Positions 1 to 37,591 of a stretch of 37,591 nucleotides of DNA are shown in pieces (within the stretch, counting starts at the first letter, position 1; the number at the start of each line of letters is the position of its first letter). Origin of the DNA: Catenulispora sp. EB89 (lineage in GTDB: Bacteria > Actinomycetota > Actinomycetes > Streptomycetales > Catenulisporaceae). The DNA is taken from contig NZ_JBGCCU010000049.1 in NCBI RefSeq assembly GCF_041261445.1, forward strand, positions 1 to 37,591, read 5' to 3'. The translations under genes and the position numbers were made by a program. The notes below the pieces were generated by a model, which saw nothing but the letters and a program-made list of their open reading frames with translations, ran no database searches and was not told where the DNA came from.

Positions 1-90
1 AGACCTCACCTGCTTGTCAGCATCCTGCAACACCAGGGCGCCCGAGCCGTGACGGCTCAGGCGCTCACACCTCACTTTTCAGACACGGCC

Positions 91-133
91 TAGTAAGGGA
101 TATAGCGCTCCTGTCTACCTACAGGCCTTACTA
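91..133. repeat. Inverted repeat downstream of ggt
   Basis: TAGTAAGG at 91-98 is repeated in inverted form at 126-133, and a second short stem (CCTGT 110-114 with ACAGG 121-125) lies inside it. The element starts 7 bases beyond the stop codon of the leftward gamma-glutamyltransferase gene, so a role in ending or protecting that transcript is the simplest reading. There is no U-run on either side, so it is not a textbook intrinsic terminator. Bases 1-90 show nothing recognisable. Confidence 0.4.
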
Positions 134-139
134 CAGTCC

Positions 140-2011
140 CTACCTCACCGGGTGCACGACCGCCGCGGCACCGCCGCCACGCCGAGCCGGCTCCGCCGCG
201 GCCTCGACCGCGCCGTTCGGCAGGAACTCCAGCCCGGTCGCCGCCCCGATCTCCGGCGTCGGCGTCCCTGAGGGCGGCGCGAGCGTGAACGTCTCGCCCA
301 ACGCCTCCAGACCGGGGATCTCCGGCAGGTTCAGGAACGCCGGCTCCGCCTGGGTGGAGGAGGCATTGCGCTGCGAGGCACGCGGCGCGGCGATCGCCTG
401 CTCCAGGTTCATGCCCAGGTCCAGCCGGTTGACCAGGATCTGCAACACGGTGGTGATGATCGTCGCCCCGCCCGGGGAGCCGACCGCGATGAACGGCCGG
501 CCGTCCTTCAGGACGATCGTCGGCGACATCGCCGAGCGCGGCCGCTTGAACGCCGCCGGCAGGTTCGGGTCCGGCACGCCCGGGTACAGCGGCGTGAAGT
601 CGAAGTCCGTCATCTCGTTGTTCAGCAGGAAGCCCCGGCCCGGCACGGTCATCGCCGAACCGCCGGTCTGCTCGATGGTCAGGGTGTAGGACACGACGTC
701 GCCCCACTTGTCCGCGGTCACCAGGTGCGTCGTGGACATGCCCTCGGTGTCGGTGTACGAGGTCCCGGTCGGCGCGGTGGACGGGCACTGCGTCCCGCCG
801 GCCGGCGCGAACGGGTTCCCGGGCGCCACCGGCGTGGCCAGCGTGCTGGTCGCGCTGATCAGGCAGGACCGGTCCTTGCCATAGACCTTCGAGGTCAGCT
901 GCTTGGTCGGCACGTCGTTGAAGTTCGCGTCCCCGACCCAGCGGTTGCGGTCCGCGAAGGCGATCTTCGAGGCCTCGTCGTACAGGTGCAGCGCCTGCAC
1001 CTGGTTGCCGGGGTTCACGTCGAAGTTCGACAGGATGTTGAGAGCCTCCCCGACCGTGGTCCCGCCGGAGGACGGCGGCGCGATCGAGTAGACGTCCAGG
1101 CCCTTGTAGTTCACGTGCGTCGGCGCCTGCACCGGGGCGGAGTAGCCGGCGATGTCGGCGGCGGTGAGCTTGCCGGGCCGGAAGTTCATGGTCGGGTTCG
1201 GGATCGTCGGCGGGTGCTGGGAGGTGTTCGCGACCTCCTGGCCCAACTCCCCGCCGTAGAACAGGCCGGGGCCGTCCTTGGCCAGCAGCTTGTAGGTGTT
1301 CGCCAAATCAGGGTTCTTGAACACCGAGCCCACCGGCGGCGGCGCGCCGTTCGGCAGGAACAGCTGCGCCGTCGGCGCGATCTGTGAGAACCGGGCCTGG
1401 TTCATCGCGGTGAAGGAGTTGAACGTCGGATCGACGACGAAGCCCTTGGAGGCGATGTCGATGCCGCCCTGCAACGCCTTCTTCAACGATATGGTGCCCC
1501 AGTCGTTCAGCGCCGTCGTCCAGGTCTTCAACGTGCCCGGCACGCCGACCGACAGGCCGGAGTTGACCGCGTCGGTGAACGACAGCGGCTGGCCGGTGTT
1601 CGGGTCGATGAACCAGTTCGTGTTCATCGCCGCCGGACCGGACTCGCGGCCGTCGATCGTGGAGACCTTGTGCGTGCGGGCGTTGTAGTACACGAAGAAG
1701 CCGCCGCCGCCGATACCGGCCGAGTACGGCTCCACGACGCCCAGCGCCGCCGCCGTGGCCACCGCCGCGTCCACGGCGTTGCCGCCGTGCTTGAGCACGT
1801 CCAGGCCGGCCTGCGTGGCGTACGGGCTGACGCTGGCCACCGCGCCGCCGTAGCCGGTGGCCACCGGGTCGCGGGGCGGCTGGGCGGCGCCCGGGCCGGC
1901 GGCGGGGGCGGCGCGCGCCGCGGTCAGGGTGCCGGTCAGGGCGAGCGCCGTGGCCAGGGCGGCGACGGTCGCGGCGGGTCTGCGTCTCGGGGTGCGTCTC
2001 GGGGCGGACAT
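140..2011 (-). CDS. ggt: Gamma-glutamyltransferase, secreted
   Basis: Gamma-glutamyltranspeptidase (Ntn-hydrolase fold): transfers or hydrolyses the gamma-glutamyl group of glutathione and related compounds outside the membrane. The 623-residue product starts with an Arg-rich, Ala-rich signal peptide (about residues 1-34, likely cleavage after ARA). DGRESGP at 120-126 carries the substrate-carboxylate Arg. The autoprocessing site is the TTH motif at 427-429, where Thr427 would be both cleavage point and nucleophile of the small subunit. SAMSP and GSPGG further on match the oxyanion and substrate loops. Length and order fit the family. GGAGG lies 6 bases before the ATG, fixing the start. It faces away from the EamA gene, so the two share the 2012-2216 promoter region. 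Physiological substrate is not shown by the sequence. Confidence 0.95.
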   Translation of the reverse strand: MSAPRRTPRRRPAATVAALATALALTGTLTAARAAPAAGPGAAQPPRDPVATGYGGAVASVSPYATQAGLDVLKHGGNAVDAAVATAAALGVVEPYSAGIGGGGFFVYYNARTHKVSTIDGRESGPAAMNTNWFIDPNTGQPLSFTDAVNSGLSVGVPGTLKTWTTALNDWGTISLKKALQGGIDIASKGFVVDPTFNSFTAMNQARFSQIAPTAQLFLPNGAPPPVGSVFKNPDLANTYKLLAKDGPGLFYGGELGQEVANTSQHPPTIPNPTMNFRPGKLTAADIAGYSAPVQAPTHVNYKGLDVYSIAPPSSGGTTVGEALNILSNFDVNPGNQVQALHLYDEASKIAFADRNRWVGDANFNDVPTKQLTSKVYGKDRSCLISATSTLATPVAPGNPFAPAGGTQCPSTAPTGTSYTDTEGMSTTHLVTADKWGDVVSYTLTIEQTGGSAMTVPGRGFLLNNEMTDFDFTPLYPGVPDPNLPAAFKRPRSAMSPTIVLKDGRPFIAVGSPGGATIITTVLQILVNRLDLGMNLEQAIAAPRASQRNASSTQAEPAFLNLPEIPGLEALGETFTLAPPSGTPTPEIGAATGLEFLPNGAVEAAAEPARRGGGAAAVVHPVR

Positions 2012-2216
2012 GGGTTGCCTCCACGTGATCGGTCCGGTGCTCCGTGCAGGGTTTCCACTTTGGCAGAGGCCTCATTTCCTGGAAAGCGCCCATGGAATAT
2101 GCTCAGGCGCCCCGCGGCTGTTACCGGGGATGGCCGGACCGGCCGCGACCGGGGGTTTCGCAGGGCGGCCCGGCTGGTCGGGTGTGATTCGATTTCCTCG
2201 CCTTGAGGGGGCTCGC

Positions 2217-3161
2217 GTGTCGAAACGGGGATGGCTGCTGTTCGCGGCCATGTCGGTGATCTGGGGTATCCCGTACCTGCTGATCAAGGTGGCGCTGGAG
2301 GGGATGCCGGCGCCGTTCATCGTGTTCGCGCGGACCGCGATCGGCGCGGCGGTGCTGCTGCCGGTGGCCTGGAAGCGCGGGATGGTGCGGCCGGCGCTGA
2401 AGCAGTGGCGCTACATCGCGGCGTTCGCGGCGCTGGAGATCGCCGGGCCGTGGCTGCTGCTCGGCGACGCCGAGCAGCACATGACCTCCTCGCTGGCCGG
2501 GCTGCTGATCGCGGCCGTGCCGTTCTTCGTCGCGCTGATCATGTGGCGCCTCGGGGACCGCTCGGCGGTGTCCGGGACCCGGCTGGCCGGGCTGTTCATC
2601 GGGATGGCCGGGGTCGTGGCGATCGTCGGGCTGAACATCGGCCAGGTCCAGGTGGGCCGGATGCTGGAGGTGATCGCCGTGGCCGTCGGCTACGCGATCG
2701 CGCCGATCATCGCCGACCGCAAGCTGGTCGGCGTCCCGACGCTGGCGACCATCACGCTGTCGCTGACCGGCGTGGCGTTGCTGTACCTGCCGATCGCGGC
2801 CTTCAGCCACCCCGCCCACATGCCCAAGGCCAACTCCCTGGCCGCGGTGGTCGCCCTCGGCCTGGTCTGCACGGCCGCGGCGTTCCTGCTGTTCTTCGCG
2901 CTGATCGGCGAGGTCGGACCGGCCAAGTCGTCGATGATCACCTTTGTGAACCCGGCGGTCGCGGTGGCCGGCGGGGTGGTGTTCCTCGGCGAGACCATCA
3001 AGGCCGGCATCATCGTCGGGGCGCCGCTGGTGCTGATCGGCCTGATCCTGTCGACGCTGCGCAAGGGGGACGCCGGCGCACCGATGGAGACGGCATCGGC
3101 CGCGGTTCCGGCAAAGGCTTCCGTGGCCGAGGACTGCGGCCCCGAGGCGGCCATCGCCTGA
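2217..3161 (+). CDS. EamA/DMT-family transporter
   Basis: Drug/metabolite-transporter superfamily permease of 314 residues, the usual size for two fused EamA halves with about ten membrane helices. The first half begins with a hydrophobic helix containing the WGIPYLLIK element typical of the family and the second half starts near the ADRKLVG turn. The C-terminal 30 residues are a hydrophilic, Ala-rich tail. The start chosen is GTG at 2217 because GAGGGGG lies 5 bases upstream and the first helix follows directly; the open frame extends further upstream but without family resemblance. Family members export amino acids or small metabolites; the substrate here cannot be told. It is followed by a strong terminator, so it is probably monocistronic. 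Confidence 0.88.
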   Translation: MSKRGWLLFAAMSVIWGIPYLLIKVALEGMPAPFIVFARTAIGAAVLLPVAWKRGMVRPALKQWRYIAAFAALEIAGPWLLLGDAEQHMTSSLAGLLIAAVPFFVALIMWRLGDRSAVSGTRLAGLFIGMAGVVAIVGLNIGQVQVGRMLEVIAVAVGYAIAPIIADRKLVGVPTLATITLSLTGVALLYLPIAAFSHPAHMPKANSLAAVVALGLVCTAAAFLLFFALIGEVGPAKSSMITFVNPAVAVAGGVVFLGETIKAGIIVGAPLVLIGLILSTLRKGDAGAPMETASAAVPAKASVAEDCGPEAAIA

Positions 3162-3176
3162 GTCCGCCGACGACTT

Positions 3177-3205
3177 CGCGAGGCGTGAGACCGCGAGGCG
3201 TGAGA
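3177..3205 (+). repeat. 14-bp direct repeat
   Basis: CGCGAGGCGTGAGA occurs at 3177-3190 and again at 3192-3205, just after the EamA stop codon and before the terminator hairpin. It is probably a small local duplication; no function is suggested. Confidence 0.6.
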
Positions 3206-3212
3206 TCGCGAA

Positions 3213-3244
3213 GCGCCCCGGCCGTGAAGGCCGGGGCGCCTTTT
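3213..3244 (+). terminator. Rho-independent terminator
   Basis: An 11-bp perfect GC-rich stem (3213-3223 with 3229-3239), a GTGAA loop and then CTTTT. It ends the rightward EamA transcript and lies 10 bases before the end of the leftward SDR gene, so it separates the convergent genes. Confidence 0.9.
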
Positions 3245-3254
3245 CGCGTGTTCC

Positions 3255-4010
3255 CTACTCCGTGACCCGATGCACCTTGTGCTGCGCCGCCTGCGCCCGC
3301 GGCCGCACGACCATCAGGTCCACGTTCACGTGCGGCGGCCGCGTCACCGACCACACGATGCAGTCCGCGACGTCCTCGGCGACCAGCGGACCCGGGACGC
3401 CGGCGTAGACCGAGGCGGCCTTGTCCGCGTCGCCGCCGAACCGCTTGAGCGAGAACTCGTCGGTCATCACCATGCCCGGCGCGATCTCGATGATCCGGAC
3501 CGGCTGGTCGAAGACCTCCAGGCGCAGCGTCGCGGTCATGGCGTGCATCGCGTGCTTGGACGCCGCGTAGCCCGCGCCGCCCTCGTAGGCGACGTGCGCG
3601 GCGGTCGAGGTGAGCATCACCACGGTCCCGGCGCCGGAAGCGATCAACTTCGGCAGCAGCGCCTGCGTGAAGTTCAGGGCGCCCAGGACGTTGGTCTCGA
3701 ACATCGCGCGCCAGTCGCCGGGATCCGCCGCCGACACCGGGTCAGTGCCGATCGCACCGCCGGCGTTGTTCACCAGAACGTCACACGACTCCAGCCCGGC
3801 CGCGAAGGCCTTGATGGCCTCGACATCGGTCACGTCCAGCGCCACCGCCTCGGCGACGCCGCCGACCTCGGCGATCTCCGCGGCCAACGCCTCCAGGCGC
3901 TCCTTGCGGCGGGCCACGAGCACCACCCGGAATCCCTCGGCGGCCAGCTGGCGGGCGGTGGCGGCGCCGATGCCGCTGCTGGCTCCGGTGACGACGGCGG
4001 TCTTGGTCAT
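3255..4010 (-). CDS. SDR-family NAD(P)-dependent oxidoreductase
   Basis: Classical short-chain dehydrogenase/reductase, 251 residues. The Rossmann cofactor motif TGASSGIG is at 8-15, NNAG at 81-84, and the catalytic set is Asn107, Ser135, Tyr148 and Lys152 (YAASK). ARR at 33-35 after the second strand suggests preference for NADP(H) (inference). The overall pattern resembles YdfG-type 3-hydroxy acid or serine dehydrogenases, but substrate specificity in SDRs cannot be read from these motifs. An AAGGA element 7 bases before the ATG supports the start. It is divergent from the polymerase gene and has a block of 14-bp tandem repeats directly upstream. Confidence 0.92.
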   Translation of the reverse strand: MTKTAVVTGASSGIGAATARQLAAEGFRVVLVARRKERLEALAAEIAEVGGVAEAVALDVTDVEAIKAFAAGLESCDVLVNNAGGAIGTDPVSAADPGDWRAMFETNVLGALNFTQALLPKLIASGAGTVVMLTSTAAHVAYEGGAGYAASKHAMHAMTATLRLEVFDQPVRIIEIAPGMVMTDEFSLKRFGGDADKAASVYAGVPGPLVAEDVADCIVWSVTRPPHVNVDLMVVRPRAQAAQHKVHRVTE

Positions 4011-4020
4011 GGCGGATCCT

Positions 4021-4061
4021 TATCGGTCTGTCAGTATCGGTCTGTCAGCGTCGGTCTGTTC
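4021..4061. repeat. 14-bp tandem repeat in a divergent promoter region
   Basis: TATCGGTCTGTCAG is present twice back to back (4021-4034 and 4035-4048), followed by a partial third copy (CGTCGGTCTGTTC, 4049-4061). The block sits 10 bases upstream of the SDR start codon and about 70 bases upstream of the polymerase start. Its place suggests repeated binding sites for a regulator or repeat slippage in a promoter; no known operator is recognised. Confidence 0.7.
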
Positions 4062-4130
4062 ACGGCCGGCCGGCGCGTGTCGCCGCCGGTCAGTGTCGTC
4101 GTTGTCAGTGCTGTCGCAGACAATGATCGG

Positions 4131-5855
4131 ATGCAGATCGCCGCGACCTACGACCCCGAGGGTTTCAGGGATCGAGGCTTCGTTCAAGCGATCACCGACA
4201 CCGGCGGCCCGGCCGGGCCGGCGCGCGCCGTCGCGGACCTGGAAGCCGAGGTCAGGGCACTGGAAGCGGCCTCGTCCCCGGACCGGCCGGGCCATCCGCG
4301 CTGGATCTGGCCGGCCAGCGCCGACCTCGTCCCGGCCCTGCTGCGCCGCGGCGTGCGCGTCGACCGCTGCCACGACCTGGCCCTCACCGAGGCCCTGCTG
4401 CTGGCCTACGAGGGCCACTGCGGCGAGCCGCGCTCCCTGGGCGCGGCCTGGGCCCGGCTGCACGGCCTGCCGGTCCCCGAGGACCGCGCCGAGGGCACCA
4501 TGGCCGCCCCGACCGACAGCCCGACGACCCAGCCGGCGCTGTTCGAACCGGACCGCTCCGGCCTGTCCTCCGACGTCGACCCGCTGCGCGCGGTCCGCGA
4601 GGTCTACGCCGACCAGCTCCGACGGATTTCGGCCACCGCGAACCCCGGCGCGTTCCGGCTCCTGGTGGCCGCCGAATCCGCGGCCTCGCTCGCGGCCGCC
4701 GAAATGGCGCACCACGGCCTGCCCTGGCGCGTCGACGTGCACAGCACGATCCTGGAGGAGGTCCTGGGCCCGCGTCCGCTGGACGGCTCGCCGCCCCGGG
4801 AGATGGTCGCCGCGGCGGCCCGGCTCGCCGAGGCCCTGGGCGTCCGGGCCCTGAATCCGGACTCCGCGCCGCAGGTGACCAGGGCCTTCTCCGAGGCCGG
4901 GGTGAAGCTGCCCTCGCTGCGCCGCTGGGAGCTCGAGGAGATCGACCACCCGGCGATCCCGCTGCTGTTGAAGTACAAAGAGCTCTCGCGGCTGTACTCG
5001 TTCAACGGCTGGACCTGGCGCGACACCTGGGTCGTGGACGGCCGCTTCCGGCCGGAGTACTCCGTCGGCGGCGTCGTCACCGGACGCTGGGCGGCGCGCG
5101 GCGGCGGTGCGCTGCAGATCGCGCGGCGGCTGCGCAAAGCGGTCATCGCCGACCCCGGCTGGGTGTTCGTGGCCGCCGACGCCGCGCAGCTGGAGCCGCG
5201 CATCCTGGCTGCGATGGCGCAGGATCCGGGCATGGCCGAGGCGACGCAGAGCGATGACATGTACGCGGCCCTGGCCGGCGTCTTCGAGGGCTCCCGCGAC
5301 CAGGCCAAGCTCGGGCTGCTGGGCGCCATGTACGGGCAGACCGGCGGCGGCGCGGCCGAACCGCTGGCCCTGATGCGCCGCCGCTTCCCCAAGGCCACCG
5401 CGCTGCTGGACGACGCCGCCCGCGAGGGCGAGCGCGGACGCCTGGTCCGATCCCAGCTCGGCCGCACCTGCCCGCCGCCCTCGGAGCGCTGGCAGAGCGC
5501 GATCGCCGGGGACGCCGAGGCCGACGCCTCCGACGACAGCAACCGCCGCTCCGGCCAGGTGGCGCGGGCCCGGGGCCGGTTCACCCGCAACTTCGTCATT
5601 CAAGCCACCGCCGCCGAGTGGGCCGAGGTGCTGCTGGCGCTGCTCCGGCAGCGGCTGCGCGTGCTGGAGGGCCCGCAGCTGGTGTTCTTCCAGCACGACG
5701 AGGTGCTGGTGCACGCCCCGCGCGAGCACGCGTCGGCGGTGGCCGAGATGATCAGTGAGTGCGCCACCGATGCCGGACGGCTGGTTTTCGGTCCTACACC
5801 GGTCCGTTTTCCTATGAGCGTTCACTCTGTGGAGTGTTACGGTGACGCCAAATAG
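4131..5855 (+). CDS. Family A DNA polymerase with 3'-5' exonuclease-like N-domain
   Basis: A 574-residue stand-alone family A (PolI-type) DNA polymerase of the actinobacterial group usually named bifunctional 3'-5' exonuclease/DNA polymerase. It lacks any 5' nuclease domain. The N-terminal 110 residues look like a remnant exonuclease domain (LALTEALLLAYEG) in which I cannot find the metal-binding acidic triad. In the polymerase domain, motif A is the DAAQLEPR block near residue 350, the O-helix region contains LLGAMYGQTGG near 395-405, and motif C is QHDEVLVH near 520. These keep the two catalytic aspartates. Start is ATG at 4131, where similarity to homologues begins; the Shine-Dalgarno is weak. 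An accessory repair or lesion-handling role is an inference. Idi follows after 48 bases. Confidence 0.9.
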   Translation: MQIAATYDPEGFRDRGFVQAITDTGGPAGPARAVADLEAEVRALEAASSPDRPGHPRWIWPASADLVPALLRRGVRVDRCHDLALTEALLLAYEGHCGEPRSLGAAWARLHGLPVPEDRAEGTMAAPTDSPTTQPALFEPDRSGLSSDVDPLRAVREVYADQLRRISATANPGAFRLLVAAESAASLAAAEMAHHGLPWRVDVHSTILEEVLGPRPLDGSPPREMVAAAARLAEALGVRALNPDSAPQVTRAFSEAGVKLPSLRRWELEEIDHPAIPLLLKYKELSRLYSFNGWTWRDTWVVDGRFRPEYSVGGVVTGRWAARGGGALQIARRLRKAVIADPGWVFVAADAAQLEPRILAAMAQDPGMAEATQSDDMYAALAGVFEGSRDQAKLGLLGAMYGQTGGGAAEPLALMRRRFPKATALLDDAAREGERGRLVRSQLGRTCPPPSERWQSAIAGDAEADASDDSNRRSGQVARARGRFTRNFVIQATAAEWAEVLLALLRQRLRVLEGPQLVFFQHDEVLVHAPREHASAVAEMISECATDAGRLVFGPTPVRFPMSVHSVECYGDAK

Positions 5856-5903
5856 TGCACAACCGGCGACAAGGCGGTCTTAGCGCAGGCAAGCTCGGAT
5901 GAT

Positions 5904-6461
5904 GTGGATACCAATGTGGAAGTCGAAGAAGTAGTCCTCCTCTCCGAGGACGGGACCCCCATCGGCACCGCCCCCAAGGCCACGGTGCACACCGCGAACA
6001 CGCCGCTGCACCTGGCGTTCTCCTGCTATGTCTTCGACGACCAGCACCGGCTGCTGCTGACCCGGCGCGCCGATTCGAAGAAGACCTGGCCCGGGGTGTG
6101 GACGAACTCCGCGTGCGGCCATCCCGGTCCGGGGGAGTCGATCGAGGACGCCGTGCGGCGGCGACTCGCCAGTGAACTGGGGCTGAACATTCCCGCGGTC
6201 TGGCCGATCCTGCCGGACTTTCGTTACCGCGCGGTAATGCCGAACGGCATCGTGGAGAACGAGATCTGCCCGGTGTTCCGGGGCGCCGTCGCGACCGGAA
6301 TTACGCCGTCGCCAGACCCCGACGAAGTAGGCGAATACCGCTGGATTCCGTGGGCGGATTTCAGTAATCAAGTACTTTCCGGTGCCTTCGAGGTGTCGCC
6401 TTGGTGCCGTCTTCAAGTCGAGCAGTTGGCGGCCCGGGATTTCGGCAGCTGGATGTATTGA
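5904..6461 (+). CDS. idi: Isopentenyl-diphosphate delta-isomerase, type I
   Basis: Nudix-fold enzyme that interconverts isopentenyl and dimethylallyl diphosphate in isoprenoid synthesis. In 185 residues it keeps the type I active site: metal-binding His29, His36 and His73, catalytic Cys71 within NSACGHP, Glu91, and Glu118/Glu120 in VENE. Length is normal for bacterial type I enzymes. The start is GTG at 5904 with only a weak ribosome-binding site, chosen because it begins just before the conserved domain. It follows the DNA polymerase gene by 48 bases and may share its transcript. It is one of two isoprenoid genes in the window; the other is the encapsulin cargo prenyltransferase about 5 kb away on the other strand. 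Confidence 0.95.
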   Translation: MDTNVEVEEVVLLSEDGTPIGTAPKATVHTANTPLHLAFSCYVFDDQHRLLLTRRADSKKTWPGVWTNSACGHPGPGESIEDAVRRRLASELGLNIPAVWPILPDFRYRAVMPNGIVENEICPVFRGAVATGITPSPDPDEVGEYRWIPWADFSNQVLSGAFEVSPWCRLQVEQLAARDFGSWMY

Positions 6462-6484
6462 TCTTGCCGGTGATCATGTGATCA

Positions 6485-6537
6485 CACAGGGGCTTGTTCG
6501 ACACCTGTGATGTCGGGCATCATTGCGCGGTGCCCGA
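6485..6537 (+). terminator. Two hairpins after idi
   Basis: CACAGG at 6485-6490 pairs with CCTGTG at 6504-6509, and TCGGGCA at 6513-6519 pairs with TGCCCGA at 6531-6537. They lie in the 150-base gap after idi. A CCCTTTA sequence follows, so weak termination is possible, but there is no real U-run. Confidence 0.4.
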
Positions 6538-6613
6538 TCCCTTTACGTGGTCTTGGGAATTGCTTGACCACGACCATCTGCCGGACCCCCCGCCGGCTGC
6601 CGCCTGAGCCCCT

Positions 6614-7612
6614 ATGAGCCCCCACGACTTCAAACCCGTGATGCACCCCGCCGGATTCGACGAGCCGCTGGCCAGGATCCTCGGCGAGGTCCGCACGGGT
6701 CATTGGTTCTCCATGGCCGAGCTTCTGGCGGCCTCCGGCGGCGACCGCCGGCTGCGATGCACGCGCATCGCGCTGCTGGCCCAGGTCGCCGCCGCCTCCA
6801 ACGCGGTCGACGAGTGGGTCGCCGAGCGGCCCTACGACCCCGACGCGGTCGCGATGGCCGCGCGGGTGGCGGTCGAGCGGGCCTGCAAGGCCGTGGGCAA
6901 CAACATGGCCCAGGCGCAGTCGCTGGGCCGCCGCGCGGCCGAGCTGTGCGCCGAGGCCGCGGCGATGGACCCGGGCGACCCGGTGCCCTATCTGGGCCGG
7001 CTGGCCCTGGCCGCCGGGTTCGGCGAGCGCATCGAGGGCCCGGACTCCTGCCCGGTTCCGGGCCCCTGGCACGCTTTCCGCGACCTGTGGCGCATCGACC
7101 CGGCCAACCGCGAGGGCTGCCACCGGATGCTCAGTGCGGTCGGCGGCGGCACCGGTCCCAGCCCGGCCGCCGCGCAGCTGTTCGCCTCCAGCATCGTCAG
7201 CAGCGTCGGTCTGAGCAGCCTGTCGCCGCTGCAACTGCTGCCGCTGTACGCGCTGGTCATCGCCTACGAGTACCGCAAGGCGCAGAACGACGGCCTGGCG
7301 CACCTGCTGTGGACCACGGACGCGGCGCGCACCGAGATGGCCCGCGGCTGGAACTGGTTCACCAGCACCGGCAAGGACGACTGGCTGGTCGTGGACCTGT
7401 CGCACCTGGCGCACGCCCTGGTGGTCGGAGGACGCTCCGATCTGGCCGCGGACGTGTTCGACGCGCTGGGTCCCTACGGCTCGAACAAGCCGTGGTCAGT
7501 GGTTTCGGCGACGGGGGACGCCGTGGAGGAGTTCGTACGGGCCAGGACCACCGCGCTGTCGGCAGCAGCGCGGCGCTCCAACCCGTCCGGGCGGCAGCGC
7601 GCGGGCCCCTAG
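6614..7612 (+). CDS. Uncharacterised actinobacterial protein, helical-repeat-like
   Basis: A 332-residue protein without signal peptide or membrane segment. It is mostly Ala-rich amphipathic helix, with a pattern seen in a family of Streptomyces hypothetical proteins: an N-terminal segment (FDEPLARILGEVRTGHW), then YDPDAVAMAARVAVERACKAVG, DPGDPVPYLGRLALA, a WHAFRDLWRIDPANREGCHRML block, and a C-terminal WLVVDLSHLAHALVVGGRSDLAADVFDALG block. Spacing of these helix pairs suggests a TPR-like superhelix acting as a binding scaffold (inference). No catalytic motif is seen. Start is the ATG at 6614 without a clear Shine-Dalgarno. A terminator overlaps the stop codon, so it ends its own transcript. 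Confidence 0.8.
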   Translation: MSPHDFKPVMHPAGFDEPLARILGEVRTGHWFSMAELLAASGGDRRLRCTRIALLAQVAAASNAVDEWVAERPYDPDAVAMAARVAVERACKAVGNNMAQAQSLGRRAAELCAEAAAMDPGDPVPYLGRLALAAGFGERIEGPDSCPVPGPWHAFRDLWRIDPANREGCHRMLSAVGGGTGPSPAAAQLFASSIVSSVGLSSLSPLQLLPLYALVIAYEYRKAQNDGLAHLLWTTDAARTEMARGWNWFTSTGKDDWLVVDLSHLAHALVVGGRSDLAADVFDALGPYGSNKPWSVVSATGDAVEEFVRARTTALSAAARRSNPSGRQRAGP

Positions 7613-7631
7613 CCGGCGAAACTGCCTTTTT
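7593..7631 (+). terminator. Probable intrinsic terminator over the stop codon
   Basis: GGCAG (7593-7597) pairs with CTGCC (7622-7626) and an inner GC-rich stem (7598-7606 with 7612-7618) extends it; five Ts follow directly at 7627-7631. It overlaps the stop codon of the uncharacterised gene. It implies that the permease downstream has its own promoter. Confidence 0.55.
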
Positions 7632-7753
7632 GCACCATCTCAGGGGACAGATTCCTCAACGAAATCCGAACCCGAACCCAGAAGTAGCACCATCGCAGTC
7701 GCACCATCGCAAAGAGCTCATTCGCACCATCGCAAAAGCACAACCGTCCCCTG
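7632..7753 (+). repeat. GCACCATC repeats inside an inverted repeat, permease leader
   Basis: The octamer GCACCATC occurs at 7632, 7687, 7701 and 7724; the last three copies extend to GCACCATCGCA. The group is framed by a perfect 8-bp inverted repeat, CAGGGGAC at 7641-7648 and GTCCCCTG at 7746-7753, which ends about 30 bases before the permease ATG. The tract is much less GC-rich than the flanking genes. It could be a repeated operator or a structured mRNA leader; it matches no riboswitch class I can recognise. Confidence 0.6.
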
Positions 7754-7784
7754 TTGGGTCCCGAAGGGAAAACGGAACAAGAGC

Positions 7785-9332
7785 ATGTCGATGACTGAAA
7801 GCTCAGAAAACGCCGCTTGGAGCGAAGCGGACGCCGCGGACGCCGCGCAGTTGCGCGCGATCGGCTACGAACCAGTGTTGTCCCGCAAGATGTCCGGATT
7901 CGGCAACTTCGCGATCAGCTTCTCCATCATCTCCATCCTGTCCGGCTGTATGACCCTGTTCGGCTTCGGCATGGCCACCGGCGGCCCGGCCGTCATGGTC
8001 TGGGGCTGGATCGGCGTCACCCTCGCCGTTCTGCTCATCGGCCTGAGCCTGGCCGAGGTCACCAGCGTCTACCCGACTTCCGGGGCGCTGTTCTTCATGG
8101 CCCACCGCCTCGGCGGCAAGGGCTGGGGCTGGATCACCGGCTGGCTGAACATGCTCGGCCTGTTCGGCGTCATAGCCGGCATCGACTACGGCGCCGCGGA
8201 GTTCATCGGCGCCTTCACCGGTATGGCGTTCGGCTGGACGCCGGACAAGTACGGGCTGATCGCCATCTTCGCCGGCGTGCTGCTGCTGCACGGTGTGCTG
8301 AACACCTTCGGCGTGCGGGTGCTGGACCTGTTCAACCGGGTCAGCGTCTGGTGGCACCTGCTGGGCGTGGCGTTCATCGTGGCGGTGCTGTTCCTCGTCC
8401 CGGCCCACCACCAGAGCGCCAGCTTCGTGTTCACGCACTACGCGAACGCCACCGGCTTCAAGAGCGCGATCTACGTCAGCGCCATCGGCCTGCTGCTCAC
8501 CGGCTACACCCTGACCGGCTACGACGCCTCGGCGCACATGTCCGAGGAGACCTCCCAGGCCTCGACGCTGGCGCCGAAGGGCATCGTCCGGTCCATCTGG
8601 GTCTCCGGTATCGCCGGCCTGGTCCTGATCGTCGCCTTCCTGTTCTCCATCCAGGGCGGCTCCGACCAGTACGCCACCGAGTCGGCCGGCTCCGGCTACG
8701 GCGGCGCGGTGACGGCACCGTCGCTGATCATGATCGACGCCCTCGGCCAGCACTGGGCCGAGATCCTGACCCTGGTCATCATCGTCGCGCAGCTGTGCTG
8801 CGGCCTGGCCGCCATCGGCTCCGCCGCGCGCATGGTCTTCGCCTTCTCCCGGGACGGCGCCCTGCCCGGCTCGCCGACCTGGCGCAAGGTCAACCGCTCG
8901 GCGGTCCCGACCAACGCCATGTGGCTCGTGGTCGTGGTGGCGTTCCTGCTGACGTTGCCCTCGCTGTGGACGATCCAGGCCTACGGCGCGGTGACGGCCA
9001 TCGCCTCGATCGGCTTGGCCCCGGCGTACGTCATCCCCGGGTTCCTGCGTGCCAGGCAGGGCAAGAACTTCAAGAAGGGCGCCTGGAACCTGGGCAAGTG
9101 GGGTCCGCTGGTCGGCTACACCGCCTCGGTGTGGGTGGTGATCGAGGTCGTGCTGTTCTGCCTGCCCCAGGCCTCGCCCATCACCGCGCTCACGTTCAAC
9201 TACGCGCCGATCGCGCTGGTCGGAGCACTGCTCCTGTCCGGGATCTGGTGGCTGGCCCGCGGCCGGGCCAGTTACGCGCCGCCGGCCGGCGCGGTGGAGG
9301 CCGAGCAGTTCGCGGACCTGGACGTCATCTGA
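7785..9332 (+). CDS. APC-superfamily amino acid permease
   Basis: A 515-residue integral membrane transporter of the amino acid-polyamine-organocation superfamily, closest in style to the amino acid/choline (GABA permease-like) group. After a 30-residue acidic cytoplasmic N-terminus the consensus SRKMSGFGNFAISFS leads into the first helix. The sequence contains 12 to 13 hydrophobic segments. LTGYDASAHMSEET near residues 240-255 is the conserved cytoplasmic signature of this group. The start is ATG at 7785 (or the second ATG at 7791); the ribosome-binding site is weak. The substrate is not identifiable; GABA, another amino acid or a polyamine are all possible. The leader contains repeated GCACCATC motifs and the gene ends in a strong terminator. 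Confidence 0.92.
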   Translation: MSMTESSENAAWSEADAADAAQLRAIGYEPVLSRKMSGFGNFAISFSIISILSGCMTLFGFGMATGGPAVMVWGWIGVTLAVLLIGLSLAEVTSVYPTSGALFFMAHRLGGKGWGWITGWLNMLGLFGVIAGIDYGAAEFIGAFTGMAFGWTPDKYGLIAIFAGVLLLHGVLNTFGVRVLDLFNRVSVWWHLLGVAFIVAVLFLVPAHHQSASFVFTHYANATGFKSAIYVSAIGLLLTGYTLTGYDASAHMSEETSQASTLAPKGIVRSIWVSGIAGLVLIVAFLFSIQGGSDQYATESAGSGYGGAVTAPSLIMIDALGQHWAEILTLVIIVAQLCCGLAAIGSAARMVFAFSRDGALPGSPTWRKVNRSAVPTNAMWLVVVVAFLLTLPSLWTIQAYGAVTAIASIGLAPAYVIPGFLRARQGKNFKKGAWNLGKWGPLVGYTASVWVVIEVVLFCLPQASPITALTFNYAPIALVGALLLSGIWWLARGRASYAPPAGAVEAEQFADLDVI

Positions 9333-9370
9333 GGTCTGATTCGCTGCACCTTGCTCGTCGGCACCATGTG

Positions 9371-9402
9371 GCGCGCCCCGGTTTCCGGGGCGCGCTTGCT
9401 TT
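9371..9402 (+). terminator. Rho-independent terminator
   Basis: An 11-bp perfect stem (9371-9381 with 9385-9395), a TTT loop and a T-rich tail TTGCTTT. It ends the permease transcript and separates it from the convergent DUF4239 gene, which stops at 9419. Confidence 0.85.
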
Positions 9403-9418
9403 GCCCCTATTGCCGATC

Positions 9419-10177
9419 TCAGCGTGGAGTCGGCAGTCGGGCGAGGAACACCTGGAACGCCGTGGGATCGACCTTCATGGTCCCGGAGTACGGGTAACTC
9501 ATCTCCCTGACGACAACTAGCGACACCACCACCAATGCCGCCAGCGTCATCACCATCACGGTGTGTGCGAAGGAACTGGACAGGCCGAACAGGAACGTGA
9601 AGGCGATCGTCACCAGCGCGCTGCCGATGAGGATCGCCCACAGCAACGGTGGCAGCGACTCCTCGGTCTGGTTCAGGCGCTCTCTTCGCTGCTCGGCCAT
9701 CGACTCCACATGCGTGAGCGCGTGGTCGTAGAGCACCTGCTGCGAGATGTCGGTCGGATGGAAGGCGAACACGCTGTCCCGGATCTGGTAGACCAGATTC
9801 GTGGCCTTCGGGCTGGTCTCGTGCTTGGCCAGCAGCGGCCACTCGTCGTCGATGACGGTGTGCGCGTAATCCAGCGTCTCGTGCTCCAACTGCGAACCCA
9901 GCGGCAGCGGCATCTGACGGGAGATCCAGTAGATGCCCGCGAGCTCGTTGGCTTCCTTGAACGTGGTCTGGTGCGCGGTGTCGTTGTTCGTCCACAGCGC
10001 CACCACGACGAACGCCAGCGGCACCGCGAACACCACGGAGACCGTGGCGAAGATGAAGCCGGCGACGTCGTTGTGCGGCTCGCGCCGGTGGTGCGGGATG
10101 AAGCGCTCGAACAGGCGCAGGGTGATGAAGGTCAGGATGAGGACGGCGACGATGATGCCGTAGTCCTTGGCGGTCAT
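9419..10177 (-). CDS. DUF4239 domain membrane protein
   Basis: A 252-residue integral membrane protein of the DUF4239 family, whose function is unknown. The layout is characteristic: two N-terminal helices (about 6-24 and 40-62), a soluble segment of about 110 residues (ANELAGIYW, then YAHTVIDDEWPLL), and two C-terminal helices (about 182-203 and 206-226). The soluble part faces one side as a helical domain. GGGAGG lies 5 bases before the ATG, fixing the start. Its upstream region is the 341-bp palindrome array, and beyond that is the end of the encapsulin operon on the same strand. Whether it is transcribed with that operon depends on whether RNA polymerase passes the array. Confidence 0.88.
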   Translation of the reverse strand: MTAKDYGIIVAVLILTFITLRLFERFIPHHRREPHNDVAGFIFATVSVVFAVPLAFVVVALWTNNDTAHQTTFKEANELAGIYWISRQMPLPLGSQLEHETLDYAHTVIDDEWPLLAKHETSPKATNLVYQIRDSVFAFHPTDISQQVLYDHALTHVESMAEQRRERLNQTEESLPPLLWAILIGSALVTIAFTFLFGLSSSFAHTVMVMTLAALVVVSLVVVREMSYPYSGTMKVDPTAFQVFLARLPTPR

Positions 10178-10280
10178 GACGACCTCCCGGTGCGGTTCTT
10201 GTGCGGTGTGGTGCTTGTGCGATGCGGTGCTGTGCGGGTGGTGCTGGGGTGGCGCCGTTCTTCGGGGGCTGCCTCGGCCA

Positions 10281-10621
10281 CGAGGTACCTCGATGCCGAT
10301 ATACCTCGGAGTCGAGGTATATCGAATCGAGGTTCCTCCGGGGCAGCTCGGTCGCGAGATACCTCGACGCCGATATACCTCGGCCGCGAGGTATATCGAA
10401 TCGAGGCTTCTCCGGGGCAGCTCGGCCGCGTGGTACCTCGCCGATATACCTCGGGATCGAGGTATATCGAAACGAGGTTCCTCCTCCAGGGCAGCTCAGC
10501 CGCGATGCACCTCGACGCCGATATACCTCGGAGTCGAGGTATATCGAAACGATGTACCTCGAAGCGATATACCTCGCGACCGAGGTACCTCGGGTTCGAT
10601 GTACCTCGGTCGCGAGGTACC
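10281..10621. repeat. Array of 74-bp units with perfect long palindromes
   Basis: Four units begin with a near-palindromic 12-mer (consensus CGAGGTACCTCG) at 10281, 10355, 10429 and 10503, exactly 74 bases apart, followed by a degenerate fifth unit to 10621. Each full unit contains CGATATACCTCG, four variable bases, then CGAGGTATATCG: arms 10297/10313, 10371/10387, 10442/10458 and 10519/10535. All eight arms are identical while the tetraloops differ (GAGT, GCCG, GGAT, GAGT). A third conserved block, GGGCAGCTC, closes each unit. The last part adds single half-sites at 10550, 10565, 10581 and 10597. The array fills the gap between the cargo prenyltransferase stop and the DUF4239 start. It is not a CRISPR array because there are no unique spacers. 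The palindromes shift reading frame between units, so it is not coding. Confidence 0.9.
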
Positions 10622-10660
10622 AGGTGGTTGGTGGTCGCGGTCTGCGGTTGCGCTGTCGTC

Positions 10661-11890
10661 CTAACTCGTCCGCCGCGTGATCAGCTCGGCGATCGCGTGC
10701 AGATCATGCACCGCCGCCTGCTCGACCCCCGGCGCCCGCCGCAGGTGCGCGTGCGCCGTCGCGATCCGCGCCGTGGCCTCCGTCGCGGCCCACGCCCTGC
10801 CTCCGGCGCGCTCCACGGCCTCGGTCGCCCGCCGCACCTCGTGCTCGGTGAAGTCCCGTCCGAGCGCGTACAACCGCGCCAGCTCCCCGGCCGCGGCCGA
10901 CCGCGCCGACAACGCGGCCACCACCGGCAGCGACTTCTTCCGTGCACTGAGATCCGAGCCCACCGGCTTCCCGGTGACCGCCGGATCGCCCCAAATGCCG
11001 AGCAGGTCGTCGGTCAGCTGGAACGCCATCCCGATCTCCCGCCCGAACAGGTCCAGCGCGGCCACGGCCAGCGGATCGGCCCGTACCGCCAGTGCCCCGA
11101 GCGCGCACGCGCAACCGAGCAGCGCCCCGGTCTTCTTGCCGGCCATCGTCAGGCACTCGTCGAGCGTCACGTCGTCGCGCTCCTCGAAGGCACAGTCCTC
11201 GAACTGGCCGTCGCAGATCTCGATGACGCACTCCGCCAGCCGGCTCGCCGCCTCGCCCCCGACCAGGCGCAGCGCCAGCGCCAGCATCGCGTCGCCGGCC
11301 AGGATCGCGTTCTCGGCACCGAACACGGTCCAGGCGGTCGGGCGGTGCCGGCGGGTGTGGTCGCGGTCTATGACGTCGTCGTGCAGGAGGGTGAAGTTGT
11401 GGGCCAGCTCGATGGCGGCGGCCGAGGCCAGGACCGTCGGATCGGTGGCCGCCGCGAGGCCGCTGCCGACGCCGTTGCCCACGCCACCGCCCGCAACGCC
11501 CGCAACGCCCCCGACGCCCCCGACGGCCGAGGCGGCAGTGGCGGCGGCCAACACCAGCCCCGGCCGCAGCAGCTTGCCCCCGATACCGCCGAGAGCGGCA
11601 CCGTCGGCGTCCTCCCACCCGAGGTGGTACGCCGCGATCGAACGCAGCCGCCCCGGCAGCGTGTCGACAGCCGCGCGCAACACCGGCTCGACGGCCTCCC
11701 GCGTCCGCCGCAACGTCGCCTCGGCCGTCCGGCCCGCGTCGACCATCGTGTTCGCATCGATCGTCCTCGCGCGTCGCGCCGGATCGTCGCCTATATCAGG
11801 CTGCGAAGACTCCTCCGCCGTCTGCCCGGCCCCGGCCGGCCCGCCGCCCCCGACCGGCCAGGCCGTCCCGGCCGCCAGCGGCTCAGCCAC
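10661..11890 (-). CDS. Polyprenyl synthetase, family 2 encapsulin cargo
   Basis: Trans-isoprenyl diphosphate synthase fold: condenses isopentenyl diphosphate with an allylic diphosphate. Of 409 residues, about 1-60 are a disordered Pro/Gly/Ala-rich extension, as found in family 2 encapsulin cargo proteins, where such extensions mediate loading. The enzyme part keeps GGKLLRP (Lys106, Arg109), the first Asp-rich motif DDVID at 171-175, GKKTG at 251-255 and the second Asp-rich motif from Asp294 Asp295 to Asp302. An odd Gly/Val/Ala-rich stretch (about 118-148) is inserted before the first active-site helix. The GTG start overlaps the shell gene by 8 bases, implying translational coupling. Prenyl chain length cannot be deduced. 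Cargo identity rests on family knowledge plus the overlap. Confidence 0.9.
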
Positions 11891-13334
11891 GGGGTCGCGC
11901 GATCTCGACGTTCTCCAGCACGCCGAGCGCGTCCGGCACCAGCACCGCCGCCGAGTAGTACGCGCTCACCAGATAAGAGGTGATGGCCTTCTCGTCGACG
12001 CCCATGAACCGCACCGACAATCCCGGCTGGTACTCGTCCGGGAGCCCGGTCTGATGCAGCCCGACCACGCCTTGCTCGGCCTCGCCGACCCGCAGCGCCA
12101 GGATCGAGGTGGTGTGGCCGTCCACCACCGGGATCTTCGGCACCGGCAGCACCGGCACGCCGCGCCAGGACGGCACCTGCGTCCCCAGCAGGTCCACGGT
12201 CCCCGGGTAGATCCCGCGCTTGGTGCACTCCCGGCCGAACGCGGCGATCGCCTTCGGGTGCGCCAGCAGGAAGTTGGTGTCGCGGCGCAGCGAGAGCAGC
12301 TCGTCCAGGTCGTCCGGGGTCGGCGGCCCGGAGTGGGTGTGCACGCGCTGCTCGAAGTCGGCGTTGTGCAGCAACCCGAAGCTGCGGTTGTTGACCAGCT
12401 CGTCCTCCTGCCGCTCGCGCACCGCCTCGACGGTCAGCCGCAGCTGCTGGTCCAGCTGGCTCATCGGCTTGTTGTAGAGGTCTGCGACACGGGTGTGGAT
12501 CCGCAGCACGGTCTGCGCCACCGACAGCTCGTACTCGCGCGGCTTGAGTTCGTAGTCGGCGAACGTGCCCGGCAGCTCGGCCTCGCCCTCGTGCCCGGCG
12601 GCCAGCGCGATCTCGGCCTCGCCGTGCGCGTTCTGCGCCTTGGCGCGGGTGGTGCGGTGCGCGGCCAGGTGCGACCGCAGCGTCTGCGACCGGTCGATCA
12701 GGGCCCTGATCTCCGAGGCCGGCACGGACAGCGCGATGACCGGGGTCACGGCGCGCGCCGTGGTCTTCCAACGCGGCGCGTGGCCGTTCGTCGCGGCACC
12801 GCCGGAGGCCGTGGTGTGGAACACCTCGTCGCCCAGGTGGTCGCCGTCGGCGAGGTGGCCGTGCACGGCATGGTCGCCGTACTTGCCCTGGCCGGCCAGG
12901 TCCACCTTGCCGTGCGCGATCAGCCACAGGGTGTCCACCGGCGTCCCGGCCTCGGCCAGCGTCTCCCCGGCCCGGAACTCGCGGGCCGCGAACCGCGCGG
13001 CCAGTTCGGTCAGCAACGCCTCGTCGGCGAAGCCGCGCAGCGGCGGCAGCTCGGTCAGGGTCGGGGCCAGCACCGTCACGTCATCGTCGCCGGCCTGGCT
13101 GAAGGCCACCCGGCCGCGCCCGACGGCGTGGCTCAGGCGGCGGTTCACGCGGTAGGCGCCGCCGGAGGCCTCGACCCACGGCAGGACGCGCAAAAGCCAG
13201 CGTGAAGTGATGCCTTGCATCTGTGGCGGCGTCTTGGTCGTGGTGGCCAGGTTCCGCGCCGCCGCGGTGTCCAGACTCAGTTGACCGCCCTCTGCAGCGG
13301 ACTCGGGTGCCGCCGCGCTCTGATCGACCGTCAT
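11883..13334 (-). CDS. Family 2B encapsulin shell protein with cyclic-nucleotide-binding-like domain
   Basis: Shell subunit of an encapsulin nanocompartment (HK97 phage capsid fold), 483 residues. Order: disordered N-arm (1-35), conserved [20 protein letters not shown] (37-56), a cNMP-binding-like jelly roll inserted at about 95-215 ([47 protein letters not shown]), then the HK97 core from about 255 ([28 protein letters not shown]) to the C-terminus ([40 protein letters not shown] in pieces). The insert defines family 2B. The start is ATG at 13334 because GGAGGGGG lies 4 bases upstream. It overlaps its cargo prenyltransferase, the standard arrangement for this group. Ligand binding by the insert is unproven here. 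Expected product: a cytosolic shell holding the prenyltransferase. Confidence 0.93.
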
Positions 13335-13399
13335 CGTTCCCCCTCCAAAGCTCATGGATGCTCTCGCCCTCTCATCGTGGGACCGATGTCGGGGTCGGT

Positions 13400-13405
13400 C
13401 TATTA
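13400..13405 (-). promoter_or_regulatory. Candidate -10 element for the encapsulin operon
   Basis: TAATAG on the minus strand, about 65 bases before the shell start codon, in the 163-bp divergent region shared with the hydroxyproline operon. No good -35 is present at 17 bases, so the call is tentative. Confidence 0.3.
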
Positions 13406-13482
13406 CCGCAATGGGTGACAAACGCAGGACGATTCACGAGTGGTCGCGCATTTCCAGGCTGCTGGCGGCTAGCCGGAGCATG

Positions 13483-13491
13483 TGACATAGT
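13483..13491 (+). promoter_or_regulatory. Candidate extended -10, leaderless hydroxyproline operon
   Basis: TGACATAGT (extended -10, core CATAGT at 13486-13491) ends 6 bases before the GTG start of the first dehydrogenase gene, the spacing expected when transcription begins at the start codon. There is no Shine-Dalgarno before this GTG, which agrees with a leaderless message. Confidence 0.45.
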
Positions 13492-13497
13492 ACTGGC

Positions 13498-14712
13498 GTG
13501 AGCCCAGCCGCGAGTGGATCCCCGACGCCCGACGTCGTCGTGATCGGCGCCGGCATGATCGGCGCCGCCTGCGCGTACTACGCGGCGCGCGCCGGCTTCG
13601 CGGTCACCGTCCTCGACAGCGGCCCGGTCGCCGGCGGCACCTCCGGCGCGGGCGAGGGGAACCTGCTGGTCTCGGACAAGGAACCGGGGCCGGAGCTGGA
13701 CCTGGCGATGCGCTCGCAGGAGCTGTGGCGGACTCTGGCCGCCGAGGACGACGGCGCGTTCGGCACCTTCGGCGCGAGCTTCGAGTACGAGGCCAAGGGT
13801 GGCCTGGTCGTCGCCTTCACGGCAGCCGATTTCGAGGCGCTGCAAGGCTTTGCGGCCACGCAGTTAGCTTCGGGCGTAGTTGCCGAGCACGTGCCCGGCG
13901 ACCACTTAGCCGAATACGAGCCCTACATCGCCCCGGGCCTGGCCGGCGGCTTCTGGTATCCGCAGGACGCGCAGGTGATGCCCGCGCTGGCCACGGCCCG
14001 ACTGCTGAAGGCCTCGGGCGCGCGGCTACGTCTGGGTAGTGCGGTGACGGGGCTGTCGGTGTCGTCCGGCGGTGCGGTGCGCGGGGTGCGCACGACGTCG
14101 GGGGAGATCCCGGCGCGCTTCGTGGTGAACGCCGCCGGTTTCGGCGCGTCCGCGATCGCGGCGATGGCCGGCTCGACGCTGCCGGTTCAGCCGCGGCGTG
14201 GGTTCGTACTGGTGACCGAGCCGCTGCCGGCGATGGTGCGGCACAAGGTGTACTCGGCCGCGTACGTCGCCGACGTTTCGAGTTCTGATGCGGCGTTGCA
14301 GTCCTCCGCGGTCGTCGAGGGGACGCCGTCGGGCCCGGTGCTGATCGGCGCGAGCCGCGAGCGCGTCGGACTGGACCGCACGCCCTCGTACGAGGCGCTG
14401 GGACGGCTGGCGGCTCAGGGGGCTGAGTTGTTCCCGTTCCTGGCCGACGTGAAGGTGCAGCGGTACTACTGCGGGTTCCGGCCCTACCTGCCGGACCACC
14501 TGCCCGCGATCGGCCCGGACGCCACCGTCTCAGGACTCTTCCACGCCTGCGGCCACGAGGGCGCCGGCATCGGCCTGGCCCCGGCGACCGGAGAGCTGAT
14601 CGCGGCGCTGCTGGCGGAGGCCGAGCCGGCGGTCGCGGCGGAGCCGTTCAACCCCGCGCGCTTCACACACTCTGGCGACGTGACCGACGGACACCGGGAG
14701 GACGCACAGTGA
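13498..14712 (+). CDS. FAD-dependent oxidoreductase, D-hydroxyproline dehydrogenase catalytic subunit
   Basis: DadA/glycine oxidase-fold flavoenzyme, 404 residues. The dinucleotide-binding motif IGAGMIG is at about 16-22, followed by the strand ending in the ribose-binding Asp (VTVLDSG). GTSGAGEGNLL and FWYPQDAQVMPALATARLL are typical of the beta subunit of heteromeric D-hydroxyproline or opine dehydrogenases, and the C-terminal HACGHEGAGIGLAPATGELIA loop closes the FAD site. In the expected complex it oxidises cis-4-hydroxy-D-proline to pyrroline-4-hydroxy-2-carboxylate and passes electrons to the two partner subunits downstream. The stop overlaps the next start as GTGA. Function is assigned mainly from the neighbouring epimerase and deaminase; alone it could be any D-amino-acid or opine dehydrogenase. 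Confidence 0.88.
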   Translation: MSPAASGSPTPDVVVIGAGMIGAACAYYAARAGFAVTVLDSGPVAGGTSGAGEGNLLVSDKEPGPELDLAMRSQELWRTLAAEDDGAFGTFGASFEYEAKGGLVVAFTAADFEALQGFAATQLASGVVAEHVPGDHLAEYEPYIAPGLAGGFWYPQDAQVMPALATARLLKASGARLRLGSAVTGLSVSSGGAVRGVRTTSGEIPARFVVNAAGFGASAIAAMAGSTLPVQPRRGFVLVTEPLPAMVRHKVYSAAYVADVSSSDAALQSSAVVEGTPSGPVLIGASRERVGLDRTPSYEALGRLAAQGAELFPFLADVKVQRYYCGFRPYLPDHLPAIGPDATVSGLFHACGHEGAGIGLAPATGELIAALLAEAEPAVAAEPFNPARFTHSGDVTDGHREDAQ

Positions 14713-15032
14713 GCGTCGAGTTCACTTTCGACGGCCGCCCGATGACGGCCCAGCCGGGCCAGACCGTCGGCGCGGCGCTGCTGGCCGAGGGCATCCGCTC
14801 GTGGCGCACGACGCGCTTCGCCGGGCGGCCGCGCGGGTTGTTCTGCGGGATCGGCGTGTGCTTCGACTGCTTGGTGACGGTGAACGGAGAGCCGAACGTG
14901 CGTGCGTGCCTTGCGGTGGTCGCGGAGGGGGATGTGGTGCGGACGCAGGTCGGGGACGGACGCGGCGGCGCGCCGGCCGGTGGCGTCAGTAGCGCCGGTG
15001 ATGCTGGTGGTTCCGGTGATGAGCATGTCTGA
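14709..15032 (+). CDS. (2Fe-2S)-binding subunit of D-hydroxyproline dehydrogenase
   Basis: Small ferredoxin-like electron-transfer subunit, 107 residues. The [2Fe-2S] ligands are in RGLFCGIGVCFDCLVTVNG (three Cys) with the fourth Cys in VRACLA about 20 residues later, as in the gamma/HcnA-like subunit of three-component amino-acid dehydrogenases. The first 85 residues are the whole domain; the last 20 are a Gly/Ser-rich tail. The GTG start overlaps the stop of the preceding gene (GTGA), and its own stop lies inside the start region of the next gene, so the three subunits are translationally coupled. Confidence 0.92.
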   Translation: MSVEFTFDGRPMTAQPGQTVGAALLAEGIRSWRTTRFAGRPRGLFCGIGVCFDCLVTVNGEPNVRACLAVVAEGDVVRTQVGDGRGGAPAGGVSSAGDAGGSGDEHV

Positions 15033-17259
15033 GCGCGACCTCGATCCTGCGGCCCTCGATCCCGCCGCGCTAGATCCGGCTGCCCTCGACCCCGCAGCCG
15101 TTGATCCTGCGTTCCTCGATCCTGCTGTCCCCGACCCCGTGGCCCTCGATCCTGCCGCCCTTGATCCCGCAGCCCTTGACCCCGCCGCCCCCGAGGACGT
15201 CAGCCTCGGCGACCCCGGCCACCTCGGCACCTTCGACCTGGCCGTCATCGGCGCCGGCCCGGCCGGCATGGCAGCCGCCGCGACTGCGGCCGAGCACGGA
15301 CTGCGCGTCGCCCTGATCGACGCCGGCCGCCAACTAGGCGGCCAGTACTTCCGCCACCCGGCCCCCGGCCTGACCGCCCCGTGGCTGCCGAAGCTCTACC
15401 ACGGCTGGCAGCAGTTCGAGCAGCTGGTGACGCGCGTGGAGACGGCCAGCGGCATCGAAGTCCTGTTCGGCCACCAGGTGTGGGCGATCGACCGCCTCAC
15501 CGACCCCGGATTCAGGGTCCTGACAGACCGCGGCCCGATCGAGGCCCCCTACGTGATCCTGGCGACCGGCGCCTACGAGCGCGTGGTCCCCTTCCCCGGC
15601 TGGGACCTCCCCGGCGTCTTCACCGCCGGCGGCGCCCAGGCCCTCCTCAAAGGCAACCTGGTCCTGCCCGGCCGCCGCGTGGTCGTCGCCGGCACCGGCC
15701 CCCTGCTCCTGCCGGTGGCCACCGGCCTGGCCACAGCCGGCGCCAAAGTCCTGGGCCTGTACGAAGCGAACAACATCCGCGGCTACGCCAAGAACCCCCT
15801 GCCGCTGATCACCAACCCCACCAAGCTCACCGAAGGCCTCGACTACGCCCGCCAACTCACCCGGGCCCGCATCACCGTCCACACCGGCCGCATGATCATC
15901 GAAGCCCAAGGCACCGATACCCTCGAAGCGGTGGTAGCCGCCCGCCCCGACGGCACCGACCCCCAGCACATCCCCTGCGACACCCTCGCGATCGGCTACG
16001 GCCTAGCCCCCCAAATCGACCTGGCCCTCACCCTCGGCGCAGCCCCCACCCACCTCACCGACGGCACCATCGCCCTCCGCGTGAACACCACCCAGCGCAC
16101 CACCATCCCCGGCCTCTACGCCGCCGGCGAGACCGCCGGCGTCGCCGGCGCCGAAACCGCCCTCCTAGAAGGCGAGATCGCCGGCCTCGCCGTGGCACAG
16201 GCCGCGGCGCGCGCACGACGCGTAGCCGACAGGGCGGCGGGGCTGAGCGTGGACGGCTCCGAGGCGACACCGGGCACTGATACGCCCTCCGCAGCCGAGA
16301 CGACTCCCGGACCGGCTGCTCCGCCGAGCCCCAGCAGCGATGCCGAACCGTCGCGCGCCGAACCCAAACCCGCCGGCCCGATTGCGAGCCGCATGCTCGG
16401 AAGCGCCCGCGCCCAGCTGACTCGCCGCGTGTCGCCGAACCCTGACACGTCAGCGACGGCTGCCAGCAACCCGCCTGCCGCTACCGGCCTGCCCACCGCT
16501 GGCCTGCGCGCTGCCGCTGCCGATCCGCCTGCCGCTACCGGCCTGCCCGCCGCTGGCCTGCGCGCTGCCACCGGTCCACCTGCCGCTACCGGCCTGCCCG
16601 CCGCCGGCCTGCGCGCTGCCGCCAACGCGCCCGCCGAGCCCAAGCCCGCCGGCGGCCCGCTCACCAGTGCCCGCGCTCGGTTCTCCCGTCGCTCCTCATC
16701 GAGCCCTGAGACTGCCGCCGCCTCCTCCAGCCTGCCTGTCGAAGCCAAACCCGCCCGCGGCGGCCCGCTCTCCGCAGCCCGAGCCCGCGTCGCACGCCGC
16801 AACAGCCCCGCCCCGGAGGCCCCGGCTGCCGAGTCGACCACCGCGACCCCACCCCCGAACCTCCCCACCCTCCTCCGTCGCCGGGCCCGCCAACGCGCCC
16901 TCGCCGACCTCCTCCGTGCCCGCCACCCGATCCCGGCCGCTTGGCGCGCGCACCTGGCCGACGACACCGTCGTCTGCCGCTGCGAGGAGGTGACCGCCTC
17001 CGCCATCACCGAGGCGGTCACCGACCTCGGCGCCGGCGACGCCCGGACCGTCAAGCTCCTCACCCGCGCCGGCATGGGCTGGTGCCAGGGCCGCGTGTGC
17101 GGCTACGCCGTCGCCTGCCTGGCCCGCGCCGACGGGGGTGCCGACGCCGCCGACCCCGCATCCCCCTCCGCCACCGACCTCCTCGCCGCCGCGAAGCGCC
17201 CCCTGGCGCGTCCCGTCCCGCTCGGCGTCCTGGCCGAGCAAGACCGAAGGAACAAGTAG
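15019..17259 (+). CDS. FAD/NAD-binding D-hydroxyproline dehydrogenase subunit with repeat-expanded linkers
   Basis: Large (alpha, HcnB/OoxA-like) subunit of the three-part dehydrogenase; moves electrons between flavins and iron-sulfur clusters. Counting from ATG 15019 gives 746 residues, far above the usual 450-500. Residues about 8-58 are an LDPAA pentapeptide repeat. The pyridine-nucleotide-disulfide-reductase-type domain follows: GAGPAG at 78-83, GGQYFRHP, ATGAYERVVPFPGW, then AGETAGVAGAE. A low-complexity Pro/Ala/Ser linker of about 200 residues (roughly 405-615), with three copies of a PPAATGLPAAGLRAA unit, precedes a C-terminal BFD-like [2Fe-2S] domain with Cys653, Cys655, Cys689 and Cys694. 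Start could also be ATG 15025; both overlap the preceding gene. Function follows from the operon. Confidence 0.88.
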   Translation: MSMSERDLDPAALDPAALDPAALDPAAVDPAFLDPAVPDPVALDPAALDPAALDPAAPEDVSLGDPGHLGTFDLAVIGAGPAGMAAAATAAEHGLRVALIDAGRQLGGQYFRHPAPGLTAPWLPKLYHGWQQFEQLVTRVETASGIEVLFGHQVWAIDRLTDPGFRVLTDRGPIEAPYVILATGAYERVVPFPGWDLPGVFTAGGAQALLKGNLVLPGRRVVVAGTGPLLLPVATGLATAGAKVLGLYEANNIRGYAKNPLPLITNPTKLTEGLDYARQLTRARITVHTGRMIIEAQGTDTLEAVVAARPDGTDPQHIPCDTLAIGYGLAPQIDLALTLGAAPTHLTDGTIALRVNTTQRTTIPGLYAAGETAGVAGAETALLEGEIAGLAVAQAAARARRVADRAAGLSVDGSEATPGTDTPSAAETTPGPAAPPSPSSDAEPSRAEPKPAGPIASRMLGSARAQLTRRVSPNPDTSATAASNPPAATGLPTAGLRAAAADPPAATGLPAAGLRAATGPPAATGLPAAGLRAAANAPAEPKPAGGPLTSARARFSRRSSSSPETAAASSSLPVEAKPARGGPLSAARARVARRNSPAPEAPAAESTTATPPPNLPTLLRRRARQRALADLLRARHPIPAAWRAHLADDTVVCRCEEVTASAITEAVTDLGAGDARTVKLLTRAGMGWCQGRVCGYAVACLARADGGADAADPASPSATDLLAAAKRPLARPVPLGVLAEQDRRNK
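15043..15190 (+). repeat. 15-bp coding minisatellite (LDPAA repeat)
   Basis: About ten consecutive 15-base units of the type CTCGATCCTGCGGCC encode the LDPAA pentapeptide at the N-terminus of the large dehydrogenase subunit. Codons vary between units (GAT/GAC, CCT/CCC, GCC/GCA), so it is not a very recent expansion. Confidence 0.85.
16470..16625 (+). repeat. About 50-bp coding repeats in the linker
   Basis: Three in-frame near-copies, each beginning with a CCTGCCGCTACCGGCCTGCC-like block and encoding PPAATGLPAAGLRAA, differ mainly by small in-frame length changes between them. They lie in the disordered linker between the flavin domain and the iron-sulfur domain. Confidence 0.8.
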
Positions 17260-17262
17260 CCC

Positions 17263-18171
17263 ATGTCCCGCATGCCCTGGCACGGAGTCGTCGTCGCCAC
17301 CGCTCTGCCCTTCCGCGACGACCTGTCCGTGGACCTCGACGCCTACGCCGAGAACCTGCGCGGCCTCATCGACGCCGGGTGTGACGGCGTGTGCCCCAAC
17401 GGCTCGCTCGGCGAGTACCAGACGCTGACCGACGACGAGCGCGCCGCCGTCGTCCGCACCGCGGTCGAGACGGTCGGCGGCGACCGGGTCCTGGCCGGCG
17501 TCGCCGCCTACGGGTCGATGGAGTCACGGCGCTGGGCCGAGCAGGCCGCCGAGGCAGGGGCCGGCGCGGTAATGCTGCTGCCGCCCAACGCCTACCGCGC
17601 CGACGAGCGCTCGGTCATCGCGCACTACAAGGCCGTCGCCGAGGTCGGCATCCCGATCGTGGCCTACAACAACCCCTTCGACACCAAGGTCGACCTCGTC
17701 CCCGAACTCCTCCAGCAGCTCTACGAGTCCGGCTACATCCGCGCCATCAAGGAGTTCTCCGGCGACACCCGCCGCGCCTACCGCATCAAGGAGCTGGCAC
17801 CGGACCTCGACCTGCTCATCGGCGCCGACGACGTCCTGCTCGAGCTCGCCCTGGCCGGCGCCGCCGGCTGGGTGTCGGGCTACCCGAACGCGATCCCGCA
17901 CGCCTGCGTCGACCTCTACCGCGCCGCGATCACCGGCGACCTGCAGACGGCCCTGCCCCTCTACCGCGAACTCCACCCGCTCCTGCGCTGGGACTCGCGC
18001 ACCGAGTTCGTCCAGGCGATCAAGCTCTCGATGGACCTGGCCGGCCGGCACGGCGGCAGCTGCCGCCCGCCCCGCGTCCCGCTGCTGCCGGAGCAGTTCG
18101 ACACCATCAAGGCCGACACCCTCCGGGCCCTGCCGCTGGAGGACCAGGCCCGCGAGCGGAAGCAGGCCTGA
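17263..18171 (+). CDS. DHDPS-family lyase, probable pyrroline-4-hydroxy-2-carboxylate deaminase
   Basis: Class I aldolase-like TIM barrel of the dihydrodipicolinate synthase/N-acetylneuraminate lyase family, 302 residues, normal length. The Schiff-base lysine is Lys163 in AIKEFSGD and the active-site Tyr is Tyr135 in YNNP. NGSLGEYQTLT at 46-56 replaces the GTTGE block of true DapA, arguing against a lysine-pathway role. In bacterial hydroxyproline catabolism a DHDPS homologue deaminates delta1-pyrroline-4-hydroxy-2-carboxylate to alpha-ketoglutarate semialdehyde; the flanking dehydrogenase and epimerase make this the best assignment. It begins 3 bases after the preceding stop and its TGA overlaps the next ATG (TGATG). 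A related keto-acid lyase activity is the main alternative. Confidence 0.9.
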   Translation: MSRMPWHGVVVATALPFRDDLSVDLDAYAENLRGLIDAGCDGVCPNGSLGEYQTLTDDERAAVVRTAVETVGGDRVLAGVAAYGSMESRRWAEQAAEAGAGAVMLLPPNAYRADERSVIAHYKAVAEVGIPIVAYNNPFDTKVDLVPELLQQLYESGYIRAIKEFSGDTRRAYRIKELAPDLDLLIGADDVLLELALAGAAGWVSGYPNAIPHACVDLYRAAITGDLQTALPLYRELHPLLRWDSRTEFVQAIKLSMDLAGRHGGSCRPPRVPLLPEQFDTIKADTLRALPLEDQARERKQA

Positions 18172-19172
18172 TGCGCACCAAGCACGTCTACCACGCGGTC
18201 GACTCCCACACCGAGGGCATGCCGACCCGCGTCATCACCGGCGGCGTCGGCGTCGTACCCGGCGAGACCATGATGGCCAAGCGCCTGTACTTCATGGAGC
18301 ACCTGGACCACCTCCGCACGCTCCTGATGTACGAGCCCCGGGGCCACGCCGCCATGTCCGGCGCGATCCTGCAGCCCCCGACACGCCCGGACGCCGACTA
18401 CGGCGTGCTCTACATCGAGGTCTCCGGCCTGCTCCCGATGTGCGGCCACGGCACCATCGGCGTGGCCACCGTCCTGGTCGAGACCGGCATGGTGCCGGTG
18501 GTCGAGCCGGTGACCACGGTCCGCCTGGACACCCCGGCCGGCCTGATCCTCGCCGACGTGCACGTCGAGGACGGCGCCGCCAAGTCCGTCACCATCCGCA
18601 ACGTCCCCAGCTTCGCCGAACGCCTGGACGCCCAGGTCGACGTCCCCGGCTTCGGCACCATCGGCTACGACCTGGCCTACGGCGGCAACTTCTACGCCAT
18701 CGTCGACCTGGACGCCTACAAACTCCCGTTCGACCACGCCGCCAAGAACGAGATCATCGCCGCCGGCCTGGCCACGATGGACGCCATCAACGCCGCCGAC
18801 GAACCCGTCCATCCCCTGGACGAGAGCATCCGGGCCGTGCACCACGTCTACTTCCGAGCCCCCGGCTCCACGGCCCAGCACTCACGCCACGCCATGGCCA
18901 TCTACCCGGGCTGGTTCGACCGCTCCCCATGCGGCACCGGCACCTCGGCCCGCATGGCGCAGCTGCACGCCCGCGACGAGCTGGCCCTGAACACCGACTT
19001 CGTCAACGAGTCCTTCATCGGCACCCGCTTCATCGGCCGCCTGGTCGAGCAGACCGAGGTCGCCGGCCGACCGGCGGTGATCCCCACGGTCACCGGCCGG
19101 GCCTGGGTGACCGGAACCGCGCAGTATTTCCTGGACCCGACCGATCCGTTCCCCGCAGGGTTCCTGATCTGA
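18171..19172 (+). CDS. 4-hydroxyproline 2-epimerase (proline racemase family)
   Basis: Proline racemase superfamily enzyme, 333 residues, which inverts the alpha-carbon of trans-4-hydroxy-L-proline to cis-4-hydroxy-D-proline without cofactor. Both catalytic cysteines are present: Cys91 in MCGHGTIG and Cys254 in DRSPCGTGTSARMA. The Cys/Cys pair excludes the Thr-containing trans-3-hydroxyproline dehydratase branch. Proline racemase itself is the alternative, but the neighbouring D-hydroxyproline dehydrogenase subunits and deaminase favour the epimerase. The start is ATG at 18171, overlapping the preceding TGA; a longer open frame upstream is only a shadow of that gene. It is the last enzyme gene of the operon. 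Confidence 0.94.
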   Translation: MRTKHVYHAVDSHTEGMPTRVITGGVGVVPGETMMAKRLYFMEHLDHLRTLLMYEPRGHAAMSGAILQPPTRPDADYGVLYIEVSGLLPMCGHGTIGVATVLVETGMVPVVEPVTTVRLDTPAGLILADVHVEDGAAKSVTIRNVPSFAERLDAQVDVPGFGTIGYDLAYGGNFYAIVDLDAYKLPFDHAAKNEIIAAGLATMDAINAADEPVHPLDESIRAVHHVYFRAPGSTAQHSRHAMAIYPGWFDRSPCGTGTSARMAQLHARDELALNTDFVNESFIGTRFIGRLVEQTEVAGRPAVIPTVTGRAWVTGTAQYFLDPTDPFPAGFLI

Positions 19173-19182
19173 GATCCCATCT

Positions 19183-19212
19183 GAAGGTCTGTATTCATCG
19201 ACGAAGATCTGT
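19183..19212 (+). promoter_or_regulatory. Direct repeats upstream of the GntR gene
   Basis: GAAGGTCTGT at 19183-19192 and GAAGATCTGT at 19203-19212 are spaced by exactly 20 bases, two helical turns. They lie 35 bases upstream of the regulator's start codon. TAGGGT, ending 7 bases before the ATG, could be the -10 of a leaderless transcript. The repeats are plausible autoregulatory sites (inference). Confidence 0.4.
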
Positions 19213-19246
19213 GTTATCGCATCAATCAGCGGATAGGGTTCCGACC

Positions 19247-19978
19247 ATGCCAGACAGGACTACCAGCAGCGCCGCGGTCTTCGCCGGCACGGCCCCCGGG
19301 CCCGACCCGGACCGCGGCCCGGCGCTGAACCTGCCCCGCGTGCTGGGCCACAACTCCCTGCGCGAACAGGTCTCGCACGCCCTGCGCGCGGCCCTGATCG
19401 CCGGCGAGCTGCGGCCCGGGGTCGTCTACTCGGCACCGGTGCTGGCCGCCGGCTTCGGAGTGTCGGCGACGCCGGTCCGCGAGGCCATGCTCGACCTGGC
19501 GAAGGAGGGCCTGGTCGAGGTCGTCCGCAACAAGGGCTTCCGGGTGACCGAGCTGTCCGAGGCGGACCTCGACCAGTTCACCGAGATCAGGGCACTGATC
19601 GAAGTGCCGGTGGTGACCGGCCTGGCCCGCAGCGCACCGCTGGCCGACCTGCAGGGGCTGCGGCCGGCGGCCGAGGCCATCGTCACCGCGGCCAAGGCCC
19701 GCGACCTGATCGGCTACGTCGAGGCCGACCAGGCCTTCCACCTGGCGCTGCTCGGCCTGTCGGGCAACCCGCACCTGGTCGAAGTCGTGAGCGATCTGCG
19801 GAACCGGTCGCGGTTGTACGGGCTGCCGTCGCTGGCCGACGCCGGCGTCCTCGCCGCCTCGGCCGAGGAACATGTGGCGCTCGTGGACGCGCTGATCGCG
19901 CGCGATGCTGATTTGGTCGAGGATCTGATGACGACGCACCTGACGCATGTGCGTTCTATTTGGGCGGGGCGGGAGTAG
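19247..19978 (+). CDS. GntR-family regulator with FCD domain
   Basis: A 243-residue transcription factor of the FadR/FCD subgroup. The winged helix-turn-helix spans about residues 38-100: LREQVSHALRAALIAGEL, then VLAAGFGVSATPVREAMLDLAKEGLVEVVRNKGFRV. The FCD ligand-binding part (about 105-230) has the metal-ligand pattern DQAFHLALLGLSGNPHLVEVV and EEHVALVDALIARD. Such regulators normally repress a catabolic operon until a pathway metabolite binds. It is on the same strand 75 bases after the epimerase, so it is the obvious candidate regulator of the hydroxyproline genes; effector and operator are unknown. The first 25 residues are a disordered extension. Confidence 0.9.
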   Translation: MPDRTTSSAAVFAGTAPGPDPDRGPALNLPRVLGHNSLREQVSHALRAALIAGELRPGVVYSAPVLAAGFGVSATPVREAMLDLAKEGLVEVVRNKGFRVTELSEADLDQFTEIRALIEVPVVTGLARSAPLADLQGLRPAAEAIVTAAKARDLIGYVEADQAFHLALLGLSGNPHLVEVVSDLRNRSRLYGLPSLADAGVLAASAEEHVALVDALIARDADLVEDLMTTHLTHVRSIWAGRE

Positions 19979-20155
19979 CGGCGGCTTGGTGCGGCCGCCG
20001 GGGTGCGACGACGGCGAGGCGGTCGCGTGCTCGGTGGCTTCTTCGGCGTCAAGAGCGGCTTCCCTTCGCGGTGCTTTGATCGGTGCTGGCGGCTGCTGGG
20101 CTTCGGGTTCGGTTGGCGGGCGTGTCGGGTGGTTGTGGGAGGGCATGTTTTTTGG

Positions 20156-20352
20156 CCGGACCCTGGCGTTTGGGGGTGGCGCCGGGGTCCGGTTGTTGGG
20201 TTGTGGTGCGGTGCCCGCCCCTTTCGGGGCCTGCTCGCTGCGGGGCGATCCCCCACTGTGCCTCCGACTTGGCCGAAGTCGAAGGCTGTTTATCGCCTCG
20301 CTTCGAGCAGTCGATGACGCGAGGTCATCGAGGGCGTGGCGGTCGGCCACGA
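20156..20352. other. Gene-free stretch with a run of hairpins
   Basis: Within the gap between the GntR regulator and pepP, six stems occur in 200 bases: a 13-bp stem with one U-G pair (20156-20168 with 20180-20192), 20217-20221 with 20226-20230, 20242-20245 with 20250-20253, CGACTT/AAGTCG (20265-20281), a perfect 8-bp stem TCGATGAC/GTCATCGA (20311-20331), and CGTGGC/GCCACG (20335-20351). TTTTTT precedes the first stem on the plus strand. No coding signal is convincing in any frame. It may be a structured RNA or a dispersed intergenic repeat element. Confidence 0.45.
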
Positions 20353-20990
20353 CCGGGCGCGGCGAGCTCTGTCCGCGCACGGCCGGTGACGACCGTCGAT
20401 CCGTGGGCCGCCGGTGTTGCAATGTGGCGTTGGGTGGCGGCCTTAGGACTGTCTCAATAGTGCGCGAAGACCTCATATCGGACATCGGGTGATTTGCGTA
20501 GATCATGCTGCGCATATCAGCCGAGGCCGAACGGGTGACCTGCGGCGATGGGCCAGGGTCCTGATCCTGTGGGAAGGGTGCAGGGCCTGAGGCCGGGCTG
20601 AGGGAAGCTGGGACCTGGCCCAGCCCACCGACTGCCATGAAGCCCAGGCCCCGCGTCCCGCCCCGAAGCTCGGGCCTCCGCGCCTCGCCCCGACGTGCCA
20701 GGTGCCGCGTTGGCCGCCCCGGCCCTGAGCCTCGCGTTCCGGCCCAGCGACGCCAGAATCCGCGCCGGCCTCGAAGGTCGGCCTCCGCGCACCGCCCTAC
20801 GAGCGCGCCAGGTCCGGCGGCAGCCTCGAAGCCCGCGCCCCAGGTCCCGCCTCAGCGCCGCCAGGGTGCCATGTCGGCCGCTCAAGGCGCCGCGCAGGCC
20901 GCCCCGTGCCGAGCGTAGGCTGCCCAAGGCGCCACGTCGGCTGGCCCCATGCCTAGCGCCGGCCGCGCGGCGCTCGCCGCGCCGGAGCCC
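20353..20990. other. Intergenic, no gene supported
   Basis: No gene is supported here. Open frames exist on both strands, but all are Arg/Pro/Ala-rich with no domain, no ribosome-binding site and no codon-position pattern like the neighbours. An island of lower GC at about 20445-20520, containing GACTGTCTCAATAG, might be a fragment of an old mobile element, but no inverted-repeat pair or transposase remnant could be found. Confidence 0.5.
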
Positions 20991-21065
20991 GCCGCGCCAG
21001 GCGGTGCCGCGCCAGGCGGTGCCGCGCCAGGCGGTGCCGCGCCAGGAGGTGCCGCGCCAGGCGGC
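20991..21065. repeat. 15-bp tandem repeat after pepP
   Basis: Five back-to-back copies of GCCGCGCCAGGCGGT begin at 20991, 21006, 21021, 21036 and 21051; the fourth has one change (AGGAGGT) and the fifth ends in C. The block is about 20 bases beyond the stop codon of the leftward pepP. It could read as an APGGA collagen-like peptide on the plus strand, but no gene context supports translation. Confidence 0.85.
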
Positions 21066-21086
21066 GCCGCCCCAAACCCCAGAACC

Positions 21087-22526
21087 TCAGCTCGCGTGCT
21101 CCGCCATCCACGCCTCGACGTCGTCGGGCTCGCGGGGCAGGGCCTGCGACATCAGGAGGGCGCCGTCGTTGGTGATGAGCAGGTCGTCCTCGATGCGGAT
21201 GCCGATGCCGCGCAGTTCTTGCGGGAGGGTCAGGTCGTCGGGCTGGAGGTACAGGCCGGGTTCGACGGTCAGGACGTTGCCGGCGGACAGGGTGCTGTCC
21301 ACGTACTCCTCGGCGCGGGCTTTGGCGCAGTCGTGGACGTCGAGGCCGAGCATGTGGCCGCTGCCGCACAGGGTGTAGCGGCGGTAGAGGCCTACCTCGG
21401 GGTCCATTGCCTCTTCGAGTGACGCCTTCAGGATGCCCATGTCGATCAGGCCTGCGGCGATGGTGCGCATGCCGGCCCAGTGGAAGTCGCGGAACTTTGC
21501 TCCGGCGCGGAGGGTGGCGATGCCGGCGTTCTGTGCTGAGAGGACCAGGTTGTACAGGTCGCGTTGGAGGGGGGTGAATGTGCCGGAGATCGGTAGGGTG
21601 CGGGTGATGTCGGCGGTGTAGAGGCTGTCGACCTCGACGCCGGCGTCGAGCAGGAGTAGTTCGCCGGTGTTCAGGGTGCCGGTGTTCGCTGTCCAGTGCA
21701 GGACGCAGGCGTGGGCGCCGCCGCCGACGATGGTGTTGTAGCCCACGTCGTTGCCTTCGATGCGGGCGCGGTTGTTGAAGGCTCCTTCGACCCAGCGTTC
21801 GCCGCGTGGTTTGCCGATGGTGGTGGGCAGGATTCGTGCGACGTCCTGGAAGCCCAGGGTGGTGGCGTCGACGGCGGCCTGCAGTTGCTCGACCTCCCAT
21901 GCGTCCTTTACCAGGCGGAGCTCGGAGAGGTAGGCGGTGAACTCGGCGTCGGGTTCGGGGCGTGCGGTGACCAGGGTGTCCACGCGCGGGTCGACGCCGC
22001 GGAGTACGCGGGTGGGGACCGAGGCGCCGGAGAGCTTGTCGGCGAGGCGGTTCAGGTTCTCCGTCGCGATGCCGTAGAGCTCGGTGCTCTCGCTGAGCGA
22101 GGGGCGGCGGCCTTCCCACATCTCGCCGAGGCGGCGGTCGCGGAACGCCTCGCCGTTGTCGCGGGAGGAGCGGTCGTGGGCGAACAGGATCGCGTCGTGG
22201 CCTGAGCCGTTCGGCTCGAAGACGAGGACGCCTTCCAGGAGCTGGCTGCCGGTCAGGTGCACGAAGGCGGTGTGTGCGCGGTAGTGCCAGAAGGTGTCGT
22301 TGCTGCGCAGCTTCTCCGTGCCGGCCGGCACGATCAGGCGCTCGCCGGGGAAGCGGGCCGAGACGGCCTCGCGGCGGCGGCCGGTCCACGCCGAGGCCGG
22401 CACCGGGCTCAGGTCCGGCAGCGGCGAGGGCGCCCACTGCGTGGCCATGAACGCCGCGAGGGCGTCGGTGACCGGCAGGTCGTGGCTGCCGGTGGCGAAC
22501 TTCGACAGGTTCGGGTCGCTGGACAC
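21087..22526 (-). CDS. pepP: Xaa-Pro aminopeptidase (M24B)
   Basis: Cytosolic metallopeptidase that removes an N-terminal residue preceding proline. The 479 residues comprise the aminopeptidase P N-terminal domain (about 45-200, including FWHYRAHTAFVHLTG) and a pita-bread catalytic domain. The five dinuclear metal ligands are present: Asp294 (LLLDAG), Asp306 (YTADITRT), His391 (GSGHMLGLDVHD), Glu422 (VEPGLY) and Glu446 (RIEDD). The size matches the long actinobacterial form. GTG at 22526 is chosen because AGGAG lies 8 bases upstream. It could feed proline and hydroxyproline peptides into the neighbouring pathway, but that link is inference from position only; the enzyme is widespread. Confidence 0.95.
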   Translation of the reverse strand: MSSDPNLSKFATGSHDLPVTDALAAFMATQWAPSPLPDLSPVPASAWTGRRREAVSARFPGERLIVPAGTEKLRSNDTFWHYRAHTAFVHLTGSQLLEGVLVFEPNGSGHDAILFAHDRSSRDNGEAFRDRRLGEMWEGRRPSLSESTELYGIATENLNRLADKLSGASVPTRVLRGVDPRVDTLVTARPEPDAEFTAYLSELRLVKDAWEVEQLQAAVDATTLGFQDVARILPTTIGKPRGERWVEGAFNNRARIEGNDVGYNTIVGGGAHACVLHWTANTGTLNTGELLLLDAGVEVDSLYTADITRTLPISGTFTPLQRDLYNLVLSAQNAGIATLRAGAKFRDFHWAGMRTIAAGLIDMGILKASLEEAMDPEVGLYRRYTLCGSGHMLGLDVHDCAKARAEEYVDSTLSAGNVLTVEPGLYLQPDDLTLPQELRGIGIRIEDDLLITNDGALLMSQALPREPDDVEAWMAEHAS

Positions 22527-22936
22527 TGCGGCGGCTCCTGGAGTGCGAAGGGTCGGGATGGTGCGGAGGGTCGGGGCGCGCGGTGCGGGACAGCGCGTCT
22601 GCGGGTTCCGCAGTGTGCAATGTTACATTCCACGGCGCGGTCCGGTAACCCCCGCGGGGGTGGGGTGAACGCTACTTGGGGCGGGGGCTTGGTGGTGCGC
22701 GGGTGTGGATCGGGGTGGTCGCGGCGGGCTCGCGATGGTCCGGGACGGGGCAGAGTTCGCGGCGGTGAGTCGAGACAGGCGTCGTGGGCCGGAGGGGAGT
22801 TGAGCCGGCCGGAGCGGGCTGCGGCGAGACGGGGAAGATCGGGTGGATCAGGCGCGCGGGGTAGGGCGCGCAGGGCCGCGTGAGAATCGGCCGCGCATCC
22901 GCAGAACCCCGTCACCTCCAGAATCGTCTGGTGGGT
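22527..22936. other. Divergent intergenic region pepP / sigma factor
   Basis: A 410-base gap. It holds the pepP promoter candidate near 22620-22648, with an AATGTTACATT palindrome at 22619-22629 over its -10. The rest, up to the sigma-factor start, is GC-rich with no recognised gene or structure. Confidence 0.5.
22620..22648 (-). promoter_or_regulatory. Candidate pepP promoter
   Basis: On the minus strand TTACCG (22648-22643) is followed after 17 bases by TAACAT (22625-22620), about 95 bases before the pepP GTG. An AATGTTACATT palindrome overlaps the -10 and might be an operator. Confidence 0.45.
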
Positions 22937-23506
22937 GTGAATGACGACGACAGCAGCGCCACAGGGCTGGGGCCCACTGCGCGGGATCCGGAGGGCGTCG
23001 ATGCTGACTTCACCGCGTTCGTCGCGGCGCAGGGGGCGCGCCTGTTGCGGTTGGCGGAGCTGATCTGCGGGGATCCGCATCGGGCCGCCGATCTGACGCA
23101 GACCGCGTTGGAGCGCGCCTATCTGCGGTGGCACCGTATCCGCTCCGACGATCCGTTGGCCTATGTGCGCCGGATCATCGTCAACTCCTATCGCGACTGG
23201 TGGCGGCTGCGCCGGGGTCGTGAGTGGAGCACGGATGCGGTGCCCGAGCGGGCGCAGGCGTGGGATGTCGCGGACCGTCAGGCGCAGCAGGACCTGATGC
23301 AGGCCGCGCTGCGGAAGCTGTCGCGGCGTGAGCGGCAGGTCGTGGTGCTGCGCTACTACGCGGACCTGAGTGAGGCGGCTATCGCGGCGGAGTTGCGGAT
23401 CGCGCCGGGGACCGTCAAGAGCAGCCTGTCGCGGGCCCTGGGGCGGCTGCGGGCACTGCCGGAGTTTGCCGAGCGCGGCGAACGGGTCGAACTGGAAAGG
23501 GGATGA
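22937..23506 (+). CDS. SigE-family ECF RNA polymerase sigma factor
   Basis: Extracytoplasmic-function sigma factor of the actinobacterial SigE (TIGR02983-like) family, 189 residues. Region 2 covers about residues 20-95 (FTAFVAAQGARLLRLAELI, DPHRAADLTQTALERAYLRWHRI, ending YVRRIIVNSYRDWWRLRR), and region 4 covers about 120-175 (LRKLSRRERQVVVLRYY, APGTVKSSLSRALGRL). There is no extra C-terminal domain. The start chosen is GTG at 22937; GTG 22931 and 22880 are alternatives and none has a strong ribosome-binding site. The membrane protein gene begins at its stop codon, the usual layout for a sigma factor and its controller. Target promoters are not evident. Confidence 0.9.
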   Translation: MNDDDSSATGLGPTARDPEGVDADFTAFVAAQGARLLRLAELICGDPHRAADLTQTALERAYLRWHRIRSDDPLAYVRRIIVNSYRDWWRLRRGREWSTDAVPERAQAWDVADRQAQQDLMQAALRKLSRRERQVVVLRYYADLSEAAIAAELRIAPGTVKSSLSRALGRLRALPEFAERGERVELERG

Positions 23507-23511
23507 AGTAC

Positions 23512-24444
23512 ATGGATGAGAATCAGGATGTCGGGGGCTCGGGTTTCGAGGAGCGGATCAGGGAGTTGTTCGCGGACGGGACCGCGGACGGGGTGGTCTC
23601 TGCGGGCGGGGTGATCGACGGGGCGCGGCGCCGGCGGGTGCGGCATCGGGCGACGGCGGCCGGGTCGTCGTTGGCGGTGCTGGGGGTCGCGGTGGGGGCG
23701 ATCGCGTTCGCCGGGGGGAACGTCGGGGAGAACGCGGGCGCGGCGTCCGGAGGCGCATGGATCGCGAAGCACAGCACTCCCGTGCCGACCGGGGCCCTGG
23801 CGCCCAAGACCTGTTCGGCCTCGGTGACCGGTACGGTGCCCGGCACGACGACCACCACGCTGGACAGTCTGCTCTTCAACACCGTGTCGGGGACGACCGC
23901 AGGAATCCCGTGGGCCGTCCAGATCCATGTCTTCCCCGACAAGAAGTCGCACATCGACTGGGAGGACGACAAACTCCCGCCGGGCTCCATCCCGCAGGCC
24001 GCTAAGGACGCCGAGCACCCGGGGGCCATGGCGCAGTTCCGGACGCCGGGAGTGCAGGGCTACAGCGAAGTCGGCGGGCCCGACGGCACTTCGGGGGACT
24101 CGCAGTACTTCACCATCCAGGAGGGCAGGGGCATCGGCACCAGTACAGCGGCCAAGACTTCGCAAGGCTCGGCCCCGGGCCAGAACCCGCGGGTCTACAC
24201 CGCCTATGTAACGTCAGGATGGATGGGGCCGGACGTCGACCACCTGTGCGCGCAGTACGCCGACCACGCGGAGTTCGAGCCGGTGTATCGGATCCAGGGA
24301 GGCGACTTCTACGTGTTCGGATACTCGGCGGCCGATCGTCCGCAGAAGGTGATCGGCTATAGCGCTTCCGGAACGGTAGTGGGGACGGCGACGGCCGTTA
24401 AGGGCGGTCAGTACTTCCTCCTGTCGCTGCCCGGAACGAAGTAG
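23512..24444 (+). CDS. Single-pass membrane protein, candidate sigma-factor partner
   Basis: A 310-residue protein with a short acidic cytoplasmic N-terminus, an Arg-rich stop (ARRRRVRHR), one membrane helix (about residues 50-68) and an extracytoplasmic domain of about 240 residues with no family I recognise. It is encoded directly after the SigE-type sigma factor. AAAGGGG lies 9 bases before ATG 23512; ATG 23503, overlapping the sigma stop as ATGA, is the alternative start. The N-terminus has no HxxxCxxC zinc anti-sigma motif, so if it restrains the sigma factor it does so by another kind of contact. Two cysteines in the outer domain might form a disulfide. Role is inferred from gene order and topology. 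Confidence 0.7.
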   Translation: MDENQDVGGSGFEERIRELFADGTADGVVSAGGVIDGARRRRVRHRATAAGSSLAVLGVAVGAIAFAGGNVGENAGAASGGAWIAKHSTPVPTGALAPKTCSASVTGTVPGTTTTTLDSLLFNTVSGTTAGIPWAVQIHVFPDKKSHIDWEDDKLPPGSIPQAAKDAEHPGAMAQFRTPGVQGYSEVGGPDGTSGDSQYFTIQEGRGIGTSTAAKTSQGSAPGQNPRVYTAYVTSGWMGPDVDHLCAQYADHAEFEPVYRIQGGDFYVFGYSAADRPQKVIGYSASGTVVGTATAVKGGQYFLLSLPGTK

Positions 24445-24462
24445 AAGACCGAAGCAGAAGAC

Positions 24463-24508
24463 CGCGCGGGCCACTCGCCGCCATGCGACGACGACGAGGG
24501 CCCGCGCG
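24463..24508. terminator. Inverted repeat between convergent genes
   Basis: CGCGCGGGCC at 24463-24472 pairs perfectly with GGCCCGCGCG at 24499-24508. It lies between the ends of the rightward membrane-protein gene and the leftward aspS. There is no U-run, so it may act as a weak bidirectional stop. Confidence 0.4.
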
Positions 24509-24562
24509 TAAACGTGAGTTGCGCGCAAAGCATGCAGAGCGCGCAAAGCACCTAGAGAGCGC

Positions 24563-25855
24563 TCACGGCGTGAGCCTGTGCAGGTCCCGAGGGAACAGCG
24601 CCGTCCGCCGCAGGTTGTCCGCCTCCGTCAGCCGCATCGTCCAGCGCTCCAAGCCCAGGGCGAACCCGCCGTGCGGCGGCATCCCGTGCTTGAAGTTCGC
24701 CAGATACCCCTCGTACGCCTCCGTCGTCTCCCCGCGCGCGGCGAGCGCCGCCACGTAGTCCTCATAGCGGTGCAGCCGCTGTCCGCCGGTGATCAGCTCC
24801 AGCCCCCGGAAGATCAGGTCGAAGCTGTTCGAGTACTGCGGCCGGTCCGGCTGCGCGTGCGTGTAGAAGGGCCGCTTGACCATCGGGTATCCGGTGACGA
24901 ACAGGAACTCGCTCCCGAACTCCCGCAGTGCCCACGCGCTCAGCTCGCGCTCGTTGGCCGGCGACAGGTCCGGCTCGTCCTCGCCGAGCATTTCCATCGC
25001 GTCCGCGAAGTGGATCTCGGGGATCTGCTCCGGCACCACCGGTAGTTTCACCCCGAGCAGGTCCACCGCGGCCGCCGCGCGCTCGCCGACGGCGGCGACC
25101 ATGCCGGCCAGCGCCTGGCGCACCACCGCCATCACGTCGCGGTGGTCGGTGATGAAGCCGAGTTCGGCGTCCAGGCTCGTGTACTGGGCCAGGTGCCGGG
25201 CGGTGTCGGAGGGCTCGGCACGGAAGACCGGGCCGGTCTCGTAGACCCGTTCGAAGACGCCGACCATCGCCTGCTTGAAGAACTGCGGCGACTGCGCCAG
25301 GTACGCCTTGCGGCCGAACCAGTCCAGGGCGAAGACGTTCGCGCCGGACTCGGTGGCCGAGCCGACGATCTTCGGGGTGTGGATCTCGGTGAAGCCCTCG
25401 GCGTCCAGGGCGCTGCGGAAGCCCGCGACGGAGGCGGCCGTGATCTGGAACGGGGCGTTCAGGAGCGGGTGGCGCAGGGTCACCGGCGCGCCGTCCAGGA
25501 TGGTCGGCAGCGAGGCGGTCACGCTCGGCCGGTAGATCTCCAGCGGCGGCGTCTCGGCCGGGCTGGACAGCAGCTCGACCTGAGGGCCCGCGGCCGGCGC
25601 GACGACCTCCACGCCGCCGGGCGCCTGCTCGTTCGCGGTCACGACCCCGACGAAGGAGAGCACGGTCTCCTCGGGGATGTCGCGCAGCTGCTCGGCGAGG
25701 GCGCCCGGCAGGACGGTCTGCGTCAGGCCGCTGCGGTCGCGCAGGATCAGGAACGTGACGTTCTTCAACTCGCGGCGGCGATGCAGCCAGCCGGACACCC
25801 GGACGGTTTCACCTACGTGCGCCGACATCTCGGACGCCAATACGCGGTGGATCAT
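24563..25855 (-). CDS. aspS: Aspartyl-tRNA synthetase, archaeal type, probably non-discriminating
   Basis: Class II aminoacyl-tRNA synthetase that attaches aspartate to tRNA-Asp and, if non-discriminating, also to tRNA-Asn for later amidation. At 430 residues it is the short archaeal/eukaryotic type without the bacterial GAD insertion. The N-terminal OB-fold anticodon domain (about 1-105) has GWLHRRRELK; motif 2 is FRAEPSDTARHLAQYTSLDAELG and motif 3 is GGFALGLERWTMRL. His25 and Pro79 fall at the positions where Trp and Lys mark discriminating archaeal enzymes. The start is ATG at 25855, downstream of a sequestered GGGAGGG; the frame is open further upstream but that is the riboswitch. Probably a second or replacement AspRS; the rest of the genome would tell. 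Confidence 0.93.
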   Translation of the reverse strand: MIHRVLASEMSAHVGETVRVSGWLHRRRELKNVTFLILRDRSGLTQTVLPGALAEQLRDIPEETVLSFVGVVTANEQAPGGVEVVAPAAGPQVELLSSPAETPPLEIYRPSVTASLPTILDGAPVTLRHPLLNAPFQITAASVAGFRSALDAEGFTEIHTPKIVGSATESGANVFALDWFGRKAYLAQSPQFFKQAMVGVFERVYETGPVFRAEPSDTARHLAQYTSLDAELGFITDHRDVMAVVRQALAGMVAAVGERAAAAVDLLGVKLPVVPEQIPEIHFADAMEMLGEDEPDLSPANERELSAWALREFGSEFLFVTGYPMVKRPFYTHAQPDRPQYSNSFDLIFRGLELITGGQRLHRYEDYVAALAARGETTEAYEGYLANFKHGMPPHGGFALGLERWTMRLTEADNLRRTALFPRDLHRLTP

Positions 25856-26105
25856 TGTTAGCCCTCCCAAGGGCCTCGAAGTGATCCCTTGGGGGTGCGG
25901 GCGATAAGGGAATCGCGGTACCACCGCACCTTCGCCGCGGCTTGCGGCCGCGACCTCGTGGCGGCCCGGTGACGGGGGCCATCCGGCGGGGCATTGCCTC
26001 CCCGCACTCGGGAGGGTCTTCGCCTCGGGACGCGGGGCCGTCTTCCCAGCTGCCGACGGCTCTCTGGACCCGCGCGGATCCGAGGCTACTCGTCTCCTTC
26101 AACGT
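25856..26105 (-). promoter_or_regulatory. T-box riboswitch, Asp specifier, translational type
   Basis: On the minus strand Stem I shows the loop E halves AGUA (26090-26087) and GAA (26021-26019) followed by the specifier GAC (26018-26016), an Asp codon. GCCTCGG/CCGAGGC and CGCGGG/CCCGCG pair above it, and an AGAGAG element (26065-26060) leads to the apical GGCAGCTGGGAA loop. The T-box GTGGTACCGCG has its tRNA-end-binding UGGU at 25923-25920, within an antisequestrator closed by GGTGCG (25930-25925) and CGCACC (25899-25894). The competing hairpin pairs CCCAAGGG (25893-25886) with CCCUUGGG (25873-25866) and covers the Shine-Dalgarno GGGAGGG (25868-25862). Uncharged tRNA-Asp should free the ribosome site. 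No U-run is present, so control is translational. Confidence 0.88.
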
Positions 26106-26133
26106 GTTGGAGGGATCTTAACTCCGGCGGGGA

Positions 26134-28152
26134 TCACGAACAATCGAATACTCCGCTGGGGGCGGCGGCCTTAGCGCTTGCAGAGGAGGCGGAGGCGGTG
26201 TCGGCATGAGCAGTAGAGGTAGAGGTAGCGCTAAAGGTAGAAGCGCTACGGGGCACAGAGACGGAAACCAGGCCCGGCACTCCGTGACAATGCCCGGTCA
26301 CCCACGCGTCGCGATCCTTAGCCGCGGCACTGCGTCCGCCCATACGCATCCCCGTCACTACGACGTACCGCACCTGCCCAGCGCGCACGAGCGCCGCCAG
26401 CCCCTGCGCGGTCGGCGCCGGAGCGTCGCTCGTGAAGCCGCCCATGGGGAGGACCGGGATGTTGTCCGCGAGGTAGGTGGCGGCGGCCATCGAGCCGTCT
26501 ACTGCGGCGGCGTAGTGACGACCGTCGCGGTTGTGCTTCAGGAAGCGCAGCACCTGCGGATCGGGTCCTCGGCCGAAGTCGCGCAGGCCGCGCTCGATCT
26601 CGTCGTTGACGGCCGCGCTGGTCTTCCGGCCCCCGAACATCCCCTGCGGCGGTCCGGCGGAGGCGGCGACGCTGCCCATCGTGTCGCCCCGGCGGGTGAG
26701 TACAGAGGACGCCCATACGGCCGGTGCGGCCAGTGCCGCAGTAGCGACAGCGAGAGCGGACACCGCGCCGAGGGCGCGGTTGCGGGAGAGGCGGGCCCAG
26801 GGGGTCAACGCGATCGCCAGGACGGCGGCGGCCAGGACGAACCAGCGCAGCCACGGCTGGTAGTGCGGAGTCTCACGGCTCGCGAGGAACGCCCAGCCGC
26901 CGGTCACCGTGACCAGCGCCGGCAGCTGCCACGTGCGACCGCGGGCGGCGGCGACGAAGGCGGCGCCGGCGAGTGCGGCGACCGGAGGGGCGAGGGTCGA
27001 GGTGTAGTAGGAGTGGATGCCGGTGGCCGCGCAGAAGGCCAGTCCGTAGATGCCCAGCCAGCCGCCCCAGAACAGGTAGCCGGCGAGGGTCTTCTGGCGC
27101 GCGCGGTCCGCTGTCGTCACGGTCGCCGCAGTGGTCTGCTGGCTTGCTGAGTCCGTAGCGAGAGACTCAAGCGCAATGCGCGCAGCCCGCCGCCCTCGCC
27201 AAGCCATCCAGAGCCCCGCACCCAGCCCCGCCACCGCCGCCGGCACCAGCCAGCTGATCTGCCCCGCCGACGCCGCCCCGAAGATCCGCCCGAGCCCGGC
27301 CGGGCCGCCGGCTCCCGACAGCACCGCGCCCCCGGCCAGCGGGTCGGTGCCGGCGCCCTGGCCCCCGATGCGGCCGAAGCCGTTGTACTGGAACACCATC
27401 TCCCACACCGAGTTGTGGACCGATCCGTCGATGTAGGGGCGCTGCGAGGCCGGCGTCAGCGTCACGAACACCATCCACGCCAGCGACACCGCCGCGACCA
27501 GCGTCCCGTACACGGCCGCCCGGCCCAGGCGCCACCAGCGCGTGCCGGCGCCGAGTAGGAAACACGTTCCGGCGAAGACCGGCACGACCAGCAGCGCCTG
27601 CCCCATCTTCACGTTGAACGCCACGCCCAGCCACACCGCCGAGGCCGCCAGCCACCAGGTGGCGCGCCGTCCGCCGTCGGCCCAGCGCCACAGCGCGTGC
27701 GCGGCGACGACCATGAAGAACACCATCAGCGCGTCGGGGATGTTCGTGCGCGACAGTGCCACGGTCACCGGGGTCAGGGTGTAGCCGACGGCGGCGGCGT
27801 ACCCGGCGCCCCGGCCGGCCCAGCGGCGCACCGTGACGAACAGCAGCGGCACGCACGCCGTGGCCGCCAGCACCTGCGGCAGCAGCACCGCCCAGGGGTG
27901 GAACCCGAACATCCGCACCGACAGGGCCTGCACCCAGAACGCGCCGGGCAGCTTGTCGGTGGTGATGAAGCCCGCCGGGTCGAAGGCCCCGTAGACGAAG
28001 TCGTGCCAGTCCGCGCCCATCGAGCGGACGGCCGCCGTGTAGTAGGGGTGCGTCCGGCCGTGCTGGAAGCCCCATCCGAACATCACCGCGGCCAGCGCTG
28101 TGAGGGCAGCGACCAGGGCCCGGTCCGAGGACCGTCGAGAAATCCACGCCAT
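26134..28152 (-). CDS. YkcB/ArnT-like GT39-type membrane glycosyltransferase
   Basis: Integral membrane glycosyltransferase of the PMT/ArnT superfamily (GT-C fold), about 672 residues, using a polyprenyl-phosphate sugar to modify an extracellular acceptor. The N-terminal half has about ten helices. The first outer loop, YYTAAVRSMGADWHDFVYGAFDPAGFITTDKLP (shown in part), matches the YkcB subgroup, as does the C-terminal soluble domain near 540-620 (FLKHNRDGRHYAAAVDG, then DNIPVLPMGGFTSDAP). A Ser/Thr/Ala-rich stretch of about 30 residues is inserted just before the C-terminal FDCS. ATG at 28152 is chosen; GTG at 28185 adds 11 residues and would be nearly leaderless. Acceptor unknown. It is divergent from the DeoR regulator. 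Confidence 0.87.
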   Translation of the reverse strand: MAWISRRSSDRALVAALTALAAVMFGWGFQHGRTHPYYTAAVRSMGADWHDFVYGAFDPAGFITTDKLPGAFWVQALSVRMFGFHPWAVLLPQVLAATACVPLLFVTVRRWAGRGAGYAAAVGYTLTPVTVALSRTNIPDALMVFFMVVAAHALWRWADGGRRATWWLAASAVWLGVAFNVKMGQALLVVPVFAGTCFLLGAGTRWWRLGRAAVYGTLVAAVSLAWMVFVTLTPASQRPYIDGSVHNSVWEMVFQYNGFGRIGGQGAGTDPLAGGAVLSGAGGPAGLGRIFGAASAGQISWLVPAAVAGLGAGLWMAWRGRRAARIALESLATDSASQQTTAATVTTADRARQKTLAGYLFWGGWLGIYGLAFCAATGIHSYYTSTLAPPVAALAGAAFVAAARGRTWQLPALVTVTGGWAFLASRETPHYQPWLRWFVLAAAVLAIALTPWARLSRNRALGAVSALAVATAALAAPAVWASSVLTRRGDTMGSVAASAGPPQGMFGGRKTSAAVNDEIERGLRDFGRGPDPQVLRFLKHNRDGRHYAAAVDGSMAAATYLADNIPVLPMGGFTSDAPAPTAQGLAALVRAGQVRYVVVTGMRMGGRSAAAKDRDAWVTGHCHGVPGLVSVSVPRSASTFSATSTSTAHADTASASSASAKAAAPSGVFDCS

Positions 28153-28320
28153 GTCCGGACAACGAGCATGATCAGGACGGGTCACTATGAAGTTACGAAA
28201 CTGTCATTGAACGCAGAATAACGGTGCAGTTGGGGCGCCCGAGAAAGACGATGATCATTCATGCTCGGAATCTGCGCGAACGAACATCGCAGTGAGCGGA
28301 TCGCGCGCTACTGTGTCCCC

Positions 28321-29085
28321 ATGCGCCAAGAAGACCGCCTCGGAGCCATCCTCGCCCTGCTGGCCGACCACGGTTCCGTGGGTGTGGTGGAAACCGCCGA
28401 GCGCCTGGGCACTTCCCAGGCCACCATCCGCCGCGACCTGCAGGCCCTGGAGGAACAGGGCCTGGTCAAGCGCACGCACGGCGGCGCCGTCCCGGCCGGC
28501 GTGCTGTACGAGCTGCCCATGCGCTACCGCGGCGCGCGCCAGCAGGAGGAGAAGAGCCGGATCGCCGAGCTCGCGGCCGGTCTGATCGACGAGAGTGCGG
28601 CGACTGTGGGCCTGTGCGGGGGCACGACCACCAGCGAGGTGGCGCGGTTCCTGGGGATGCGCGGCGGGCTGAAGATCGTCACCAACGCCCTCAACATCGC
28701 CGCCGAGCTGGCGCTGCGTCCGGCCATAGACCTGGTGGTCACCGGTGGCACCGTGCGCACCGAGTCCTACGAGCTGATCGGCCCGGTCGCCGAGCGCGCG
28801 CTGGAGGGCTTCAACCTGGACGCCTCGTTCCTGGGTGTCGGCGGGGTCAGCGCGGCGGCCGGCGTCACCACGCACCACGAGGTCGAGGCGCAGACGAACC
28901 GCGCCATGATCCTGCAGTCGGCGCGCGTGATCGTGGTCGCCGACGGGACCAAGGTCGGGCGCCGGGCCTTCGCGCGCATCGCCGAGGCCGCGCTCGTCTC
29001 GGATCTGGTCACCGACCCCAGCGCCGACCCCGCCGAGCTGGACGCGCTGCGGGAGCTCGGGGTTCGGATCCATCTCGCGGACTGA
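28321..29085 (+). CDS. DeoR-family transcriptional regulator
   Basis: Sugar-responsive repressor, 254 residues, normal size. The N-terminal winged helix (about 5-58) contains RLGAILALLADHGSVGVVETAERLGTSQATIRRDL in pieces, the DeoR signature, and GLVKRTHGG ends it. The C-terminal sugar-phosphate isomerase-like effector domain has GLCGGTTTSEVARFL, TNALNIAAEL, DLVVTGGTVR and VVADGTKVGR. The start is ATG at 28321, because TACTGT lies 6 bases upstream (leaderless pattern) and homologues begin here; an upstream ATG at 28261 would add 20 unrelated residues. Such proteins respond to a phosphorylated sugar, and the genes that follow make it the likely repressor of the amino-sugar cluster. Confidence 0.92.
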   Translation: MRQEDRLGAILALLADHGSVGVVETAERLGTSQATIRRDLQALEEQGLVKRTHGGAVPAGVLYELPMRYRGARQQEEKSRIAELAAGLIDESAATVGLCGGTTTSEVARFLGMRGGLKIVTNALNIAAELALRPAIDLVVTGGTVRTESYELIGPVAERALEGFNLDASFLGVGGVSAAAGVTTHHEVEAQTNRAMILQSARVIVVADGTKVGRRAFARIAEAALVSDLVTDPSADPAELDALRELGVRIHLAD

Positions 29086-29090
29086 GCGCC

Positions 29091-29155
29091 GGTTGAGCGG
29101 GCTGACCGGGCTGAGCGGGCTGAGCGGCCCGGGCGGACTGAGCGCGCTGAGCGGA
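29091..29155 (+). repeat. Imperfect 10-bp repeats after deoR
   Basis: About seven imperfect copies of CTGAGCGGGC-like decamers start right at the end of the DeoR gene. They are followed by a short imperfect hairpin at 29158-29179. The remainder of the 253-base gap before the SIS gene is GC-rich with the promoter candidate at 29264-29293. Confidence 0.6.
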
Positions 29156-29263
29156 TCGGTCGGGCAGGCCGCCCGAACCGGCGCCCGCGCGTGCTGACCC
29201 CTGCGCCGAGTTATGAGCCAGGTCGCGACACGTGGCGGCTGACCACCCGGTATTTCTTCCTGC

Positions 29264-29303
29264 TTGATTCTGCTCGACTCGTCTGGCTATCGTTCAGATA
29301 TAA
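29264..29303 (+). promoter_or_regulatory. Candidate promoter and operator of the amino-sugar operon
   Basis: TTGATT at 29264-29269 and TATCGT at 29288-29293 are 18 bases apart. TATC (29288-29291) and GATA form a small palindrome around GTTCA over and after the -10, a possible repressor site. The first structural gene starts about 45 bases downstream with a GGGAGAG ribosome-binding site. Confidence 0.4.
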
Positions 29304-29338
29304 GCACGGGAGTCGATCGCAGCCTGGGGAGAGAAGCC

Positions 29339-30286
29339 ATGTCCGGATCCGAACACGTCGACGCCGAGATAGCGAGCCAGCCGGACACCTGGCGCCGGGC
29401 CGCCGCCCTCGCCGTCGGCCCGACCGCCGAGGCGCTGCCGAAGAAGGGCGAGCGCGTCGCGGTCGTCGGCTGCGGCACCTCGCTGTACATGGCGCAGGCC
29501 TACGCGGTCCTGCGCGAGCAGGCCGGCCTCGGCGACACCGACGCCTTCGCCGCCTCAGAGTTCCCCTTCGGCCGGGCCTACGACCGCGTGGTCGCGCTCA
29601 GCCGCTCCGGCACCACGACCGAGGTGCTGGAACTGCTCCAGCGGCTCAAGGGCGCCATCGCCACCGTCGCGGTCATCGCCGACCCCGACACCCCGGCCCC
29701 GGCGCTGGCCGACCGGACCATCGTGCTGGACTTCGCCGATGAGAAGTCGGTCGTGCAGACCCGGTTCGCGACCACCGCGCTGACCCTGTTCCGCGCGCAC
29801 GTCGCCGCACAGTCCGGCACCGCCTTCGACCTGGAAAAGATCGTCGCCGACGCCCGGCACTGCGTCAGCGAGCCGCTGCCGGAGGGGATCCTGGACAAGA
29901 CCCAGTTCGCCTTCCTGGGCCGGGGCTGGACCGTCGGGCTGGCCAACGAGGCCGGGCTGAAGATGACCGAGGCCTCGCTCACCTGGACCCAGTCCTACCC
30001 GGCGATGGAGTACCGGCACGGGCCGATCAGCATCGCCTCCCCGGGGACGGTGACCTGGATGCTCGGCGAGGCCCCGCGCGGGCTGGCCGAGCAGGTGGAG
30101 GCCACCGGCGGGCAGTGGCTGGACGGTACCGCGGACGGTACCGCGGACGGTACCTCCGCCGGCCGCGACCCGCTGGCCGAGCTGATCCGGGTGCAGCGCC
30201 TGGCCGTGGCGCTCGGCGCGCGCAAGGGCCTGGAGGTCGACAACCCGCGCAACCTGACCCGCTCCGTCGTCCTGTCCGAGGTCTGA
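29339..30286 (+). CDS. SIS-domain sugar isomerase/deaminase, AgaS-like
   Basis: Double-SIS protein of 315 residues. The first SIS domain has VAVVGCGTSLYMAQAYA and the phosphosugar loop SRSGTTTEVLELL near 87-99; the second has FLGRGWTVGLANEAGLKMTEAS and the PAMEYRHGPIS motif that supplies active-site residues in GlmS/AgaS-like enzymes. In the galactosamine route AgaS deaminates and isomerises galactosamine-6-phosphate to tagatose-6-phosphate; the kinase and aldolase downstream favour this. A 12-bp repeat (about 30121-30156) inserts DGTADGTADGT near residue 262. GGGAGAG lies about 7 bases before the ATG. A glucosamine-6-phosphate deaminase-like role is the alternative. Confidence 0.88.
   Translation: MSGSEHVDAEIASQPDTWRRAAALAVGPTAEALPKKGERVAVVGCGTSLYMAQAYAVLREQAGLGDTDAFAASEFPFGRAYDRVVALSRSGTTTEVLELLQRLKGAIATVAVIADPDTPAPALADRTIVLDFADEKSVVQTRFATTALTLFRAHVAAQSGTAFDLEKIVADARHCVSEPLPEGILDKTQFAFLGRGWTVGLANEAGLKMTEASLTWTQSYPAMEYRHGPISIASPGTVTWMLGEAPRGLAEQVEATGGQWLDGTADGTADGTSAGRDPLAELIRVQRLAVALGARKGLEVDNPRNLTRSVVLSEV
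30121..30156 (+). repeat. 12-bp coding tandem repeat
   Basis: GGACGGTACCGC is present three times in tandem, the last copy ending differently, and encodes DGTADGTADGT in the SIS protein. It lies in a surface loop between conserved blocks, so it probably does not disturb the fold. Confidence 0.8.
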
Positions 30287-30287
30287 G

Positions 30288-31229
30288 ATGTCCGATCCCG
30301 AGCAGCGGTACGCGCTGGCCCTTGACGTCGGCGGCACCGGCATCAAAGCCGGCCTGGTCACCGCCGACGGCACGCTGACGCGCGGCTGGCGGCGCGCCAC
30401 CCGCATCGAGCGCGGCCCGCAGGCCGTCATCGACACGATCGCGGACTTCGCCGCCGAGCTGGTCCAGGAGACCGCCGCCGACGGCACGCCGGTCGTCGCC
30501 GCGGGCTTCGCGCTGCCCGGGATCATCGACGAGCAGAACGGGGTCGGGGTGTTCTCGGCCACCGTCGGCTGGCGCGGCGTGCCGTTCCGCGAACTGCTCG
30601 GCAAGCGCCTGGCCGTGCCGGTCGCCATCGGCCACGACGTGCGCGCCGGGGGAGTGGCCGAGGCCCGCATCGGCGCCGGCCGCGGCTCCGCGCGCTTCGT
30701 CTTCCTGCCGCTGGGCACCAGCATCGGCGGCGCGATCATGATCGACGGCGTGCCGAATCTCGGCAGCCGCGGCATGGGCGGCGAGTTCGGGCACATCGTA
30801 GTCCGCCCCGGCGGCCTGCCCTGCGGCTGCGGCCTGCACGGGTGCCTGGCGCAGTACTCCTCGGCCGGCGCGGTCGCGGCGCGCTACGCGCAGGCCGCCG
30901 GCACGCCGAACGCCGGCGCCCTGGATGTCGCCGCGCGCCTGGCCACCGGCGACCCGATCGCCCGCCGCGTCTGGGACGAGGCGGTCGACGTCCTGGCCGA
31001 CGCGCTGCTCACGACGGCGGCGCTGCTCGACCCGGACCGCGTGGTCATCGGCGGCGGCCTGGCCGAGGCCGGCGAGGTGCTGATGGCGCCGCTGGCCGAG
31101 GCGCTGGCGGCCAAGGCGACGTACCACGCGCTGCCGGAGCTGGTCACCGCCGAACTCGGCGACCTGGCCGGGTGCCGGGGGGCGGGGCTGCTGGCGTGGG
31201 ACCTGGTGCCTCAGGACCTGGCGACGTGA
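30288..31229 (+). CDS. ROK-family sugar kinase
   Basis: ATP-dependent hexose or amino-sugar kinase, 313 residues. The phosphate-binding loop LDVGGTGIKAG is at about 12-22, the catalytic Asp is in GHDVRAG near 116, and the structural zinc motif of the ROK family is GGEFGHIVVRPGG followed by CGCGLHGC near 175-185. GGGLAEAGEVL is the C-terminal phosphate block. Start is ATG at 30288, one base after the SIS stop, with GAGG upstream. Its stop overlaps the next start (GTGA). In this cluster the likely substrate is galactosamine or N-acetylgalactosamine, but ROK specificity cannot be read from motifs and glucokinase remains possible. Confidence 0.9.
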   Translation: MSDPEQRYALALDVGGTGIKAGLVTADGTLTRGWRRATRIERGPQAVIDTIADFAAELVQETAADGTPVVAAGFALPGIIDEQNGVGVFSATVGWRGVPFRELLGKRLAVPVAIGHDVRAGGVAEARIGAGRGSARFVFLPLGTSIGGAIMIDGVPNLGSRGMGGEFGHIVVRPGGLPCGCGLHGCLAQYSSAGAVAARYAQAAGTPNAGALDVAARLATGDPIARRVWDEAVDVLADALLTTAALLDPDRVVIGGGLAEAGEVLMAPLAEALAAKATYHALPELVTAELGDLAGCRGAGLLAWDLVPQDLAT

Positions 31230-32341
31230 TAGTCACGCTCACGCTCAACCCGGCTCTGGACATCACGTATACGGTCCCTGCTTTGCTGCCGGGGACCACG
31301 CACCGGCCGCGGGTGCACGCTCAGGCCGGCGGCAAGGGAGTGAACGTCGCCCGGACCCTGCACGCCCTGGGCCGCGACACGGTCGCGGTCCTGCCGCTCG
31401 GCGGCTTCGACGGCGAAGCGGTGCGCGCGGAGCTGGCGGCGTCGGGGGTCCCGCACCACGTCATACCCATCGCCGGGGCGACTCGGCGGACGGTGACGGT
31501 CGTCGAGGAATCCGGGCTCGCGACCGGATTCAACGAGGCCGGGCCCGAGATCGGCGCCGACGAGTGGGCCGAGATATGCGCGGCGGTGGCTGTGCTCCTG
31601 GAAACCGCAGTGCTCGACGACGCGGCGGTGCTGGTGTTGTCGGGCAAGCTGCCGCGCGGGCTGGCCGACGACGCTTATGCCTCGTTGGTGGAACTGGCCG
31701 ACGGCTTCGGGGTCCCGACGATCCTGGACACCGAAGGCGCGCCGTTGTTGGCCGCCCTGTCGGCGGGGCCAGCGATCGTGAAGCCGAACGCGCATGAGTT
31801 GCTGGATGCCACAGGCTTGGCTGATCCCGGTTCCGCTGCGGGGGAGTTGCTGAAGCGCGGGGCCCGGGCGGTGGTTGCCTCCAGCGGACCTGACGGCCTC
31901 ACGGCTCTGACCGCCGACGGCACCTGGATCGCGAGGCCACCGCGGATTGAGGGCGGCAACCCCACTGGTGCGGGCGATGCCTCGGTCGCGGCGCTGGCCG
32001 TGGGGCTGGCAGACGGGCGCGCTTGGCCGGAGGTGCTGGCCGATGCGGTCGCGTTGTCGGCGGCGACTGTGCTCACGGACCGGGCCGGGATGTTCGATGC
32101 CGAGGCTTATCGCCGGTTCCGCTCCGAGATCACCGCTCAACATGAAGCCCGCAGTACGAGTACTAGTACGAGCGCGAGCACGAGCTCAAGCGCGAGCACG
32201 AGCCCAAGCGCGAGCTCAAGCACGAGCACGAGCACGAGCACGAGCCCAAGCGCGAGCTCAAGCACGAGCACGAGCACGAGCCCAAGCGCGAGCACGAGCA
32301 CAAGCACAAGCACAAGCACAAGCACAAGCACAAGGCCTTAG
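31226..32341 (+). CDS. PfkB-family phosphofructokinase/tagatose-6-phosphate kinase with S/T-repeat tail
   Basis: Ribokinase-fold sugar-phosphate kinase of the FruK/LacC/PfkB type. It starts at GTG 31226 (overlapping the ROK stop), beginning with VTLTLNPALDITY, the standard N-terminus. QAGGKGVNVARTL near 33-45 binds substrate, and NPTGAGDASVAALAVGL near 245-260 carries the catalytic Asp and anion hole. In this operon the expected reaction is tagatose-6-phosphate to tagatose-1,6-bisphosphate; 1-phosphofructokinase activity is the alternative. The folded enzyme ends near residue 310; a further 60 or so residues are an STSTSAS-type repeat ending in RP. This tail is encoded by a simple-sequence tract and is not part of the family. 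Confidence 0.88.
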   Translation: MIVTLTLNPALDITYTVPALLPGTTHRPRVHAQAGGKGVNVARTLHALGRDTVAVLPLGGFDGEAVRAELAASGVPHHVIPIAGATRRTVTVVEESGLATGFNEAGPEIGADEWAEICAAVAVLLETAVLDDAAVLVLSGKLPRGLADDAYASLVELADGFGVPTILDTEGAPLLAALSAGPAIVKPNAHELLDATGLADPGSAAGELLKRGARAVVASSGPDGLTALTADGTWIARPPRIEGGNPTGAGDASVAALAVGLADGRAWPEVLADAVALSAATVLTDRAGMFDAEAYRRFRSEITAQHEARSTSTSTSASTSSSASTSPSASSSTSTSTSTSPSASSSTSTSTSPSASTSTSTSTSTSTSTRP

Positions 32342-32455
32342 CCCGAGGCCGAGCTGAAGCCCGAGGGCCTAACCCGAAGCCGAGCCGAACCCCGAGGCCG
32401 AGCCGAAGCCCGAGCCCCTAACCCAAAGCCGAGCCCGAGCCCGAAGACCAAGGAC
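32150..32455 (+). repeat. Minisatellite running through the kinase stop codon
   Basis: From 32150 to 32335 the sequence is built of hexamers AGCACG/AGCGCG/AGCACA with interspersed CCAAGCGCGAGC units, encoding Ser/Thr/Ala/Pro repeats. After the TAG at 32339 a related purine-rich repeat (GAGGCCGAGC, GAAGCCCGAG types) continues for about 110 bases and stops only at the Shine-Dalgarno of the aldolase gene. Coding and non-coding parts thus form one repeat tract. Confidence 0.9.
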
Positions 32456-32459
32456 CGCC

Positions 32460-33338
32460 ATGCCCCTGAAGCCCACCGGCGACCTCATCACCGCCGCCCG
32501 CGCCGAGCGCCGCGCCCTGGCCGCCTTCAACGTCATCACCCTGGAGCACGCCGAGGCCATTGTCGCCGCCGCCGAGACCGCGCAGTCGCCGGTGATCCTG
32601 CAGATCTCCGAGAACGCCGTGAAGTTCCACCACGGCCGCCTCGCGCCGATCGCGCGTGCCTCCGCCGCCGTCGCCGAGGCCGCCGGCGTCGATGTCGCGC
32701 TGCACCTGGACCACGTCGAGGACCCCGCGCTGCTGCGCCAGGCCGCCGACCACGGCTTCGGCTCGGCCATGTTCGACGGCTCGCACCTGCAATACGCCGA
32801 GAACGTGCAGGCCACTCGCGAAGCCGCCGACTGGGCCCACTCCCACGGCCTTTGGCTGGAGGCCGAGCTCGGCAAGGTCGGCGGCAAGGACGGGGAGCCG
32901 CCGCTGTCCGCGCACGCCCCCGGCGCACGTACCGACCCGGACGAGGCGCGCGAGTTTGTCGCCGCGACCGGCGTGGACGCCCTGGCCGTGGCCGTCGGCA
33001 GCTCGCACGCCATGACCGACCGCAGCGCCGTGCTCGACCACGAACTCATAGCCCGGCTGCGTGACGCGGTCGGCGTGCCGTTGGTGCTGCACGGGTCTTC
33101 CGGCGTGCCGGACGAGGAGCTGGCGCGCGCCGTGGCCGGGGGAGTGGTCAAGGTGAACATCGGCACCGCGCTGAACATCGCCTTCACCGGCGCCGTGCGC
33201 GCGTGGCTGGAGCAGGCGCCGGCCAACGCCGTCGACCCGCGCAAGTACTTGGCTCCCGCGCGTGAGGACATGGCCAAGACGGCGGCGCATTTCATCAGTG
33301 TCTTGTCCCCGGATGCGCGGTCGCCAGAGGGCGACTAG
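32460..33338 (+). CDS. Class II fructose/tagatose-bisphosphate aldolase
   Basis: Zinc-dependent aldolase that splits tagatose- or fructose-1,6-bisphosphate into glyceraldehyde-3-phosphate and dihydroxyacetone phosphate; 292 residues, in the GatY/KbaY size range. Asp84 (catalytic) and His85 (zinc) are in HLDH, His183 (AVGSSHAM) and His211 (LHGSSGVP) complete the zinc site, and EAELGKVGG (134-142) and KVNIGTALNIAF are the phosphate and cation loops. AAGGA lies 5 bases before the ATG. It is the last gene of the amino-sugar cluster. Tagatose specificity is inferred from the AgaS-like gene; fructose-bisphosphate aldolase is equally compatible with the motifs. Confidence 0.92.
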   Translation: MPLKPTGDLITAARAERRALAAFNVITLEHAEAIVAAAETAQSPVILQISENAVKFHHGRLAPIARASAAVAEAAGVDVALHLDHVEDPALLRQAADHGFGSAMFDGSHLQYAENVQATREAADWAHSHGLWLEAELGKVGGKDGEPPLSAHAPGARTDPDEAREFVAATGVDALAVAVGSSHAMTDRSAVLDHELIARLRDAVGVPLVLHGSSGVPDEELARAVAGGVVKVNIGTALNIAFTGAVRAWLEQAPANAVDPRKYLAPAREDMAKTAAHFISVLSPDARSPEGD

Positions 33339-33419
33339 CAGCGGCACTGGCGCCTCGGGGGTCGGCTGGGCCAGCATAAGCGCCACAGTCGTACGCGGCC
33401 CGAATACGAAGAACGGCGG

Positions 33420-33977
33420 ATGATGGCGAACCCTGAGATATCCAGCACGCAGGAACCGGGCCTCGCGGCGGTTCCGGCCCAGGGAGGTCCCGCCGGTCCC
33501 GCCGATGCGGTCGAGGCGTCCGGGACAGCTGCGGTGAGTCAGGGGGAGGCTCCCATTGAGGGTGATGAGGCCGGCCAGGCCCCCGAGCCCCGCCGCCGCC
33601 CCGCACCGTCGTCGTACTACGAGCCCGAACCCGAGCGCATGCCGCTCCTGGCGCGCGTCCTGCTCGCCGACCTGGCCGTCGCGGTCGTGGCCCTGATCGT
33701 GCTGTTCGTGATCGAGGTCCAGCGGTTCGGCGACGCCACCTTGCACCTGCGCCGCGAGGCCTGGACCGAGGATCTGGTCGTGCTGTTCGGTGTGTCGGTC
33801 GTGTTCGGCGCGGTCACGTACTTGTTGTTCCGTGCCGGCCATCTGCGGGTGGCGATCGTGCAGACGGTCGTGACGGCCCTGATCCTGGTCGCCGCCGTCA
33901 CCTCGGCCGTGACCGGAAATCCCAAGCCGACGTCCGCCGACATCCCGGCCACCAGCACGTCGGGCAACCCGGGCTGA
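33420..33977 (+). CDS. Small membrane protein with disordered N-terminus
   Basis: A 185-residue protein of no recognised family. Residues 1-75 are hydrophilic and rich in Pro, Ala and Glu (EPRRRPAPSSYYEPEPERMP). Three hydrophobic helices follow: about 76-99, 118-137 and 143-164, with a short Asn/Thr/Pro-rich C-terminus. The pattern is common in actinomycetes for proteins annotated only as membrane proteins. ATG 33420 or the adjacent ATG 33423 can be the start; the ribosome-binding site is weak. It lies 80 bases after the aldolase and may be read through from it, but no functional link is apparent. Confidence 0.75.
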   Translation: MMANPEISSTQEPGLAAVPAQGGPAGPADAVEASGTAAVSQGEAPIEGDEAGQAPEPRRRPAPSSYYEPEPERMPLLARVLLADLAVAVVALIVLFVIEVQRFGDATLHLRREAWTEDLVVLFGVSVVFGAVTYLLFRAGHLRVAIVQTVVTALILVAAVTSAVTGNPKPTSADIPATSTSGNPG

Positions 33978-33980
33978 GGT

Positions 33981-34010
33981 CTGAAATCTGAAGCACTGAA
34001 ATCTGAAGCA
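33981..34010. repeat. 15-bp perfect tandem duplication
   Basis: CTGAAATCTGAAGCA occurs twice without interruption (33981-33995 and 33996-34010), directly after the stop of the small membrane protein. It is followed by the hairpin at 34015-34039. Confidence 0.85.
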
Positions 34011-34014
34011 CTGA

Positions 34015-34039
34015 GGCGGCGGAATCTCACTCCGCCGCC
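34015..34039. terminator. Hairpin between convergent genes
   Basis: GGCGGCGGA at 34015-34023 pairs with TCCGCCGCC at 34031-34039 around a 7-base loop. It overlaps the MarR stop codon. No U-run, so termination strength is uncertain. Confidence 0.5.
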
Positions 34040-34482
34040 GGCACCACCCGGCGCAGCAGGTCCCGCAGCGTCCTGCGCTCGCTGCCGCTCAGTCCGGCCA
34101 GCGGCTCCGCGGCGAACGTCAGCCCGCCCCACACCGCGTCGAACGACGCGCGCCCGAGTTCGGTCGCTGTGATTCTCTTCACCCGCCGGTCCTCCGGATC
34201 CGGCTCCCGCGTCACCAGCCCGCGCGCCTCCATCCGGTCCACCAGCCCCGTGATGTTCGACGGCTCACACTTCAGGTGCTCGGCCAGGAACCGCATCGGC
34301 TTCGGCCCCGACATCAGGTTGGCCAGCACGAACGCCTGCATCCGGGTCAGGTCGTGGCGCGCGGCGGCCTCGTCGTAGTTGTCGTAGAAGGCCTGCGAGG
34401 CGGCCCAGAAGAGCTCCAGCACCTCCGCGGTCACGGGGTCGCGGCGGTTGTCCAGGACGGCGTGGGGTTCGGTGCTGCTCAC
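34027..34482 (-). CDS. MarR-family transcriptional regulator
   Basis: Winged-helix repressor of 151 residues, the usual MarR size. ARHDLTRMQAFVLANLMSG leads into the HTH (MRFLAEHLKCEPSNITGLVDRMEARGLV), and the wing is REPDPEDRRVKRITATELG. The C-terminal helix (ERRTLRDLLRRVV) is for dimerisation. The start is GTG at 34482; an in-frame ATG at 34548 would give 173 residues but would place coding sequence into the promoter region shared with the transporter. Being divergent from an MFS exporter strongly suggests it represses that exporter and is released by one of its substrates. Confidence 0.9.
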   Translation of the reverse strand: MSSTEPHAVLDNRRDPVTAEVLELFWAASQAFYDNYDEAAARHDLTRMQAFVLANLMSGPKPMRFLAEHLKCEPSNITGLVDRMEARGLVTREPDPEDRRVKRITATELGRASFDAVWGGLTFAAEPLAGLSGSERRTLRDLLRRVVPAAE

Positions 34483-34552
34483 GGGGCAACGGTATGCGGG
34501 CGCCGTCCCGTGCTCAACATCCGGGCCGGTCGTGGTTAAATACTTCATGACG

Positions 34553-34571
34553 TTAACTGTAAACCAGTAAA
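34553..34571. promoter_or_regulatory. Candidate MarR operator
   Basis: TTAACTG (34553-34559) and CAGTAAA (34565-34571) form a dyad with one mismatch around TAAAC. It lies in the intergenic region, 15 bases before the exporter start codon, and is strikingly AT-rich for this genome. GTTAA also recurs at 34535. Position and symmetry fit a MarR site. Confidence 0.5.
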
Positions 34572-34586
34572 ACTATGGAGCGCATC

Positions 34587-36089
34587 ATGTCCGACCAGGC
34601 GCGGCGATCGCGGGGAGTACTGCCCGCGCTCGTGTTGTCCGTTCTGGCTTTCTCCCTCGTCCAGACCTCCGTGGTCCCGATCCTGCCGACGCTGCAGAAG
34701 GACCTGAACGTGGCGGGCAGCGGCATCACCTGGCTGATGACCGCCAACCTGCTCTCGGCCGCGGTGCTCACGCCGCTGCTGGCGCGCATCGGCGACCTGC
34801 GCGGCCGCAAGCCGATGCTGGTGGTGGCGATCGCCGGCGTGCTGGTCGGCGGCGTCCTCGGCGGGATCGGCGGCTCCTTCGGGATGCTGCTGATAGCCCG
34901 CATCGTCGCCGGCACCGGCGGCGCGATCCTGCCGCTGGCGGTCGCCGTCGTCCGTGACGAGCTGCCGCGCGAGAAGGTCACCGGCGGCGTGGCGATGGTC
35001 TCCGCGGCCCTCGGCGTCGGCTCGGGCCTGGGCCTGGTCGCGACCGGCCTGGTCGTGGAGCACTTCAGCTACCAGGCCGTGTTCTGGATGGGCGCCATCC
35101 TGGCCGCCATCGCTTTCGCGCTGGTGCTGGTCAAGGTCCCGCACGACCCGATCAAGGCCGAGGGCAAGGCCGACCCGCTGGGCGCGCTGCTGCTGGCCGG
35201 CTGGCTCTCGGCGCTGCTGATCGCGGTCAGCCAGGGCAACGACTGGGGCTGGGGCTCCACCCGGACCATGGGCCTGTTCGTGACCGCCGCGGTGGTGCTG
35301 GTGGTGTGGGTCGTGGTCGAGCGCCGCGTGGCCTCCCCGCTGGTGGACATCTCGATGCTGGCCAAGCCCGCGATCGCGGTCACCAACACCGCCGGCGTCC
35401 TGGTCGGCTTCGCGATGTACGGCTCGTTCCTGCTGATGAGCGACTTCACGCAGACCCCGAAGGCCGTCGGCTACGGCTTCGGCGCCACCGTCCTGGCCTC
35501 CGGCTGGATGCTGTTCCCCTCCGCGGTCGGCTCCTTCGCCGCCGCCCCGGTCGGCGCGGCGCTGATCAAGCGCAGCGGCCCGCGCCTGCCCCTGGTGCTC
35601 GGCGGTGCCTTCGCCGCGGTGGGCCTGGGCCTGCTGGTCTTCGCGCACAGCTCCAGCTGGCACGTGGTGGTCGCCTCCGGCGTGATGGGCGTCGGCGTGG
35701 GCATGGCGTACGCGGCCATGCCGGCCTACATCAACGCCTCGGTCCCGGTGCAGCAGTCCGGTATCGCCAACGGCATGAACGCGGTGCTGCGCACCGTCGG
35801 CGGCGCGGTCGGCACGGCCGTGATCGGCGCGGTGCTGACCGGCAACATGAAGCAGGTCGCCCCCGGTGTGAAGCTGCCGACCGTCGACGCCTACACCCAC
35901 GCGTTCCTGATCGCCTCCGCGCTGGCGCTGGTCGCCGCGGTGGTGCCGTTCCTGGTGAAGACGCCTCGGATGTCGGCTATGGCGACGCCCGACACGATCG
36001 ACGCCGAGGCCGACGCCGAGGCCGAGGCCGACGGTATCGGCGGGGCCGACGGCGTGGAGCCGAAGGCTATGGCTGGTGTGAACGCCTGA
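34587..36089 (+). CDS. MFS drug exporter, DHA2 (14-TM) family
   Basis: Proton-coupled efflux transporter of 500 residues with about 14 hydrophobic helices. The family motif A is LLARIGDLRGRKPMLVV after helix 2, and the helix 5 motif C region is GVGSGLGLVATGLVVEHFSYQAVFWMG in pieces, typical of antiporters. The acidic Ala-rich C-terminal tail (EADAEAEADG) is a small repeat. The start is ATG at 34587, because GGAG lies 6 bases upstream; ATG 34575 is an alternative. It is divergent from and probably controlled by the MarR regulator. Substrates are not identifiable. Confidence 0.92.
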   Translation: MSDQARRSRGVLPALVLSVLAFSLVQTSVVPILPTLQKDLNVAGSGITWLMTANLLSAAVLTPLLARIGDLRGRKPMLVVAIAGVLVGGVLGGIGGSFGMLLIARIVAGTGGAILPLAVAVVRDELPREKVTGGVAMVSAALGVGSGLGLVATGLVVEHFSYQAVFWMGAILAAIAFALVLVKVPHDPIKAEGKADPLGALLLAGWLSALLIAVSQGNDWGWGSTRTMGLFVTAAVVLVVWVVVERRVASPLVDISMLAKPAIAVTNTAGVLVGFAMYGSFLLMSDFTQTPKAVGYGFGATVLASGWMLFPSAVGSFAAAPVGAALIKRSGPRLPLVLGGAFAAVGLGLLVFAHSSSWHVVVASGVMGVGVGMAYAAMPAYINASVPVQQSGIANGMNAVLRTVGGAVGTAVIGAVLTGNMKQVAPGVKLPTVDAYTHAFLIASALALVAAVVPFLVKTPRMSAMATPDTIDAEADAEAEADGIGGADGVEPKAMAGVNA

Positions 36090-36095
36090 GGTTCG

Positions 36096-36137
36096 TCGAA
36101 GGGCCGGCGTCGGAGAAATCCGGCGCCGGCCCTTCGA
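36096..36137. terminator. Bidirectional terminator-like hairpin
   Basis: A 14-bp perfect stem (36096-36109 with 36124-36137) plus a short inner CGG/CCG stem, between the converging MFS and DUF4253 genes. Only a weak T-rich tail follows on the plus strand, but stem strength suggests it ends both transcripts. Confidence 0.7.
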
Positions 36138-36147
36138 TTCGTTCAGG

Positions 36148-36744
36148 TCACTCCCACTGGAAACCCCATAAGGTCCCGGTACCGGGGAACTCGAGGCCGG
36201 CGCAGTAGCCGATCTGCTCCCGCGCCACCGCCGCGACCTGTTCGGGCTCCGTCGGCGGACGCGGCACGTGCAGCTCGATCCGGTCGCGGGTCAGCGTCAG
36301 CAGCTCGGCGCCGAAGCGGCGGCGCCAGTCCGCCAGCACCGCGGTGTGTTCGACCCCTGACGTTCCCAGCGCCCCGTCCCAGTCGAGCAGGCCGGGCACC
36401 TCGATCCCGCCGTACTCGGCCGGGACCAGGCCGACGGTCGTCGTGTGCGCCGCCGACGACACCTGGTCGGTGTGCGGCTCGTCGCCGAAAGTGGGGACGT
36501 CCCCACTTGCGAAGATCTCAGCCGCGCCGCGATGACGCTCCCGCCGCTCCGAGAGCAGCGGCAGCTTGTCCAGGACCGTCGGTTCGTCCGGATCCACCAG
36601 GAACGGCCACAACCCGGTCGTGGCGTGTGCGCCGCGCAGGACGCGCCACGCCTCCAGCGCCGTCCCAGCCTCCACGGTCACGGCCCGAACCTCGGTGCCG
36701 TCCGCGAGCGTGCCCTTCACCACCGCCGTGCCCATCAGGTCCAT
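36148..36744 (-). CDS. DUF4253 domain protein (second of pair)
   Basis: A 198-residue soluble protein of the DUF4253 family, function unknown. The N-terminal part holds GTALEAWRVLRGAHATTGLWPFLVD in pieces, the family hallmark; the C-terminal domain has VGLVPAEYGGIEVPGLLDWDGA, VLADWRRRFGAELLTLTRDRIEL and PPTEPEQVAAVAREQIGYC, ending in WGFQWE. ATG at 36744 is preferred because AGGG lies 8 bases upstream; GTG 36753 is the alternative. It lies 18 bases after its paralogue on the same strand, so they form an operon. No signal peptide or membrane segment is seen. DUF4253 genes often lie near polymorphic-toxin or immunity genes, but nothing here supports that role. Confidence 0.85.
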   Translation of the reverse strand: MDLMGTAVVKGTLADGTEVRAVTVEAGTALEAWRVLRGAHATTGLWPFLVDPDEPTVLDKLPLLSERRERHRGAAEIFASGDVPTFGDEPHTDQVSSAAHTTTVGLVPAEYGGIEVPGLLDWDGALGTSGVEHTAVLADWRRRFGAELLTLTRDRIELHVPRPPTEPEQVAAVAREQIGYCAGLEFPGTGTLWGFQWE

Positions 36745-36762
36745 GATGGGCACCCTAGAGCC

Positions 36763-37485
36763 TCAGTCCCACCAGAAGTACCAGTCGTGGCTGTGAACTT
36801 GCTTCTGGGCCAGCGCGGCCAGGGTCTCGACTCCCTGATCGACGACGTCGACGCAGTAGTGGTACTGCGCCAGCGTCACCGCCTCGATCTCCGCGCGCTC
36901 GGTGGGCGGGTTCGCGACGAGCAGCTCCAGCACGTCGAAGGTGGCCACCGCGAGCTCGGCGCCGTAGCGCTCGTACCAGTACTTGAGCACGTTGCTGTGT
37001 TCGGCGCCGGTGATGCCGTGGTTGGCCGCCCCGTCCCACCGGAGCAGGCGCGGGATGTCCCAGCCGCCGGCCGCGGTGCGTACCAGGCCGATGTTGGTGG
37101 TCTGCGACTCGGACAACTTCCCGGGTGCGGGCGGCCCTGACAGGTCTGCTTCGCCCGACATCAGATTGGCCAGGTACTCGACGTCTTCCTCGTCGTCCTC
37201 GTCGAGTTCGGGAACGATGCTGAACAGCGTTTCGGCGCTGCGGGGCTCCTCGTCGTCCTCGCCGTCCTCGAGGTGGTCCCAGACCACCGGCTGGTGGTAC
37301 GGCTTGTCCTCGTCGGCGTCGACGAGGAAGGGCCACAGGCCGGTCTCGGCGTGGGCGTCGCGCAGACGTTGCCACACAGCCGGCGCGGTTCCCTGCTTCA
37401 CGACGAGCAACAGCACGTCCTGGCCGTCGACAGCGGTGGCCTTGATCGTCGCCGACTCCAGCAGCGTCTTCAGATCCTCGTCCAT
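36763..37485 (-). CDS. DUF4253 domain protein (first of pair)
   Basis: A 240-residue paralogue of the next gene. Shared blocks: GTAPAVWQRLRDAHAETGLWPFLVD (in pieces), IGLVRTAAGGWDIPRLLRWDGAANHG, VLKYWYERYGAELAVATFDVLEL, NPPTERAEIEAVTLAQYHYC, ending in WYFWWD, the family's aromatic C-terminus. Between the two conserved parts is an acidic, low-complexity segment (about residues 68-125, rich in Asp/Glu), longer than in its neighbour. The start is ATG at 37485; TAGGGTCC lies about 10 bases upstream. No function can be given. The remaining bases up to 37591 show no feature. Confidence 0.87.
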   Translation of the reverse strand: MDEDLKTLLESATIKATAVDGQDVLLLVVKQGTAPAVWQRLRDAHAETGLWPFLVDADEDKPYHQPVVWDHLEDGEDDEEPRSAETLFSIVPELDEDDEEDVEYLANLMSGEADLSGPPAPGKLSESQTTNIGLVRTAAGGWDIPRLLRWDGAANHGITGAEHSNVLKYWYERYGAELAVATFDVLELLVANPPTERAEIEAVTLAQYHYCVDVVDQGVETLAALAQKQVHSHDWYFWWD

Positions 37486-37591
37486 GGACGAGGACCCTAG
37501 ATGAGTGATGTGGGTTGGTGGCGTGGGGCTGGCGTGTAGCCGGTTCGGCTGACGACGGCAGGGAGCGTGTCCAGCATCGGTGTTGACGAGG

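Follow-up and report, generated by a model that had tools for sequence, protein, structure and literature searches.

REP and BIME repeats are palindromes that cluster in intergenic regions and can form strong hairpins, and decoy operator sites or arrays titrate a transcription factor by presenting many copies of its operator away from the regulated promoter. The array described here, from a Catenulispora genome (11.9 Mb, 70 contigs), resembles REP/BIME in its intergenic, clustered palindromes and their strong hairpin potential, but such arrays stand at only about 12 places, have no common ends, and consist of half-sites that match a regulator's promoter dyad. Decoy operator arrays are matched in the many putative operator copies distant from the regulated promoter; here, however, the copies are natural, chromosomal, spread over many loci and nearly species-specific, and titration is a putative role. 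Operators of PadR regulators are familiar elements, as are clusters of operators. Autoregulated operators of the PadR and LmrR type share with this system promoter inverted repeats, a divergent gene and a winged-helix regulator, but in this genome the sites also form extended lattices at loci other than the promoter. The array half-sites are (T)ACCTCG facing each other across 3 or 4 bp and do not show the ATGT/ACAT inverted repeats 8–10 nt apart that PMC5050560 gives as the PadR operator motif. The genes adjoining the array are of the kind described in PMC8346489, a family 2B encapsulin with a polyprenyl transferase cargo, but the array stands outside that system and is absent from six of the eight congeners that keep the adjoining cargo/DUF4239 gene pair. 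Searches of an open-licence literature library found no account of an autoregulator whose operator had been expanded into lattices at roughly twelve unrelated loci. From the sequence comparisons below, we consider it reasonably probable that the array is an operator cluster of the regulator PadR1, and probably also of its paralogue PadR2, that was dispersed and grew in tandem and likely acts as a sink or roadblock, with the encapsulin operon as a bystander.

Layout of the array beside the encapsulin genes

The array beside the encapsulin genes is real, which partly confirms the observation made in an earlier, sequence-only reading of the window (the whole 37,591-nt stretch of DNA analyzed). 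As that reading held, it is intergenic, lying between the cargo stop codon (36 bp away) and the DUF4239 start (103 bp from the array end). The features are as follows.

9419–10177, minus strand: DUF4239/bestrophin-like membrane gene (PF14023, 224.6 bits)
10281–10624, unstranded: lattice of 19 half-site pairs, each 12 bp long (CGAKRTAYMTCG, ≥10/12 positions matching), mostly 16 or 15 bp apart; putative PadR1/PadR2 operator cluster
10297–10324, unstranded: 28-bp dyad 1, 4-bp spacer GAGT; putative PadR1-type operator
10325–10327, unstranded: AAT, 3-bp spacer in a 15-bp step (12-mers at 10313 and 10328); PadR2-type spacing by comparison with PadR2 promoters
10371–10398, unstranded: 28-bp dyad 2, spacer GCCG; putative PadR1-type operator
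10442–10469, unstranded: 28-bp dyad 3, spacer GGAT; putative PadR1-type operator
10470–10472: AAA, further 3-bp spacer
10519–10546, unstranded: 28-bp dyad 4, spacer GAGT; putative PadR1-type operator
10547–10549, unstranded: AAA, 3-bp spacer in a 15-bp step (12-mers at 10535 and 10550)
10550–10624, unstranded: lattice tail beyond the four 74-bp units, with 12-mers at 10550, 10565, 10581, 10597 and 10613 in 15/16-bp steps
10562–10564: AAG, further 3-bp spacer
10661–11746, minus strand: polyprenyl synthetase gene, the encapsulin cargo (PF00348, 179.3 bits); start uncertain, the open frame beginning at 11890
11883–13334, minus strand: family 2B-like encapsulin shell gene with SrpI-like and cNMP-binding domains (PF19307, 457.2 bits; PF00027, 40.7 bits); start uncertain

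The array at 10281–10624 is a lattice of the 12-bp near-palindrome CGAKRTAYMTCG. Tandem repeat finding (TRF) gives a period of 74 bp with 4.1 copies at 10257–10560, and four units of 74 bp had been proposed, but the real step is 16 bp (the 12-mer plus 4), in places 15, and the array continues to about 10624. The four perfect 28-bp dyads, CGATATACCTCG-N4-CGAGGTATATCG, are present as described, with starts at 10297, 10371, 10442 and 10519; their spacings, claimed as 74/74/74, measure 74, 71 and 77 bp, so that exact helical phasing fails and a strict 74-bp phasing is ruled out. All four dyads have perfect arms, as had been noted, but the loops, thought to differ, include two that are alike (GAGT, GCCG, GGAT, GAGT). 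A second palindrome, CGAGGTACCTCG, is exact at 10281 and 10581 only and degenerate in units 2–4. Allowing one mismatch, 11 PadR1-type dyads occur in 10265–10635. A search of the window for the 12-mer (up to two mismatches) gave 18 match rows, with two palindromic sites entered once per strand, whereas 100 shuffles averaged 1.62 rows and reached at most 6. Of these 18 rows, 17 fall inside the array. The proposal that the arms vary less than the remainder is true of this array, in which 6/180 core positions differ between units vs. 47/231 other positions. The array (60–63% GC) is AT-richer than the cargo side (70–78%), but about equal to the DUF4239 side (62–65%), so that its reported AT-richness holds in one direction.

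Three further observations were made in the window. An Rfam match to RF02735 (Sernc350, a Saccharopolyspora antisense sRNA; 115.4 bits) lies opposite the encapsulin gene at 12787–13294 on the plus strand, and may reflect merely conserved coding sequence. A long 6-bp tandem repeat (ACGAGC/CGAGCC, about 29–45 copies) occupies 32156–32444. Tandem repeats of 15 bp (15039–15194) and 51 bp (16459–16636) lie in one long open reading frame that is FAD-dependent oxidoreductase-like by eye.

Promoter dyads of padR1 and its paralogues

The motif has a conserved position in the promoter of padR1 (G000:C4:489381–489929), which encodes a genus-specific PadR-family regulator of 183 aa (protein L027:4382-4930:-) with PadR domain PF03551 (42.4 bits, cut-off 27). 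A PDB search with PadR1 returned 15 sequences at E up to 1, most of them named PadR or transcriptional regulator; the best match, 8jxk (59.5 bits), is named just "Conserved protein." Across the genus, the dyad TACCTCG-N4-CGAGGTA lies between padR1 and a divergent alpha/beta-hydrolase gene. Full-length PadR1 orthologues (74–100% identical) occur in eight of ten genus genomes, and, as in PadR operators, each has an inverted repeat in its own promoter, conserved in 8/8 orthologues: the dyad is centered 18.5 bp upstream of the start codon in all of them (seven with no mismatch, one with one), against a background of 5 matches (up to two mismatches) in 43,641 positions of other locus sequence. Additional dyads occur at about −38 to −222, and padR1 promoters in the genus carry two to eight PadR1-type dyads, partly at 16-bp steps; in C. 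pinisilvae (G008) and C. pinistramenti (G002), the upstream dyads already follow one another at 16-bp intervals.

The 28-bp pair pattern was found in 5 of 60 genomes searched (this one included), all Catenulispora, and in at least three GTDB-220 records, again all Catenulispora; that record list is incomplete, as it omits C. acidiphila, which carries the pattern. Among the ten genus genomes, with one mismatch allowed, all five distinct matches outside this genome, C. rubra and G005 lie in the padR1 promoter (one each in C. pinistramenti, C. acidiphila [G004] and G009, two in C. pinisilvae), and a reversed-pattern control gave none. No match at this threshold was obtained in G003 and G007, both of which have padR1; the pattern is longer than the promoter dyad.

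A paralogue, PadR2 (G000:C19:180454–181002), is about 53% identical to PadR1. Its upstream region holds a dyad with a 3-bp spacer, TACCTCGAATCGAGGTA, or the ATT form of it, in four genomes. The PadR2-type 17-mer TACCTCGAWTCGAGGTA (up to one mismatch) occurs at five places in the ten genomes (control, none), four of them about 65–130 bp upstream of PadR2 genes and the fifth in an array of this genome. The 3-bp-spacer dyad was not found at the PadR2-like genes of G002 and G008 (61% identical to this strain's PadR2) or G006 (56%). In the arrays of this genome, the 15-bp steps contribute 17 spacers, namely ATT (6), AAT (4), GAT (2), TTT (2), AAA (2) and AAG (1), and those at 16-bp steps are mostly alternating purine–pyrimidine. 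Because the spacers at 15-bp steps are of the PadR2 kind, the arrays appear to combine the operator types of both PadR1 and PadR2. The earlier suggestion of a platform for a dimeric regulator would thus stand in kind, the motif being that of the conserved PadR promoter dyad and its 3-bp-spacer form apparently that of the paralogue.

PadR1 and PadR2 have in common a DG[TA]LYPAI recognition segment, where a third regulator, PadR3, has YGTLYPCLK. The PadR3 dyad, CGATGTATCG-N3-CGATACATCG, lies upstream of PadR3 genes (L107, L109, L110, L112) and contains ATGT…ACAT, as in the motif given in PMC5050560. It stays at one or two copies per genome in all ten Catenulispora genomes, so dispersal is particular to the PadR1/PadR2 motif.

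Arrays across the genome and the genus

Twelve arrays, with 103 sites matching at least 10/12 positions, were found in this genome; of 91 adjacent 12-mer pairs within them, 63 are spaced at 16 bp and 17 at 15 bp. The commonest half-sites are CGAGGT (102), CGATAT (28), CGAGAT (21) and CGATGT (12). One array lies in the padR1 promoter, and the other 11 adjoin unrelated genes: MTHFR/GNAT; an IMS-domain polymerase; baeRF/DJ-1; MMPL/LacI; D-glutamate cyclase/MFS; MerR/TetR; L,D-transpeptidase; VWA/M3 peptidase; a metallo-beta-lactamase-fold gene with a look-alike beside it; a carB/pyrD-like pair (by eye); and the cargo/DUF4239 pair. A thirteenth, weak array lies at L118 4994–5040 (G000:C16:77593–77636), where convergent genes flank three copies of CTACCTCG stepped by 16 bp; it is left out of this count.

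Because similar clusters stand at some twelve loci of this genome, the array is probably not special to encapsulin. The cargo/DUF4239 pair is present in eight of ten genus genomes, and the array is not conserved with it: the gap is 522 bp (printed segment) with a full array in this genome, and 209 bp with a short half-site set in C. rubra, while nothing recognizable as an array was found in the gaps (136–433 bp) of the other six Catenulispora genomes. The proposed link to encapsulin is unsupported in view both of the motif's recurrence at 11 further loci with unrelated neighbors and of the same intergenic region in relatives (full array in 1/8, short set in 1/8, none in 6/8), and on these grounds an encapsulin-specific element was rejected; the encapsulin operon is probably a bystander.

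Eight array loci of this genome were sought in congeners by their flanks. G004, G007 and G009 have no array in the 23 rows examined (the L029 flank was unmatched in G009 at the cut-off used). Isolated single sites appear in 4 of the 23 rows; three are a shared metF-locus site, present in all four genomes and scored as background because it is apparently inside the shared start of the next gene, and the fourth is in G009 at the L031 locus. Seven of the eight loci were found in C. rubra (the L028 flank was unmatched at the same cut-off), with three sites each at L029 and L036, one doubtful site at L031, and no sites above background at L026, L030, L032 and L035; small arrays occur there at three more loci (cargo, transpeptidase and carB-like). 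As arrays are absent at the same loci elsewhere, we place their gain in the lineage that unites this strain with C. rubra.

Catenulispora rubra (G001; one fragmented draft of 870 contigs, contamination 6) has few intact sites, in small or degenerate arrays only, although it keeps an intact dyad at C91. At its padR1 locus, PadR1 codons 1–145 and the whole promoter array are missing, and the hydrolase gene and the last 38 PadR1 codons remain; PadR2 lacks codons 1 to about 95 and its promoter. The DNA-binding halves of both paralogues (L117 5944–6130 and L093 1513–1791) are therefore lost, with different new neighbors at each. Its arrays may have shrunk after regulator loss or may never have grown, which two genomes cannot separate; expansion in this strain's own lineage explains the difference in array size equally well.

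In G005, CTAGGTA half-sites occur both in the padR1 promoter and in two dispersed arrays (L066, L116); either the arrays would derive from the promoter, or both would follow the same protein. The variant sites of G005 lie at L066 1358–1530, L116 4383–4426 and L051 1501–1521. Two contigs of G005 (C848, C16) terminate within the repeat or directly beside it; assembly from short reads may therefore fail at such repeats, and copy numbers taken from fragmented genomes may be underestimates.

Possible origins and roles of the arrays

The earlier interpretation of the array is partly supported, in the form of a regulator-binding cluster. The half-site would be (T)ACCTCG or a near variant, two of which facing each other across 4 bp would form a PadR1-type operator and, across 3 bp (AAT/ATT), a PadR2-type operator. 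The home cluster would be that in the padR1 promoter, with extra clusters at other intergenic places (11 here), reduced in C. rubra and, in this strain, probably enlarged by tandem duplication. PadR1 and PadR2 are predicted to bind the arrays as they would their own promoters. More tentatively, the approximately 100 sites might titrate the regulators, a sink that would sharpen or delay derepression, and bound lattices near gene 3′ ends might form a local roadblock as a side effect. The dispersal of arrays without common flanks is unaccounted for by this PadR-operator reading.

An alternative is a REP/MITE-type repeat, spread by a DNA mechanism, without function at its new sites and with only incidental PadR half-sites, an origin that we regard as unlikely. 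It is consistent with the unrelated neighbors, the appearance of the arrays in the lineage that includes this strain and C. rubra, the evident tandem duplication, and the occurrence of dispersed, multi-copy palindromes as 12 arrays that are all intergenic and never within genes. However, the printed arrays share, by eye, half-sites and steps only, with no common ends or flanks and no common full-length unit with defined ends, and their spacings match the promoter dyads of two regulators. In addition, core positions are less variable in four of five sets of duplicated units (24/468 core 12-mer positions differing vs. 76/451 other positions over the five sets; odds ratio 3.7, from pairs that are not independent and core positions chosen by their match to the motif); the array at L031 shows the opposite (5/60 vs. 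2/41).

A regulon variant of the PadR-operator reading, in which each array is a working operator through which PadR1/PadR2 control the neighboring gene (here DUF4239 or the encapsulin operon), is rather unlikely. The array ends ahead of the DUF4239 start at a distance of 103 bp, and a G005 array lies between MFS-like and isochorismatase-like genes (by eye), both of which would suit such operators. Against this, family searches around the arrays of this genome found no common functional theme among the neighbors, and six congeners with the same gene pair have no array. Placement also leans to gene 3′ ends, the array being nearer the stop than the start in seven of eight tandem gene gaps (p = 0.07, not significant; two cases are decided by ≤12 bp, and the upstream gene at L028 is an unverified open frame), and three arrays lie between convergent genes, unlike ordinary operators; this lean and the convergent gaps speak against a plain regulon.

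A stronger form of the sink proposal, which we likewise think unlikely, is that the arrays constitute one chromosome-wide PadR sink, in which the roughly 12 loci would hold most of the regulator, may bridge into a focus, and would need the regulators for their upkeep. If so, C. rubra would be a natural double knock-out with decaying lattices, and a natural operator array would have evolved as a bacterial titration device.

RNA hairpins had also been proposed for the array; as 3′-terminal structures that terminate or stabilize the cargo mRNA, we consider them improbable. They are physically possible, as the array lies on the cargo strand 36 bp past the cargo stop codon and its RNA folds at −221.5 kcal/mol (z = −13.0, with 0/100 shuffles equally stable). 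However, half-sites across the spacer show no excess of matches by permutation (inner, 26 vs. 21.7 expected, p = 0.15; outer, 23 vs. 21.8, p = 0.42), and within the 12-mer, matches between its halves fall below chance (23 vs. 43.6 expected). Without covariation, half-sites recognized independently by protein are a better fit than RNA hairpins under selection; the lack of half-site symmetry counts against the PadR-operator reading too. Moreover, no terminator-like site (GC-rich hairpin, then a T run) or sigma-70-like site was found in 9900–10900, where, with the T run required, just 0.2 terminators were expected by chance; a search of Rfam over the array (window 9000–14000) gave nothing at gathering score; and this motif also occurs as a conserved promoter element. 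An RNA element was rejected on covariation, the terminator scan and Rfam. Equally improbable is a different DNA-binding protein, for example a nucleoid or chromosome-organizing one, whose sites resemble PadR dyads by chance: the lattice form and the dozen or so chromosomal clusters would suit it, but congeners have the motif almost nowhere except in the padR1 promoter, which leaves too few places for a genome-wide organizer.

For encapsulin research, a false lead is removed, the array being no conserved element of encapsulin control. If the PadR1/PadR2 operator reading is right, the operator of an autoregulator has been multiplied at about a dozen unrelated loci in one genus, with the spacings of two paralogues, and these arrays would offer a natural test case for the evolution of decoy operator arrays, the origin and spread of lattices, and their decay after regulator loss.
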